Of a stretch of DNA of 64,000 nt, positions 1 to 64,000 are shown piece after piece. Under the pieces are notes generated by a model. It did no database searches. It had not been told where the DNA came from and was given only the letters and a program-made list of their open reading frames with translations. Numbering within the stretch: the first letter of the stretch is position 1; each line of letters starts with the position of its first letter. Position numbers and translations under genes: made by a program. This DNA comes from Corallococcus macrosporus (GTDB lineage Bacteria; Myxococcota; Myxococcia; Myxococcales; Myxococcaceae): assembly GCF_017302985.1 (NCBI RefSeq), contig NZ_JAFIMU010000002.1, positions 186,001-250,000 of the forward strand, read 5' to 3'.

Positions 1-1055
1 ACCAGGTGCGTCAGGCACATGGGCGCGAGCGCGAGCGTGGTGACGATGACCATGGCGCTCGCCGCGGACACGCCGCCCAGGAAGGCGATGAGCGCGAGCA
101 GCGGCGCCCCCTTCGCGATGGGCACGGAGAGCACGTGGAAGTCCGCGGGCCAGGGCAGGCCCAGCGCCTCTCCGGACCACAGCAGCACGGGGATGGCCGC
201 GTTGATGAGCAGCATCAACAGCGGGAAGGCCCACGCGACGGTGGCCAGCCCGTCGCGCTCCGGCGCCTCCGTGAAGGCCACGTGGTACTGCCGGGGCGTG
301 AGGAACGCGGCGATGGTGGAGAGCACCAGCAGCGGCGCCCAGGACGCGTCGCGCGCGGGGCGCTGGAGGGCCTCCACCGCCTCCGGGTGGTGGGTGAGCC
401 AGTCGTTGAGCCCGCCCACGCCGCCGAAGACGGACAGCACGCACCAGCCCGCGACGATGAGCAGCGCCAGCAGCTTCACGCCCGACTCGAAGGCGATGGC
501 CAGCATCAGCCCTTCATGCCGCTCGCGCGGAGCGGGGTGGCGGGCACCGAAGAGGAGCGCGAAGACGATGAGCACGGCGCAGAAGCCGGGCCCCACCAGC
601 GCGGGAGACGCCGCGGGACTCAGGAGGCGCGCGGACTCCACGACGGCGCGAATCTGGAGCGCCAGGTAGGGCAGGCTGCCGGCCAGCGCGAACAGCGTCA
701 CCGCCGTGCCCGTGACCTGACCGGGGTAGCGGAAGGCGAGCAGGTCCGCGAGCGACGTGAGCTGCAGCTCGCGCGTCAGCCGCAGGAGGGGCCGCCACAG
801 CACCGGGGCCAGCAGGCACGCGAGCGTGAGCCCCAGGTAGATGCCCAGGTAGCGGAAGCCGTGGCGGGCCGCGTAGCCCACGCTGCCGAAGTAGGACCAG
901 GACGTGGCGTACACGCCCAGGGCCAGCGCATACGTCAGCGGGTGCTGGGTGATGCGCGGGGAGATGCGGCCCCGCTCCGCCGCGTACGCCACCAGGAACA
1001 GCACGCCCAGGTAGGCCACGGACGCGACGACGAGCGGGCCCGGCCCCAGCGTCAT
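1..1055 (-). CDS. Sodium/solute symporter-type membrane protein, CbrA-like (3' part beyond window)
   Basis: The gene reads leftward from an ATG at 1055 and is still open at the window edge, giving about 351 residues. The product is a string of hydrophobic segments and matches the N-terminal half of the sodium:solute symporter fold as found in CbrA-type sensor kinases. Visible hallmarks are TSWSYFGSVGYAARHG near residue 50 and a SLADLLAFRYPG stretch near residue 105. In this subfamily the transporter is usually fused to a PAS/histidine-kinase module, which would lie off-window; that part is inference. Its start overlaps the stop of the small membrane protein gene by ATGA, so the two are translationally coupled. 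A plain symporter without a kinase domain cannot be excluded. Confidence 0.8.
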   Translation of the reverse strand, partial: MTLGPGPLVVASVAYLGVLFLVAYAAERGRISPRITQHPLTYALALGVYATSWSYFGSVGYAARHGFRYLGIYLGLTLACLLAPVLWRPLLRLTRELQLTSLADLLAFRYPGQVTGTAVTLFALAGSLPYLALQIRAVVESARLLSPAASPALVGPGFCAVLIVFALLFGARHPAPRERHEGLMLAIAFESGVKLLALLIVAGWCVLSVFGGVGGLNDWLTHHPEAVEALQRPARDASWAPLLVLSTIAAFLTPRQYHVAFTEAPERDGLATVAWAFPLLMLLINAAIPVLLWSGEALGLPWPADFHVLSVPIAKGAPLLALIAFLGGVSAASAMVIVTTLALAPMCLTHL

Positions 1056-1243
1056 GGGCGCAGGCTCCGGTGCGCCACCCACCCGCCCAGGGCGATGACG
1101 CCCAGCCACACGAGGAAGGGCAGCGAGGCGGGAGCGCCTTCCGCCAGCCACAGCCTGCGCAGCGGCGAGCCGAACAGCAGCACCGCCACGGCGAACACCA
1201 GCAGCGACGGCATGGCGGGAGGATCCGCGGGGGGCCGCGACAT
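1052..1243 (-). CDS. Small two-helix membrane protein coupled to the symporter gene
   Basis: A short reading frame of about 63 residues (53 if the ATG at 1213 is used) with two hydrophobic segments, one starting at MPSLLVFAVAVLLFG and one around FLVWLGVIALGGWVA, separated by a short charged loop. Its TGA overlaps the ATG of the downstream symporter gene (ATGA at 1052-1055). Small membrane proteins are often encoded directly before SSS-family permeases and are thought to assist or be subunits of them; a role here is inference from position. There is no good ribosome-binding site at either start, so the exact N-terminus is uncertain. Confidence 0.6.
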   Translation of the reverse strand: MSRPPADPPAMPSLLVFAVAVLLFGSPLRRLWLAEGAPASLPFLVWLGVIALGGWVAHRSLRP

Positions 1244-1303
1244 GGGGTGCGAGGATAGCAGCCCTGGCGGGTCACGCGGGGGGCCGTGATAAGCCGGCGG
1301 GCC

Positions 1304-2872
1304 ATGGCTCCCCCGGACGTGCCCCCGTTCTCCGAACTGCCCCAGTTCACGCTCGACCGCGACTCGCTGCGGCTGCTCCCCGAGTCCTTCTGCCGGCGGC
1401 TGGGCGTCGCGGTGATGGGGAAGGTGGACGCGGCCAACGACACGGAGCCCGTGACGGTGGCCATGCTGGATCCGCAGGACGACTCCGTGCGCTACCGCAT
1501 CGCGGACTTCCTGCGCCGGCCCGTGCGGCCCGTGCGGCTCAACCGCTACGAAATCGACTCCGCGCTGGAGGTGGGCTTCGGCGCGGGCGTGCACGCGTCG
1601 GTGGACGTGGTGCTGAAGGCCGGCACGCCGCTGTCGCATCAGCCCACGGCGGTGGAGCTGGTGAACCACGTGCTCGCGGTAGCGGTGGCGCAGAACGCGT
1701 CCGACATCCACCTGGAGAGCTACACGGACGACGTGGACCTGCGCTATCGCGTCGACGGCATCCTCCACCAGACGTACACGGACATCTCGCCGGACTCGCT
1801 GCCAGAGGTGGTCAGCCGCATCAAGGTGATGGCGGGGCTGGACATCGCGGAGAAGCGCCGGCCCCAGGACGGCCGCCTGCGCGCGCTGTACGAGAGCGAG
1901 GCGGGGCGGAAGTTCGTGGACTTCCGCGTGAGCGTGGTGCCCTCCCCGGCGGGCGAGGACGTGGTCATCCGCCTGCTCGACGCCACGGTGGGCCTGGTGC
2001 CGGTGGAGAAGCTGGGGATGACGCCGGAGATCCAGGCCACGGTACTGCGGCTGTTGAGCAACCCGGAGGGGCTGGTGCTGGTGACGGGGCCCACGGGCAG
2101 CGGCAAGACGACGACGCTGTACGCGGCGCTGGCGCGGCTCAACGACGGGCGCAAGAAGATCATCACCGCGGAGGACCCCATCGAGTACGTGGTCCCCAAG
2201 GTGAACCAGAAGCAGGTGTCGCCGCAGATGCCGCACCTGACGCTGCTGCGCGCGCTGCTGCGGCAGGACCCCAACGTGATGCTGGTGGGGGAGATCCGCG
2301 ACCTGGAGACGGGCAACACCGCGCTGATGGCCGCGTCCACGGGCCACGTGGTGCTGGGCACGTTGCACACGGCGGATGCCATTGGCGCGGTGAGCCGCCT
2401 GCGCGGACTGAAGCTGGAGGACGGGGACATCGCGGAGGCGCTGCTCGCGGTGCTGGCGCAGCGGCTGGTGCGGCGCATCTGCCCGGCATGCTCCGCGCCC
2501 ACGACGCCGACGGCGGACCAGCTGTCACTGCTGGGGCCGCTGCTGGACGGCGTGCAGCCCCGGGCGGGGCAGGGCTGCGAGGCGTGCCGCCACACCGGCT
2601 TCAAGGGGCGCGTGGGCCTCTATGAGTTGCTGGTGGTGGACCCGGAGCTGCAGTTGCTCATCGCCACCGGGGCGCCGGGCGTCCAACTGCGCCAGCACGC
2701 CCGGAAGTGGGGCTTCCGCACGCTGGTGGAGGACGCGCTGGCGAAGGTGGCGGATGGCATCACCACGCTGCACGAGCTGACGCGCGTGGTGCCCTACCGC
2801 TACATCCTCACGGCTCGGGAGGAGCGTCAGGGGGCGGCTCCACGTCCGGACCCATCGGCAGCATCACGGTGA
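1304..2872 (+). CDS. GspE/PilB-type secretion ATPase
   Basis: A 522-residue member of the type II secretion/type IV pilus assembly ATPase family, a cytoplasmic hexameric motor. The N-terminal ~130 residues match the GspE/MshE N-domain. The catalytic part has Walker A GPTGSGKTT at about residue 262, the Asp box and Walker B (VMLVGEIRD near 325), His box (GTLHTADAIGAVSRL), and a tetracysteine zinc motif (CPAC near 393, CEAC near 425). There are no other secretion or pilus genes in the window, so this is an orphan ATPase whose partner machine is unknown. ATG 1304 is chosen; an in-frame GTG at 1286 adds six residues. The last 65 bp overlap the convergent histidine-kinase gene. Confidence 0.93.
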   Translation: MAPPDVPPFSELPQFTLDRDSLRLLPESFCRRLGVAVMGKVDAANDTEPVTVAMLDPQDDSVRYRIADFLRRPVRPVRLNRYEIDSALEVGFGAGVHASVDVVLKAGTPLSHQPTAVELVNHVLAVAVAQNASDIHLESYTDDVDLRYRVDGILHQTYTDISPDSLPEVVSRIKVMAGLDIAEKRRPQDGRLRALYESEAGRKFVDFRVSVVPSPAGEDVVIRLLDATVGLVPVEKLGMTPEIQATVLRLLSNPEGLVLVTGPTGSGKTTTLYAALARLNDGRKKIITAEDPIEYVVPKVNQKQVSPQMPHLTLLRALLRQDPNVMLVGEIRDLETGNTALMAASTGHVVLGTLHTADAIGAVSRLRGLKLEDGDIAEALLAVLAQRLVRRICPACSAPTTPTADQLSLLGPLLDGVQPRAGQGCEACRHTGFKGRVGLYELLVVDPELQLLIATGAPGVQLRQHARKWGFRTLVEDALAKVADGITTLHELTRVVPYRYILTAREERQGAAPRPDPSAASR

Positions 2873-4409
2873 AGGTCGCGCCCTCGCCGGGCGTGCTGCG
2901 CACCTGGACGATGCCGCCGTGCGCTTCGACGATCTGCTGGGTGATGAAGAGGCCCAGCCCCAGGCCGCCGTAGTTGCGCTCGGACACCGCGCGCACGAAG
3001 CGCTCGAAGACGCGCGGCTGGTCCTCGAGCGGGATGCCGATGCCCTCGTCGCGCACGCTCACGACGGCCAGCCCCGCCTCCTGGCGCACGCGGATGTGGA
3101 TGGGCTTGCCGGCGCCGTACTTGAGCGCGTTGGTGAGCAGGTTGGTGATGACCTGATCCACCCGGGCGCGGTCCCAGTACCCCTCGATGGGGTTCGGCGC
3201 CTCCAGCGTGACGGCGCACCCGACCTGCGCGGATTGGGGGGCGTAGCGGACCACCACCTCCCGTGCGAGCGCGGCCATGTCCATGGGCGCCCGGTCCAGC
3301 CGCAGCTGGCCCATGCTGATGCGCGAGACGTCCAGCAGGTCCTCGATGAGGTCCGACAGCTTGCGCACCTGCCGGCGGGCCACCTCCAGGTCGCGGGAGA
3401 TGCGCTCCACGGGCAGGGTGGCGGAAGGGTTGTTCTCCACGGCGCGCAGCAGGGCGGTCAGCTTCAGCTGCAGCGGGGTGAGCGGCGTCTTCAGCTCGTG
3501 CGAGGCGACGGAGAGGAACTCGTCCCGGGCGCGCACGGCGTCGCGCAGCATCTCCAGCTCGCGCCGCTCCTGGTTCTGTTTGCGCTGGGTGATGTCGCGC
3601 GTCACCTTGGCGTAGCCCACGAGCTTGCCGTCGGTGTCATGCAGCGCGGTGATGACGACGCTGGCCCAGAAGAGGCTGCCGTCCTTGCGGACGCGCCAGG
3701 CCTCCTCCTCGAAGCGGCCCTCGCTGGCAGCCACCTGGAGGGCGTGCCAGGGCTTGCCGCGCGCCACGTCCTCCGGGGGGAAGAAGCGGCTGAAGTGCTG
3801 GCCGATGATCTCCTCGGCCTTGTACTGCTTGAAGCGCTCCGCGCCGGCGTTCCAGGTGGAGACCCGGCCGTCCGCGTCCAGCATGTAGATGGCGTAGTCC
3901 TGGACGTGCTCGACGAGCAGGCGGAAGCGCTCCTCGCTCTCCCGCAGGCGCTCCTGGGTCTGCTTGCGCTCGGTGAAGTCGCGCGTCACCTTGCCGTAGC
4001 CGATGAGCTGGCCCTTCGAGTCGCGCATCGCGGTGATGACGACGTTGGCCCAGAAGAGGCTGCCGTCCTTGCGCACGCGCCAGCCCTCCTCCTCGAAGCG
4101 GCCCTCGCGGTTGACGATCTCCAGCTCCATCTGGGGCTTGCCGCTGGCGATGTCCTCGGGCGGGTAGAAGCGGCTGAAGTGCTGGCCGAGGATCTCCTCG
4201 GCCTTGTAGCCCTTGATGCGTTCCGCGCCGGTGTTCCAGCTCACGATGTAGCCAGCGGGGTCCAACGTCAGGATGGCGTAGTCCTTCACGCTGTCGATGA
4301 ACAGGCGCAGCTGCGCGCCCATGTCGCGAGCGGACTGGGGGCTGACGTACGCGATGTCGCCACCACTGGAGGAGGAGGGTGGCTGACCTTCGTCCAGAGG
4401 ACTCCTCAT
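2808..4409 (-). CDS. Tandem-PAS sensor histidine kinase
   Basis: A 533-residue soluble histidine kinase. Two PAS domains (about 33-150 and 164-279) are strikingly similar to each other (shared GQHFSRF.PPED, RFEEE.WRVRKDGSLFWA and KVTRD), implying internal duplication. They are followed by a HisKA dimerisation domain with phosphoacceptor His in SHELKTPL (about residue 304) and a HATPase domain with N box NLLTNALKYG (about 423), DEGIGI and GLGLGLF. No membrane segment or signal peptide is seen, so it should sense a cytoplasmic cue. No response regulator is adjacent: an orphan kinase, as is common in myxobacteria. The ATG at 4409 is preferred; in-frame starts further upstream (e.g. 4469) are possible. 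The 3' end overlaps the gspE-like gene antiparallel. Confidence 0.92.
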   Translation of the reverse strand: MRSPLDEGQPPSSSSGGDIAYVSPQSARDMGAQLRLFIDSVKDYAILTLDPAGYIVSWNTGAERIKGYKAEEILGQHFSRFYPPEDIASGKPQMELEIVNREGRFEEEGWRVRKDGSLFWANVVITAMRDSKGQLIGYGKVTRDFTERKQTQERLRESEERFRLLVEHVQDYAIYMLDADGRVSTWNAGAERFKQYKAEEIIGQHFSRFFPPEDVARGKPWHALQVAASEGRFEEEAWRVRKDGSLFWASVVITALHDTDGKLVGYAKVTRDITQRKQNQERRELEMLRDAVRARDEFLSVASHELKTPLTPLQLKLTALLRAVENNPSATLPVERISRDLEVARRQVRKLSDLIEDLLDVSRISMGQLRLDRAPMDMAALAREVVVRYAPQSAQVGCAVTLEAPNPIEGYWDRARVDQVITNLLTNALKYGAGKPIHIRVRQEAGLAVVSVRDEGIGIPLEDQPRVFERFVRAVSERNYGGLGLGLFITQQIVEAHGGIVQVRSTPGEGATFTVMLPMGPDVEPPPDAPPEP

Positions 4410-4574
4410 AGGTTGAGAGCGTATTGCACCGGGCGGGCATTTCGGGATCGAACGATGTTTTGGATCCATCCACCAGCCAACCCTGCCGGGGGCCAAGCTT
4501 ACGAGCAGGGCGGAAGCTCACACCCTGCGTGGATGCCGCGCTGCTCCGCCCATTGTCCCCAGGTTCAATGCGGG

Positions 4575-4590
4575 GGCCCGGCGGCGGGCC
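4575..4590 (-). terminator. Short GC hairpin after the RibD-like gene
   Basis: Six-base-pair inverted repeat GGCCCG/CGGGCC with a four-base loop, lying just past the stop of the leftward RibD-C-like gene. There is no clear T tract, so intrinsic termination is plausible but not certain. Confidence 0.35.
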
Positions 4591-4593
4591 TGG

Positions 4594-5166
4594 CTAGGGC
4601 TCGCGAGGGACGTAGCTCAGGAAGACGACGCCGCTGTCGACGGTGCGCGTTCCGGTGAGCCGCAGGCGGTGGGGCGCGAAGCCCGCGTCGACGAGCCGGA
4701 TGCCGGCCCCGGCGATGACGGGATTGAGCTTGATGATGTACGCGTCGATTTCAGGGAGGAGCTCGGCCGCGAGCTTGCCGCCGCCGCACAGCCAGATGCC
4801 CAGGCCGTCGCGGGCCTTCAGCTCGCGCACGGTGGCGAGCGGCGTGCTGGAGAGGTTGACGCCGGGGTCGGGGCTCTGGGTGAGGGAGCGGGAGAAAACG
4901 TAGTGCGTGAGGTGCGGGTACGCGTTGGTGACGCCCGCGTCCAGGCCGACTTGATAGGTGTGACGGCCTTCCAGGACCGTGTCGAAGTGCTTTCCCGGGC
5001 CGGTGATGCCTTTGAAGGCGCGGTAGCCGGCGGGGAGCGTCTCCGGGTACTCGGCGGCGATGGCGTCCAGGTAGTCCTGCTCCATGGTGAAGAAGTCGAA
5101 CGCCCCGGTGGGCGAGGCGATGAATCCATCGAGCGAGCTGGCGATGTAATAGGTCAGTTTCCGCAT
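4594..5166 (-). CDS. Dihydrofolate reductase-like (RibD C-terminal domain) protein
   Basis: A 190-residue single-domain protein of the RibD-C/DHFR-like fold (YwjB/YyaP type). It opens with RKLTYYIASSLDGFIA, the typical first strand and nucleotide-binding region, and has LCGGGKLAAELLPEIDAYII at about 125-145, matching the conserved GGG cofactor loop. Family members are NADPH-dependent reductases, mostly with unknown substrates, and are not usually the housekeeping folate enzyme. The start is well supported by an AGGAGGAAG ribosome-binding site nine bases before the ATG. It stands alone, diverging from the toxin remnant to its right. Confidence 0.85.
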   Translation of the reverse strand: MRKLTYYIASSLDGFIASPTGAFDFFTMEQDYLDAIAAEYPETLPAGYRAFKGITGPGKHFDTVLEGRHTYQVGLDAGVTNAYPHLTHYVFSRSLTQSPDPGVNLSSTPLATVRELKARDGLGIWLCGGGKLAAELLPEIDAYIIKLNPVIAGAGIRLVDAGFAPHRLRLTGTRTVDSGVVFLSYVPREP

Positions 5167-5260
5167 GGGCGTGCTTCCTCCTGACGCCAGGGCTTAGCAC
5201 CGCGTGGGAGAACGCACCTGTTAGAACGGCGCTCCTGTCTCCAGTGAACGTGGAGGGCGC

Positions 5261-6364
5261 ATGAGGCTCTGGGCAATGGCCGTGCTGCTGTGGCTGGCGG
5301 CGGGCTGCGCGACGACGCGCGTGGTGAACCTGGACACGGGCCGACGCTTATTGCTCGCGTCCGCGGGCGGCATCGTCGACGGGGCTCAGGGGCGGCGGTC
5401 GCTGCGCTTGCGTGAGGATTTCCCGTTGGAGCCCATGGCGCGGTGGAGGCTGGCGCTCTCCTTCGCGCTCGACACGGTCTGGGAAGGAGTGGCGGAGGCG
5501 ATGGGGGAGTTGATGGATCCGGCCGCGCTGCGGGCCATGGTGACGACGATGATTGGCACCGCGATGGTGATGCTGGTCGCACCGGAGCCCATCACGAAGC
5601 TGGTCGCGGTGGCGCTGACGGCCGCGCTCATCGCGTACCTGGGCACGGGGCCGGTGTGGAACCTGGGACAAGGCTTCCTGCGGCTCATGGATGAATCGCG
5701 GGATGCAGGGGACGTGGTTGGGCTGAAGGATGCGGGGCATCGCTTCGGGCGGGTGCTCGGGAGCAATGGCGCACGGGTGCTGGTCATCATCGCGATGACG
5801 GCGCTCGGTGGCAGGAGCGCGATGGCCGCGCACGGGCCCCGGATGCCGGGCTTCCCGCAAGCGGCCTTGAGGGCGGAGGCGGAGGCTGGATTCCAACTGT
5901 CGCGAGCACTGTCCGGTGAGGTGCGGTCCATCTCCGTGTCATCCGCGGGAGTGCTCAACGTCACGTTGGCGCCCACCGCGGTGGCTGCCGTCGCCATGGG
6001 GCCTGGAGGCGGAGGGATTCAGGGCGACCCGGAAGGAGAGGTCCATCACATCTGCACGGACAAGAACGAGGTGTCGGAGCTGTCAGGTGGACCGTGGACG
6101 CCCATCTTCGAGCAGTTCTTCGAGTAGGCGGGAATGAGCTTCAGTGACAGGGCGAACCTGGTGCGGATCAACGGACATCGCGGACCGCATCCTGCGGAGT
6201 ACCATCGAGAGGTGCTCGCTCGGCTCACCGATGCCATGGCAGAATGTCAGGGCATCGCACAATGCCGGATTGCTTTGGTGGATGTCCTGACAGCCATCGC
6301 GAAAGAACTGACGACCGCAGGCACCGGCTTGCGCAAGCTCATCACCCGGAATCCAGATGCCTGA
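5261..6364 (+). pseudogene. SitA-like lipoprotein toxin with AHH nuclease domain, interrupted by an in-frame TAG
   Basis: The reading frame starts with a lipoprotein signal (MRLWAMAVLLWLAAGC, lipobox LAAGC) and has a hydrophobic middle region around residues 88-135. At its C-terminus it enters an AHH-type HNH/endonuclease-VII nuclease domain (EVHHICTDKNEV near residue 267, then GGPWTPIFEQFFE). A TAG at 6125-6127 stops it at 288 residues, but the same frame continues without any further stop to the TGA at 6362-6364. That continuation encodes AGMSFSDRANLVRINGHRG and PHPAEYH, the expected second half of the AHH domain including its conserved His residues. Architecture and neighbour match the SitA polymorphic lipoprotein toxins delivered by outer-membrane exchange in Myxococcus (family knowledge). 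The truncated product would lack half the active site, so the toxin is probably dead unless the stop is read through or is a sequencing error. Confidence 0.8.
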
Positions 6365-6941
6365 GACGATGGAACGGCGGTTCTTCCAACTGGACATCGA
6401 TGTGTATGTGCCGGGGCGTTGGTACTTCAAGACGCCGGTTCAGCTCGATGGTCAGCCACTTGAGAACCCTTGGGTGTTCACGCGGGGCGCACCCATTCCC
6501 GACCCAGGAACGCTGCGGATTCCGCTCTCCCGTCCTGGGATTCCCCTGGACTTCACGTCCGCGGGCGTAGGGCTGACGCCTGTTCTCAATGCCAGGACCG
6601 CCGAGGTGTTTCGCACGCTGGCCCCCAACGACGTGTAACTCTTCCCGGTGCAGGTCGAGGGACAGGTGGAGCCCTATTTCCTCATGGTCGCTGCGCGCAC
6701 GGTCCGCTGTGTGGATGAGGCCGCGAGTGAAGAGTTCAAGCACTGGATGCCCGAGGACGGACAGCCCGCGAAGGTGGGGCAGTATCGGTACGTCGCCGGG
6801 CTGCGTATCGACAAGGCGAGGGTGGGTGACGAGCGCGTGTTCCGCCCATGGGGACTTCGCTCCGCGCTCATCGTCGATGGAGAACTGAAGGACGCCCTGG
6901 AACGGAGTGGCATCGTGGGAGGCCAGTTCGTTGAGGTGTAG
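6357..6941 (+). pseudogene. Imm11-like immunity protein, interrupted by an in-frame TAA
   Basis: It overlaps the 3' end of the toxin frame by eight bases (ATGCCTGA), as is typical of toxin-immunity pairs. It encodes the Imm11 (DUF1629) pattern seen next to AHH toxins in myxobacteria: RFFQLDIDVYVPGRW at the start, then PWVFTRG, PLDFTSAGVG and a LAPNDV motif. A TAA at 6636-6638 stops the frame after 93 residues. The frame then continues uninterrupted with LFPVQVEGQ, VRCVDEAASEEFKHW, KVGQYRYVAGLRIDKARVG, VFRPWG and LIVDGELKDALERSGI to a TAG at 6941. Family members usually have Gln at the stop position, so one C-to-T change (CAA to TAA) would explain it (inference). The second half has a methionine at 6687 but no convincing independent start. 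Confidence 0.8.
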
Positions 6942-6952
6942 AACCCGGGTCC

Positions 6953-8167
6953 ATGGAACTTCGTCCCGCATTCCTCCTGGGCCTGCTCTGCGTCCTCCCA
7001 ATCCCTGGCACCGCGCGTCCCCGGTCCAGTGACCTGGCCATCCCCTTTGGCGGACGGCCGGGTGCGCTCAATGCCATCACGGACGTCAAGGGCGTGGAGG
7101 TGGGCCACACCACGCTGATCACCGGCTCCCAGGTCCGGACCGGTGTCACCGCCGTGCTGCCCCGGGGCCGGGACGCGGTCGCCCAGCCTGTCTTCGCGGC
7201 CACCCATGACCTCAACGGCAGCGGGGAGATGACCGGCACCCACTGGGTGAAGGAGTCCGGCCTGCTCTCCGGCCCCGTGATGATCAGCGACACCCACGCC
7301 GTGGGCGCCGTGCACGAGGGCGTCATCTCCTGGGCCCAGAAGCGCGACCTCACCTGGGAGCTGGGCCTGCCCGTCGTCGCGGAGACCTGGGACGGCCTCC
7401 TGCACGACATCGACGGCTTCCACGTCCGGCCCCCGCACGCGATGCAGGCGCTCGACGCCGCCCGCTCCGGCCCCGTCGCGGAGGGCTCCGTGGGCGGTGG
7501 CACCGGCATGGTGTGCCATGGCTTCAAGGGCGGCATCGGCACGTCCTCCCGCAAGCTCCCCGCGGAGCAGGGCGGCTACACCATCGGCGTGCTCGTGCAG
7601 TGCAACTACGGCAGCCGCCGCCTCTTCTCCGTCGCGGGCGCTCCCGTGGGCGAGGAGATTCCCGACCTGCGCGCCTGCTACTCCGGCGACACCGCTCCGA
7701 AAGGTCCCTTCTTCTCCCAGATGCCCCCGTGCTCGCAGCGCGCCAGCACCGGCCCCACCCACCCGGAGGGGCTGGGCTCCATCATCGTCGTCGTGGCCAC
7801 CGACGCGCCGCTGCTTCCACACCAGCTCGACCGCGTGGCCCGGCGGGTGCCGCTCGCGATCGGGAAGATGGGCGGCCTGGGGGAGAACTCCTCCGGCGAC
7901 ATCTTCCTCGCGTTCTCCACCCAGCCCGTGGCCAACCCGGAGAACGCCTCCGTCGCTCCGGTGGCCATGCTCGACAACGAGCGGATCAACCCCGTCTTCG
8001 AAGCCACCGTGCAGGCCACCCAGGAGGCCATCCTGAACTCGATGCTCGCCTCCGACACGATGACGGGACACCAGGGCGCCCGCGTCCATGGCCTGCCACC
8101 GGAGCGGCTGGTGAAGGCCCTGCGCAAATCCGGCCGCCTGCCGCCGGCCCCGAAGCCGGTGAAGTAG
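6953..8167 (+). CDS. P1-family (DmpA-like) aminopeptidase
   Basis: A 404-residue peptidase of family S58/P1 (L-aminopeptidase/D-esterase, DmpA). An N-terminal signal peptide (about 21 residues, LLGLLCVLPIPGTA) suggests export. The mature part has the family pattern ALNAITDVKGVEVGHTTL, then GSVGGGTGMVCHGFKGGIG at about 179-195 followed by TSSR. Family members cleave themselves just before the nucleophile in this GIG-T/S-S region to form an N-terminal-nucleophile hydrolase. The C-terminal half holds GLGSIIVVVATDAPLL and GLGENSSGDIFLAFST, also conserved. It probably releases N-terminal residues from peptides, fitting a predatory, peptide-feeding lifestyle. No good ribosome-binding site is seen at the ATG. 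Confidence 0.92.
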   Translation: MELRPAFLLGLLCVLPIPGTARPRSSDLAIPFGGRPGALNAITDVKGVEVGHTTLITGSQVRTGVTAVLPRGRDAVAQPVFAATHDLNGSGEMTGTHWVKESGLLSGPVMISDTHAVGAVHEGVISWAQKRDLTWELGLPVVAETWDGLLHDIDGFHVRPPHAMQALDAARSGPVAEGSVGGGTGMVCHGFKGGIGTSSRKLPAEQGGYTIGVLVQCNYGSRRLFSVAGAPVGEEIPDLRACYSGDTAPKGPFFSQMPPCSQRASTGPTHPEGLGSIIVVVATDAPLLPHQLDRVARRVPLAIGKMGGLGENSSGDIFLAFSTQPVANPENASVAPVAMLDNERINPVFEATVQATQEAILNSMLASDTMTGHQGARVHGLPPERLVKALRKSGRLPPAPKPVK

Positions 8168-8246
8168 CGCGTCCCTCCGGCCTTCCCCGCGCTCCACCCG
8201 CTGCGCCATGCTGCGCCGCCGAAACGCCAGCCAAAGGGGATGCGGG

Positions 8247-9434
8247 ATGGAGACGGAAGCGTACGGACCTCCGAGGGACGAGCAGGAACTGGCCGCCATC
8301 GCGGACATCACCGCGCAGGCGTTCGCCATGTCGCTCGCGGACTCCGAAACCGTGGTGCGCAAGAACTTCTCCGAGTCCTCGCTGCGCATCCTGCGCTCGG
8401 ACCGCGAGGTCGCCGCCACCCTCACCCTCATCCGCATGGGGCAGTTCCTGGGCGGCCGCTCCGTGCCGCTCATCGGCGTGGGCGGCGTGGGCGTCGCTCC
8501 CGCGCACCGGGGCGCCGGCGCCGCCACGCGCCTCTTCCACCGCTTCCTGCGGGAGATGCGCGACGAGGGCGCTCCGCTCTCCGTCCTCTACCCCGCGACG
8601 CAGCCGCTCTACCGGCGCGTGGGCTACGAGGTCTCCGGCGCGCGCTATGAAATCCACGTCGACGCGGCCTCGCTGGAGCTGGGGGAACGCTCCCTGTCCC
8701 TGCGCCCCATGCGCCCGTCCGACGACGCGGCGGTGGAGGCCTGCTACCGGCGCTTCGCGGCCCAGCACCACGGCTGGCTGGACCGGGGCCCCTACATCTG
8801 GCGGCGCGTGCGCACGCCCCGCGGCGACACCGCCTACGGCTACGTCGTGGAGGGCACCTCCGGCGTGGAGGGCTACGTGTACCTCGTGCGCAGCCTGGCA
8901 CCCCAGGGCGCCGTGCCGAAACAGGCCCTGAAGCTCACCGACCTCACCGCCACCACGCCCGCCGCCGCGCGCCGGCTGCTGCGCTTCCTGGGCGACCACC
9001 GGTCGCTGGCCCAGGACGTGATGTGGTTCGGCGGCGCGGACGAGCCGCTCCTCACTCTGCTGCGGGAACAGACCTACCAGTTGAAGCTCTCCATGCACTG
9101 GATGACGCGCCTCTTGGACGTCCCCCGGGCCCTGGAGTCGCGCGGCTTCACCCCCGGCCTGTCCGGCGCGCTCCACCTGGCCGTGGAGGACGACCTCTTC
9201 CCGGAGAACCAGGGGCGCTTCGTGCTGGAGGTGGAGGGCGGCGCCGCCCGCGTCCGCCCGGGGGGCGAGGGCCATCTCCAGTTGCACGTGCGCGCCCTGG
9301 CGCCGCTCTACACCGGCTTCCTCTCACCCCGCGCGCTCCAGCTCGCCGGCATGCTGAGCGCGGACGAAAAGACGCTCGACGCCGCCAGCGCCCTGTTCGC
9401 GGGGCCAGCCCCCGCGATGCGCGACATGTTCTGA
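8247..9434 (+). CDS. Eis-like GNAT acetyltransferase
   Basis: A 395-residue protein with an N-terminal GNAT domain. The acetyl-CoA site is GVGGVGVAPAHRGAGAATRLF near residue 75, and LSVLYPATQPLYRRVGYEV near 110 is typical of Eis/YjaB-like enzymes. A second GNAT-like segment follows and a C-terminal SCP2-like region ends the protein, as in the mycobacterial Eis family. The acceptor is unknown; family members acetylate amines on drugs, peptides or proteins. The ATG at 8247 is chosen because a GGGG purine run precedes it; an upstream in-frame ATG at 8208 would add an unconserved 13-residue extension. It stands alone between a peptidase and an SDR gene. Confidence 0.88.
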   Translation: METEAYGPPRDEQELAAIADITAQAFAMSLADSETVVRKNFSESSLRILRSDREVAATLTLIRMGQFLGGRSVPLIGVGGVGVAPAHRGAGAATRLFHRFLREMRDEGAPLSVLYPATQPLYRRVGYEVSGARYEIHVDAASLELGERSLSLRPMRPSDDAAVEACYRRFAAQHHGWLDRGPYIWRRVRTPRGDTAYGYVVEGTSGVEGYVYLVRSLAPQGAVPKQALKLTDLTATTPAAARRLLRFLGDHRSLAQDVMWFGGADEPLLTLLREQTYQLKLSMHWMTRLLDVPRALESRGFTPGLSGALHLAVEDDLFPENQGRFVLEVEGGAARVRPGGEGHLQLHVRALAPLYTGFLSPRALQLAGMLSADEKTLDAASALFAGPAPAMRDMF

Positions 9435-9510
9435 CGCACGGGCGCGGGCTACCCCGCGCCCCGCCGGGAGTGGTAGGAGCGGCGTCCTCTGGCGGAAGGA
9501 GGCTTCACAC

Positions 9511-10485
9511 GTGCGCGCGTTCGTCACCGGTGGCTCGGGGTTCGTCGGGAAGCACCTGCTCACGGCGCTCGCGAAGCGCGGGGAGCCGACGCGCGCGCTG
9601 GCCCGCTCGCCCGGCGCCATGGACGCCGTCCGGGCCGCGGGCGGTGAGCCGTGGGAGGGCGACCTCTCCGACCCGGAGCGCCTGCGCCTGGGCATGGAGG
9701 GCTGTGACACCGTCTTCCACTCCGCCGCGCACGTGAAGCTGTCCGGCCCCCGCGCGGACTTCCATGAGACCAACGTGCGCGGCACGGAGGCCGTGCTGGA
9801 GGCGGCGCGCGCGGCGGGCGTGAAGCGCTTCGTGCACGTGAGCACGGAGGCCGTGCTGGTGGATGGCGGCCCCATGGCGAACCTGAACGAAACGCACCCG
9901 CTGCCCGCGCGTCCCGTGGGCCCGTACCCGTCCACCAAGGCGGAGGCCGAGTGGCGCGTGCTCCAGGTCAACTCGCCGGAGTTCACCACCGTCGCCGTGC
10001 GGCCCCGGATGGTCTGGGGACCGGGGGACACCACGCTCCTGCCCACGCTGGTCGCCGCGGTGAAGTCCGGCCGCTTCCGCTGGATTGGTGGCGGGCACTA
10101 CCTCACGTCCACCTGCCACGTGGCCAACGTCGTGGAGGGGATGCTGCTGGCCGCGGAGAAGGGGCACGGCGGTCAGGCGTACTTCCTCACCGACGGCCCG
10201 CCCGTGGAGTTCCGCACCTTCATCAGCGCGCTCCTGAAGACACAGGGCGTGGATCCCGGGCACAAGACGATGCCCACCGCGCTGGCCGCGACCGTGGCCG
10301 TGGTCAGCGACTTCGTCTGGGACCTGTTGGGCCTCAAGGGCACGCCGCCCCTGTCGCGCACGGAGCTGCTGCTCGCGGGCCAGGAGGTGACGGTGAGCGA
10401 CGAGAAGGCCCGGCTGGAGCTGGGCTACACGGGCAGCGTGTCGCGCGAGGAGGGACTGCGCGCACTGGCCGCGAAGGTGGAGTAG
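9511..10485 (+). CDS. NAD-dependent epimerase/dehydratase (extended SDR)
   Basis: A 324-residue extended short-chain dehydrogenase. The NAD(P)-binding GGSGFVGKHL is at residue 7, the catalytic YPSTK at about 149, and the segment from STCHVANVVEGMLLA onward is the usual substrate side. It most resembles sterol/3-beta-hydroxysteroid dehydrogenase-like and NDP-sugar epimerase relatives; the substrate is not predictable. It starts with GTG preceded by an AAGGAGG ribosome-binding site, which settles the start. The WGR gene follows after ten bases, so the two may be co-transcribed. Confidence 0.9.
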   Translation: MRAFVTGGSGFVGKHLLTALAKRGEPTRALARSPGAMDAVRAAGGEPWEGDLSDPERLRLGMEGCDTVFHSAAHVKLSGPRADFHETNVRGTEAVLEAARAAGVKRFVHVSTEAVLVDGGPMANLNETHPLPARPVGPYPSTKAEAEWRVLQVNSPEFTTVAVRPRMVWGPGDTTLLPTLVAAVKSGRFRWIGGGHYLTSTCHVANVVEGMLLAAEKGHGGQAYFLTDGPPVEFRTFISALLKTQGVDPGHKTMPTALAATVAVVSDFVWDLLGLKGTPPLSRTELLLAGQEVTVSDEKARLELGYTGSVSREEGLRALAAKVE

Positions 10486-10495
10486 CCTGCCTGCC

Positions 10496-11359
10496 ATGCG
10501 CAGGTTCGAGTTCGTCGACGGCAACAGCTCCAAGTTCTGGATGCCCGAGGTGCAGGGCGCCACGTTCATCGTCACCTACGGCCGCATCGGCACCGCGGGG
10601 CAGCGCAAGGAGAAGGTCTTCCCGGACGAAGACGCCGCCCTGAAGGAGTACAACAAGAAGGTCGCGGAGAAGGTGCGCGAGGGCTACGCCGAAGTGGGCG
10701 CCGAGGCTGGCGCCGCCCCCGCCGCCCCGCCCCCGAAGGCCGCCGCCGCCCCGCCCCCCGCGCTGGTGCTGCCGCGCCGCGTGGCCCCCGCCTCACCCGG
10801 CCCGGAGGCCGTGACCGCCGCCGCCGCCGCGCTCACGCTGCTCCAGTCCCGCCTCAAGGGCCCCAGTTGGCGGGTGACGCGGCTGGCGCGCAAGGCCCGT
10901 CAGGCGCTCCGGGCGCTGGGCGGCGTGGACCCCGCGGCGCACCCGGCCCTGGCCGCGCCCTTCGCCGCGCTGATGGCGCACGTGGTGGGGCCCAAGGCGG
11001 AGGGCCGGCTGCCGGTGCGCCACGCGCTGGGGCTCCTGTCCCAGGTGGACGTGGCGGCCTTCCAGCGCGCGGCGGAGATGTGGAAGGCGGCGCCCGCGGG
11101 CTCGGTGCCGCCGGGCGTGGCCGCGGCGCGGACGCTCAGCGACCCGGAGCTGGCGCTGCGCGTGACGGCGCTGCTCTCCGAGCGCCCCGACCTGCGCGAC
11201 GGCTCCGAGGACGCGTGGACGAAGCGCTGGACGACGCTCAAGCCGCACGTGGAGGCCCACCTGTCCGGCGCGGGCCAGTCGCTGTCCGCCTTCGTGTCCA
11301 GCGTGGACGCGGGCGGCGACGCGCACCTGTCCAAGCGGCTCGCCCGGCTGGGAGCGTGA
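10496..11359 (+). CDS. WGR-domain protein
   Basis: A 287-residue protein. The N-terminal ~75 residues form a WGR domain (RRFEFVDGNSSKFW, then YGRIGTAGQ with the canonical GR-G turn, then KEKVFPDEDAA), a module found in PARPs and bacterial MolR-like proteins that can bind nucleic acid ends. A Pro/Ala-rich linker (about 78-105) leads to an alpha-helical, HEAT-like region with repeated Ala/Leu helices. No catalytic motif is visible. Myxobacteria carry many WGR paralogues of unknown role. It follows the SDR gene by ten bases and ends before a hairpin shared with the convergent lipoprotein gene. Confidence 0.82.
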   Translation: MRRFEFVDGNSSKFWMPEVQGATFIVTYGRIGTAGQRKEKVFPDEDAALKEYNKKVAEKVREGYAEVGAEAGAAPAAPPPKAAAAPPPALVLPRRVAPASPGPEAVTAAAAALTLLQSRLKGPSWRVTRLARKARQALRALGGVDPAAHPALAAPFAALMAHVVGPKAEGRLPVRHALGLLSQVDVAAFQRAAEMWKAAPAGSVPPGVAAARTLSDPELALRVTALLSERPDLRDGSEDAWTKRWTTLKPHVEAHLSGAGQSLSAFVSSVDAGGDAHLSKRLARLGA

Positions 11360-11361
11360 CG

Positions 11362-11386
11362 CCGGGCGCCCGCGCGTCACGCCCGG
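11362..11386. terminator. Bidirectional hairpin between convergent genes
   Basis: Perfect seven-base inverted repeat CCGGGCG / CGCCCGG with an 11-base loop in the 30-bp gap between the WGR gene (+) and the lipoprotein gene (-). There is no T tract; its position suggests termination in both directions. Confidence 0.4.
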
Positions 11387-11388
11387 GC

Positions 11389-12222
11389 CTACGGTGCGCC
11401 TTCCGCCGCGCTGCCACCCTCGGGCGCGGCGGGCTTCCGGAGGCTGGCGGCCGTGGGCTCGCGGTCCACCTCCTCCGCGGGATAGGCCAGCGCCGCGTCC
11501 AGGTACTTCTTCGCCTGCACCCGCCGCCGCTCCGCCTTCGACAGCCCCTCGGGGCTGAGCAGCGAGGGCTCCGCGTCGCCGGACTTCTCCACGACGTGAC
11601 CGTCGCAGAAGAACCACTCGGTGCGCCCCTCGGGCGACAGCCGCGCGAAGTAGAGGTCCGGCTGGCCCACCTTGGAGGGCTTCGGGCACCACGTCTCGCG
11701 CGCCTTCGCCTCGCGCGCTGGGCCCTGCTCGCGCCACTGCTTCTGGGCCTCCTGCAGCGCCGAGGCCGCCTGAATCTGGGGCCCCAGCGCCATCAGGTCC
11801 CGCGCCTCCGTCAGCAGCGTCGCGCCGCGCTGGGCCAGGTCCGGGAACGCGCCCGTGCGCCGGAAGTCGCAGGCCTTCAGCGCCTGGAGGTTGGCCTCGT
11901 GCACCTTCAGCACCGGAGGCAGCGTGCGCAGGCCCTCCTCCAGCAGCGTCAGGTGCTTCGGGTGGTCCGGCCCCTTCGGGTCCAGGGCCTGGTCCGTCTC
12001 CTTGATGAAGCGCGCCAGCAGGCCGTTCACCGCGGTCAGCTCGTCCTGGAACCAGCGCGGCTCCGCGTCACAGGGGCTCGCCTTCGCGCCCGCGTAGTCC
12101 CGATACTCCGCCCGGGACATGCCCAGCGCGTAGCGCTGGACGGGAGGGGCCTGCTTCGCCGCGCAACCCCCGAACACCGCTCCCAGTCCCAGGAGCGCCA
12201 TGGTTCGTGCCAGTGTCTTCAT
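11389..12222 (-). CDS. Hypothetical lipoprotein
   Basis: A 277-residue protein with a clear lipoprotein signal (MKTLARTMALLGLGAVFGGC, lipobox FGGC). The mature part is mostly helical and charged, with Cys residues around CDAEPRW, KACDFRR, WCPKP and FFCDGH that could pair in the periplasm. It carries no domain I can name. An ATG at 12231 (MARMKTLAR) is an equally possible start. It diverges from the solute-binding-protein gene; the ~150 bp between them must hold both promoters. The C-terminus is a low-complexity Ala/Glu/Pro tail. Confidence 0.7.
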   Translation of the reverse strand: MKTLARTMALLGLGAVFGGCAAKQAPPVQRYALGMSRAEYRDYAGAKASPCDAEPRWFQDELTAVNGLLARFIKETDQALDPKGPDHPKHLTLLEEGLRTLPPVLKVHEANLQALKACDFRRTGAFPDLAQRGATLLTEARDLMALGPQIQAASALQEAQKQWREQGPAREAKARETWCPKPSKVGQPDLYFARLSPEGRTEWFFCDGHVVEKSGDAEPSLLSPEGLSKAERRRVQAKKYLDAALAYPAEEVDREPTAASLRKPAAPEGGSAAEGAP

Positions 12223-12373
12223 CCGGGCCATTCTGCCAGCCCTATGAGGGCAAACAACCGGCGTGGACCCCTCTTGGAAGGGGAGCGGCCGGGGGAGAAG
12301 TCGTGAGTGACAGGGTTGTGACAAAAGCGCCCCCGGGCTTTCCGGGAATGCGGCCTGGAGTACGAGGGGGGAC

Positions 12374-13570
12374 ATGAAGCCCCGGATCCTCCTCCTCATT
12401 GGGATGCTGGCCGCGGCGCTGGGGGTGTTCTACCTGCTGGCGGCCCCGGAGGCGCCCCGCGCGCTGACGTCGGAGCCCGAGTCCGTCTCCGCGCCGCTGC
12501 CGTCGCGCCGGCGGGTGACGGACATCACGTTCCTCTACAGCACGGAGAAGCGCGCGTGGGTGGAGGCGGCGCTCGCGGACTTCCAGCGCACGCACCCGCA
12601 CGTGCGGGTGACGCTGGTGGGGCGGGGCTCGCTGGAGGCGGCGCAGGCCATCCTGGAGGGGCGGGAGAAGCCCACGGTGTGGAGCCCGGCGGACAGCGCG
12701 GAGCTGCGCATGCTCGCGGCGGACTGGGCGACGGAGCCCTCGCACGGGCCGCTGTTCGCCACGCAGGGTGAGGCCGTGCCGCATCCGCTGGTCATCACCC
12801 CGCTGGTCTTCGTGGGCTGGCAGGACCGGATGGACGTGCTGCGCAAGGCGGGCGGCGGCGCGGCCCTGTCGTGGAAGACGCTCCAGCGCGCGGTGGCGAG
12901 CGACCGGGGCTGGCCCGCGGTGGGCGGCCCGCCGGAGTGGGGCTTCGTGAAGCTGGGCCACACGGACCCCACGAAGTCCAACTCGGGCCTGCAGGCGCTC
13001 CTGTCCGCGACGCTGGAGTACCTGGGCCGGCGCGCGAGCGTGAAGGAGGCGGACCTGCTGGACCCGGGCTATCAGGCGTGGCTCCAGGGGCTGGAGCGGG
13101 GCGTGACGCGCTTCGAGCCGTCCACGGGCACGTTCATGACGGACCTGGTGCGCTACGGGCCGTCCCGCTACGACCTGGCGCTCGTGTACGAGAGCCTGGC
13201 CATCGCGCAGCTGGACCACGCGCAGGGGCGCTGGGGGCAGCTGCGGGTGGACTATCCGCCGGTGACGCTGTGGAGCGACCACCCGGCGGCGGTGCTCCAG
13301 GCGGACTGGGTCACACCTGAGCAGCGCGAGGCAGCGCTGGAGTGGGTGGCCTTCCTGCGCAGCCCGGCGGTGCAGGCCCGGGCGCTGGCGTTCGGCTTCC
13401 GGCCGGCGGACCCCACCGTGCCGCTGAAGACGCCGGACGCGGACAACCCGTTCACCCGGTTGGCGGCGCAGGGCATCCGCGTGGACGTGCCGCCCGCGGC
13501 GGACGTGCCGGACGCGTCCGTGCTGCGCACGCTGCTGGAGCTGTGGACGCGCATGGGTGTGGGGCGCTGA
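12374..13570 (+). CDS. Extracellular solute-binding protein, membrane-anchored
   Basis: A 398-residue periplasmic-binding-protein fold of the SBP_bac_11-like type. An N-terminal hydrophobic helix (ILLLIGMLAAALGVFYLLAA) has no lipobox, so it is probably an uncleaved anchor. The binding-protein core starts with VTDITFLYSTEKRAWVEAALADFQRTHPHVRV and has SNSGLQALL and SPAVQARALAFGFRP, typical of ABC/VWA-associated binding proteins. No ABC permease or ATPase lies beside it, so partner and ligand are unknown. It diverges from the lipoprotein gene on its left. Confidence 0.82.
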   Translation: MKPRILLLIGMLAAALGVFYLLAAPEAPRALTSEPESVSAPLPSRRRVTDITFLYSTEKRAWVEAALADFQRTHPHVRVTLVGRGSLEAAQAILEGREKPTVWSPADSAELRMLAADWATEPSHGPLFATQGEAVPHPLVITPLVFVGWQDRMDVLRKAGGGAALSWKTLQRAVASDRGWPAVGGPPEWGFVKLGHTDPTKSNSGLQALLSATLEYLGRRASVKEADLLDPGYQAWLQGLERGVTRFEPSTGTFMTDLVRYGPSRYDLALVYESLAIAQLDHAQGRWGQLRVDYPPVTLWSDHPAAVLQADWVTPEQREAALEWVAFLRSPAVQARALAFGFRPADPTVPLKTPDADNPFTRLAAQGIRVDVPPAADVPDASVLRTLLELWTRMGVGR

Positions 13571-13666
13571 GCCGGACATCCTGCCCCTTCCAAAGGCCCG
13601 TTCACCCCATTTCCAGCCCGTCTGGCCGGCTCGGGGCGTATTGGTTCCATGAAGGGGAGGAAGCGC

Positions 13667-15121
13667 ATGGCCATGCGAAGCGCACGTGGGGCCCTGGGGC
13701 TGGTGCTGCTCGGGCTGGGGTTGAGCCATTGCAAGGGGGACCCGGACGGGGCGGGGGACGCCGGCGTGGATGCGAGCGTGCCTCCTCTAGAACAGACGGT
13801 GATGCGGGACGTGCACCTGCTGGACGTGGATGCCCGGCAGCAGCGGCTCATCGCGGTGGAGCTGGATGGCGGCACGCTGGCCCACGAGCTGGCGAGTGGT
13901 GAGACGCGGCGCATCGCGCCCGGCGCCTGGAGTGGACGCTTCACGCAAGATGGCGGCGCCGTCGTCCTTTCGAGCTTCCCCCAGGATGGCATCAGCACGG
14001 CCTGGCTGTGGCGGCCCGGTGACGCGGAGGCGCGGACGCTGGGGACGCAGGTCTGGGGCGGCGTGGTGCTGAAGGAAGGCGCCGAGCCCTACGTGGCCTT
14101 CGCGGAGCGCACCGACGGGGGCGGGGCCGCCCTGCGCAGGGTGCTGCTGCGGGAGTGCGATGCGCAGGCCTGCACGGTCCAGACGCTGGCCCAGCTCGAC
14201 GGGGGACTTCCCCTGGAGCCCGTCCTCCTCGCGGGGGAGCGCTTCCTCTGGATTTCGCGGGACAAGCGCGGGTGGGCCTTCGACACGGTGTCGGGCACGC
14301 TCGTCGAGGCGGGCGGGGACGTCTCCCACGTGCTGCGCATCTCCCCCAGCGGGAACCGCTTCGCGCGCGTCACGCCGGACCGGCATGTCCAGGTGCATGA
14401 GACCGGCACGGGGACCCTGCTCTGGGACGTGGTCGTGCCCCCGGACGACAAGAGCATCACCCAGTCCGCGTTCTTCGGGGAGGACACCTTCATCGTCAAC
14501 ACGTGGCGAGCGGGAAGCCCCGCGCCGTCGCCCCCGGAGCTGGCGTCCCATGCGTGCACCGCGCAGGGGTGCACCTGGTTCGCCGACTCGACGTGTGAGC
14601 CCAGGCAGGTGCGGGGGGGAACCGTCCTCTCCTGCTACGCCACGGACTGCTTCGGCGTCCGCTGCTCGCCGCGCTACGCGTTGATGCGCGAGCCGGGCGT
14701 GGTGTTCTCCGGGCGGAACTCCTCCTACGACCAGCAGCCCGCCGTGAGCGACGACCTGACGAGCGCGGTGTGGATGACCTACGAGCTTCGCAACCAGCCG
14801 GGGACCCGGACCCTGAGCTGGGACCGCGACCCGCCCGTGCAATCGCTCACGTTCCCGACGCAGATCAACCTGAACGTCTTCGACTTCGTGCCGGGGCAGC
14901 AGCGGTTCGTCTTCGTCAATCCCAAGCATGTGGCGGACGGCGGCGTGGAGAACGTCCTCTCCGTCTGGGACGAGACGGGCGTGGAGGAACGGGGCGTCGT
15001 CGAAGGCTATCCGGGCGGAGCCCTCATCCGGATGGATCCGCCCGTGCTCTACATGACCGGGTACGAACTGGGACCGGACGGTCCGCCCGTGGCGTCGGTC
15101 CTCCAGCGCTTCGCGCTCTGA
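13667..15121 (+). CDS. Hypothetical propeller-like lipoprotein, copy A
   Basis: About 484 residues starting from the ATG at 13667, chosen because GGAGG lies seven bases upstream (an in-frame ATG at 13649 adds six residues). The lipoprotein signal ends in LSHC, followed by the Asp/Gly-rich spacer AGDAGVDASVPP. The body is a series of short beta-rich blocks (LHLLDVDARQQRLIAVEL, GRFTQDGGAVVLSS, STAWLWRPGDAEA, LRISPSGNRFARVTPDRHVQV) suggesting a WD40-like beta-propeller, and it contains three CysX-Cys pairs. No enzyme motif is seen. The next gene is a paralogue over its full length (DARQQ, WLWRPGDAEA, GWAFDT, DDLTSAVWMTY, FDFVPG shared): a tandem duplication. Confidence 0.8.
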   Translation: MAMRSARGALGLVLLGLGLSHCKGDPDGAGDAGVDASVPPLEQTVMRDVHLLDVDARQQRLIAVELDGGTLAHELASGETRRIAPGAWSGRFTQDGGAVVLSSFPQDGISTAWLWRPGDAEARTLGTQVWGGVVLKEGAEPYVAFAERTDGGGAALRRVLLRECDAQACTVQTLAQLDGGLPLEPVLLAGERFLWISRDKRGWAFDTVSGTLVEAGGDVSHVLRISPSGNRFARVTPDRHVQVHETGTGTLLWDVVVPPDDKSITQSAFFGEDTFIVNTWRAGSPAPSPPELASHACTAQGCTWFADSTCEPRQVRGGTVLSCYATDCFGVRCSPRYALMREPGVVFSGRNSSYDQQPAVSDDLTSAVWMTYELRNQPGTRTLSWDRDPPVQSLTFPTQINLNVFDFVPGQQRFVFVNPKHVADGGVENVLSVWDETGVEERGVVEGYPGGALIRMDPPVLYMTGYELGPDGPPVASVLQRFAL

Positions 15122-15187
15122 CACCGGAAGGTAGACTCCCGGGGGTGCCCTTCCTGTCCATGTTGGCTGTGGGGGCTGGAGGAACGG

Positions 15188-16630
15188 ATGTCATTGCGAC
15201 GCGGATGCAGGGTCCTGGGGCTGGTGCTGTTTGGAATGGGCTTGAGCCACTGCAAGGGGGACCCGGACGTGGGGGATGCCGGCGTCGATGCGGGCGTGCC
15301 TCCAATCCAGACGGTGCTGCGGGACGCGTACCTGCTGGACGTGGATGCCCGGCAGCAGTGGCTCGTCGCGATGAAGTCGAATGGCGGCGGCACGGTGGTC
15401 CAGGACCTGGCGACCGGGGCGACCCGGCGCATCGCTCCCACGGCCGCGAGCGGGCGCTTCACGAGCGACGGTAACGCCCTGGTCCTCACCTTCCCTTCAC
15501 AGGAGGGACTCTCCACCGCGTGGCTGTGGCGGCCCGGTGACGCGGAGGCGTCCGTGATGGGTACCCGCATCTGGGGGCGCGTGGCGGTGAAGGAGGGCGC
15601 CACCCCGTACGTTGCCTTCGTCGAGCGGACCGCCGACGGCGGGGCGGACCTGAGCAGGGTCTTCCCCCCGGAGTGTGATGGGCGGGCGTGCCAGGTCGAG
15701 ACGGTGGCGCAGGTCGAGGCGGGCCTGGCCACCGAACCGGTCCTCCTCGCGGGCGAGCGCTTCCTGTGGACGACGCTGGACACGCGCGGGTGGGCCTTCG
15801 ACACGGAGCTGGGCATGCTCGCGGAGGCCGGAGGGGACCCGGCCTACAGTCTGCACATCTCCCCGAGCGGAAATCGCTTCGCGCGGCTCACGCCGGAGCG
15901 GCACGTGCAGGTGTACGACACCCGCACGCAGGCCCTGCTCTGGGAGGTGGCCGCGCCGCAGGGGAACGGAAGCGTCACGCGGGCCGCGTTCTTCGACGAC
16001 GACACCTTCCTCATCGGTACGTCAACCCCCAGCTATCCGCCGCCCCCGGAGCAGAACTCCTATTCCTGCACTTCGCAGGGGTGCACCTGGATGGGCTCCA
16101 CGGTCTGCGAGCCCCGGACGGTGCGCGGTGGGACGGTGATCTCCTGCGCGGCCCTGGACTGCTTCGGTAACCGCTGCACGATGGTCTACAGGTTGATGAG
16201 ACGGCCAGGCGAGGAGTTCTCCTCCGTGGGCGAGCTCATCGAGCGCGCGCCCGCCGTGAGCGATGACCTGACGAGCGCGGTGTGGATGACCTACGCGCTG
16301 CGGGACAGCTCGAGTGGCCCCCGGAACCTGCGCTGGAACCGCGCATCGCGATCGCTCACCTTCCCAGCCGGGACCGACATGACGGTCTTCGACTTCGTGC
16401 CGGGAGAGCAGCGGTTCGTCTTCGTCAATCCGATCGCGGGCGCGGACGGAGGCGTGGAGAAGGTCCTCTCCGTGTGGGACGGGGAGACCGTGGAGGGAGT
16501 GGGCGTGGTCGAAGGCCGACCCAGCCACCCTCTCACCCGAGCCCACCCGCCCGCGATCTATCTGAACGACACCCAGCGGCAGTCGGATGGGGGCGCCACC
16601 TCGCCGGTCATCCGGCGCTTCGCGCTCTGA
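15188..16630 (+). CDS. Hypothetical propeller-like lipoprotein, copy B
   Basis: 480 residues, paralogous end to end with the gene immediately upstream. It has a lipoprotein signal ending in LSHC, the spacer GDAGVDAGVPP and the same order of beta blocks and Cys pairs. An excellent ribosome-binding site (GGAGG) sits five bases before the ATG. The 66-bp gap from copy A shows no terminator, so both copies are probably one transcript. Function is unknown; the layout suggests a cell-surface or periplasmic beta-propeller. The C-terminus ends in RRFAL, matching QRFAL of copy A. Confidence 0.8.
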   Translation: MSLRRGCRVLGLVLFGMGLSHCKGDPDVGDAGVDAGVPPIQTVLRDAYLLDVDARQQWLVAMKSNGGGTVVQDLATGATRRIAPTAASGRFTSDGNALVLTFPSQEGLSTAWLWRPGDAEASVMGTRIWGRVAVKEGATPYVAFVERTADGGADLSRVFPPECDGRACQVETVAQVEAGLATEPVLLAGERFLWTTLDTRGWAFDTELGMLAEAGGDPAYSLHISPSGNRFARLTPERHVQVYDTRTQALLWEVAAPQGNGSVTRAAFFDDDTFLIGTSTPSYPPPPEQNSYSCTSQGCTWMGSTVCEPRTVRGGTVISCAALDCFGNRCTMVYRLMRRPGEEFSSVGELIERAPAVSDDLTSAVWMTYALRDSSSGPRNLRWNRASRSLTFPAGTDMTVFDFVPGEQRFVFVNPIAGADGGVEKVLSVWDGETVEGVGVVEGRPSHPLTRAHPPAIYLNDTQRQSDGGATSPVIRRFAL

Positions 16631-16633
16631 CGC

Positions 16634-16915
16634 CTAGCGCGCCTGCGCCACGAACTCCGCGACGCGCAGCGCCCAGGCCTCCGCGGAGTCCAGCTCCGAG
16701 CGGGCGTCGGCGTAGCGGTCGAACGACGCCTCCGAGCCGTCCCGAGCGAAGAGCGCGGTGTTGAAGTCCTGCTGCGCCTTCATGAGCCACTGGCTCGCGC
16801 GCATGCGCAGCCAGTTCATCACCTGTGGCGTGGGCTCGATCTGGTTCAGATCCAGCGCCGCGGGGTGCATCTCCACCGACTCTCCAGCCTTCTCAAATTC
16901 TGGCGTCACGTTCAT
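16634..16915 (-). CDS. Small hypothetical protein
   Basis: A 93-residue acidic helical protein (from MNVTPEFEKAGESVEMHP). It resembles a small helical bundle: residues 34-75 contain NWLRMRASQWLMKAQQDF, then DRYADARSELDSAEAWALRV. This HEPN-like appearance (helices with an Ala-X-X-Asp-Leu pattern) is only a suggestion; the RxxxxH signature is not present. Its stop is four bases from the stop of convergent lipoprotein copy B. Two ten-base direct repeats lie just upstream of its start. Confidence 0.6.
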   Translation of the reverse strand: MNVTPEFEKAGESVEMHPAALDLNQIEPTPQVMNWLRMRASQWLMKAQQDFNTALFARDGSEASFDRYADARSELDSAEAWALRVAEFVAQAR

Positions 16916-16929
16916 GGACCGGATGGTTG

Positions 16930-16953
16930 GCATGCACCCAAGAGCATGCACCC
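16930..16953. repeat. Direct repeat pair upstream of the small hypothetical gene
   Basis: GCATGCACCC occurs twice, separated by four bases (period 14), 15-38 bp upstream of the leftward ATG at 16915. Each unit contains the palindrome GCATGC. The spacing and position fit an operator or activator site, but nothing else supports that. Confidence 0.35.
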
Positions 16954-17044
16954 GGCCCGCATGGACGAGACAAACGTCGATGGTGAGCAGTTGGTCGCGC
17001 TGAAATCTTCGCTGCTTGACGGAACGTCGGACTGACGGGCTGCG

Positions 17045-17926
17045 TCAGATGACGCCTTCCCAACCCTGCCCCTGGCGGTGGAAGGCATCCCGGATGCCCT
17101 GAAAGGTGGACTCGGGAAGGGGGCCCTGCTCCAGGGTGCGAGCATTGGCGCGGAGGTTGTCCAGCCGCGTCGTGCCCACGATGCAGGTGGCGACGCCCGG
17201 CGCGAACGCGGTGAAGCGCAGCGCCAGCTCCGGCCAGTCCAGGCCGTCCGTCTGGAGGGCCATGCGCTGCATGCGGTCCCAGTACTCGCCCACGTCGTGC
17301 GCGTGGGGGCGGCCCGGGAAGCGCCAGGGCGCGTTGGCCAGGGGCCGCTTGGCGATGACGCCCACGCCGCGCTCGCGGGCCTTCGCCACGCCGTGGTCCA
17401 GCGCGCGCTGGTCGAAGAGGTTCACGGACGTCTGCACCACGGCGAACGCGCCCGTCTCCAGCGCGGCGTCCAGCCCGGCGTTGTCGCCGGAGTACGCGGC
17501 GGCGCGCACCTTGCCCGCCTGCACCGCGCGCGTCAGCGCTTCAATGAGCCCCGGGCGGTGCAGCACGTCCGGCGGGCACGAGTGGAAGTGCAGCACGTCA
17601 ATCACCTCCGTGCGCAGCCGCTGGAGGGCCAGGTCCACGCCGCGCGTGATGCACTCGGGCGTCCAGTCCTCCACGCCGGGCACGCCGTAGCCGCACTTGG
17701 TGGACAGCACGAACTCCCGGCGGCGCGCGCCGAGGAACCTGCCGATGCGCTCCTCGGACACGCCATAGCTGGGCGCGGTGTCGATGAGCGTGATGCCCGC
17801 GTCCAGCACGCCGTGGAGCAGGGCCTCCGCGCCGGCGTCGCTCAATGCCTCACTGCCCACGGGCCCCGCGCCGAAGCCGAGCGCGGACACCGTGAGGCCG
17901 CTGTTGCCCAGGGGACGTTGAATCAT
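17045..17926 (-). CDS. Aldo/keto reductase
   Basis: A 293-residue NADPH-dependent oxidoreductase with the (beta/alpha)8 aldo/keto reductase fold. The catalytic tetrad is visible: Asp and Tyr in LIDTAPSYG (about 46-54), Lys in LSTKCGYG (about 75) and His in DVLHFHSC (about 118). Cofactor-site elements are near VVQTSVNLFDQ, VIAKRPLANAPW and CIVGTTRLDNLRAN. It resembles L-galactose/pyridoxal-dehydrogenase-like members rather than the large xylose reductase group. The start is ATG 17926, overlapping the stop of the upstream carboxypeptidase gene (ATGA), so the two form one operon. Confidence 0.92.
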   Translation of the reverse strand: MIQRPLGNSGLTVSALGFGAGPVGSEALSDAGAEALLHGVLDAGITLIDTAPSYGVSEERIGRFLGARRREFVLSTKCGYGVPGVEDWTPECITRGVDLALQRLRTEVIDVLHFHSCPPDVLHRPGLIEALTRAVQAGKVRAAAYSGDNAGLDAALETGAFAVVQTSVNLFDQRALDHGVAKARERGVGVIAKRPLANAPWRFPGRPHAHDVGEYWDRMQRMALQTDGLDWPELALRFTAFAPGVATCIVGTTRLDNLRANARTLEQGPLPESTFQGIRDAFHRQGQGWEGVI

Positions 17927-18768
17927 CGGGTGGGGCCCTCGCCCCGCGCGGCCAGGTCGATGAAGCCGCGGATCCAGATGAGGTTCACCGCGTCGCACGC
18001 GTCCTGCGTCGTGGGCGTGGTGGTCTCCAGCGCGGCGGCATAGGGCACGCCCTGGCGCATGTACCAGTCGGTGACGCTGCCGTCGTGGAAGTAGATGAGG
18101 CCGTTCTCGTCGGCGTAGGCGTTGTCATCCACCTTGCGGCTCTTCACGACCGTGGCGTGCGCGGCGGCGGCCTCCATCAGCGGGCGGTAGGCGGCCTTGT
18201 CTCCAAACGTGTACGCGTACGTGGCGACGCCGCCCAGGTAGTTGTCCTGGTGGATGTCGAGCGCCGCGTCCGGAGCGGGGAAGCGGGCCAGGTCGCTTCT
18301 CACCGCGCGCGTCTCCTTGGGGCCGCCGTCGTACAGGGCCCAGCGGAGGATGGGCGGGTCGCCCACCAGCTCGCCGCGCCACTCGCCGGGGGCGATCTCG
18401 TAGCGCATGAAGTCGTTGTTGGGCTTCTCGCCGCTGCGGTTGTAGCGCGTGCCGTCCTCGAAGCCGGAGGGGTTGATGCACGGGTAGACGCGCAGCCCCA
18501 CGCCCTTCGACTTCGCGTACGCGACGATGTCCGGCAGATGCTTCGCGAGCGTCAGCGGACCGGCGGGTTCCTCCCCATGGAAGCCGGACGTGATGACGAG
18601 CCAGCGGTCGCCAGGGACGATGAGGCGGAAGAGGGGATAGTCGCGCCCCCCTTCGTTCACCTGGCCGTATTCAGAGAGTTCACCCAGCGAAGCGTGGGCA
18701 CGGATGCGTCGAGCGTAGTCGGTGTAATCCACCGTCCGACCATAACCGCGCGCGTCATCCCTGCCCAC
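17923..18768 (-). CDS. M14-type zinc carboxypeptidase/deacylase
   Basis: A zinc peptidase-like protein of about 281 residues in the carboxypeptidase A / succinylglutamate desuccinylase clan. The zinc ligands begin with HGEEPAG (HxxE) near residue 64; RVYPCINPSGFEDGTRYNRSGEKPNNDF (split here by residue order, near 94-121) is the typical substrate-binding stretch, and DIHQDNY (about 168) supplies the third metal ligand His. No signal peptide, so it acts in the cytoplasm. The N-terminus is uncertain: GTG 18768 is the longest, and GTG 18732 (VDYTDYARR) fits the conserved part better. It is co-transcribed with the aldo/keto reductase. Confidence 0.82.
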   Translation of the reverse strand: MGRDDARGYGRTVDYTDYARRIRAHASLGELSEYGQVNEGGRDYPLFRLIVPGDRWLVITSGFHGEEPAGPLTLAKHLPDIVAYAKSKGVGLRVYPCINPSGFEDGTRYNRSGEKPNNDFMRYEIAPGEWRGELVGDPPILRWALYDGGPKETRAVRSDLARFPAPDAALDIHQDNYLGGVATYAYTFGDKAAYRPLMEAAAAHATVVKSRKVDDNAYADENGLIYFHDGSVTDWYMRQGVPYAAALETTTPTTQDACDAVNLIWIRGFIDLAARGEGPTR

Positions 18769-18797
18769 GAAGGTTCAGGGTGAGACACGGAATGTGT

Positions 18798-19244
18798 CTA
18801 CTTCGCGCCGGTGCGCTCGCGGATCTCGCTGGCCAGTTCCTGCCGCTGGGCCGGGGTGAGGGTGCGGTGGACCTCCAGCACGGCATCCACCGCCTTGTGG
18901 GCGAAGGCGCGGGCGGCGTCGATGCGCGCGTCCACCAGGGCGTGGAGCTTCGTGGCGTCGGGCGTGGCGGACTCCAACTGGGTGACGGCCTCGGCGCGGG
19001 CGGCCTGCTGGCCTTCCATGAGCGCCTGGCCTTCGTTGAGGAGGCGGTCCTTCACGGCGTGGATGGAGGTGCGCTGGGCCTCGGTGGCGTCCAGGTCATC
19101 CAGCGTGTCGTTGACCTTCCAGGTGACCATCTGGTGGATGCGCTCCGGGTCGGGCGTGCCGCGGTGATGGCGGCCCCAGCCGAAGCCGGTGAGCAGGGTG
19201 ACGGCGACGACGGCGGTACCAGCGATGGCGAGCGTCTTCTTCAT
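18798..19244 (-). CDS. Spy/CpxP-like periplasmic protein
   Basis: A 148-residue secreted protein. The signal peptide is MKKTLAIAGTAVVAVTLLTG; the mature part is all-helical and rich in Glu, Gln, Ala and Arg (LDATEAQRTSIHAVKDRLL, LTPAQRQELASEIRER). That last segment matches the LTxxQRxxL motif of the Spy/CpxP and zinc-resistance periplasmic chaperone group. It likely acts as a stress chaperone or metal-linked protein in the periplasm (family inference). The ATG at 19244 is the only start giving a proper signal peptide. Confidence 0.78.
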   Translation of the reverse strand: MKKTLAIAGTAVVAVTLLTGFGWGRHHRGTPDPERIHQMVTWKVNDTLDDLDATEAQRTSIHAVKDRLLNEGQALMEGQQAARAEAVTQLESATPDATKLHALVDARIDAARAFAHKAVDAVLEVHRTLTPAQRQELASEIRERTGAK

Positions 19245-19395
19245 GGCGTGTGGCTCCAGAGGCGTGGGGTGTCTTTCCCGCTGCGTGACTGGACCCAAGA
19301 TGCAAGGCGCCGGTTGCGGTGGTTTGAGCTGGGGGTGAAGAAGTGTGAAGGGCGGGCTTCAACGGCGACAGGGGGGCGAACTAACGTCGCGCGCC

Positions 19396-20298
19396 ATGGA
19401 ATCCCAGTCTGAGTCTGTCGTTTCCACACCCGTGCGGCGCCCGCGCGTGTGGACGGTGTTTGTCGCGTTCGCGGTGATGTTCGGGCTGCTCGTCACGGGG
19501 AGCGTCCTCGTGAACCACGTCGCCACGGGCATCGAGGCGGCGAAAGCCGGCGTGGACCCGAGCGACAGCGGATTGACGGAGCGGGTCGAGTCCCTGCCAT
19601 GGCCGACCGTGGCGGTGGTGATGATGGTCGGCGTGGTGGCGCTGAGCCTCGCGCTCCTGGGTGGCAGGCTGTCCCCGCAGCCCCTGCGCGACCGGCTGCG
19701 CCTGCGGGCCGGCGTGCCGCTGCCGGCCTGGGCCTGGGTCACGGCGGCGGTGGGCTGCTTCGCGGTGGGACAGGTCCTGGAGAGCCTGGCGGTGCTCACG
19801 GGAGCGTGGAGCTGGACGGGGTCGTTGAAGGGATTCCAGGCCGCGAGCCAGGGGCCGCTCGGGACCTTCGCGCTGCTGTTGTTCTTCGGCTCGCCGGTGG
19901 CGGGCACGGCGGAGGAGCTCTTCTTCCGGGGCTACGTGCAGACGCGGCTGGTGGAGCGCTGGGGTCCCAGGGCGGGCGTCGTGGTGGCCGCAACGCTCTT
20001 CGGCCTGCTGCACCTGGATCCGGTCCACGGGCCCATCACCCTGATGGTGGCCTTGTTCCTGGGCTGGCTCGCGGTGCACACGGGAAGCGTGCGGCTGCCC
20101 ATCTTCGTCCACATCGTCAACAACGGAGCGTCCTTCCTCCTCGGCCGCTACGCGCCGCCATCGTCCGAGTACCCGACGTCCGTGCACACGGCGCTGCTCT
20201 GCGTGAGCACGCTGGTGGTGGTGGGTGCCGTGACGTTGCTGCGGCGAATCCCTGGGGCCCCGAAGACAGAAGCACCCGCGATGCTCGTGGGCGCGTGA
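19396..20298 (+). CDS. CPBP-family intramembrane glutamic protease, copy 1
   Basis: A 300-residue polytopic membrane protein of the CPBP/Abi (CaaX protease and bacteriocin-processing) family. The motifs sit in the membrane core: EELFFRGYVQTR (motif 1, EExxxR) at about 176, FGLLHLD (motif 2, FxxxH) at about 205, and HIVNN (motif 3, HxxxN/D) at about 240. The first 20 residues are cytoplasmic and share PRVWTV with a second copy at 25.3 kb. Roles of the family include prenyl-protein processing and bacteriocin self-immunity; none is specified by context here. Confidence 0.9.
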   Translation: MESQSESVVSTPVRRPRVWTVFVAFAVMFGLLVTGSVLVNHVATGIEAAKAGVDPSDSGLTERVESLPWPTVAVVMMVGVVALSLALLGGRLSPQPLRDRLRLRAGVPLPAWAWVTAAVGCFAVGQVLESLAVLTGAWSWTGSLKGFQAASQGPLGTFALLLFFGSPVAGTAEELFFRGYVQTRLVERWGPRAGVVVAATLFGLLHLDPVHGPITLMVALFLGWLAVHTGSVRLPIFVHIVNNGASFLLGRYAPPSSEYPTSVHTALLCVSTLVVVGAVTLLRRIPGAPKTEAPAMLVGA

Positions 20299-20302
20299 GC
20301 TT

Positions 20303-21481
20303 TCAGCGGCCGTCCCAGAACGCCATGTCGCCGTACTCCCAATCCCAGGGGACGCCGGCCTCGCCCAGCACGAAGCGGACGAGGTGGGGATAGGCGGGTT
20401 CAGCGCGGACGTCGTTGCTCAGGATGAGCACGCAGCGGCGTCCGCGCGGCAGGCATACGAGGGTGTTGGCGGTGCTGTCGTTGTGGCCGTTCTTGAAGAA
20501 CCCGCGACCCTGGGGACCATCGAACACCACCACGCCCAGGCCCGCGGCCAGGTCCTTGCGCCGAGCCTCCGGAGGCAGTTCATCCTGAAGAGTAGGGAAC
20601 TGGCTCCGCGTGGTGATGGGCAGTTGCGGCGAGGTCATCCGGGCGAAGCTGTCCGGTGACAGCCCCTCGCCACGCACCAGCGCCGCGGCGAAGCGAGACA
20701 GGTCATCGAGGGTCGTATCCATGGAACCCGCCGCGCGAACCCGGCTGCGTTCGTCGTGCGGCTCCACGCCGCCGTCCAGCTTCCAGCCGTCGGCCAGGTT
20801 GTTCGCGAAGTCCGGCCGCCACGTCATGCTGGTGGTGCGCATGCCGAAGCGGTCGAACACGCGCCGTTGCAGCTCCGAGCCCACGTCCAGCCCGAGCCCG
20901 CGCTCGAGCACGAACTGCATCAGGATGATGCCGTCACCAGAGTACGCGAAGCGGCTGCCGGGAGCGAAGTGGATGCGCAGCCGCTCGTCAGGTTCGAGGA
21001 ACCCGAAGTTGGCGAATCCCGCGCTGTGGGTGAGCAGGACGCGAGGCGTGATGTCCCGCCAGCGTTCGTCACCGGTCAGGTGCGACCAGGTCGAGTAACG
21101 GTCCTCGTCCGGATACGCCGGCAGCGGCTTCTCCAGGTACTTGGAGATGGAGGTGTCCAGGTCGATGCGCTTCTCATCCGAGAGCTGCATCACGAGGTAA
21201 GCGAAGACCGTCTTGGTGATGGAAGCGCCATACATCACCGTGTCCGTGCGCAGCGGTTCGCCCTGAGCATTGCGAGCGCCATAGGCCCGGGTCGCCACCA
21301 CGCGTCCGTCGTCAATGACAGCAATGGCCAGCCCCTTCGTGCCAGTCGCGGCCATCGCGCGAGCCGCTTCCGCATCCAGCGCGGCGATGTCCGGAACGGG
21401 CGGCACCTCGCGGCGAGCGGACGTCGTGGCACAGCCGCAGACGAGCATCAGACCCAGGCTCCAGGCACGCAGCCGCTTCAT
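20303..21481 (-). CDS. Class C beta-lactamase-type serine hydrolase, lipoprotein
   Basis: A 392-residue lipoprotein (signal MKRLRAWSLGLMLVCGC). The hydrolase has the SxxK nucleophile in GASITKTVFAY (about 88), YSG (the Tyr-containing triad, near 181) and a KNGHND segment (about 334) standing in for the KTG-like third motif. Family members include D-aminopeptidases, esterases and penicillin-binding-protein relatives; a true beta-lactamase is less likely. GGGAG lies eight bases upstream of ATG 21481, which supports this start over the upstream ATG at 21496. It converges on the CPBP gene with four bases between the stops. Confidence 0.9.
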   Translation of the reverse strand: MKRLRAWSLGLMLVCGCATTSARREVPPVPDIAALDAEAARAMAATGTKGLAIAVIDDGRVVATRAYGARNAQGEPLRTDTVMYGASITKTVFAYLVMQLSDEKRIDLDTSISKYLEKPLPAYPDEDRYSTWSHLTGDERWRDITPRVLLTHSAGFANFGFLEPDERLRIHFAPGSRFAYSGDGIILMQFVLERGLGLDVGSELQRRVFDRFGMRTTSMTWRPDFANNLADGWKLDGGVEPHDERSRVRAAGSMDTTLDDLSRFAAALVRGEGLSPDSFARMTSPQLPITTRSQFPTLQDELPPEARRKDLAAGLGVVVFDGPQGRGFFKNGHNDSTANTLVCLPRGRRCVLILSNDVRAEPAYPHLVRFVLGEAGVPWDWEYGDMAFWDGR

Positions 21482-21518
21482 GCAATGGGCTCCCATCCGC
21501 GAAACATGAAGCAGACCC

Positions 21519-21877
21519 TATCGTCCGTACAACGCGCGCGCCTACGGCGCGATTGCTCCGCAGCGGTGGATTCGCGGCGTGGCCCGCATGGGCGATACCC
21601 TCGTCCGCTTTGGAATTTCCAAGGAGAAGACGTGCATGCCGCACGTCAACACGGAGCGCGAGGCCCGCTATGGCACATCGGACCCGACGTACCTGATGTA
21701 CGCGCTGGGCAAGAAGATGCTGATAGACCTGTGCGAGGAGACGAAGGTGAAATGAGCCGGGGCTTCACCTTCCAGCGCTTCCTCGACGCCGTCGCTTCCC
21801 ACAGCTACCGGCCGTGCCACGGCACCTTCGAGCCCGCGGCCCTGCGTCGAGCCGTAGCTGTCAGTGCTGCGCCTTGA
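21519..21877 (+). pseudogene. C-terminal relic of a DUF885 peptidase-like gene
   Basis: The + strand between the serine-hydrolase start and the next leftward gene keeps a coding-like reading frame without a gene start: AYGAIAPQRWIRGVARMGDT, FGISKEKTCMPHVNTEREAR, YGTSDPTYLMYALGKKML. This matches the C-terminal part of DUF885 proteins (…R.GTSDPTYL.Y.LGKL.IL.L…). At 21753-21755 this frame hits TGA while a shifted frame continues with SRGFTFQRFLDAVASHS, the equivalent of the family's AFSLKxFHDxxLxxG ending. The gene is therefore cut at its 5' side and frameshifted near 21750. About 90% of a normal DUF885 protein is missing. The tail overlaps the end of the next leftward gene. Confidence 0.6.
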
Positions 21878-23087
21878 ACCAGCGCACCCATGCGTCCGCG
21901 ACTTCCTTGGACGGGTTGTTGATGGAGTGGGGGTCCAGGACGAGGGAGAAGGCATAAGCGTCGCGGGCCAGCAGGTCGCGTTTCACCGCGTAGTCGCCTT
22001 GTGCGTCGCGCTGGGGCGTGCCTTGGGCGTCGCGCTGGATGTAGCGGCTGTGGGTGGCGAACTCGTCCATGCGGCGCTGGTACTGGCCGGTGCCGTAATA
22101 GTCGGTGAGCGCCTGGGTGATGCTCAGGGCTGGTTTCTGCCGCAGGCGGTTGGCGAGGTTGAGCCCATCAATGTCGCCGTACCAGTCTTCATTGCCCTCG
22201 CGGCTGATGGCGAGGTCCGCGCGGTGAGCTGCGTTGTTCCCCTTGGCGGTGTTGCGCACCGCCGAGGCCACGTCCCCTGTCAGCGTCACGGTATCGAGAG
22301 TGAAGGGGTTCGGGATGGCGACTGGCGGAACCGTCGGGACCAAATAGGACTTGGGGACGCGGGCCGAATTCACCTGCCAGTCGAGCGCGGCGGTCACATG
22401 GCCCATGTCGACCTCACTGCCGTCCGGGGAACGCATTCGACCGCCGTAGCCGCCCACCGCCTGGCCGCCGCTGTAATCCGGGGCATGCGGCAGGCCCGCC
22501 GCGAGGACCTTCCCCTCGGAGGCAGGCAGTGAACCGCGACCCACATTCCACGTCACGCTGTTGTAATAGGTCTGACGGGCGATGGTGGCCGCGCCGCTCT
22601 TGCCCAGCTCCAGCTCCAGCTTGGGCATACGCTCGTTGAAGACGGTGAATCGCGCGCGCTCCACGGCGTCTTGCGGTTGGCCTCGCTCCACGTTTTCCAG
22701 CGCGGCGATGTTCTGCTTCAGCCGGACGATCTCCGCCTCCGTCGCCTCAGCCTTGCCGGTGAAGGCATCACGGCCCTTCTGAATGATGCTGCGGTTGTCC
22801 AGCCCCAGTTGCAGCCGCCCCGCCGTCTGGCGCAGGTCGGACAGCCGTCGCTGAGTGCCCAGCGCCTGTGCGTATGCGGCGTCGCTCACCTTTCTGACGC
22901 CCTGGGCTGCATGGGGGCCGCGGCTGCGGTCCGGTCCAAAGCCATCCTTCACCTGTTGCTGCGGCTGCGGTGTAGGAAGGAGGGACGTGGCTAACCCCTT
23001 CTTGGTCTCGCGGAGTGGGGCCGCCAACATTGCGGATGTCCGGGCTCCTGCGGGAGGCGTGGACGCGCGATAGCTTTTGACGGTCAC
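21861..23087 (-). CDS. Hypothetical protein, 408 residues
   Basis: It reads leftward from a GTG at 23087 preceded by an AAAGG ribosome-binding site (VTVKSYRASTPPAG). There is no signal peptide or membrane segment. The middle (residues about 85-150) is coiled-coil-like (TEAEIVRLKQNIAALENVERG). The C-terminal 200 residues are compact and hold SPDGSEVDMGHVTAALDWQVN, REGNEDWYGDIDGLNLANRL and a DPHSINNPSKEVADAWVRWF ending. The Asp/Glu/His-rich core could be a catalytic domain, possibly a secreted hydrolase or effector, but I recognise no family. A longer N-terminus is open upstream, yet its composition is not protein-like. It diverges from the membrane/kinase operon with a 125-bp gap. Confidence 0.6.
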   Translation of the reverse strand: MTVKSYRASTPPAGARTSAMLAAPLRETKKGLATSLLPTPQPQQQVKDGFGPDRSRGPHAAQGVRKVSDAAYAQALGTQRRLSDLRQTAGRLQLGLDNRSIIQKGRDAFTGKAEATEAEIVRLKQNIAALENVERGQPQDAVERARFTVFNERMPKLELELGKSGAATIARQTYYNSVTWNVGRGSLPASEGKVLAAGLPHAPDYSGGQAVGGYGGRMRSPDGSEVDMGHVTAALDWQVNSARVPKSYLVPTVPPVAIPNPFTLDTVTLTGDVASAVRNTAKGNNAAHRADLAISREGNEDWYGDIDGLNLANRLRQKPALSITQALTDYYGTGQYQRRMDEFATHSRYIQRDAQGTPQRDAQGDYAVKRDLLARDAYAFSLVLDPHSINNPSKEVADAWVRWFKAQH

Positions 23088-23211
23088 GGGCAGCCTTTCG
23101 CGAAGCCTTGAGGGCGCCCACAGTATCGACGGTCGTCGCTTGCGATTGCTATGTGGGTTCCTGTCGTTCCCCTGGCCGAGGGATGGAAATTCGACTAGCA
23201 CCCAGACAGTC

Positions 23212-23736
23212 ATGTCTGAGAACCCTGCCATTCGCACGGATGCCGCCAACCTGCTTGCCTCGCTCATGCCCGGGGGGCTGTTCGGTGTGGCACTTGTGTT
23301 TCTTGCCGGGCAGCCTGGCTTTGGCTGGCTCATCAACCCTTCCCGGTACCCCTGGGAACTGTGGGTGATAGCGCTGGCGGGCACGGTGGCGACGACGGCG
23401 GGCGTGTTGGACTGGCGCTATCACCGCACGGCAGGCATCCGCGTAGGGCCTAACGAGCACCGCGCCGAACTACTCGCCCTGGCGGGAGGGGGGCTGCCCC
23501 TGTTCCTCCTGATGTGCGCCGCCTCGGTGGCTCGGCAATCACGGGCGTTTCTATTGCCCGTCCTCGTCGTGCTGCTGTGGACGGTGGTTCTCATCTGCTA
23601 CGACGAGTTCGTCTTCCACCGGCGGCGGTGTGACGGGCACGAGGCGCTGCTACACCGCACGCTGCTGGCGGGGCATTGCGCGGCCTTCCTGGCCTGGGCG
23701 CACTTCTGCTTTGTCCGCGAGGTCTTCCATGGTTGA
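23212..23736 (+). CDS. Polytopic membrane protein, first gene of a kinase operon
   Basis: A 174-residue protein with about four to five membrane segments (e.g. LMPGGLFGVALVFLAG, WELWVIALAGTVATTAG, AFLLPVLVVLLWTVVLICY). A conserved-looking polar stretch follows: YDEFVFHRRRCDGHEALLH, then AFLAWAHFCF. The His/Glu cluster at the C-terminal membrane face may be functional. The stop overlaps the next start by eight bases (ATGGTTGA), so the genes are translationally coupled. I do not recognise the family; the company of an LPS-kinase-like protein hints at envelope modification. Confidence 0.72.
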   Translation: MSENPAIRTDAANLLASLMPGGLFGVALVFLAGQPGFGWLINPSRYPWELWVIALAGTVATTAGVLDWRYHRTAGIRVGPNEHRAELLALAGGGLPLFLLMCAASVARQSRAFLLPVLVVLLWTVVLICYDEFVFHRRRCDGHEALLHRTLLAGHCAAFLAWAHFCFVREVFHG

Positions 23737-24304
23737 GGCCCTCGCCGCTGTCCTGCCCGACTCGCTGCGGCGGGGCGCGAGGCTGCTGGAGCGCGCAGCG
23801 CGGCTGTATGACGCTCCCAACTCGCCCCTGCCCCGGCGGGCCAGGGGGGCCTGGCGGGGAGGCTTCCAGGGGGGCGCGGCGTGGATGGCCGGGGCGATGG
23901 CGCTTGTGCGGGGCCAGGCTGTGCGCGCACCGCCCCAGGGTGCCTGGACATGGGGATTGGCGAAGTATTCCGCCTCGTTCCTTGCCGCGCTTGGCACCTG
24001 GGCCCTGGCGGTGGGCATGGGGGGACCGCACGCGCTGGGACTGGTGCTCGCCCTGCCCGCCTTCTATGCCGTGGAGGTACAGGGACTGTTCCTCTTTCCG
24101 GTAGCCATCGACGGCGCTCCGCATCCCTGGCGAACCGCGCGCGCGATGCTGCGGGACGTGGGCGGCACGCCAGGCGCGATGGGCACGGTGGGGGTGCTGG
24201 CATCGGTGATGCTGCTGGGCGGGCTGGCTGGACGCGGGCAGGTGCGATGCTGGTGCTTGGGCTGCCTCGCGGTGGTGCTCTGGTACGAGGACCTGCGGAC
24301 ATGA
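23729..24304 (+). CDS. Membrane protein, second gene of a kinase operon
   Basis: A 191-residue protein. A basic amphipathic N-terminus (MVEALAAVLPDSLRRGARLLERAARLY is the first helix) is followed by a short cytoplasmic stretch and about three hydrophobic segments (FLAALGTWALAVGMG, ALGLVLALPAFYAVEVQGLF, GVLASVMLLGGLAG). Its start overlaps the preceding gene and its stop overlaps the following start by ATGA, so the three are made as a set. No family is recognised; no catalytic motif is visible. Confidence 0.7.
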   Translation: MVEALAAVLPDSLRRGARLLERAARLYDAPNSPLPRRARGAWRGGFQGGAAWMAGAMALVRGQAVRAPPQGAWTWGLAKYSASFLAALGTWALAVGMGGPHALGLVLALPAFYAVEVQGLFLFPVAIDGAPHPWRTARAMLRDVGGTPGAMGTVGVLASVMLLGGLAGRGQVRCWCLGCLAVVLWYEDLRT

Positions 24305-25083
24305 GTTTCGCCGGGCTCTTCGCGCTCGCGGTGGACGCCGTGAGCGTCCACGCGGTGGGGCAGGAACAGGGCTTGTGGGTGAAGCGTCGCCGCGCCGGGA
24401 TGGGGGCGGTGATTGCCATTGGCAATGTCTTTCTATACCAGTCACGCAGCCGCATCCGCATGTTCTCCTCATGTGCTCGTTGGCAGGAGCGGGAGCTGGC
24501 ATCCTTCAAGCTCCTGCATCCGGGCCGGTTCGCCGAGCCCCGCGGAAAGGGGGCGGTCGCGCTGGAGGCGCTTCCTGGGGAAGGACTGGACCAACTCGCG
24601 ACGCGGGGGGAGTTCACCCCCGAAGTGGCCGAGGCCGCCGCCCGGGAACTGCGCCGGGCTCATGCGCTGGTCTATCCCGGCACCGCAGAGCCGTGGTCGC
24701 ACGGGGACGCGCACCTGAAGAACTTCCTCTACGAAGCGGCCGGCGCGCGCGCGTGGCTCATCGACTTCGAGACGCGGCACGAGGCGCATCTGGCCCCCGA
24801 GGCGCGCCATGCGGACGACCTGCTCGTCTTCTTGTTGGACTTGGCGGGACGCGTCCCCAGGGCCGAGGAACTCTCGCGGGCGTTTCTTCGCGCCTATGCC
24901 CGCGAAAACGTGCTTCGCGCCCTGCTCGCCCGGCTGCGGCCCCCCCGGGGATTGGAACGGGCGCTGTGGCGGAGCCGCTCCGGGCATCTGCCCCAGGCGC
25001 GGCTCCTGGGCTGGCTGGAGCACCTCCGTGAGGATGTGATCCGCCTGACTCAGTCTCCGGAGCCGCCTGTCGACGCGGGATGA
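24301..25083 (+). CDS. WaaP/Kdo-kinase-like phosphotransferase
   Basis: A 260-residue protein-kinase-like fold. The catalytic loop is HGDAHLKNFLY (HxDxxxxN, about residue 138) and the metal-binding loop is LIDFETRH (DFE in place of DFG, about 157), as in lipopolysaccharide and Kdo kinases and aminoglycoside phosphotransferases. The small N-lobe has a Lys in VKRRRAG (about 28) and an acidic helix WQERELASFKLL (about 61), fitting the Lys-Glu pair. Its start overlaps the preceding membrane-protein gene by ATGA. A role in phosphorylating an envelope lipid or glycan is inferred from the fold and the two membrane partners. No transmembrane segment of its own. Confidence 0.82.
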   Translation: MSFAGLFALAVDAVSVHAVGQEQGLWVKRRRAGMGAVIAIGNVFLYQSRSRIRMFSSCARWQERELASFKLLHPGRFAEPRGKGAVALEALPGEGLDQLATRGEFTPEVAEAAARELRRAHALVYPGTAEPWSHGDAHLKNFLYEAAGARAWLIDFETRHEAHLAPEARHADDLLVFLLDLAGRVPRAEELSRAFLRAYARENVLRALLARLRPPRGLERALWRSRSGHLPQARLLGWLEHLREDVIRLTQSPEPPVDAG

Positions 25084-25293
25084 AGCCCTTCGCTGACAGC
25101 CGCTGCTTCGCCGCGAGCACCAACTCCAGGATGGACGCGACGAGCGCCTTGCGTCGGTCCATGTCCAGGGGCGCGGGGAGCAGCGTCTTGAGCACAGTCG
25201 CGAAGCCCAGCGCCCTCGCGAGGACGGCTGCCGTTCCGCCTGCCTCCGGTCGGCCTGCCACGGGCTTAAGGTGGGGCGCTACCATCGACCGCC

Positions 25294-26235
25294 ATGGATT
25301 GTCCTTCCGAGCCAGCCTCCGCCGTCACGTCGCCTGCTCCTGCGTCACCGCGCCCGCGCGTGTGGACGGTGCTGGTGGCCTTCCTGTTGCTGCTGATGGG
25401 GATCCTCGCGGTGAGCGTCACGGTGGCCAGCATCGCGATGGCGGTGGAGATCGCCCGCACAGGAGTGGATCCCCGGGACAGCAAAGCCATCCTGGCCCTG
25501 ACTGAACAGCTCAAGACGATGTCCTGGCTCCAGGTGGCTGGAGTCATCACGTCGAGCCTCCTGGGGCTGACTGCCGCGCTCCTGGGCGGGTTCCTGTCCC
25601 CGAAGCCCCTGACGGAGCGGTTGCGGCTGGGGAAGGGGACACCGTTGCCGGCGTGGGCCTGGGGTGCCGCGCTCGTGGGCTGCTTCACGATGGGACAGGC
25701 GCTGGAGAGCCTGTCCGTCCTCACGGGTGTCTGGGATTACACGGCGTCGCTGAAGGGGTTGCAGGCCGTCAGCCAGGGCTCGCTCGCGACCTTCGCGCTG
25801 TTGCTGTTCTTCGGCACGCTGGTGGCGGGCACAGCGGAGGAACTTTTCTTCCGGGGCTATGTGCAGACGCGGCTGGTGGAGCGCTGGGGGAAGTGGGCCG
25901 GCATCGCGGGCGCTGCGGCGCTCTTCGGGTTCCTGCACCTGGATCCCATCCACAGCCCCATGGCCTTGATGATGGGCCTGTTCCTGGGCTGGCTCGCGGA
26001 GCGCACGGGCAGCCTGCGCCTGCCCATCTTCGTCCACATCCTCAACAACCTGACGTCGTTCCTGCTGTCTCGCTACGCGCCGCCCACCGCGGAGCTGCCA
26101 ACCTCCGTGCACGTGACGCTGCTGGTGGTGTGCTCACTGGCGTTCGTGGGCGTGGTGCTGGCGCTGCGGCGGTCGGCATTTCATTCAGTGCGAGGTGGGA
26201 CTGAACAGCATCCGTTGCCGCAACACGCTCAGTGA
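25294..26235 (+). CDS. CPBP-family intramembrane glutamic protease, copy 2
   Basis: A 313-residue paralogue of the CPBP gene at 19.4 kb, colinear along its whole length. Motifs are EELFFRGYVQTR (about 187), FGFLHLD and HILNN. Shared landmarks outside the motifs are PRPRVWTV near the start, a GVDPRDS/GVDPSDS linker and LSPKPLTERLRL/LSPQPLRDRLRL, so the two arose by duplication rather than by shared family alone. Its last 51 bases overlap the convergent hypothetical gene. The C-terminal tail after the last helix (VRGGTEQHPL) is not conserved with copy 1. Confidence 0.9.
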   Translation: MDCPSEPASAVTSPAPASPRPRVWTVLVAFLLLLMGILAVSVTVASIAMAVEIARTGVDPRDSKAILALTEQLKTMSWLQVAGVITSSLLGLTAALLGGFLSPKPLTERLRLGKGTPLPAWAWGAALVGCFTMGQALESLSVLTGVWDYTASLKGLQAVSQGSLATFALLLFFGTLVAGTAEELFFRGYVQTRLVERWGKWAGIAGAAALFGFLHLDPIHSPMALMMGLFLGWLAERTGSLRLPIFVHILNNLTSFLLSRYAPPTAELPTSVHVTLLVVCSLAFVGVVLALRRSAFHSVRGGTEQHPLPQHAQ

Positions 26236-26694
26236 CTCCAGGTCCGCAGCCACCTTCCGGACCTCCGCCATGGCCGCGTCCGCTGCCTTCAGCGCCTCAT
26301 CCTCCAGCCCTTCGCGATACTGGTGCGCGGCGAAGTCAGTCCACTGTTCCCAACGCGAGTAGAGCCGCATGGGCCAGTCGGAGAGGCGGACTTCCGCGTA
26401 GTAGGGATCGGCTTCGCGCTTCGCCGGACCACATCGCAGGACCCAGGCGCGCCCTCCTGAGAGGACACCATTGGCGAGGACGGAGTCGTCCTTCCAGAGA
26501 TCGAAATAGCCGCGAGAGAACCGCTCCCGGTGCGGCCAGCGAGCCAGGCAGTCGAAATGCAGCGGGGCGTCGCAGAAACGCCACAGCTCATCCTCTTTAG
26601 GAAAGGCCACTCCCGAGGTCGCTGTGTAGGGCTTCGACAAGTCAGTGCTGCCGCAGATGGCGCAGCTCGTGAATCCCTTGATGATCATTGCCAT
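26185..26694 (-). CDS. Hypothetical protein with N-terminal Cys motif
   Basis: A 169-residue protein. It opens with a CxxC pair (TSCAICGS), then FCDAPLHFDCLARW provides two further Cys plus a His, which looks like a small zinc-binding domain of ~50 residues. The rest is a mixed fold with many Trp/Arg and a helical C-terminus (EALKAADAAMAEVRKVAADL). No family recognised. The 3' end overlaps the convergent CPBP gene by 51 bases. Confidence 0.65.
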   Translation of the reverse strand: MAMIIKGFTSCAICGSTDLSKPYTATSGVAFPKEDELWRFCDAPLHFDCLARWPHRERFSRGYFDLWKDDSVLANGVLSGGRAWVLRCGPAKREADPYYAEVRLSDWPMRLYSRWEQWTDFAAHQYREGLEDEALKAADAAMAEVRKVAADLESLSVLRQRMLFSPTSH

Positions 26695-26709
26695 GGAGTG
26701 ACACCCTAC

Positions 26710-28812
26710 TCAGGGACCCACGGCACCGCGAACCTCTCCTGTCGCATCCGGCAGCTCCGCCGCGAGCTTCGCCCTCAACGCGGTCACGACGTTCGGATGG
26801 TCCCCCGCCACGTCCCGCAGCTCCGACGGGTCCGACACCGTGTCGAACAACTGCACCCGCACCCCATCCGGCGTCGGCAGCTCCAGCAGCTTCCACCGCC
26901 CCAGATACACGCCGCGGTGCCGGGCCCGGCGCACCGGCCCCTCCCACTCCGGCTTCAACGCAATCTCACCCGTATCCCCCTCCACCATCGCAATCTCATA
27001 CAGCCACGGGTACGGCATGCGCACCGTCTGGTACGGCTGACCGTCCCGGTCGCTGAACCACACGTCCGTCTCAATCAGCGCGGGCACGTCCGGCAACGGC
27101 TTCGGCTCCGTCCCCGGCCGAGCCAGCGACGCCAGCGAGCGACCCCGGAACGACTCCGGCGCGGGCACGCCCAACAGGTCCAGCACCGTCGGCGCCACGT
27201 CCAGCGAGCGCGCCCGCTGCGTCACCTCGCGCCCTGACGCCACCTGCCCGGGCAGCCGCACCGCGAACGGGATGCGCAAACCCGCGCTGCCCCACAGGTG
27301 GTCTCCATGCCCCTGGCCCAGCCCCTCGTCCTCCAGGTGCTCGCCATGGTCCGACAGCAGCACCACCAGCGTGTCGTCCCACCGGCCCCGCCGCTCCAGG
27401 TCCGAGCGCACGCTCCCCACCAACCCGTCGAACGTGCGCACCGCCGCGTCGTAGTTCGCTCCCAGCGCCGCGACGTCCTCCGGCGTGGTCGCGGACGCGT
27501 TCGGATCCACCTCCATCCGAGGCGTCGCACCGAAGCGCCACGGTCCCCGGTAGCCATGCTCCACGTACTTGCCCTCCTGCGGCCACGGCGCCGCGTAGGG
27601 GAAGTGCGTGGACGACGCGAACACCACCAGCGCGAACGGCGCATCCTCCGGCAGCCCGTCCAGCACATGCCGCACCCGCGTTCGCAGCGGGGCCGGGTCC
27701 GTCAGCTCCGGGAACTCGCCCCGTTCCTTGAACAGCCCCGGCGCCAGCGCCGTCCATGGCAACAGCGCCACGTGCGTGATCAGCATCCGCTGCCGCACCA
27801 GATCCGGGAAGCGGAAGTCCGGCGCGGACACCACCTGGAAGCCGTACGGGAAGCGCGTGAAGTGGTCCCCCGCGTAGTCCGCCACCACCGCCGTGCGGTA
27901 GCCCTGCGCCTCCAGCACCGTGGCCAGCGTGGTGAGCTTGGCCTCGCGCGCCTCGCGCCCCACCAGCGTGTGCACCACCGGGTGCTCGCCCGCGTACTGC
28001 GACGTGAGCAGCGTCGTCCACGACGGCGCCGTGCGCGGCACCTGCACCACCGTGTCGTTGAAGCGCGTGCCTTCCCCCATCAGTTGGTCGATGTTCGGCG
28101 ACGTGGCCCTCGGATAGCCGTTGCCCGACAGGCGGTCCGGCCGCAGCCCGTCCGACGCCAGGATGAGCAGGTTCGGCCGTGCGGGAGCCCCGGCCTTCGT
28201 ACCGCCCGCCGCCCGCGCGAGGCCCAGCCCCGTGAAGCCCGCCACCGCCGCCGCGGCCGTCACTCCGCCCAGCACGCCGCGCCAGCGAGGGGACTCGGCC
28301 AGCCACCGGCCCACCACCGCCAGCACGCTCAACACCGGCAGCACCAGCGCGGCCATGACCCAACCCGACGGCTGCGTGCCGCTCAACCCCCGCAGCACCG
28401 CCGCCGTCACCTCCGAGCGCGCATACAACGTCGCCGCGTACAGGTGCGGATGCCGCGCCATGTCCCCCGCGACGAGGAACACCTCCACCACCAGGCACCC
28501 CAGGCCGCTCAGCCAGAACACCGCGCGCCGGCTGCGCCCCGCCGCCCACAAGCCGGCCCCCAAGAGCGCCCCCAGCACCAGCCCCACCACGCAGTACGCG
28601 CCAATCAGCCGCGCCACCTGCCACAGCACCACCCCGCGCCATGCGTTCCAGACGTACTCCGTGACGATGCCGCTCTCGTTGCCCTGGTAACCCAGTTGCA
28701 TGTTCAGCAGGGCACAGAGCGTGTAGAGCACCAGGAAGACGAGCAGGCCCGCCCGGCAGCCCAGCAGGAGGGCGCGAGCGAGCGTCGGCGGTGTACGGGC
28801 GAAGGCGGGCAT
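26710..28812 (-). CDS. AlkP-superfamily membrane enzyme (sulfatase/phosphotransferase fold)
   Basis: A 700-residue protein. About five membrane segments occupy residues 15-205, followed by a sulfatase-type catalytic domain (PNLLILASDGLRPDRLSG near 213, TSPNID, LLSDHGEH near 484, LDVAPTVLDLLG near 540). The nucleophile position normally held by Cys/Ser of a sulfatase (CxPSR) is Thr here (RTAPSW, about 260). With the membrane N-terminus this fits phosphoethanolamine/phosphoglycerol transferase-like enzymes better than true sulfatases, which need a formylglycine. It probably modifies an envelope glycan or lipid in the periplasm (inference). Metal ligands Asp and the DHG.H cluster are intact. Confidence 0.88.
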   Translation of the reverse strand: MPAFARTPPTLARALLLGCRAGLLVFLVLYTLCALLNMQLGYQGNESGIVTEYVWNAWRGVVLWQVARLIGAYCVVGLVLGALLGAGLWAAGRSRRAVFWLSGLGCLVVEVFLVAGDMARHPHLYAATLYARSEVTAAVLRGLSGTQPSGWVMAALVLPVLSVLAVVGRWLAESPRWRGVLGGVTAAAAVAGFTGLGLARAAGGTKAGAPARPNLLILASDGLRPDRLSGNGYPRATSPNIDQLMGEGTRFNDTVVQVPRTAPSWTTLLTSQYAGEHPVVHTLVGREAREAKLTTLATVLEAQGYRTAVVADYAGDHFTRFPYGFQVVSAPDFRFPDLVRQRMLITHVALLPWTALAPGLFKERGEFPELTDPAPLRTRVRHVLDGLPEDAPFALVVFASSTHFPYAAPWPQEGKYVEHGYRGPWRFGATPRMEVDPNASATTPEDVAALGANYDAAVRTFDGLVGSVRSDLERRGRWDDTLVVLLSDHGEHLEDEGLGQGHGDHLWGSAGLRIPFAVRLPGQVASGREVTQRARSLDVAPTVLDLLGVPAPESFRGRSLASLARPGTEPKPLPDVPALIETDVWFSDRDGQPYQTVRMPYPWLYEIAMVEGDTGEIALKPEWEGPVRRARHRGVYLGRWKLLELPTPDGVRVQLFDTVSDPSELRDVAGDHPNVVTALRAKLAAELPDATGEVRGAVGP

Positions 28813-29048
28813 CCTGGGGCAGCGTGGTCACGAATCCCACGGCGCACACCCCACGCCGGAACGGAGTGCCCACGCCCGGACGTACGGGGGGCCGGAATTC
28901 CGCTCCGGGTGTCTCCCAGGCCGGTTTTCCGGGCCCCGGCTCCGAGCGGGCCCAGGTGTTTTCGCCAGGGCCGTCACTGGACTGGCGAGCAGGGGTTGCG
29001 GGCTCTACTGTTCAGGCGCCTCTTTCTTCACCGGGAGCCGGAACGCCC

Positions 29049-32000
29049 ATGTCCTTTACCCACCTTCACCTCCACACCCTCTATTCGCTGCTGGATGGGG
29101 CCATCCGGATGAAGGACCTCATCAAGACGGTGAAGGAGAAGGGCATGTCGAGCGTGGCCGTGACGGACCACGGCAACATGTTCGGCACCATCGACTTCTA
29201 CAAGAAGGCGAAGGACGCCGGTATCAAGCCCATCCTCGGCCTGGAGGCGTACGTCGCGGGACCCAAGGGGCGCGAGGACCGTTCCGAGAAGGTGGCCCAC
29301 CACCTCATCCTCCTGGCCAAGAACGCGGAGGGCTACGCGAACCTGCGCTACCTGTCCTCCACCGCGTACATGAACGGGTTCTACTACCACCCGCGCATCG
29401 ACAAGCAGGTGCTCGCGGAGCACAGCAAGGGCCTGGTCGGCCTCACCGCGTGCCTGGGCGGTGAAGTGACGAGCGCGTGCTTCCGCGGCGACATGGACCA
29501 CGCCCGCCGCGTGGCCGCCGAGTACAAGGGCATCTTCGAGCCCGACAGCTTCTATCTGGAGGTCCAGTCCAACGGCATGGCCGAGCAGGACAAGGCCAAC
29601 GAGAACCTGAAGCAGCTCTCGCGCGACCTGGACATCCCGCTCGTCGCCACCGCGGACGCGCACTACATCAAGCGCGAGGACGCCAAGGCGCACGAGTTGC
29701 TCATGTGCATCGCCAGCGGCAAGACGCTGGCGGACAACAAGCGCCTGCGCCACTCCACCGACAAGCTCTACGTCACGAGCCCGGAGGAGATGCTCGGCTT
29801 CTTCGCGGACTCGCCGGAGGCCGTGCACAACTCCATGCGCATCGCGGAGATGTGCAACGTGGAATTGAAGCTGGGCAAGCCCATGCTCCCCACGTTCAAG
29901 GTGCCGGACGGCCACACGCCGGACACCTTCATGTCGGAGCTGGCCTACGAGGGCCTGCGCCAGCGCTTCAAGGAGCTGGAGGGCCAGTACCCCATCGACC
30001 GCGAGCAGTACCAGGCGCGCCTCACGCTGGAGCTGGGCGTCATCCAGCGCATGGGCTTCTCCGGCTACTTCCTCATCGTCCAGGACTTCATCAACTGGGC
30101 CAAGGACCACAACATCCCGGTGGGCCCGGGCCGTGGCTCCGGCGCCGGTTCGCTGGTGGCCTACGCGCTGCGCATCACCGACCTGGACCCCATCCCGTAC
30201 AACCTCCTCTTCGAGCGCTTCCTCAACCCGGAGCGCGTGTCGATGCCGGACTTCGATATCGACTTCTGCCAGGACCGGCGCGACGAGGTCATCAAGTACG
30301 TGGGCCGCAAGTACGGCGAGATGAACGTGGGGCAGATCATCACGTTCGGCTCGCTCAAGGCCAAGAGCGTGCTGCGCGACGTGTGCCGCGTCTTCGGCCT
30401 GCCCTTCAGCGAAGGCGACCGCATCGCCAAGCTGGTGCCCGAAGTCCTCAACATCACCTTGAAGGAGGCCATCGAGATGGAGCCTCGCCTCAAGGAGATG
30501 ATCGAAAAGCCCCAGAACATCGGTGAGGTGGAGGGCAACCCCGTCACCACCAAGGACGTGCTCGAAATCGCGCTCGCGCTGGAGGGCCTGCACCGCCAGC
30601 CCGGCATGCACGCCGCGGGCGTGGTCATCGCGGACAAGCCGCTCTGGGAGTTCGTGCCCGTCTACCAGCCGCCGGGCGAAAAGATTCTCATCACCCAGTT
30701 CGCCAAGGACGAGGTGGAGGCCGCGGGCCTCGTGAAGTTCGACTTCCTCGGCCTGAAGACGCTCACCGTCATCCAGCACGCGCTGGACCTGGTGAACCGC
30801 AACCACGGCAAGGACATCAAGCGGCACGAGATCCCGCTGCACGACGAGAAGATGTGGCAGCTCATGGCGGAGGGCGACACCGCCGGCGTCTTCCAGATGG
30901 AGTCCAGCGGCTTCACCGAAATGGTGATGAAGCTGAAGCCCACCTGCTTCGAAGACGTCATCGCCGCCGGCGCGCTCTACCGCCCGGGCCCGCTGGACTC
31001 CGGCATGGTGGACGTCTTCATCAACCGCAAGCACGGCCGGGAGAAGGTGGCCTACCCGCACCCGAAGCTGGAGCCGGTGCTCAAGGACACCTACGGCGTC
31101 ATCGTCTACCAGGAACAGGTGATGCAGATCTCCCAGGTGCTGGGAGGCTACACCCTGGGCCGCGCCGACCTTCTTCGCCGCGCCATGGGCAAGAAGAAGG
31201 CGGAGGTCATGCAGGCCGAGCGCGCCGGCTTCCTGGAGGGCTGCAAGACCAACAACGTGGACCTGAAGGTCGCGGGCGAAATCTTCGACCTGATGGAGAA
31301 GTTCGCCGAGTACGGCTTCAACAAGAGCCACTCCGCGGCGTACGGCCTGGTCACCATCCACACGGCGTGGCTCAAGGCCCACTACCCGTGCGAATTCATG
31401 GCCGCCCTTCTCACCAGCGAGAAGGACAACACCGACAAGGTGGTGAAGCACATTGGCGAGGCCCGCGAGTCGGGCACGCAGGTGCTGCCGCCGGACGTGA
31501 ACCTGTCCGACCTGGCCTTCGGCGCGGTGGAGGGGAAGATCCGCTTCGGTCTGGGCGCCATCAAGGGCGTGGGCGAGGGCGCCATCGAGTCCATCCTGGA
31601 GGCGCGCAAGGAAGGCCCCTTCAAGAGCCTGTTCGACTTCTGCGAGCGCGTGGACGGCCGCCGCGTCAACCGCAAGGTGCTGGAAGCGCTGGTGAAGGCG
31701 GGCGCCTTCGACTTCGAGAAGCGCCCCCGCGCGCAGCTCTTCGAGACGATTGAGCGCGCGATGAACCGCGGCTCCTCCAGCCAGAAGGACCGCGCGGCGG
31801 GGCAGAGCTCTCTGTTCGGGATGCTCGCGGGCCCCGCGTCCTCCGGCACCGGCCTCAAGGACGACTACGCGCAGGTGGAGGAGTGGCCGGAGAAGGAGCG
31901 GCTGGCCTTCGAGAAGGAGTCCATCGGCTTCTACGTGTCCGGCCACCCGCTGTACCAGTACGAGAAGGAGCTCAAGCGCTACGCGCGGCCCATCACCGCC

Positions 32001-32594
32001 GTGCAGCGCGCGCGCCGCGACGAGAAGCTCACCGTGGCGGGCATCATCACCGTGCTGCGCGAGCGCCCCACCAAGACGGGCAAGCGCATGGCGTGGGTCA
32101 CCATCGAGGATTTGTCCGGCTCCACGGAGCTGGTGTGCTTCCCGGGCAAGGACGGCACGCGCAACGTGATGGGCAAGGACGGCAAGTGGTCCAAGCAGGG
32201 CCCCAAGCCGGGCTACGAGCACTGGGAGCACCTGCTCAAGTCGGACGACCCCATCCTCGTGACGGGCACCGTCCAGATTTCCCAGCGCGACGAGAACACG
32301 CCCACCGCGGAGCTCATCGTCGAGGACATCCAGAGCCTCAAGGCCGTGCGCGAAAAGCGCACCAAGCGCCTGGAGCTGCGCCTGCCCGCGGAAATCGTCA
32401 CCGAGGAGCGGCTGGCCAAGCTCAACGAGCTGGCGAAGAAGTACGCGGGCGCCACGCCGGTGGCGGTGAGCGTGCTGTTCCCCGGGGAGGCGGAGGCGCA
32501 CATCTCCGGCACCACGCTCAAGGTGCAGGTGAACGACGATTTGCTCCTCGCGGTGGACCGGCTCTTCGGGCAGAAGGTCGTGGAGTTCGGCTGA
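29049..32594 (+). CDS. dnaE: DNA polymerase III alpha subunit
   Basis: 1,181 residues, full length for replicative C-family polymerase. The N-terminal PHP domain begins with FTHLHLHTLYSLLDG and keeps the metal-binding His residues. The catalytic palm has Asp residues in MPDFDIDF (about 401, 403, 405), GPGRGSGAGSLVAY upstream, and the third catalytic Asp in KFDFLGLKTL (about 565). Tandem HhH, an OB domain (LTVAGIITVLRERPTKTG near 995) and a C-terminal tau-binding region follow. It is the single core polymerase subunit of the replisome. No other replisome genes sit beside it. The ATG at 29049 gives the usual MSFTHLH start; the open frame upstream is not conserved. Confidence 0.97.
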   Translation: MSFTHLHLHTLYSLLDGAIRMKDLIKTVKEKGMSSVAVTDHGNMFGTIDFYKKAKDAGIKPILGLEAYVAGPKGREDRSEKVAHHLILLAKNAEGYANLRYLSSTAYMNGFYYHPRIDKQVLAEHSKGLVGLTACLGGEVTSACFRGDMDHARRVAAEYKGIFEPDSFYLEVQSNGMAEQDKANENLKQLSRDLDIPLVATADAHYIKREDAKAHELLMCIASGKTLADNKRLRHSTDKLYVTSPEEMLGFFADSPEAVHNSMRIAEMCNVELKLGKPMLPTFKVPDGHTPDTFMSELAYEGLRQRFKELEGQYPIDREQYQARLTLELGVIQRMGFSGYFLIVQDFINWAKDHNIPVGPGRGSGAGSLVAYALRITDLDPIPYNLLFERFLNPERVSMPDFDIDFCQDRRDEVIKYVGRKYGEMNVGQIITFGSLKAKSVLRDVCRVFGLPFSEGDRIAKLVPEVLNITLKEAIEMEPRLKEMIEKPQNIGEVEGNPVTTKDVLEIALALEGLHRQPGMHAAGVVIADKPLWEFVPVYQPPGEKILITQFAKDEVEAAGLVKFDFLGLKTLTVIQHALDLVNRNHGKDIKRHEIPLHDEKMWQLMAEGDTAGVFQMESSGFTEMVMKLKPTCFEDVIAAGALYRPGPLDSGMVDVFINRKHGREKVAYPHPKLEPVLKDTYGVIVYQEQVMQISQVLGGYTLGRADLLRRAMGKKKAEVMQAERAGFLEGCKTNNVDLKVAGEIFDLMEKFAEYGFNKSHSAAYGLVTIHTAWLKAHYPCEFMAALLTSEKDNTDKVVKHIGEARESGTQVLPPDVNLSDLAFGAVEGKIRFGLGAIKGVGEGAIESILEARKEGPFKSLFDFCERVDGRRVNRKVLEALVKAGAFDFEKRPRAQLFETIERAMNRGSSSQKDRAAGQSSLFGMLAGPASSGTGLKDDYAQVEEWPEKERLAFEKESIGFYVSGHPLYQYEKELKRYARPITAVQRARRDEKLTVAGIITVLRERPTKTGKRMAWVTIEDLSGSTELVCFPGKDGTRNVMGKDGKWSKQGPKPGYEHWEHLLKSDDPILVTGTVQISQRDENTPTAELIVEDIQSLKAVREKRTKRLELRLPAEIVTEERLAKLNELAKKYAGATPVAVSVLFPGEAEAHISGTTLKVQVNDDLLLAVDRLFGQKVVEFG

Positions 32595-32614
32595 CAGCGA
32601 AAGGAAGCGACTCC

Positions 32615-33418
32615 ATGGCGGACAGCGTGTTCAAGGACGGGCTGCTCAAGGGCAAGACGGCGTTCGTCTCCGGCGGCAGCAGCGGCATCAACCTCGGCAT
32701 CGCGACCGCGTTCGTGAAAGCGGGCGCGAAGGTGGCCATCAACGGCCGCAACGTGGAGAAGCTGGAGGGCGCGGTGAAGGGCCTCCAGGCCCACGGCACC
32801 GCCATGGGCGTGGCCGCGGACGTGCGCGACTACGCGTCCGTGACCCAGGCCCTGCAGCAGGTGAAGGACGCGTACGGCGAGATCGACATCCTGGTGTGCG
32901 GCGCCGCCGGCAACTTCCCCGCGCCCGCGCTGGGCATGTCCTCCAACGGCTTCAAGGCGGTGATGGACATCGACGTGCTGGGCACCTTCAACGTGTCCCG
33001 CGCCGCCTTCGAGCACCTGCGCAAGCCGGGCGCCTCCGTCATCAACATCTCCGCGCCGCAGGCCTACCTGCCCATGGCCATGCAGGCCCACGTGTGCGCC
33101 GCCAAGGCCGGCGTGGACATGCTCACCCGCGTGCTCGCCATCGAGTGGGGCGGCGCGGGCGTGCGCATCAACGCCATCACCCCGGGCCCGATTGAAGGCA
33201 CGGAGGGCATGAGCCGGCTGGCCCCGTCCGAAGCGGCCCGCACGAAGCTCGCGGAAGCCCTGCCTCTCCAGCGATTCGGGACGCCGGACGACATCGCCCG
33301 GCTGGCCCTGTTCCTGGCCTCGGACGCGGCGTCGTACATCACCGGCGCCATCATGGTCTGCGACGGCGGCCAGTCCCTCCTGGGCGGCGCCGCGGTGCTC
33401 CAGGCCATCAACGGCTGA
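32615..33418 (+). CDS. SDR-family oxidoreductase, 2,4-dienoyl-CoA reductase-like
   Basis: A 267-residue classical-length SDR. The Rossmann motif [11 protein letters not shown] is at residue 21; NGRNVEKL and [10 protein letters not shown] are the NADP and Asp motifs; NISAPQAY carries the Ser. The canonical Tyr of YxxxK is replaced: the residue four before Lys is Val (HVCAAKAG). Dienoyl-CoA reductases also lack Tyr here, and the [14 protein letters not shown] segment is theirs, so a fatty-acid beta-oxidation reductase is likely. AAGGAAG upstream supports the start; it sits 20 bp behind dnaE. The last 60 bases exist again at 38665-38724. Confidence 0.85.
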
Positions 33419-33473
33419 TGGCAGTCGCCGGCCCTGCTTCGCGGTGGCCGGGGAATGTCTGCTAGAAAGTGTT

Positions 33474-33510
33474 GCAGCCCTGCGTGCCGTACACGAAGCC
33501 GCAGGGCTGC
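33474..33510 (+). promoter_or_regulatory. Leader hairpin of the first giant lipoprotein gene
   Basis: An 11-bp perfect inverted repeat (GCAGCCCTGCG / CGCAGGGCTGC) with a 15-base loop, ending 19 bases before the ATG at 33530. The same hairpin occurs at the same place before the second copy, with one compensated base pair. The TGCTAGAAAG block 10-15 bases upstream (33460s) is also conserved and could be a -10 region. A transcript leader structure that affects translation or stability is the likely role (inference). Confidence 0.5.
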
Positions 33511-33529
33511 TCGCTGGACAGGGACATCC

Positions 33530-36500
33530 ATGACGCCACGCTTTGCCTTGCTCGCCCGCTGTCTGGGGGTGGGTTTGTTGTGTCTGGGATTGTCCCTGGG
33601 CTGCACGGAGCCTGGAGTCTCCCCGCTACCGCCGCTGGTGCATTCCGGGGGGGACGCGGGCACGGACGCCGGGACGGACGCAGGCGCGGATGCAGACGCC
33701 GGGACGGACGCGGGCGCGGATGCGGGCACCGAGCCGACCGTGGATGCGGTGAACTCCACGGTGACGGTGAATCGCCCCGGGGCCATTCCGGCGGACGGCC
33801 AGGAAGTGGCGGTCGTTACGGTGACGGTGCTGCTGACGGACGGCTCGCCGGCGGTGGGGCTGACGGTGACGGTGACGGTGACGGGAGAGGGGGCTTCCGT
33901 GACGCAGGCTGCCGGCGCGACGGACGCGGAAGGCCGAACCACCGCGAAGGTGGCTTCGACGGTGCCGGGCATGAAGTCGGTGATGGCGTCGGTGACGGAT
34001 GCCCTGGGCAGCAAGGTGTCGCTCACCCAGACGGCCACGGTGGAGTTCGTGGAGGTCCGCACCGTGAAGACGCTGGCGTTCCGCTCGACACTGCCGGATG
34101 GCGTGGCGGGCGTGCCGCTCCAGGGCCTGGTGGTGGAGGTGCGGGACGGCGCTGGCGCGGTGGTGGCGGACAGCACGGCGGAGGTGACGCTGTCGCTGGG
34201 CTCCGGCGCAACGGCATCCCCGGAGGGCCTGTTGACGGTGTCCGCGGTGAATGGCGTCGCGACCTTTGCGGACGTGGTGCTGAAGAAGGCGGCTGGGGGC
34301 TACTCCTTCATGGCGAGCGCTTCGGGCTTCGAGCCCGTCACCAGTTCCGTCTTCACGGTGGCGCCGGGGGCCGTAGCCGCACTGGGATTTGACCACCGCT
34401 TGGAGACCGCCACTGCGGGTGTGGCCCAGGACCTGGAGGTCACGCTCGCGGACACGTACGCCAACACGGTGACGAACTACACGGGCACGGTGAAGCTGAC
34501 GTCCACGGACGCGGCCGCGGCGCTGCCCTCCCACACGTTCACCGCCGCGAACGCGGGCAGGTTCAAGTTCCAGGGCCTCACCTTCCGCACGGCCGGGCCT
34601 CAGACCCTGACCCTCGCGGACCTCGCGGGCGCCTTCTCGTTCACGTCCTCCGTGGACGTGTCCGGCGCACTGCCTACGCACATGGTCTTCACGCAGCAGC
34701 CGGCCACGCGGGTGTCGACGCGCGGGGCCTTGGGGCCCGTGAAGGTCGAGTTGAAGGACCCCTTCGGCAATACCTCGCCGGTGACTGGCATCCTGGTGCG
34801 TGTATCGGTGCCGGCGGGTGCCTTCACGCTTTCGGGAGGGTTGCAGCAGTGGGCTGATGGGGGTGTCGCGACGTTCCCGGACCTGAGCCTCATGGGACAT
34901 GGCATCACGCACCTGATTGCCTCCGTGGCGCCTCTCCAGATGCAGGATGTGAGCGGCGCGGACGTGCAGGTGGTGGACGACGTGGCACCCGCGAAGCCGG
35001 AGTTGACGCAGACGGAGGGCACGGAGACGGGGCTCACCGTGCAGTGGACCGGGGTGGGGGATGACGGTGTGCTGGGGCAGGCGACGTCGCAGGAGTTGCG
35101 CTACTCAACGTCTGTCATCACCACGGATGCGGCCTTCGACGCGGCGACGCCAGTGACTGCCGCTGTCCCCGGGCCTCCGGGCACGGTGCAGTCCGCGACG
35201 CTCTCCGGCCTGAAGCCGGCCACGACGTACCACGTGGCGTTGAAGGTGACGGACGCGCACGGCAACTCCGCGCGTTCGGAGAGCCTCGCGGTGTCCACCG
35301 CGGATCCGCAGGTGACGCAGTTGGCGTTCACGCCGCAGCCCTCGAACGGTACCGCGGGCTCCGAACTCGCGGACGTGAAGGTTTCGCTGCTGGACGCGCG
35401 CGGGGACGTCGTCCCCAAGGCCTCCAGCGTGGTGACGTTGACCCTGACCGGTCAGCCGGGCTTCCCCGCGGTGACGGTGTCTGCGGTGGATGGCGTGGCC
35501 ACCTTCTCCGGCCTGCGCGTGGACACGGCGGGCACGTATACGTTCACCGCTATGGAGGACGCGCTGACGAAGGGGAGCCAGCCCTTCACGGTGGACCCCG
35601 GTGCGGCGGCGAAGCTCGTGCTGTCGGCCCTGCCGGCCTCGGTCTCCGCGGGCGCTTCACTCGACGTGACCGTGTCCGTAACGGATGCGTACGACAACCG
35701 CCTGGAGGACTACGCCGGCACGGTGCACTTCACGGCCTCGGACACGCAGGCGGTGCTGCCCTCGGACGCGGTGTTCGCCCCGCCGGACGGGGGACAGAAG
35801 ACGGTCTCCGGCCTCGTGTTCAAGACGGCGGGAGCGCAGTCGCTCACCGCCACGGCACCGGCCCTCACCGCGACGGTGAACACCGAGGTGCGCGCCAGCA
35901 CGGCGGCGTCCCTGGCGGTCGTCGCGAGCGCGGAGCCCGTCATCGCGGGGCAGGCGTCGAGCTACGAGGTGGTGGCGCATGACGCCTGGGGCAACGTGGC
36001 GAAGGACTACGCGTCCACGGTGACCTTCGCCTCCTCGGACACGCGGGCGGTGCTGCCGGGCGCGTACACGTTCACCCTGCTGGACGAGGGCCGGCACCTC
36101 TTCAGCGTGGAGTTGCGCACCGCCGGGGACCAGGACGTCACCGTGGAGGACGTGGCGGACCCGTCACTTACGGCTACGCATCCCTACGCCATCGTCCCCG
36201 CCGCTGCCGCCCAGTTGGCCTTCGTCTCCGCCCCCGCGACGGGCTCGGTGAGGCAGGCGCTGGCGGATATCGCGGTCGCGGTGAAGGACCTCTACGACAA
36301 CACAGTTGCCAGCGCGTCCGCTGATGTGCAGCTGGCGCTGGTGGGAGGCACCTTCGCCCAGGGCATTCCCACGCGCGCCGCCGTGGACGGTGTGGCCACG
36401 TTCAGCGGCCTCAGCCTGGATGCCGAGGGCACGTACCAGCTCCAGGCGAGCGCGGACGGCTTCCAGGACATCACGTCCGGGGACCTGAGTGTCTCCGATA

Positions 36501-38584
36501 CGCAGGCGCCGGCCGCCGCAGCGGGCTTCAGCGCGACGGCGGTGTCGGGCGACAGCATCCGGCTGGCATGGCAGGCCCCTGGCGACGACGGCGTCCTGGG
36601 CACGGCCGCTCGCTACGAGCTGCGCTACGCCATGTCCGCCATTACCGACGCCACCTTCGACTCCGCGACGCTCGTGATGGGCGTGGCCGCGCCGAAGACG
36701 GTGGGCACGGCGGAGTCCTTCACTGTCAGCGGCCTGATGGTGGGGACGACGTACCACTTCGCGCTGAGGACCTTCGACGGCGCGGACAACGCCAGCGCGC
36801 TCGCCAACGCGAGCACCGCCACCACCAACCCCTGCGACGGCTACGTGTGCTCGCCGCCCGCGTCCCAGTGCGCGGAGGACGGCACGTCGCTGGAGGTGTA
36901 CTCGTCGGTCTGCGTGGTGCAGGGCGGCATGCCGACCTGCGAGCCCGGCGAGCCGAACCTCCAGGCCTGCCCTGGCGCGGACGCGGTCTGCTACGCGGGC
37001 GCATGCGCCACGGCGCCGCACCCGGGCGCGGGCGAGCTGGTCCTGTCGGAGGTGATGCACTCGCCGTCCGCGGGCACCACGGAGTACCTGGAGCTGACCA
37101 ACACCACGTCGAAGCTGCTGGATGCCAACGGCCTGGTGGTGAACCTGGTGAACGGCGCAGGCACGCCCACGACCATCACGGTGAACCACGGCCACGCGCT
37201 GCTGGTGCCGGCCGGGAGCCGCACGGTGCTCGCGCAGAGCGCGAACTTCGGCACCAACGGCGGCGTGGCTGCGAATCACGCCTGGGGCCCGGACATCTCC
37301 CTGGACAGCACCGGCTCCATCACGCTCGAGCAGGGCACGGTGACGGTGGACAGCCTCACGTATACGAACGCGTTCCCGCAGACGACGGGCCGGGCCATGA
37401 GCCTCGCGTCCAGCATCGTGGGGACGAAGGGCAGCGCTCGCGCCTGGTACTGGTGTGAGTCCACCGGCAGCCTCTCCGGCGGAGACCGGGGCACGCCGGG
37501 CCAGGCCAACGACGACTGCGGCCTGAACGTGGAGAAGCCGCTCAACTTCTGCGCCATCCAGTCCCCGAAGACGTTCCCGTCGGGCAGCGCCTACCCGACG
37601 TTCATCACCGCCACGGAGAGCTACGACATCCTCAGCCAGTTCAACAGCTCCGACGTCACGCAGCGGAACACGAAGGGCAACGACTTCTATCCGCGCATCG
37701 AGGCGCAGCTGGGCTACGGCACGGACGCCACCAACCCCGCGGGCTGGACGTGGAGGGCGGCGGACTTCAACGCGGCCTTCAGCCCGTCGAACTCCAACAA
37801 CGACGAGATGAAGGCCGCGCTGCGGATTCCCACGGCCGGCACGTACAGCTACGGCTTTCGCTACCGGTTCACGGACGCGGGCGCGCCGTGGGTGTACTGC
37901 GATCAGAATGGCAAGACGGTGCCGCCCGCGGGCACCTGGGGCACGGTGCAGGTGGCCAAGCCTCCGCTGACGAACCACGTGGTCATCAGCGAGGTTTCCA
38001 CCTCCAGCGTGGCGAACGCGGATGATGACTTCATCGAGCTCTACAATCCGACCCATACGGACATCGACCTGACGGGCTGGAAGCTGATGTACAGCCACGC
38101 GTGGACTCACTGGACGGACTACACCCTTGCGGCGACAGTGGCCACCACCACGCCCCGCAAGGTCATCAAGGCGCATGGCTATTTCTTGTTCGCGAGCCCC
38201 CGCTTCGCCTCCAGTAATCCGTCCGTGGGCGTGGATACGGTCTGGGTCAGTTTCGTGGACCTGCAGCTAGGTGGGGGAAACATCCGGCTGGGTGATCCGA
38301 CCTCAGCCCTCAAGGCCACCACGACGACGGGTGTCGTGGACACGCTGGCCTACGGAACGGGCCTTCTGGTGGCCGAAGTCTCAGCGGCCATGGCGCCGCC
38401 ATCAGGCGGGGGCAGTATCGAGCGCAAAGCCGTGTCCACCTCCGGCTCCGGCTCCATGTACTACCCGCTTGGCGAGGATGCCTTGAGGGGCAACGCCTAC
38501 GACTCGAACTTCAACTTCGCGGACTTCGTGGAGCTCTTCCGGCGCGCCCCCCAGAACTCCGCGAGCCCGATCGAGTTCTACTGA
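33530..38584 (+). CDS. Giant surface lipoprotein with Ig-like, FN3 and lamin-tail domains, copy 1
   Basis: 1,684 residues. Lipoprotein signal ends in LSLGC; a 27-residue Asp/Gly/Ala/Thr spacer (about 41-70) follows. Then about eight to nine beta-sandwich repeats of the invasin/Big type ([44 protein letters not shown] and similar). Two FN3 domains lie near 490-590 and 990-1,100; then a Cys-rich EGF-like stretch (PCDGYVC…CATAPHP, about 1,101-1,165) and two lamin-tail domains, LTD, near 1,168-1,270 ([19 protein letters not shown]) and 1,483-1,590 ([20 protein letters not shown]). This looks like an adhesin or outer-surface scaffold anchored by its lipid; no catalytic motif. The second copy starts 266 bp further on. 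Confidence 0.88.
33655..33735 (+). repeat. Asp/Gly-rich coding repeat in the lipoprotein spacer
   Basis: Imperfect tandem units of about 12 bases (GACGCGGGCACG-like) encode GTDAG/GADAG repeats just after the lipidated Cys of copy 1. Copy 2 lacks this stretch. Short coding repeats of this kind expand and shrink readily by slippage. Confidence 0.6.
37339..37583 (+). repeat. Near-identical tract, copy 1 of 2
   Basis: A 245-bp coding tract after the first lamin-tail domain that matches 41946-42190 with only two mismatches that I can see. Similarity stays very high for a further ~170 bp after a small indel. Sequence just upstream is clearly diverged. Confidence 0.8.
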
Positions 38585-38610
38585 TGCCCCCTCCTCCCTG
38601 AGAAGTCCCA

Positions 38611-38649
38611 GGAAGGCTCCCTCCAGCACTCACGCCGGGGTCACCTTCC
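38611..38649 (+). terminator. Degenerate hairpin after copy 1
   Basis: GGAAGG and CCTTCC arms lie 27 bases apart after the stop of copy 1, with an imperfect inner stem. The equivalent site after copy 2 has a long perfect stem, so this one looks eroded. Confidence 0.35.
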
Positions 38650-38664
38650 GCCTTTGGAGCACGC

Positions 38665-38724
38665 TGCGACGGCGGCCAGTCCCTCCTGGGCGGCGCCGCG
38701 CTGCTCCAGGCGATGAACGGCTGA
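38665..38724 (+). pseudogene. 3'-end relic of the SDR gene
   Basis: Sixty bases repeating the last 20 codons of the SDR gene (33359-33418), including the TGA, with three mismatches. The remainder of the gene is absent. It sits just before the promoter region of lipoprotein copy 2, exactly where the real SDR gene sits before copy 1, so it marks the upstream limit of the tandem duplication. Confidence 0.9.
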
Positions 38725-38792
38725 ATTTCAGTTGATGTGCAAAGTTCCGGCCCTGCTTAGCGGGGGCCGGGGGATGTCTGCTAGAAAGCACT

Positions 38793-38831
38793 GCAACCCC
38801 GCGTGAAGCGCACTTCGCCGCGCGGGGCTGC
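38793..38831 (+). promoter_or_regulatory. Leader hairpin of the second giant lipoprotein gene
   Basis: Stem GCAACCCCGCG / CGCGGGGCTGC (one mismatch) enclosing an inner GAAG/CTTC mini-stem, ending 19 bases before the ATG at 38851. Compared with copy 1, a T-A pair has become C-G, keeping the pairing. An ATGTCTGCTAGAAAG block upstream is shared by both leaders. Confidence 0.5.
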
Positions 38832-38850
38832 TCGCTGGACGGAGACATCC

Positions 38851-41800
38851 ATGTCCCCACGGATCGCTGTGCTCGCCCGCTGTCTGGGGCTGAGCGTGCT
38901 GTGTCTAGGGCTGTCACTCGGCTGCACGGATTCAGGAACCTCCCCTCAACCTCCGCCCGAGGCGGAGAGCGTGGTGGATGTCGCGGCCTCCACGGTGACG
39001 GTGGACCGGCCCACGGGCGTGCTCGCGAACGGCAGTGACACGGCGGTCGTCACGGTGACGGCGCTGCGCAAGGGGGACGGCTCGCGGCTGTCCGGGCGCG
39101 CGGTGTCCGTGACGGTGGAGGGGGAGGGCGCCTCCGTCCTGGAGTCCGCGGCCGTGACCGACGTCTCCGGCGTGGCACATGCCCGTGTGTCCTCCACGGT
39201 GCCGGGCGTGAAGACGGTGAAGGCGTCCGTGAAGGACGACACCGGCAAGATGGTGACGCTCACCCAGACGGCCACGGTGGAGTTCGCGGACGTCAGCACG
39301 GTGAAGACGCTGGCGTTCCGCTCGGCGCTTCCGGATGCCGTGGCGGGCGAGCCGCTCAAGCTCCTGGTGGTGGAGGTGCGGGACGGCGCCGGCGCGGTGG
39401 TGCAGGACAGCACGGCGGAGGTGACGCTGTCCCTGGGCTCCGGCGGCATCGTGTTCCCGGAGGGACTGGTGAAGGTGGCGGCGGTGAACGGCGTCGCGAC
39501 CTTCACGGACGTGGTGCTGAAGAAGGCGGGCGGGGGCTACCACTTCATCGCGAACGCGCCGGGCTTCGAGCCCGTGGCCAGCACCGTCTTCAAGGTGGAG
39601 CCGGGCCCGGTGGCGGCTCTTGGATACGACCGCTTCCTGGAGACCGCCACGGCGGGCGTGGCGGAGTCCCTGGAGGTCACGCTCGCGGACACGTACGCCA
39701 ACACGGTGACGAACTACACGGGCACGGTGAAGCTGACGTCCACGGACGCGGCCGCGACGCTGCCCTCGCACACCTTCACCGCCGCGGACGCGGGCAAGTT
39801 CAAGTTCCAGGGCATCACCTTCCGCACGGCCGGCCCCCAGTTCCTGACCATCGCGGACAGCGCGGGTGCCTTCTCCTTCGAGTCCCGGGTGATGGTGTCC
39901 GCCGCGGAAGTCGTGAAGCTGGCGTTCACGCCTGAGCCGGCGAACGGCACCGCGGGCTCCGCGCTCGCGGACGTGAAGGTGTCCTTGCTGGACGCGCGCG
40001 GCGACGTGGTCCCCACGGCCACCAACCTGGTGACGCTGACCCTCACCGGCCAGCCGGGTTTCCCGGCGGTGCAGGTGGCCGCGCAGAACGGCGTGGCCAC
40101 CTTCCACGGGCTGCGCGTGGACACGGTGGGCACGTTCACGTTCACCGCCACGGCGGGCGCGCTGACCCAGGTGAGCCAGTCCTTCACGGTGGGCGCCGGT
40201 CCCGCGGCGAAGCTCGTGCTGTCGGCCTTCACGGACCCGGTGGACGCGGGCGAGGAGAGCGACGTGAGCGTGGCCGTGACGGATGCCTACGGCAACCCTC
40301 GCAAGGACTACGCCGGCACCGTGCGGTTCACGTCCTCGGACGCGAAGGCGGTACTGCCGGAGGACGTGACCTTCGTTCCGGCGGACGAAGGGGAGAAGAC
40401 CGTCTCCGGCCTCGTGTTCAAGACGGCGGGAACGCAGTCGCTCACCGCCACGGACACCGTCGTCACGGCGCTCACCGCGACGGTGGACGCCGACGTGCGC
40501 GCCATCTTGGCCGCCTCCTTCGAGGTCGTCGCGGGCGCGGGCCCCTTCGTCGCGGGCCAGTCGCTGAGCTACGAGTTGGTGGCGCGTGACGCCTACGGCA
40601 ACGTGGCGGAGGAGTACACGTCCACGGTGACGTTCTCCTCCACGGACACGCAGGCGGTGCTGCCCGGCGCGTACACGTTCACGCTCCTGGACGAGGGCCG
40701 GCGCCCCTTCAGCGTGGAGCTGCGCACCGCCGGGGCCCAGGACGTCACCGTCGCGGACGTGGCGGACCCGTCGCTCACTGCCACGCACACCTACGCCATC
40801 GGCTCCTCCGCCGCCGCCCAGCTGGCCTTCGTCTCCGCGCCCACGACGGGCTCGGTGCGGCAGGCGCTGGCGGACGTGGAGGTGGCGGTGCGGGACGCCT
40901 ATGGCAACACCGTCACCGATGCGAACCTCGACGTGACGCTGTCGCTCACGGGCGGCGCCTTCGCCCAGGGCAACCTCACGCGCGCGACCGTGGACGGCGT
41001 GGCGACGTTCTCCGGGGGGCTGGTGAATGACGAGGGCACCTACCAGCTCCAGGCCGGAGCCGACGGCCTCGCGCTCATCACGTCCGCGGACCTGATCATC
41101 TCCGACACGCAGGCACCGGCCGCCGCGGCGGGCTTCAGCGCGACGGCGGTGGACGGCGCCAGCATCCGCCTGGACTGGCAGTCCCCGGGCGACGACGGCG
41201 TGCTGGGCACGGCCGCGCGCTACGAACTGCGCTATGCCACGGCCGCCATCACCGACGCGAACTTCGACTCGGCCGCGCTCGTGACGGGCGTGGGCCTGCC
41301 GGGCACGGCGGGCACGGCGGAGTCCTTCACCGTCACCGGCCTGACGGCGGACACGACGTACCACTTCGCGCTCAAGACGTTCGACGGCGCGGACAACGCC
41401 AGCGCGCTGGCCACCGCGAGCACCGCCACCACCAACCCGTGCGACGGCTTCGTGTGCACGCCGCCCGCGCCCCAGTGCGCGGAGGACGGCTACTCGCGGG
41501 AGGTCTACGCGTCCGTGTGCGTGGTGCAGGACGGCGCGCCGGCCTGCGTGGACGGCGACACGACGCTGGAGACCTGCACCGGCTCGGATGCGGTCTGCTA
41601 CGCGGGTGAGTGCACCACCGCGCCGCACCCGGGCGCGGGTGAGCTGGTCATTTCGGAGGTGATGCACTCGCCCTCCGCGGGCACCACCGAGTACCTGGAG
41701 CTGACCAACACCACGTCGCACCTGCTGGACGCGCAGGGCCTGTCGGTGACCCTGGTGAACGGCGCGGGGACGGAGACGTCCTTCACGGTGAACCACAACC

Positions 41801-43167
41801 CCACGCTGCTGGTGCCCCCGGGCGGCCGGACGGTGCTCGCGCAGGACGCGAACTTCACGCGCAACGGTGGCGTGGCGGCGAACACCGACTACGGCATCGA
41901 CAAGTTCATGGACAGCACGGGCTCCATCACGCTCAAGCAGGGCCCGGTGACGGTGGACAGCCTCACGTATACGAACGCGTTCCCGCAGACGACGGGCCGG
42001 GCCATGAGCCTCGCGTCCAGCATCGTGGGGACGAAGGGCAGCGCTCGCGCCTGGTACTGGTGTGAGTCCACCGGCAGCCTCTCCGGCGGAGACCGGGGCA
42101 CGCCCGGCCAGGCCAACGACGACTGCGGGCTGAACGTGGAGAAGCCGCTCAACTTCTGCGCCATCCAGTCCCCGAAGACGTTCCCGTCGGCCATCAGCAC
42201 CGCTGACAGCTACGACATCCTCAGCCAGTTCAACAGCTCCGACGTCACGCAGCGGAACACGAAGGGCAACGACTTCTACCCGCGCATCGAGGCGCAGCTG
42301 GGCTACGGCACGGACGCCACCAACCCCGCGGGCTGGACGTGGACCGCGGCGGACTTCAACCCGGGCTTCACCACGCCGGGCTCCAACAACGACGAGATGA
42401 AGGCGAGCCTGCAGATTCCGACGGCCGGTACGTACAGCTACGGCTTCCGCTACCGGTTCACGGACGCGGGCGCGCCGTGGGTGTACTGCGATCAGTCCGG
42501 CAAGGTCACTCCGCCTGCCGGCACCTACGGCTCCGTGACGGTGGTGAAGGCTCCGCTGACGAACCACGTGGTCATCAGCGAGGTCTCTTCTGGAAGTTCG
42601 GCGAACACCGATGATGACTTCATCGAGCTCTACAACCCGACCCACACGGACATCGACCTGACGGGCTGGAAGCTGATGTATCGCTCCGTGAGTGGCACCT
42701 CGACGGACTACACCCTCGCGGCGACCGTGAGCGCCACCACGCCCAGGAAGATCATCAAGGCGCATGGCTATTTCCTGTTCGCGAGCAGCCGCTTCGCCAC
42801 CAACAACCCGTCCATTGCCGTGGACATGCCGTGGGGCAACGGTGTGGACTTGGCCGGAGGCGGGGGCAACATCCGCCTGGGTGATGCGACCTCGACGCTG
42901 GTGCCCACCAATGCCGTGGGGGTCGTGGACACGCTGTCCTATGGAACTGGGCGCACCCTCCCCGAAGGCTCTCCGGCGACGGCGCCAGCGAGGGGCAGCA
43001 GCATCGAGCGCAAGGCCGTGCAGGAATCGACCTCCACCTCCATGGGCGGGGTAGGCACGGACGCCTCGCGAGGCAATGCCTACGACTCGAACAACAACTC
43101 CTTGGACTTCGTGACCCGCGACGCCCGGCAGCCCCAGAACTCCCAGAGCCCGCTCGAGTTCTACTGA
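38851..43167 (+). CDS. Giant surface lipoprotein with Ig-like, FN3 and lamin-tail domains, copy 2
   Basis: 1,438 residues, paralogous to the preceding giant gene. Lipoprotein signal ends in LSLGC. It keeps the Big-type Ig repeats, the C-terminal FN3, the Cys-rich stretch (PCDGFVC…CTTAPHP) and both lamin-tail domains ([19 protein letters not shown] and VISEVSSGSSANTDDDFIEL), but lacks one Ig-like repeat and the first FN3 domain (about 200 residues) as well as the Asp-rich spacer. Likely the same surface role; the pair may give size or antigenic variants. A strong hairpin follows the stop. Confidence 0.88.
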   Translation: MSPRIAVLARCLGLSVLCLGLSLGCTDSGTSPQPPPEAESVVDVAASTVTVDRPTGVLANGSDTAVVTVTALRKGDGSRLSGRAVSVTVEGEGASVLESAAVTDVSGVAHARVSSTVPGVKTVKASVKDDTGKMVTLTQTATVEFADVSTVKTLAFRSALPDAVAGEPLKLLVVEVRDGAGAVVQDSTAEVTLSLGSGGIVFPEGLVKVAAVNGVATFTDVVLKKAGGGYHFIANAPGFEPVASTVFKVEPGPVAALGYDRFLETATAGVAESLEVTLADTYANTVTNYTGTVKLTSTDAAATLPSHTFTAADAGKFKFQGITFRTAGPQFLTIADSAGAFSFESRVMVSAAEVVKLAFTPEPANGTAGSALADVKVSLLDARGDVVPTATNLVTLTLTGQPGFPAVQVAAQNGVATFHGLRVDTVGTFTFTATAGALTQVSQSFTVGAGPAAKLVLSAFTDPVDAGEESDVSVAVTDAYGNPRKDYAGTVRFTSSDAKAVLPEDVTFVPADEGEKTVSGLVFKTAGTQSLTATDTVVTALTATVDADVRAILAASFEVVAGAGPFVAGQSLSYELVARDAYGNVAEEYTSTVTFSSTDTQAVLPGAYTFTLLDEGRRPFSVELRTAGAQDVTVADVADPSLTATHTYAIGSSAAAQLAFVSAPTTGSVRQALADVEVAVRDAYGNTVTDANLDVTLSLTGGAFAQGNLTRATVDGVATFSGGLVNDEGTYQLQAGADGLALITSADLIISDTQAPAAAAGFSATAVDGASIRLDWQSPGDDGVLGTAARYELRYATAAITDANFDSAALVTGVGLPGTAGTAESFTVTGLTADTTYHFALKTFDGADNASALATASTATTNPCDGFVCTPPAPQCAEDGYSREVYASVCVVQDGAPACVDGDTTLETCTGSDAVCYAGECTTAPHPGAGELVISEVMHSPSAGTTEYLELTNTTSHLLDAQGLSVTLVNGAGTETSFTVNHNPTLLVPPGGRTVLAQDANFTRNGGVAANTDYGIDKFMDSTGSITLKQGPVTVDSLTYTNAFPQTTGRAMSLASSIVGTKGSARAWYWCESTGSLSGGDRGTPGQANDDCGLNVEKPLNFCAIQSPKTFPSAISTADSYDILSQFNSSDVTQRNTKGNDFYPRIEAQLGYGTDATNPAGWTWTAADFNPGFTTPGSNNDEMKASLQIPTAGTYSYGFRYRFTDAGAPWVYCDQSGKVTPPAGTYGSVTVVKAPLTNHVVISEVSSGSSANTDDDFIELYNPTHTDIDLTGWKLMYRSVSGTSTDYTLAATVSATTPRKIIKAHGYFLFASSRFATNNPSIAVDMPWGNGVDLAGGGGNIRLGDATSTLVPTNAVGVVDTLSYGTGRTLPEGSPATAPARGSSIERKAVQESTSTSMGGVGTDASRGNAYDSNNNSLDFVTRDARQPQNSQSPLEFY
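41946..42190 (+). repeat. Near-identical tract, copy 2 of 2
   Basis: Partner of the tract at 37339-37583; two mismatches in 245 bp, against clear divergence in the flanking Ig-like and lamin-tail coding sequence. Confidence 0.8.
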
Positions 43168-43194
43168 CGCCTCCGTCCCACCCCCGCAGTCCCA

Positions 43195-43232
43195 GGAAGG
43201 CCGCCTCCGGCACGCACGCCGGGGCGGCCTTC
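43195..43232 (+). terminator. Strong hairpin after copy 2
   Basis: Long stem GAAGGCCGCC / GGCGGCCTTC-like with an inner CCGGC/GCCGG, 28 bases after the stop, followed by CGCCGTTT. A credible intrinsic terminator though the T run is short. Confidence 0.65.
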
Positions 43233-43402
43233 CGCCGTTTGAAGACCGCCCGCCCGTCCGCCGCCCGACGGACGGGGCAGGGAAGGGCGTCCACTGCCCG
43301 GCACCTGCTGGCCCCCGGTCACTCGGATGCTGCCAGGGCGTGCGGGGCGCATTAGCTTTGAGCCCTTCGCCGCACACCCACGGCTTGAGAGGAGCCCTTC
43401 CC

Positions 43403-45355
43403 GTGTCCGAGCCCCTGGTCCCCGACGCCGCCCGCCATGTCACCTGCCCGCCGGAGGAGTTCCGCCGCGCGAGCGAGGAGGCACTGGCCAAGGCCCGCGA
43501 CGGCATCGCGCGCCTGAAGACGCTGCCCGCCTCCACGCCTCCCCGCGAGGTGCTGGAGCTGTTCGACGAGTCCTCCGCCGCGCTCGATGACGCCGCCGCG
43601 CGCGCCAGCGTCGTGCGCCACACCCACCCGGAGGCCGCCCTGCGCGAGGCCGCGGAGAACGCCGAGCAGGCCATCGAGAACCTGGCCAACGACATCCGCA
43701 TGGACCGGGGCGTCTACGACGTCCTGGCGGGCGTGAGCCTGGCCAACGAGGACGCCGCCACGCGCAAGTGGATGGAGAAGGTCCTGCGCGACTTCCGCCG
43801 CGCCGGCGTGGACCGCGACGACGCCACCCGCGCGAAGGTGAAGGCGCTCCAGGAGGAGCTGGTCCGCATTGGCCAGGAGTTCAGCCGCAACATCAGCCAG
43901 GACACCCGCACGGTGTCACTGCCCCCGGCCGCGCTGGACGGCCTGCCGCAGGACTACGTGCGCGCGCACGCCCCCGGCGAGGACGGCCAGGTGCGCATCT
44001 CCACGGACTACCCGGACCTGGTGCCCTTCCTCACCTACGCGCGCGACGGCAGGGCCCGCGAGGAGTTGTGGCGCGCCAACCGCCAGCGCGGCTACCCCGC
44101 CAACGTGGAGGTGCTCCAGAAGCTGGTCCAGAAGCGCCACGAGCTGGCCACGCTGCTGGGCTACCCGCACTGGGCCGCCTACGCCACCGAGGACAAGATG
44201 GTGCGCACCGCGGACGCCGCGGGCACCTTCATCCGGAAGATCGCGGACGCGTCCGAAGAGCGCATGAAGCGCGACTACGCGGTGCTCCTGGAGCGCAAGC
44301 GCAAGGACGACCCGAAGGCGGACCGGGTGGACCCGTGGGACTCCGGCTACCTGGATGACCGCGTGAAGGCGGAGCAGTACGCCTTCGACTCGCAGACGGT
44401 GCGCCCCTACTTCGAGTACACGCGCGTGAAGCAGGGCGTCCTGGACCTCACCGCGCGCCTCTTCGGCGTCACCTACCGCCCGGTGAAGGACGTGCCCGTG
44501 TGGCACCCGGACGTGGAGGCCTATGACGTCTATGAAGGCCCCACGCTCAAGGGCCGCTTCTTCCTGGACATGCACCCGCGCGCGGACAAGTACAAACACG
44601 CGGCCCAGTTCACGCTGACCAGCGGCAAGTCCGGACGGCGGCTGCCGGAAGGTGCGCTCATCTGCAACTTCCCCAAGCCCGGCGCGGAGCCCGCGCTCAT
44701 GCAGCACGGCGACGTGGAGACGTTCTTCCACGAGTTCGGCCACCTGCTGCACCACATCTTCGGCGGCCACACGAAGTGGGCGGGCCTGTCCGGCGTGCGC
44801 ACGGAGTGGGACTTCGTGGAGGCCCCGTCGCAGATGCTGGAGGAGTGGGCGCGCGACGTGACGTGCCTGCAGACCTTCGCGAAGCACTACCAGACGGGGG
44901 AGGCGCTGCCCGCGGAGCTGGTGGAGCGCATGCTCGCCGCGGACGAGTTCGGCAAGGGCCTCTTCGTGCGCCAGCAGATGTTCTACGCGGCGCTCAGCCT
45001 GGAGCTGTACCGGCGCGACCCGAAGAACCTGGACGCCACCGCGCTCGTGCGCGAGCTGCAGAGCCAGTTCGTCCCCTTCCCGTACCTGGAGGGCACGTAC
45101 TTCCACCTCACCTTCGGGCACCTGGACGGGTACTCGTCCAACTACTACACGTACATGTGGTCGTTGGTCATCGCGAAGGACCTCTTCACGGTGTTCCAGA
45201 CGAAGGGCCTGCTCAACCCCGAGCCCGCGCAGGCCTACCGCCGCGCGGTGCTGGAGCCGGGCGGCTCCGACGACGCCGCCCGCCTGGTGCACCGGTTCCT
45301 CGGCCGCGACTACGACTTCCGCGCGTACGAGGCCTGGCTCAACAAGGCCGCGTGA
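43403..45355 (+). CDS. M3-family oligopeptidase
   Basis: A 650-residue cytoplasmic zinc metallopeptidase of the thimet/oligopeptidase family. The active site is HEFGHLLHH (HExxH, about 443), followed by the third ligand Glu in WDFVEAPSQMLEEW (about 472). The long helical N-terminal half (residues 1-200) matches the family channel cover. It starts at a GTG preceded by AGGAG; upstream in-frame sequence is not conserved. It breaks down peptides of about 6-17 residues. It ends before a hairpin shared with the convergent glycogen phosphorylase gene. Confidence 0.92.
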   Translation: MSEPLVPDAARHVTCPPEEFRRASEEALAKARDGIARLKTLPASTPPREVLELFDESSAALDDAAARASVVRHTHPEAALREAAENAEQAIENLANDIRMDRGVYDVLAGVSLANEDAATRKWMEKVLRDFRRAGVDRDDATRAKVKALQEELVRIGQEFSRNISQDTRTVSLPPAALDGLPQDYVRAHAPGEDGQVRISTDYPDLVPFLTYARDGRAREELWRANRQRGYPANVEVLQKLVQKRHELATLLGYPHWAAYATEDKMVRTADAAGTFIRKIADASEERMKRDYAVLLERKRKDDPKADRVDPWDSGYLDDRVKAEQYAFDSQTVRPYFEYTRVKQGVLDLTARLFGVTYRPVKDVPVWHPDVEAYDVYEGPTLKGRFFLDMHPRADKYKHAAQFTLTSGKSGRRLPEGALICNFPKPGAEPALMQHGDVETFFHEFGHLLHHIFGGHTKWAGLSGVRTEWDFVEAPSQMLEEWARDVTCLQTFAKHYQTGEALPAELVERMLAADEFGKGLFVRQQMFYAALSLELYRRDPKNLDATALVRELQSQFVPFPYLEGTYFHLTFGHLDGYSSNYYTYMWSLVIAKDLFTVFQTKGLLNPEPAQAYRRAVLEPGGSDDAARLVHRFLGRDYDFRAYEAWLNKAA

Positions 45356-45376
45356 GACGCTGACGGCACACGCAGC

Positions 45377-45403
45377 GCGGCCCCGGGAAACCACCGGGGC
45401 CGC
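45377..45403. terminator. Bidirectional hairpin between convergent genes
   Basis: Perfect ten-base stem GCGGCCCCGG / CCGGGGCCGC with a seven-base loop, midway between the stops of the M3 peptidase (+) and glycogen phosphorylase (-) genes. Confidence 0.65.
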
Positions 45404-45421
45404 GGGGTGCCCGCCGGCGCG

Positions 45422-47929
<2,508 letters not shown>

Positions 47930-48205
47930 AAGTCGTTCGTCTCGAAGGTCGCGAAGGGATTGAAGGACTGCCGGGGACGCCCACGCTTTTGACGCGGAAC
48001 GCCCATGGCGGAAGGCTACCGTGTCGCGCCAGCCCAGGGCAGGGGAAACCCACGCCCTTTCACAGGGTCGGCTGCCTCCCCCGCCAGGGAGGGAAGGTGC
48101 CCCGGGACCCGCCGTGACGCGGCGCGCCCCAGGGAATGACAGACATCTCCCGCGTCTTCGTGAGAAGGACCGAAAACGCGCAAAACTGGAGTACAACGGA
48201 CGCGA

Positions 48206-48793
48206 ATGTCCCTCCCCCTGGACGACCTGGAGCAGCGCATCGCCCTGACCCGGCCGGGTGACACCGTTCGAGGGCTGAGCTTCGCGGCGGTGCTTCGGCT
48301 GACGCACCAGCGGCTGGGGCGCGACGCCGCGGAGCGCCTGCGCGCGCCGCTCCTGCAGCGCAGCCCGGTGGACTTCTTCTCCTACCCGGCGGTGGACTTC
48401 CTGCGCCTGATGGCCTTCGCGTCGGAGGCCCTCCAGGCCGAGTACGGCTCGCGCGACGCCGCCCTGCGGGCGTGCGGAGAGGCCATCGTCGGGACCTTCT
48501 TCGAGTCCACGGTGGGGCAGACGCTGCTGCGCCTCACCGCCGGCGCGGGAGACCCCAAGCGCATGTACAGCAACGCGCCCGCGTCCTACGGCACGGCGGT
48601 GAGCTACGGCCAGCGCGAGTACCAGGCCCTGGGCGACAAGCGCGTGCGGCTGACCTTCAAGGGGGACCTGCTGCCGGTGCAGGTCCACGAGGGCATCCTC
48701 GGCGGCGTCCTCACCGCGCTCCACCGCGACGGCAGCGTGCGGGGCACCGAGCGGTGCCTGGGCGACTCCGAGTTCCTCATCGAGTGGAGCTGA
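48206..48793 (+). CDS. DUF2378 (TIGR02265) family protein
   Basis: A 195-residue protein of the myxobacterial paralogous family DUF2378. Landmarks: DTVRGLSFAAVLRL near 18, FFSYPAVDFLRLMAFASE near 58, GEAIVGTFFESTVGQTLL near 92 and MYSNAPASYGTAVSYGQR near 120. The fold resembles heme/4-vinyl-reductase-type small-molecule-binding domains, but the function is not known. The family is largely restricted to Myxococcales and usually scattered, as here. Confidence 0.85.
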   Translation: MSLPLDDLEQRIALTRPGDTVRGLSFAAVLRLTHQRLGRDAAERLRAPLLQRSPVDFFSYPAVDFLRLMAFASEALQAEYGSRDAALRACGEAIVGTFFESTVGQTLLRLTAGAGDPKRMYSNAPASYGTAVSYGQREYQALGDKRVRLTFKGDLLPVQVHEGILGGVLTALHRDGSVRGTERCLGDSEFLIEWS

Positions 48794-48810
48794 CGGTCTG
48801 GGCAAAAGCG

Positions 48811-48847
48811 ACGGGCCCCGCTCCACCGTGAAGGGGAGGGGGCCCGT
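48811..48847. terminator. Bidirectional hairpin between convergent genes
   Basis: ACGGGCCCC / GGGGCCCGT arms with inner CTCC/GGAG pairing, in the gap between the stops of the DUF2378 gene (+) and the M23 peptidase gene (-). Confidence 0.6.
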
Positions 48848-48871
48848 GGGCTTTGAAGCGCGGGACGGCTG

Positions 48872-50062
48872 CTACTTCGTGGCGGTGGGCGGCGGGCCCG
48901 CCTGGCCGGCGACGGCGGCCACGGACACAGCGTCGAGCTGCTGGGCCATGTCGTGCGCCTTGGCGAGGAAGTCCCCGGTCAGCTCCTTGGGCAGCGGATC
49001 CGCGCGGGGGAACTTCTGGGTGAGGGGGTTGGCGTAGGCGCCGTTGCGCTTCAGGCCGAAGTGCAGGTGCGGACCCGTGGAGCGGCCGGTGTTGCCGGAG
49101 TAGGCAATCACCTGCTTCTGCCGCACGCGCTGGCCGGTGCGCACGCCGTCGCCGAAGCGCGACAGGTGCATGTACTGCGTCTCCATGCCGTTGGCGTGGC
49201 GCAGGACGACCATGTTGCCCGCGGCGCCCGCGTTGCCCGCGGACACGACGGTGCCGTCCGCCACCGCCCACACCGGGGTGCCAATGGGCGTGCCGTAGTC
49301 CACGCCATTGTGGTTCTTCACGTACTGGAGCACCGGGTGGAAGCGCGACCCGAAGCTGCTGGTGACGTGCGCGTACTTCAGCGGGCTCTTGAGGAAGGTC
49401 TTCTTCGCGCTCGCGCCGTCCTCCTGGAAGAAGTTGGCCTCGCCGTTGGGCAGCACGTAGCGGAACACGCGCTTGTTGCCCACCAGGCCGCCTTCGTACG
49501 TGGCCGCCAGCACCTCGCCGTAGCGCAGCACGCGGCCCTTGGAGACGAACTTCTCCACCAGCGCCTTGGCGCGGTCGCCCTTGCGCACGTCGCGGTAGAA
49601 GTCGATGTCCCACGCGAACACGTCCGACAGCACCAGCCCGATGGACGGGTCCTCGCCGGCCGCCAGCGTCGCCTCGTACAGGGACGAGTTGATCTCCAGC
49701 GAGACGACGGACACCTGCTTCTCCACCTCGATGGAGCGCTTGCTGCCGACGTACTTCTCACCGTCGCGGCGCACCTGCCACTCGTCCACGGTGCTCTGGC
49801 GGTAGTCGAAGAAGTCCAGCTCGCCGTTCTTCATCACCAGCCGGAACTGGTCCCCCACGCGCGACTTGCGGAAGTCGAACACGCCCTCCAGCGCGGCGAT
49901 GACCGCCGTCACCTGCTCGTCGGGCAGCGCCGCGTCGTGCAGCGCGCCCGCCAGGGTCTGGCGCGGCTCGATGCGGCGGTTCTTGATTTCGAAGTGGGTG
50001 GCGGCTTCCGACGTCGAAGCCACCCCGAGGGCGGCGAGGCAGAGCAGGGAGGCGGTCTTCAT
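48872..50062 (-). CDS. M23-family murein endopeptidase (MepM-like)
   Basis: A 396-residue secreted protein (signal MKTASLLCLAALGVASTSEA). The N-terminal ~200 residues resemble the OapA/LysM-like and substrate-groove domains of MepM/NlpD-type proteins. The C-terminal LytM domain has the zinc ligands in HNGVDYGTPIG (HxxxD, about 265), the glycine-rich core near VVSAGNAGAAGN, and HLHFG (HxH, about 346). All three ligand positions are intact, so it is probably an active peptidoglycan-crosslink hydrolase in the periplasm. The C-terminus ends in an Ala/Pro tail. Confidence 0.9.
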   Translation of the reverse strand: MKTASLLCLAALGVASTSEAATHFEIKNRRIEPRQTLAGALHDAALPDEQVTAVIAALEGVFDFRKSRVGDQFRLVMKNGELDFFDYRQSTVDEWQVRRDGEKYVGSKRSIEVEKQVSVVSLEINSSLYEATLAAGEDPSIGLVLSDVFAWDIDFYRDVRKGDRAKALVEKFVSKGRVLRYGEVLAATYEGGLVGNKRVFRYVLPNGEANFFQEDGASAKKTFLKSPLKYAHVTSSFGSRFHPVLQYVKNHNGVDYGTPIGTPVWAVADGTVVSAGNAGAAGNMVVLRHANGMETQYMHLSRFGDGVRTGQRVRQKQVIAYSGNTGRSTGPHLHFGLKRNGAYANPLTQKFPRADPLPKELTGDFLAKAHDMAQQLDAVSVAAVAGQAGPPPTATK

Positions 50063-50157
50063 GGGGGGCGATACAGGAGTGTAGAGGACTGTTGGTCCTC
50101 CGCCCAAATCCTGTCCGCACTTCCTGAGCCCGCCTGCCTGCTTGGACCGGACCGGCC

Positions 50158-51651
50158 TTACAGCTCCACTTTCTTTTCCGAGTGGTGCTGCCCGTCGTAG
50201 CGCAGCAGGGTCCCCTTGCCGTCGTAGCGGGTGATGATGTTCACCGGCCGGCGCCAGAGGCTCTGGAGGTTGCGCAGCGTCTCCCGCGCGTAGTCGCCCT
50301 TCAGGTCCTGCCCGTCGTGCTTGTGCGCGAGCAGCAGCTCCGAGCGGTTCTCGTAGTTGCCGTCCACCACCTCGATGATGGGCTGCCCGAAGTTGGTGAG
50401 CGACGTGAGCAGCTTGTTCTTCACCTTGCGGAACTCGCGGTCCAGGATTTCCCACGAGTTGCGCTTGTCGTTGAAGCCGTAGACGAAGAGCTTCTGCTGC
50501 TGGGCGAACTCGGCGGTGAGGAACGTGTCGATGAAGGTGATGTCGTTGTAGTGCTTGCGCACCTCGAAGATCTTCTCCCGCCCCGCGCCCAGCTTCTTGT
50601 CCCAGGCCTGGCGCGCGCGAAGGTCATCGCACTCGTCCCACTCCTTGCCGAACTTGCCCTTGTTCCACCGGTCTTCGATGTCCCGCCACAGCTCGATGCC
50701 CAGCTTGTACGGGTTGATGGCGCCGGGGCGCACGCCCATGGTGCCCGAGTGGTGGTCCGCGTAGTCGATGATTTCATCGTCGCGCAGCGCCCTGCGGGTC
50801 ATGATGGTGGAGTGCCAGTAGCTGGCCCACCCCTCGTTCATGATCTTCGTCTGGCCCTGCGGCGCGAAGTAGTACGCCTCGTCGCGCAGGATGGAGAGGA
50901 TGTCCACCTCCCACGGCTCCAGCGGCGCGTGCTCCAGGAGGAAGTAGAGCACGTCGCGCTGCGGGCGCTCCGGGAAGCGCTTGCGCTGCTGCTTCTCGTC
51001 CTCGGCGCGCTTGCGCTGCGAATCCATGAACTCCGAAGGGTTGATGAAGCCGCGCATGTACTCGCGGTCCACCTTGAAGCCCTCCACGCGCTCGTTGGAC
51101 TTGGCCTCCTCCTCCGCGCGCTGCGGATCCGGGTTGCGGCGGATGTGGGGCGCGTGCTGGTCGATGAGGTTCTCCAGCGACAGCGTCCGGTCGATGAAGT
51201 CCTCCACCTTCTCCACGCCAATCTTGTCCACCCACCGCCGGACGCGGGTGGCGTGGTTGGCCATGTCGTCAATCATCCGGCGGTTGGTGTGCCGGAAGGA
51301 GAAGTTGTTCTTGAAGAAGTCGCAGTGACCGTAGACGTGGGCCATCACCAGCTTCTGGTCCACCTCCGGGTTGCTCTCCATCAAGTAGGCGTAGCAGGGG
51401 TCGTTGTTGATGACGAGCTCGTAGATTTTGCTGAGCCCGTACTCGTACCCCTTCGCCAGCTGCTCGTACTCCATGCCCCAGCGCCAGTGGGGATAGCGGG
51501 TGGGGAAGCCGCCGTAGGCGGCCACCATGTTCATCTCGTCGTAGGACACCATCTCGAAGACGGTGTCGAAGAAATCCAGGCCGAACTCCTTGGCGTAGCC
51601 GTGGATTTCATCCCGAAGCGCGGCGAGTCGCGGTGTGAGGCTCTTGGGCAT
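50158..51651 (-). CDS. SpoVR-family protein
   Basis: A 497-residue cytoplasmic protein of the SpoVR/YcgB family. Typical landmarks: HGYAKEFGLDFFDTVFEMV near 17, EMNMVAAYGGFPTRYPHWR near 39, NNDPCYAYLMESN near 82, HVYGHCDFFKNN near 105 and ILRDEAYYFAPQGQTKIMNE near 260, which matches the conserved His/Tyr/Asn clusters of the family. Its activity is not known; it is always found with PrkA and a DUF444 protein and is needed for spore cortex formation in Bacillus. It is the last gene of the prkA-DUF444-spoVR operon, 45 bp behind the DUF444 gene. Confidence 0.95.
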   Translation of the reverse strand: MPKSLTPRLAALRDEIHGYAKEFGLDFFDTVFEMVSYDEMNMVAAYGGFPTRYPHWRWGMEYEQLAKGYEYGLSKIYELVINNDPCYAYLMESNPEVDQKLVMAHVYGHCDFFKNNFSFRHTNRRMIDDMANHATRVRRWVDKIGVEKVEDFIDRTLSLENLIDQHAPHIRRNPDPQRAEEEAKSNERVEGFKVDREYMRGFINPSEFMDSQRKRAEDEKQQRKRFPERPQRDVLYFLLEHAPLEPWEVDILSILRDEAYYFAPQGQTKIMNEGWASYWHSTIMTRRALRDDEIIDYADHHSGTMGVRPGAINPYKLGIELWRDIEDRWNKGKFGKEWDECDDLRARQAWDKKLGAGREKIFEVRKHYNDITFIDTFLTAEFAQQQKLFVYGFNDKRNSWEILDREFRKVKNKLLTSLTNFGQPIIEVVDGNYENRSELLLAHKHDGQDLKGDYARETLRNLQSLWRRPVNIITRYDGKGTLLRYDGQHHSEKKVEL

Positions 51652-51695
51652 GGGGCGGTGGCTCCGGTGGGGGATGAGACAGAAGCGCTCGGGTG

Positions 51696-52805
51696 TCAGC
51701 GCCCCTTGCCGAGGAAGTCCTTGATGGAGGCGTAGATGGCGTCCTTGTCCGCGATCTCGCTCAGCGCGACGTTGGTCGTGTCACCCACCGCCTCGCGCAG
51801 GTCCTTGATGAACTGCCCGCTGCCGTAGGGCGACTCCACCTGCCCGTAGGCGAACTGGTTCACCTGCGGGAGGATGTCGTTGCGGAGCATCTCGATGCAC
51901 TGGCGCGTGTCGTCCGCGCTCCAGTTGTCCCCGTCACTGAAGTGGAACGGGTAGATGTTCCACGCGCTCTTCGGGTAGTCCGCCTGGATGATGTCCCGGC
52001 ACAGCTTGTACGCGCTGGAGATCATCGTCCCGCCGGACTCGCGGGTGTGGAAGAACGTGTCGCGGTCCACTTCACGCGCCACCGCGTCGTGGATGATGTA
52101 GCGCGACTCCAGGCCCTTGTACTGGTGCTTGAGCCACGTATCGAGCCAGAAGCTCTCGATGCGGACGATCTCCTTCTGCTCGTCCCCCATCGAGCCGGAC
52201 ACGTCCATCATGTAGATGATGACCGCGTTCGTTTCAGGCAGCTCCTGCAGCTTGTAGCTGCGGTAGCGGCGGTCCTCGCGCGTGGGGATGATGACCGGCA
52301 TCTTCGGGTCGTAGGTGCCGGTGGCGATTTGACGCTTCAAGGCCTGCTTGAAGGTGCGCTTGAAGTGGCGCAGCGACTCCGGGCCCGTGGTGTTGACGCC
52401 CGTGTACTTCACCTTCTGCGTGACGATGCGCTCGTTCTGCCGCCGTTCAATCCGCGGCAGCTGGAGCTCTTCTCCAAGAATCTGCGCCAGCTCCTCCAGC
52501 GTGACGTCCACCTCCAGGGCGTGGTCTCCCTCGCCCTGGCCGGCCTGGTGCCCGTCCCCGGGCTCTACCGCCCCGGGGCCGAGCTGCTGGCCTACGTCAC
52601 CGTCACCCTGTCCAACGCCGCCCTGCTCCTTGTGGCCGTACTTGAAGCGCGGGATGTCGATGAAGGGGATGGGGATGCTGATGGCATCCTTGCCCTTCTT
52701 GCCCAGCATCTCGCCCTTCTGCACGTACTTGCGCAGGTTGGCTTTGATCTTCCCGCGGACGATCTGTTTGAAGCGGGAGTGGTCCTGGTGGATCTTCAAG
52801 GTCAC
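51696..52805 (-). CDS. DUF444 (YeaH-type) VWA-like protein
   Basis: A 369-residue protein of the UPF0229/YeaH family. The N-terminal region ([20 protein letters not shown], then a Gly/Gln/Asp-rich low-complexity linker near 60-95) is followed by a von Willebrand-type metal-ion site, [13 protein letters not shown] near 200 (DxSxS). It also has [19 protein letters not shown] near 250. It works with PrkA kinase and SpoVR in the stress/starvation response of many bacteria. The gene lies 35 bp downstream of prkA and 44 bp upstream of spoVR. Confidence 0.92.
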
Positions 52806-52840
52806 GGTGTCACGTCCCTCTTGGGCAAAGTCGCTAGGCG

Positions 52841-54904
<2,064 letters not shown>

Positions 54905-55471
54905 GTCTCTCCCTCGTAGCCTCACAGGAGGACGCGAGGACTCGCGTGCTTCCGGGGGGCCAACATGGTGAACCTGGAGGGCTGGAAGGCCATTCCACAC
55001 CCACTCCGAAGAGGTCCCAGGCGACGACAATCGCGATGCTTCAGCCCCTTCGGGACCCCGCCGCGGAGTGGGACCGCGCGTTCGGCTCGTGTCGGAGGGG
55101 AGCCGCCCTCCTCCACGGGGTGAAAAGGCACTTCGATTATAAGGACCGGGACGCGCGCTGGGAGGAGCCCCCCCGGTGCGATGTGTCCGGTCCTACCTCG
55201 CCCAAGCGCGTACTTCCCGACGCTTGGGTTTCCGCTAGAGGACACCCCGTCCGAGCAGGCCCTCACTGTGGGGCGGCGTCCGTGTCCGCTCCACATGTCG
55301 GCGTGACGGCCGGCGCACCGGTTCCGTCCTGCCCCGAAGGGTGCGTAACGGCGAGAATCCTCCGCTGCCCGGGGATTTGGCCCGTGGGTGAGGGCAGGCG
55401 GGCGGGCATCAGGCAGGAGGGAGGGTCGCTGGCTTGGCTTTGAGCCCTGCCTGCGTATCCTCGCGCGCGCC
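54905..55471. other. 567-bp divergent intergenic region, no gene seen
   Basis: It separates prkA (leftward) from the GT39 gene (rightward). The open frames here have no protein-like composition and no supported starts. It must hold both promoters. I looked for a sigma-54 site (GG-N10-GC) before prkA and found none convincing; a TTATAAT-like box lies at about 55137-55143 but without a good -35. Confidence 0.5.
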
Positions 55472-57061
55472 ATGGTTCCCGCATCGAGTCCCGCCGCCCT
55501 TGCTTCCCCCTCCGCCGCCGTGCCCGGCCTGTCCGCGGTGCCCGCACCCCAGCCCGAGCCTTCCACCCGGTGGTTGGTGGGCCTGCTGCTCGTGGCGGCG
55601 CTGCTCCCCCGGTTGGGGGTGTTCTTCATCAACGAGAACCTCTTCGGGGACGCGGTGGTGCGCACGGAGCTGGCGGAGCGCTGGCTGGCCGCGCCGCACG
55701 TCATCACCTCGTACAAGGACGGCACGTACCAGTTCGGCCCGCTGCACCTGTACCTGGTGGGCGCGGTGCTGTCGGTGTTCGAGCGCGACGTCGCGGGCCG
55801 GCTGGTGAGCCTGCTGTTCGGCGTGGCGTCGGTGGTGCCGCTGTTCGCGCTGACGCGGCGGCTGTTTGGCTGGCGCGCGGGCGTGGCCGCGGGGCTGGCC
55901 TTCAGCGCGTGGGGCATGCACCTGCAGTTCTCCACCACCGCGGGCAGCGAGGCGGTGTCGCTGTTCTTCATGCTGGCGGTGTTCGCGCTGGTGGCGGAAG
56001 GCGTGGAGGAGAACCGCTTCCAGCCGCTGTTCTGGGGCGCGGTGCTGCTCAACTTCGCGTGCGCGCTGCGCTACGACGCGTGGCTGTACATCCCGCTCAT
56101 CTCCGTGGCGCTGGTGTTCAGCAGCGAGGACCGGGTGGCGTCGCTCACGCGCGCGGTGGGCTTTGGCCTGGTGTGCCTGCCGTTCCCCCTGTTGTGGATG
56201 CAGGGCAACGAGCTGGCGCACGGCGACCCGTTCTTCCCCATCAAGGCGGTGGAGGACTTCCACAAGCAGTGGGTGTCCGACTCCGGCGGCGCGGGAGGCT
56301 CGCTGGGCTGGCGGCTGCAGCAGCTGGGGTTCTGGCCCGCGGTGGCGCTCTTCACGCTGACGCCCGGCGTGGCGCTCCTGGGCGGCGTGGGCATGGTGCG
56401 CGCGTGGAAGAAGCACCCGGAGACGCGCTGGCTGGTGGTGATGGCGGTGCTGCCCGCGCTGTACTTCACCTTCCGCGCGGCGGTGCTGCTGAGCTTCGTG
56501 CCCCTGGCCCGCTTCACGGTGACGCAGCTGGTGCTGCTGCCCGTGTTCCTGGCGCCCGGCCTGGCGGCGGTGGTGGGCAACCGGGGGGCCTTCGCGCGGC
56601 GCGCGGTGGTGGGGGTGAGCGCGGTGCTGGCGGTGGTGATGCCGGTGGCGCTGGGCATCTACACGTTCCGCACCGAGGGCGGGCTGCACGACTCGCTGCG
56701 CCCGGTGAGCCCCACGTCCACGAACCCCGTGGCGGTGATGCAGGTGGCGCGCTACCTCAAGGAGGAGGTGGCGGCGAAGGGCGGCGCGGCGGCCATCGAC
56801 GACGACCCGCGCTACATGGACCTGCAGGTGGCCTTCTTCTCCACGCTGCCGGAGATGCGCATGGCGCGCGTGCGCTGGGACACCTTCCGCCAGCGCCTGG
56901 GTGACGCGCGGCCGGACGTGCTGGTGCGCTTCGACGAGGGCAACCTGGTGAAGGACCCGGGCGTGAAGCTGGACGGGCGGACGCTGACCCTGGACGGCGT
57001 GGCGTACCAGGAGCAGGACGGCTTCACCGCGCCGCTGCACGTGTACCGGCGCCAGCCGTAG
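55472..57061 (+). CDS. GT39/ArnT-type membrane glycosyltransferase
   Basis: A 529-residue polytopic protein of the dolichyl-phosphate-mannose / ArnT superfamily. About ten to eleven membrane helices; the first long periplasmic loop begins NENLFGDAVVRTELAERW (about 50-68), holding the acidic catalytic motif of the superfamily. YKDGTYQFGPLHLYLVGA near 80 and FSAWGMHLQFSTTAGSE near 147 follow. It should transfer a sugar from a polyprenyl phosphate donor to an envelope lipid or protein. The last 120 residues form a soluble periplasmic domain. A Pro/Ala/Ser-rich tail of 35 residues precedes the first helix. Confidence 0.85.
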   Translation: MVPASSPAALASPSAAVPGLSAVPAPQPEPSTRWLVGLLLVAALLPRLGVFFINENLFGDAVVRTELAERWLAAPHVITSYKDGTYQFGPLHLYLVGAVLSVFERDVAGRLVSLLFGVASVVPLFALTRRLFGWRAGVAAGLAFSAWGMHLQFSTTAGSEAVSLFFMLAVFALVAEGVEENRFQPLFWGAVLLNFACALRYDAWLYIPLISVALVFSSEDRVASLTRAVGFGLVCLPFPLLWMQGNELAHGDPFFPIKAVEDFHKQWVSDSGGAGGSLGWRLQQLGFWPAVALFTLTPGVALLGGVGMVRAWKKHPETRWLVVMAVLPALYFTFRAAVLLSFVPLARFTVTQLVLLPVFLAPGLAAVVGNRGAFARRAVVGVSAVLAVVMPVALGIYTFRTEGGLHDSLRPVSPTSTNPVAVMQVARYLKEEVAAKGGAAAIDDDPRYMDLQVAFFSTLPEMRMARVRWDTFRQRLGDARPDVLVRFDEGNLVKDPGVKLDGRTLTLDGVAYQEQDGFTAPLHVYRRQP

Positions 57062-57077
57062 TGCCGGGCTGACGGCT

Positions 57078-57104
57078 CCCGGAGGCGGTGCTCAGGCCTC
57101 CGGG
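57078..57104. terminator. Hairpin between convergent GT39 and ruvX genes
   Basis: Nine-base perfect stem CCCGGAGGC / GCCTCCGGG with a nine-base loop, just after the GT39 stop and overlapping the ruvX stop codon. Confidence 0.55.
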
Positions 57105-57550
57105 TCGTAATCGTCGTCGTCGTAGCCGTCTTCATCCTTGGGGCGGTGCGCGTCCAGCCAGCCCTGCAGGATGAACTGCGCGGCGAGCTGATCAATCACC
57201 TCCCGCCGCTTCTCCCGGCGCACGTCCGCCTCCAGCAGGGTGCGCTGGGCGGCGACGGTGGACAGCCGCTCGTCCCACAGCTCCACGGGCAGCCCCAGCG
57301 CGCTCTCCAGCACCTCCGCGAACTTGCGCGTGGCCTCCGCGCGGGGCCCCTCCGAGCCGTTCATGTTGAGGGGCAGCCCCAGGACGAAGCGCGTCACCTC
57401 GTGCTCCTTCACGAGCCGGGACAGCTCCGCGAGGTCCGCCTTGAGCGACGCGCGCCGCACGGTGGTGACCGCCTGGGCGGTGAGTCCCAGTCCATCCGAG
57501 ACGGCCACGCCGATGGTCTTGGTGCCGTAGTCGAGCCCGAAGGTGCGCAT
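57092..57550 (-). CDS. ruvX: Putative Holliday-junction resolvase / pre-16S rRNA nuclease
   Basis: A 152-residue YqgF/RuvX protein with an RNase-H-like fold: LDYGTKTIGVAVSD (first catalytic Asp, residue 6), FVLGLPLNMNGSEG (catalytic-strand segment near 56) and WDERLSTVAAQRTLLE (Asp-Glu near 93) and IDQLAAQFILQGWLD near 118 with the final Asp. The family trims 16S rRNA precursors in E. coli and may resolve recombination intermediates. Asp/Tyr-rich tail of 12 residues at the C-terminus is unusual. It diverges from the translocator-like gene after a 212-bp gap. Confidence 0.93.
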   Translation of the reverse strand: MRTFGLDYGTKTIGVAVSDGLGLTAQAVTTVRRASLKADLAELSRLVKEHEVTRFVLGLPLNMNGSEGPRAEATRKFAEVLESALGLPVELWDERLSTVAAQRTLLEADVRREKRREVIDQLAAQFILQGWLDAHRPKDEDGYDDDDYDPEA

Positions 57551-57762
57551 GGGCGCGGGACTCTAGCCGCAATCCTCCGCGACGGACCGGACCGTCCGCG
57601 GGCGGGGACGCGGACGGGGTGCCCTCGCGCACAACCCCTCGAATCGACTTGGCCCGAGCGCCGGCGCGCCCGGCACCGCCGCTGCAATGCCTGCCCGCGT
57701 CCGAAGAGACGGCGCGCGGCACCCTGGCAGCACCCACTTCAACCCGTCGCGCGGGAGTATCG

Positions 57763-59310
57763 ATGCTCGACATCCTCAAAGGCGTGGCGAACCTGCTGGG
57801 CGGTCCCATGGCCGCCGTGACCGACCTGGCGGGGGACGCCCTGGGGCTTCCCCCCGTCCTCACGAACTCCATCAAGACGGCCGCCGGGGTGATGACCGGC
57901 AACGTGATGATGGCGGCCAGCGGCGCGCTGGGCGTGGCGGATGAGCTGAAGAAGAACCCCTCCGCGAAGACGGAGTACTGCGCGCCCCGGGACGCGGCGA
58001 AGGCGGGCGCGGGCTACGCGGGGGCCTCGTCGGCGGGGGGCGCGCAGGCGGGAGGCGCGGCCGGGAGCCGCAGCCCGCTGGACCCCAAGCTGCTGGACTA
58101 CGCGGACTCGCTGCGCACGCTGGAGGCGAACTTCGGCTACCTGGACCTGCTGGACGGCAAGAAGGACGGCACGCTGTCGCACGCGGACCTCCAGCGCATC
58201 TCCCAGGACCGCAACGTGTCGCCGTCGCTCCGGGACGCGGCGAAGTTCCTCGTCGACAACCGCACCTTCTTCGAGCAGGTGGACACGGCGAAGAAGAAGG
58301 TGCTCGGCCTGCCGATGCCGGTCTTCAACGACGACCGCATCGACCTGATGGGCCTCCAGCAGGAGTCCAGGCGGCTGGCCGCGGACTTCGCGAAGTACGG
58401 ACGTCCGGACCGGCCGGGCCAGCCGCCCCCCACGCAGTCGGATTGCAAGCCGGCGCCGTCGGACTGCGCGCCGCCCACGACGGGCGGTGGCTCCAGCCCG
58501 AGGCCGGGCAGTGGGGGCGCCGGGAAGCCGGGCAGCGGCACGGGAAGCACGGACGGCATGTCGGGCCGGCCGGGGCAGGGGACTCCGGGCACGGGCCGGC
58601 CGGGCCACGGCGGCGGAAGCACCGGGGGGACGGGGCGGCCGGGGGGCAGCGGAGGCACCGGGGCGGCGGATCCGGATCTCGCGGAGTACGCCGACGCGCT
58701 CCAGGTGCTGGACGAGAACTGGGACACCTTCGACACGGCGAAGGGGACGAAGGACGGCAAGGTGACGCTGGCGGACCTGGGGGCGGTGCTGGACAGCCCG
58801 GCCGCGTCCGCCACGCTCAAGCGCGCCGCGCAGTTCTTCACGGACCACCCGGAGTACTGGCACCGCCTGGAGATGGCGGCCAGCGGTGGCCGGGACGGCG
58901 TGGCCAGTTGGCAGGACCTGGACGCGGCGCTCGACGCCGTGCCGAAGCAGTCGGGCGGGAGCGGCCGGAGCACGGGCGGCACGCGGGCGCGCGACATCGT
59001 GGACAACCCGAACATGAGCATCGAGCAGAAGGTGCAGGCCCTGCTCATGGGCATCACCGAGGACACCGACTCGGAGCTGCTGGACGTGATGAACGAGATG
59101 GCCAGCGCCCGCGAGGAGCGCGCCACGCTGGGCGGCAGCGACGCGGACAAGGCGCGCGGCGCGAAGCTGGACACGAGCATGCAGGAGCTGGAGCTGCGGC
59201 TCCAGACGCTGATGGAGAAGCGCAAGGCGATGTTCGACCTGATGAGCAACATGTCTTCGAAGTTCAACGAGATGGCCAAGACGGCCATCTCCAACCTGCG
59301 CAGCGCGTGA
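57763..59310 (+). CDS. Candidate type III secretion translocator (HrpF/NolX-like repeats)
   Basis: A 515-residue protein. The N-terminus has an amphipathic/hydrophobic part (LLGGPMAAVTDLAGDALG, then GVMTGNVMMAASGALGVAD). Two similar modules, about 109-198 and 305-393, follow the HrpF/NolX pattern: SLRTLEANFGYLDLLDG / ALQVLDENWDTFDTAKG, then KDGTLSHADL / KDGKVTLADL, then LRDAAKFLVDN / LKRAAQFFTDHPEYW. They are joined by a Gly/Pro/Ser-rich linker (about 213-305). The C-terminal ~100 residues are a coiled coil (ELELRLQTLMEKRKAMFDLM, then FNEMAKTAISNLRSA), as in secreted filament or translocator proteins. The next gene encodes a class II chaperone-like TPR protein eight bases on. No apparatus gene lies in the window. 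GGGAG before the ATG is a modest ribosome-binding site. Confidence 0.65.
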   Translation: MLDILKGVANLLGGPMAAVTDLAGDALGLPPVLTNSIKTAAGVMTGNVMMAASGALGVADELKKNPSAKTEYCAPRDAAKAGAGYAGASSAGGAQAGGAAGSRSPLDPKLLDYADSLRTLEANFGYLDLLDGKKDGTLSHADLQRISQDRNVSPSLRDAAKFLVDNRTFFEQVDTAKKKVLGLPMPVFNDDRIDLMGLQQESRRLAADFAKYGRPDRPGQPPPTQSDCKPAPSDCAPPTTGGGSSPRPGSGGAGKPGSGTGSTDGMSGRPGQGTPGTGRPGHGGGSTGGTGRPGGSGGTGAADPDLAEYADALQVLDENWDTFDTAKGTKDGKVTLADLGAVLDSPAASATLKRAAQFFTDHPEYWHRLEMAASGGRDGVASWQDLDAALDAVPKQSGGSGRSTGGTRARDIVDNPNMSIEQKVQALLMGITEDTDSELLDVMNEMASAREERATLGGSDADKARGAKLDTSMQELELRLQTLMEKRKAMFDLMSNMSSKFNEMAKTAISNLRSA

Positions 59311-59318
59311 GGACCGCC

Positions 59319-59843
59319 ATGGGACGCATCATCAAGCACGAGGGCGGCGAGGAGCCGCGGATGGAAACCGGAACGGCGCGCAGGCTGAAGGCGTTCGCGC
59401 GGGGGGAGACGACCTGGGCGGAGGTGGAGGGGATGACCTTCGAGGAGGCGAAGGCCATCGCGCAGGTGGGCTGCGACCTGGCGGCGGCGGGCCGGCTGGA
59501 GGAGGCGCGCATCCTCTTCGAGGGGCTGGTGGAGGGAAACCCGAAGGACTCCGCGGCGCACGCGGCGCTGGGCACCGTGTACCAGAAGCTCGGGCGGGTG
59601 GAGGACGCGCTCACCGAGTACACGCACGCGCTGTCGGGGGATCCGCGCAACCCCGTGGCGCTCACGGGCCGGGGCGAGCTGCACCTGCGCCGGGGCGAGC
59701 GGCAGGGCTTCACGGACATCGCCAACGCGGTGGAGGTGGATCCGCACGGGGAGACGTCCGCGGGGCGCCGCGCGAAGGCCCTGGTGAAGGCCATCACCCT
59801 GGTGGCGGTGGAGAAGCTGAAGGAGGGCGCTCCGCCGACGTGA
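59319..59843 (+). CDS. SycD/LcrH-like TPR chaperone
   Basis: A 174-residue protein with about three tetratricopeptide repeats (EEAKAIAQVGCDLAAAGRLEE, then ILFEGLVEGNPKDSAAHAAL, TVYQKLGRVEDALTEYTHAL, and a last one near RGELHLRRGERQGF). The length, the leading TWAEVEGMTFEEA helix and the repeat pattern match class II type III secretion chaperones (SycD, LcrH, IpgC), which hold translocators before export. It follows the candidate translocator gene by eight bases, as a matched pair usually does. The chaperone call rests on the context as well as the TPRs; a general TPR protein remains possible. Confidence 0.68.
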   Translation: MGRIIKHEGGEEPRMETGTARRLKAFARGETTWAEVEGMTFEEAKAIAQVGCDLAAAGRLEEARILFEGLVEGNPKDSAAHAALGTVYQKLGRVEDALTEYTHALSGDPRNPVALTGRGELHLRRGERQGFTDIANAVEVDPHGETSAGRRAKALVKAITLVAVEKLKEGAPPT

Positions 59844-59881
59844 GGCGTTGAGCGCAGGGACGATTCAAGACGGATGTGCCA

Positions 59882-59965
59882 CCGGACAGTTGGGGAGCGG
59901 TCCGGGGGCGGCCGGCCGGAGGGTGGGCCTGGATGGCGAGGGGGAGTAGTGGAGTGGAGGCCCAC
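59882..59965. terminator. Two inverted repeats in the convergent gap
   Basis: CCGGAC/GTCCGG (12-base loop, 59882-59905) and GTGGGCCT/AGGCCCAC (27-base loop, 59923-59965) lie between the chaperone-like gene (+) and the M48 gene (-). They may form terminators for both. Confidence 0.4.
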
Positions 59966-59990
59966 TCACCGGCGGCTTCTTGAAAGGCGT

Positions 59991-61187
59991 TCAGGGCGCG
60001 TCGAGCGCGGCGAGCCGTTCCCCGATGGGCGGATGGCTCATGCCCTTGAAGACGACCCAGCGGGGCGGCTCCGGGTCCATCTTGTTCACCCGGGCGGCCT
60101 TCACCAGCATGCGGCGGAAGGCGCCCGTGTCGCCGGTGAGGTTCAGGCCGTAGCGGTCCGCCTCGCGCTCGCGCTCGCGCGAGAGGGCCCCCGACACCGG
60201 GGCCGCGAGCACGAGGAGGAGGAACACCGCCAGCGACACCAGCGGCAGGGTGCGGATGTCGCCCGCGCGCTGGACGCCCCACCAGCCCCGGCGGGCGGAG
60301 AGGCGCAGCAGCTGGTCGATGAGGAAGAGCAGGGCCAGCACCGCGAGCGAGGAGGCGATGCGGCCGGGCCAGCGGGGCTCGTTCACATGGCCCGCCTCGT
60401 GCGCCACCGCGGCCAGGATTTCGTCCTCGGCCAGCTCCTTCAGGATGACGTCGTTGAGGACGATGGTGCGCGTGGGGCCCTGGCCGGCGAAGTACGCCTG
60501 GATGCGCTTGGACGTCACGGACGTCTTCTCCACCACCACGTCGGAGAAGGTGATGTCCGCCTTGCGCATCAGCGCGGTGATGCGCGAGCGCAGCGGCCCC
60601 TCCTGCAGGGGCGTCTGGTCGAAGTAGAGGCGGGCGCGGTACGGGTCCAGGGCGGAGGAGACCAGCATCAGCAGGGCCACGGGCACGCCCAGCACCAGCC
60701 ACCAGCGGCGCACGCGGCGGGCCAGGCCGTACAGGCCCACCACGAGCGCGGTGAGGGCGATGGCGCCCACGAGGCTGCCCTTGAACCACGTCCACGCGAA
60801 GGTGGCGGGCGTGTCGTTGGACAGGCCGTGCCGGTGCTCCAGCACGTAGTAGAAGTAGACGTTGGCCGGGGCGTAGAGCAGCTGGGTGGCCAGGTCGATG
60901 AAGAGCGCGAAGAAGATGGCGGTGCCCCAGCCGGGCTCGCCCCACAGCTTGTCCATGGCGCTGAAGAAGGCGCGGCTCACCGGGGCCGTGCGCAGCGCGC
61001 CACCGAACCTGCGCTCCAGGGCCGCCGCCGCGGCCGCCGCTCCCCGGTACACGGGCCGCACGAGCACGGCCAGCAGCAGCACCGACAGGGCCAGCCGCAC
61101 CAGCGGCTCCACCGCCGCCCGGATGTAATAGGGCTGGTGGTAGGCGTGGATGTCGGCGAGCTGCTCCGGGGTGAAGAGCGGTTCCAT
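59991..61187 (-). CDS. M48-family membrane metalloprotease (Ste24-like)
   Basis: A 398-residue CAAX-protease-1/Ste24-type integral membrane zinc protease. An N-terminal M48_N region with several membrane segments (e.g. AIFFALFIDLATQLLY, LVGAIALTALVVGLYGLA) is followed by the catalytic motif HEAGHVNE (about 263) and the downstream Glu of SREREREADRYGL (about 343) as third zinc ligand. The conserved YRARLYFDQTPL segment near 182 fits Ste24 enzymes. It probably degrades or processes membrane proteins. No prenylation genes lie nearby. Confidence 0.93.
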   Translation of the reverse strand: MEPLFTPEQLADIHAYHQPYYIRAAVEPLVRLALSVLLLAVLVRPVYRGAAAAAAALERRFGGALRTAPVSRAFFSAMDKLWGEPGWGTAIFFALFIDLATQLLYAPANVYFYYVLEHRHGLSNDTPATFAWTWFKGSLVGAIALTALVVGLYGLARRVRRWWLVLGVPVALLMLVSSALDPYRARLYFDQTPLQEGPLRSRITALMRKADITFSDVVVEKTSVTSKRIQAYFAGQGPTRTIVLNDVILKELAEDEILAAVAHEAGHVNEPRWPGRIASSLAVLALLFLIDQLLRLSARRGWWGVQRAGDIRTLPLVSLAVFLLLVLAAPVSGALSREREREADRYGLNLTGDTGAFRRMLVKAARVNKMDPEPPRWVVFKGMSHPPIGERLAALDAP

Positions 61188-61206
61188 GGCTGGCGGAAGG
61201 TGCGCT

Positions 61207-62391
61207 TTAGCGGTGCTTCGCGCCCGCGCTGGAGGCGGGCATGGGCACGGAGACCTCTCCCGACTCCGTGTCGGCGTCCGCGTCCGCGAGCAAGAGCGAC
61301 TTCACCTTCTCCAGGCTCTGGCGGGTGCGGTCCACGAAGGCGCTCTGCGAGCCGATGCGCTCGGCGGCCTCCAGCGTGCGCTCGTAGATGTTGATGGACT
61401 TGGTGAGCAGCACGCGGATCTTCTTGCGCAGCTCCTGGCGGTAGACCTCCGCCTCCTCGGCGTTGAGCTCCGGGGGCGTGGGCGAGTTCACCATGTGCTC
61501 GTAGAGGTTCTCGTAGAGGGCGCCAATCTGCGAGCCCGCGGCGGTGGCCCAGTAGCCGTTGCCCACGCGGATGGAGCGCAGGTAGTGGCCCTGCGCGGAC
61601 AGCAGCAGCTCCGCCTTGTAGTTGAGGTCCTGCGCCAGCCCGTCGCTGCCCCGGCTGGCCTCCAGCTTCACGGCCTCGTAGTGCAGCCGGTAGATTTCCC
61701 CGACGAAGAAGTGCGCCTGCGCGGGGAAGTAGTCCTCCACCTCCGCCTTGTCCGGCAGGGCGTCATACGCGGCCAGCGCCTTGCGCAGCGTCGCCTCCGC
61801 GTCGTCGGTGCGGCCGGCCTCCACCTGGCAGATGCCCTGCTGCACCTGGGCCTCGATGCGGCGGCCCGCGGGCAGGTCCGCGCGCGCGGCCAGCGTCGTC
61901 AGCAGCTTCGTGGCCTCCTCGTAGCGCTCCAGGTGGTAGAGCGTCTCCGCCACGCGGAAGGACGCGTCCAGCGCGTCGCCCTGGCCCTTCTCCGGCTCGG
62001 CCAGCTCGGAGAAGCGGCCGTAGGCGTCGTCCCACTCCTTGAGGCGCTGGTGCGCGAGGCCCGCATTGTAGAGGGCCTGGCGGCGGTGCGGGCTGTTGGG
62101 GTGGAAGTCCGCGAGCCGGCCGAAGTAGCGCGCCGCCTGCTTGAAGTCGTTGGCGGCGAACGCGGAGGTGCCGCCCGCGAAGAGCTCCTCGTCGTTGAGC
62201 TTGTCCAGCTCCAGGTCCGCCGTCACCGTGACGGGGTCGAACTCCACGACCTGCTTGTTCGCCGTGGCGTCCGGCTTTCCCGCCGCGCCCGTGGTGCGGC
62301 AGCCCGTGAGCGTCAGGCCCAGGCCCAGCACGCCCACCCACAGCCACCGCCGGGCGACTCCGGCTGCCTCCATCCGCTTGCTGCCGTCCAT
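61207..62391 (-). CDS. TPR-repeat lipoprotein
   Basis: A 394-residue lipoprotein (hydrophobic signal WLWVGVLGLGLTLTGC). The mature part has at least four TPR-like repeats: LFAGGTSAFAANDFKQAARYF, HRRQALYNAGLAHQRLKEWD, ASFRVAETLYHLERYEEATKLL, and IEAQVQQGICQVEAGRTDDAE. A helical C-terminal half follows. TPR lipoproteins are part of several myxobacterial envelope machines including the gliding-motility complex, but nothing in the local context shows which. The ATG at 62391 has a GGGAGCAGG-type ribosome-binding site; an internal ATG at 62373 is possible. Confidence 0.8.
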   Translation of the reverse strand: MDGSKRMEAAGVARRWLWVGVLGLGLTLTGCRTTGAAGKPDATANKQVVEFDPVTVTADLELDKLNDEELFAGGTSAFAANDFKQAARYFGRLADFHPNSPHRRQALYNAGLAHQRLKEWDDAYGRFSELAEPEKGQGDALDASFRVAETLYHLERYEEATKLLTTLAARADLPAGRRIEAQVQQGICQVEAGRTDDAEATLRKALAAYDALPDKAEVEDYFPAQAHFFVGEIYRLHYEAVKLEASRGSDGLAQDLNYKAELLLSAQGHYLRSIRVGNGYWATAAGSQIGALYENLYEHMVNSPTPPELNAEEAEVYRQELRKKIRVLLTKSINIYERTLEAAERIGSQSAFVDRTRQSLEKVKSLLLADADADTESGEVSVPMPASSAGAKHR

Positions 62392-62581
62392 GCACCTGCT
62401 CCCGTCCGGACACCGGCGTCACCCGGCGTGGCCCCGGACATCGACACCCCGGGGACCCGACAGGTTCCCCGGATGGCTCTCCCCGGAGGACTTCCAGGGC
62501 ACGCCACTCTAACCAGGAACGACCGCGCGTGCCGGATATGCCCGGCGCGCACGGCGTGTCACTCGGGGTGGGGGAGGGCCC

Positions 62582-63694
62582 TCAGGCGAGGACGTCGTCG
62601 CCCAGGAGGTAGCGGCCGGTGCCCCAGAGCGCGGTGAGGTCGTGCACGTCCAGCCCGAAGCGGGGCACCTGGATGAGGGGCGTGCCCGGACAGGCCGCGC
62701 GCAATTGCGCCATGCCCTCCAGGTCCTGCTGCGCCAGCACCTGCGTCTCGCGCAGCGTCTCCTCCACCTTCGCGCGCCGGGTGGGCGTCAGCGTGGCCGC
62801 GTCCTCCCACTGCGCCGGGGTGGGCATGGGGTGCACGCGGTTCACCACGATGGCCGTCATCTCCATGCGGTTCTGCCCGAGCAGCTTGTGGAAGTGGATG
62901 GCCTCGTCCAGCCGCTCCGGGTTGGGGCTGGTCACGAGCACGAACCCCGTCGACTTGTCCTCCAAGAGCTCGCGCACGCCGCGGGCGCGCTCGCGGAAGC
63001 CCTCGTTCATGGAGGAGAGCGTCACCATGAAGGAGGACAGCTCCTGGAGCATCTCCGTGCCGGTGAAGCGCGACAGCGCGCGCGTCACGTAGCTGCCGCC
63101 CAGGTTGAAGAGGGACAGGCCCACCTTGCCGGCCTTCAGCGCGGGCGTGAGGAGCCACTTGGCCGCTTCGTTGTCCAGGAAGTCCAGCACCCGGTTGGGC
63201 GCGTCCAGGAAGTCCAGCGCGTGCGCGGTGGGCGGCGTGTCCAGCACCACCAGGTCGTAGTCGCTGCGCCGCCGCAGGTCCCAGACCTTCTCCATGGCGA
63301 TGTATTCCTGGCTGCCCGCCAGCGCCGTGGAGAGGGACTGGTAGAAGCGGTTGGCGAAGATCTTCTCGCGCTGCTCCGGCGGGGCCACGCGGGTGATGAG
63401 GTCGTCCCAGGTGGCCTTCATGTCCAGCATCATCGCGTGCAGGGCCGCCTTGGGCTTCACGCCCAGGGGCTCCAGCACGGACGCGGGGACTTCGGCCTCC
63501 GTGTTGCCCAGGCCGGACAGGCCCAGCGAGTTGGCCAGCCGCTTCGCCGGGTCGATGGTGCACACGATGCTGGGACGGCCATCCACCGCCGCGCGCAGCG
63601 CGAGCGTCGCCGCCACCGTCGTCTTGCCCACGCCACCGGAGCCCACGCAGATGAGCACGCGCTTGTTCGCGAGCGCCGTTTGCAGCGCCGTCAT
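62582..63694 (-). CDS. ArsA/Get3-family ATPase
   Basis: A 370-residue ArsA-type ATPase. The deviant Walker A is GSGGVGKTTVAATL near residue 18; CTIDPAKRLANSLGL (switch/A-site near 45) and LVVLDTPPTAHALDFLDAPNRVL (Walker B/switch II near 150) are present. Cys residues for arsenite binding are not obvious, so it is more likely a Get3/myxobacterial motility- or targeting-type family member than an arsenite pump subunit. Its start overlaps the stop of the upstream ArsA-like gene by ATGA, so both are made together. Confidence 0.9.
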   Translation of the reverse strand: MTALQTALANKRVLICVGSGGVGKTTVAATLALRAAVDGRPSIVCTIDPAKRLANSLGLSGLGNTEAEVPASVLEPLGVKPKAALHAMMLDMKATWDDLITRVAPPEQREKIFANRFYQSLSTALAGSQEYIAMEKVWDLRRRSDYDLVVLDTPPTAHALDFLDAPNRVLDFLDNEAAKWLLTPALKAGKVGLSLFNLGGSYVTRALSRFTGTEMLQELSSFMVTLSSMNEGFRERARGVRELLEDKSTGFVLVTSPNPERLDEAIHFHKLLGQNRMEMTAIVVNRVHPMPTPAQWEDAATLTPTRRAKVEETLRETQVLAQQDLEGMAQLRAACPGTPLIQVPRFGLDVHDLTALWGTGRYLLGDDVLA

Positions 63695-64000
63695 GCTCCC
63701 GCGCCTCCCTTCACCATCGCGTCCAGGTGCCCCATCACCGTCTCCACCGCGTCGCGTCCGAAGCGCGGCACGAACAGCCTGGGCACCGTGTACACCGGCG
63801 CGTGGAGGTTGCGCTCCAGCTTCGTGCCCGCGAGCACCGCCTGCGACGCGCGGTCATGGTGCGCCTGCGCCACGCGGCGCAGCTCCGGGTGGCCCGCGAG
63901 CGCCTCCAGGTCCGCTTCCGTGAAGCGCTGGGGGAAGGCCTGGTTGAGCACCGCCGCGTGCGTGCGGATGTGCACCCTGTCCCGCAGCGCGCCGTGCAGC
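63691..64000 (-). CDS. ArsA-family ATPase partner (C-terminal part only)
   Basis: Only the last ~103 residues lie in the window; the frame stays open to the right edge. It has the ArsA C-terminal pattern (LHGALRDRVHIRTHAAVLN, RRVAQAHHDRASQAVLAGT, VYTVPRLFVPRFGRDAVETV). It stops with an ATGA overlap onto the next ArsA-like gene, so the two encode a probable heterodimer, as in the paired ArsA homologues of other myxobacteria. Confidence 0.75.
   Translation of the reverse strand, partial: LHGALRDRVHIRTHAAVLNQAFPQRFTEADLEALAGHPELRRVAQAHHDRASQAVLAGTKLERNLHAPVYTVPRLFVPRFGRDAVETVMGHLDAMVKGGAGA

Follow-up and report, generated by a model that had tools for sequence, protein, structure and literature searches.

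The described enzymes closest to the system analyzed here are calcineurin-like phosphoesterases and kinases of the APH/Kdo superfamily. LpxG, a phosphoesterase with described metal motifs, acts on a membrane lipid nucleotide, evidence that membrane-bound nucleotide lipids can serve as substrates for enzymes of this kind (PMC4807358). On the kinase side, WaaP has a His at the Asn position of the catalytic loop (PMC6147952). Herein, we describe a three-gene cassette from Corallococcus macrosporus (9.8-Mb genome), located in a window (i.e., the whole stretch of DNA that was analyzed) of 64,000 nucleotides and encoding two membrane proteins, G1 and G2, followed by a kinase (Table 1). No description of the cassette was found in the open-licence literature; it represents an uncharacterised system and not an ordinary lipopolysaccharide (LPS) kinase operon.

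Table 1. Features of the cassette, in window coordinates
Feature	Position	Strand	Description
G1	23212..23736	+	Membrane protein of 174 aa with five helices; unnamed family; putative metal site
G2	23729..24304	+	Polytopic membrane protein of 191 aa; a second unnamed family
G3 (kinase)	24301..25083	+	260-aa APH/Kdo-superfamily kinase; hydrophobic N-terminal stretch at residues 1-19
G1/G2 overlap	23729..23736	+	8 bases; 8 or 11 bases across ten myxobacterial loci (10/10)
G2/kinase overlap	24301..24304	+	4-base ATGA; 4 bases in 9/10 myxobacterial loci
DNA block shared with other myxobacterial copies	23239..25049	+	Similarity ends at the cassette limits

An earlier note on this DNA had described a three-gene overlapping operon with its products made in fixed ratio. 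The overlaps, of 8 and 4 bases, are borne out by the ORF coordinates, and overlapping genes are seen in Bacteroidota copies of the cassette as well; overlaps indicate translational coupling only, however, and the fixed ratio does not follow from them. Homologues in a second genus share 79% (G1), 62% (G2), and 67% (kinase) protein identity with the gene order kept, dN/dS of the cassette genes is 0.17-0.35 (versus four relatives), and the starts of both G2 and the kinase are preceded by purine-rich GAGG stretches. The three ORFs are thus real genes, and purifying selection acts on G1, G2, and the kinase.

The G1 model displays five long helices (pLDDT 88, pTM 0.80). Nine residues, i.e., D67, H71, E82, D131, E132, H136, C140, E144, and H148, are invariant in 39/39 sequences from at least four phyla, and in the same 39 sequences His is the sole replacement at E86. 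Helices 48-74 and 110-136 carry these polar residues at their ends and helices 80-106 and 142-167 at their starts, with others in the short loop 137-141; this places the cluster at one membrane face, with its convergence on a single site judged from helix positions in the model only. The His, Glu, and Asp cluster noticed earlier at a membrane face of the first gene product thus holds, its residues being conserved in all 39 sequences. The face is Arg-rich and so, by the positive-inside rule, probably cytoplasmic in orientation, and its invariant Asp/Glu/His/Cys residues, in a pattern typical of metal sites, suggest a putative metal site. An internal duplication of G1, for which DxxxH...E was seen twice by eye, was rejected after hhalign comparison of the two halves (E 0.16-0.22, no better than controls). 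The G2 model is of high confidence (pLDDT 96, pTM 0.90), with invariant residues F46, W52, M53, G76, K79, F112, Y113, E116, F121, F123, and P124. For neither G1 nor G2 was there a significant match in Pfam, NCBIfam, or PDB folds, in agreement with their initial description as membrane proteins of unknown family.

For the kinase, the HxDxxxxN and DFE motifs reported in the earlier note are present as HGDxHxxN (residues 134-141) and DFE (155-157), along with K28 and E65; K28, E65, H134-G-D136, and D155 are invariant in 13 sequences. The accompanying Kdo/WaaP-like label amounts to a weak resemblance: the APH, Kdo, and TCAD9 matches of the window kinase all fall below cut-offs, APH is matched by more family members, and no WaaP chain in the PDB was matched. 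Among the 13 members, Pfam matches, all of them weak, were to APH (13/13, best 8.9e-7), TCAD9 (11/13), and Kdo (10/13, best 4e-5), with the window kinase itself scoring 16.9 bits against APH PF01636 (gathering cut-off 23.2) and 15.5 bits (E 0.012) against Kdo PF06293 (gathering cut-off 21.3). The NCBIfam Kdo-kinase model PRK01723 weakly matched 7/13 relatives (best 2.9e-4), with the window kinase unmatched at E up to 10; to the KEOPS Bud32 model TIGR03724 the window kinase scored 26.4 bits, below the 125-bit cut-off. In view of its PF06293 score and gene context, we do not file the kinase under Kdo/WaaP; by its sequence it appears APH/Kdo-like and may work similarly to the Kdo/WaaP kinases. 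The TCAD9 (Ternary complex associated domain 9) matches, with a best value of 8.1e-7, are about as strong as those to APH.

Within Myxococcaceae, G1 is present in 13/96 genomes (about one in seven) and, among 16 genomes sampled from the genus of the window, only in the window's own; across a 195-genome sample of the phylum, the kinase is confined to exactly the same 13 genomes as G1. An initial scan of genome contigs with the kinase as sole query gave no match. Between the window and other myxobacterial copies, DNA similarity extends from ~23239 to ~25049, no further than the cassette limits, and the DNA flanking the copies in the window, L005, L033, and L032 is unrelated. The three genes therefore move together. 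This points to a self-contained cassette undergoing horizontal movement or repeated loss, and the self-contained character suggested earlier is reinforced by the unrelated flanks as well as by the identical genome sets of G1 and kinase. Third-position GC in the cassette is slightly lower than in two neighbouring genes. Neighbours encode Rce1-like proteases, a beta-lactamase-fold protein, a sulfatase, and DnaE. The reported absence of a nearby LPS-core gene holds across the ten neighbouring ORFs scanned, and no lipid-synthesis gene or biosynthetic cluster is a recurrent neighbour of the cassette. A phage origin was rejected, no phage or viral-contig relative having been found.

Several further features of these loci were observed. 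A similar pair of Rce1-like (CPBP) membrane proteases, encoded on the same strand (19345-20298 and 25294-26235), brackets the beta-lactamase-fold gene and the cassette, an arrangement reminiscent of an insertion site with copies of a duplicated gene on either side. Further along the window, 33455-38584 encodes a predicted surface protein of 1709 aa that combines Ig-like, fibronectin type III, and lamin-tail domains. Myxococcus xanthus AM003 carries a decayed cassette (L036, 10076-11265) in which G1 is kept, G2 is gone, and the kinase is without its C-terminal part; the same decayed form is found at L019 and L031.

Scanning with the G1 pair identified 32 loci, in Myxococcota, Bacteroidota, Planctomycetota, Elusimicrobiota, and unplaced metagenome-assembled genomes, a count in which distant members are under-sampled since the scan relied on two peptide patterns. 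Outside Myxococcaceae, G2 adjoins G1 in 23/26 loci of this genome scan, and a calcineurin-like metallophosphoesterase is encoded near G1-G2 in 22/26; all six additional Planctomycetota loci carry G1-G2-phosphoesterase. A single ORF encodes G2 fused to the phosphoesterase in each of L038, L040, and L075. Outside myxobacteria, in Bacteroidota, Planctomycetota, and others, the conserved core is G1-G2 with a cytosolic LpxG/YaeI-like metallophosphoesterase. Far from rarely co-occurring, G1 and G2 are found together across phyla, and all three families within Myxococcaceae. Occurrence is sparse: 1/396 Bacteroidota genomes (the seed), 7/294 Planctomycetota (including the seed), and 1/295 Elusimicrobiota (the seed). 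Two membrane families without known fold or family relatives are thus coupled repeatedly, in at least four phyla and both chromosomally and on plasmids, and carry no annotation beyond hypothetical protein.

A membrane protein with an SRPBCC-like C-terminal domain is encoded in 11/26 of the non-Myxococcaceae loci, and this SRPBCC (polyketide-cyclase/lipid-transport-like) protein is the fourth cassette gene in many Bacteroidota, found downstream of the phosphoesterase in L046, L047, L048, L055, L060, L061, and L062, and upstream of G1 in L042. The four-gene form is also borne by two Hymenobacter plasmids, on which its products are annotated as a metallophosphoesterase and hypothetical proteins. 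By decay or sequencing error, G2 is split into two frames in L041 (10518-11250) and L045 (10372-10883), as is the SRPBCC-type gene in L059 (11643-12617). In a planctomycete (L077, 6077-7570), ~30 residues interrupt the phosphoesterase domain between its two matched halves.

The partner phosphoesterase bears all of the calcineurin-like metal motifs (SDxH, GGDxxD, GNHD, and GHLHG) and, by inspection, is without an N-terminal transmembrane helix. The Mucilaginibacter protein matched YaeI (2.8e-19) and LpxG (2.8e-11) at 69.6 and 43.3 bits, below the NCBIfam equivalog cut-offs of 188 and 350.

In Myxococcaceae, the slot of this phosphoesterase is occupied by the kinase. Besides Myxococcaceae, the latter was found in a single contig, L039 from Elusimicrobiota, with the gene order G1-G2-phosphoesterase-kinase; the kinase as defining partner of the membrane proteins, implicit in the earlier account, thus gives way to a metallophosphoesterase as third gene in other phyla. 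Neither the window nor the 20-kb myxobacterial loci contained a phosphoesterase of the cassette type. A phosphoesterase hidden at the myxobacterial cassette was accordingly rejected, with eight distant paralogues (best 1e-21) found elsewhere in the genome. The G1 tree places Myxococcaceae in one supported clade (100/99), among phosphoesterase-carrying lineages, with weak deeper branches. By the simplest history, the kinase would have joined a G1-G2-phosphoesterase cassette, with the phosphoesterase then lost toward Myxococcaceae. Such a phosphoesterase-for-kinase exchange at one operon position is unusual, and comparison of the two forms could reveal a shared substrate.

Our preferred reading, proposed tentatively and with somewhat less than even confidence, is that a membrane-modification cassette moves horizontally and that the trio represents its form in myxobacteria. 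Beyond the observed genetic linkage, gene fusions, gene overlaps, and conserved cluster, we infer a substrate, metal, chemistry, and cytoplasmic side of action as follows. G1 would be an enzyme altering a membrane lipid or lipid-linked molecule, with the D/H/E cluster binding one or two metal ions on the cytoplasmic side. G2 would hold the substrate or anchor the soluble enzyme. Phosphate on the same class of molecule would then be removed at the cytoplasmic side by the phosphoesterase in other lineages and added by the kinase here; envelope phosphorylation by the cassette is a hypothesis. Counting against this lipid-modification scheme are the want of a recurring lipid-synthesis neighbour and of a fold match for G1. 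Moreover, a change from phosphatase to kinase is one to the opposite chemistry, such that the targets may differ or the role may be regulatory. A bolder version, which we consider doubtful albeit possible, is that G1 founds a new class of small five-helix membrane metalloenzymes, within a mobile pathway for the synthesis or remodelling of an unknown phospholipid-like compound, in which the phosphate-removing step was exchanged for a phosphate-adding one in myxobacteria.

Of the other explanations weighed, a transport or channel module is unlikely. Here, G2 (with a CysZ-like fold) and G1 would form a metal- or anion-handling complex set by the kinase or phosphoesterase. Metal transporters also have acidic/His clusters at the membrane face, and CysZ tops the PDB fold matches of G2 (TM-score 0.52); that match is not significant (E 0.58), though, no transporter family was matched by G1 or G2, and the G1 cluster, confined to helix ends at a single face, does not line a path across the membrane. 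It is rather improbable that the locus encodes a Kdo/WaaP-type LPS or core-sugar kinase with two dedicated membrane helpers, phosphorylating LPS. The weak Kdo matches (10/13, best 4e-5, in Pfam; 7/13 in NCBIfam) and the kept HGDxHxxN and DFE motifs would fit such an enzyme, but APH matches more members, and more strongly, and Asn141 is kept where WaaP has His (PMC6147952). In most lineages, the presumed helpers are also without any kinase, no LPS gene is present among the ten neighbouring ORFs, and a patchy presence in 13/96 genomes is unfit for a core LPS step.

Somewhat more improbable still would be a role in chemical defence or self-resistance, with an APH-like kinase inactivating a small molecule that G1-G2 sense, alter, or export. 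The myxobacterial lifestyle is antibiotic-rich, the distribution is patchy and in part plasmid-borne, and APH is the most frequent Pfam match (13/13); most copies of the system nevertheless have no kinase, no biosynthetic cluster recurrently adjoins them, and PADLOC gave no match for G1, G2, or the kinase. A defence system as such was rejected on the same PADLOC result, with the phosphoesterase matching a candidate-defence model at just 2.9e-5, as might be expected of any calcineurin-like enzyme. We give the least credence to signalling, whereby kinase and phosphoesterase would control a membrane function through their action on proteins, perhaps on G1 and G2. Their genes do occur together in L039 and substitute for each other elsewhere, yet LpxG-type enzymes hydrolyse small phosphodiesters and nucleotides, and the kinase is closest to small-molecule kinases.

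By analogy with membrane di-metal enzymes, G1 has invariant D/E/H candidate ligands from several helices at one face, yet matches no known family of this kind by fold (PDB, E < 0.001) or in Pfam. For G2, the best Foldseek match is CysZ (TM-score 0.52/0.46, E 0.58, 15% identity), which is not significant and is not accompanied by a profile match. The partner phosphoesterase shares the full metal motifs of LpxG/YaeI, but is far below their equivalog cut-offs and is coupled or fused to G2. With WaaP/KdkA (PF06293), the kinase shares the Lys, the Glu, the H-x-D loop, the acidic metal motif, and compactness; it differs in its weak scores, its location away from LPS genes, its ties to G1-G2, and, as a family, in keeping Asn141 where WaaP has His (PMC6147952). 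With APH/choline-kinase-like proteins (PF01636), it shares the HGDxHxxN and ID-F/W-E signatures, but differs from these in that, in the searched genomes, the cassette kinase is always coupled to two membrane proteins.
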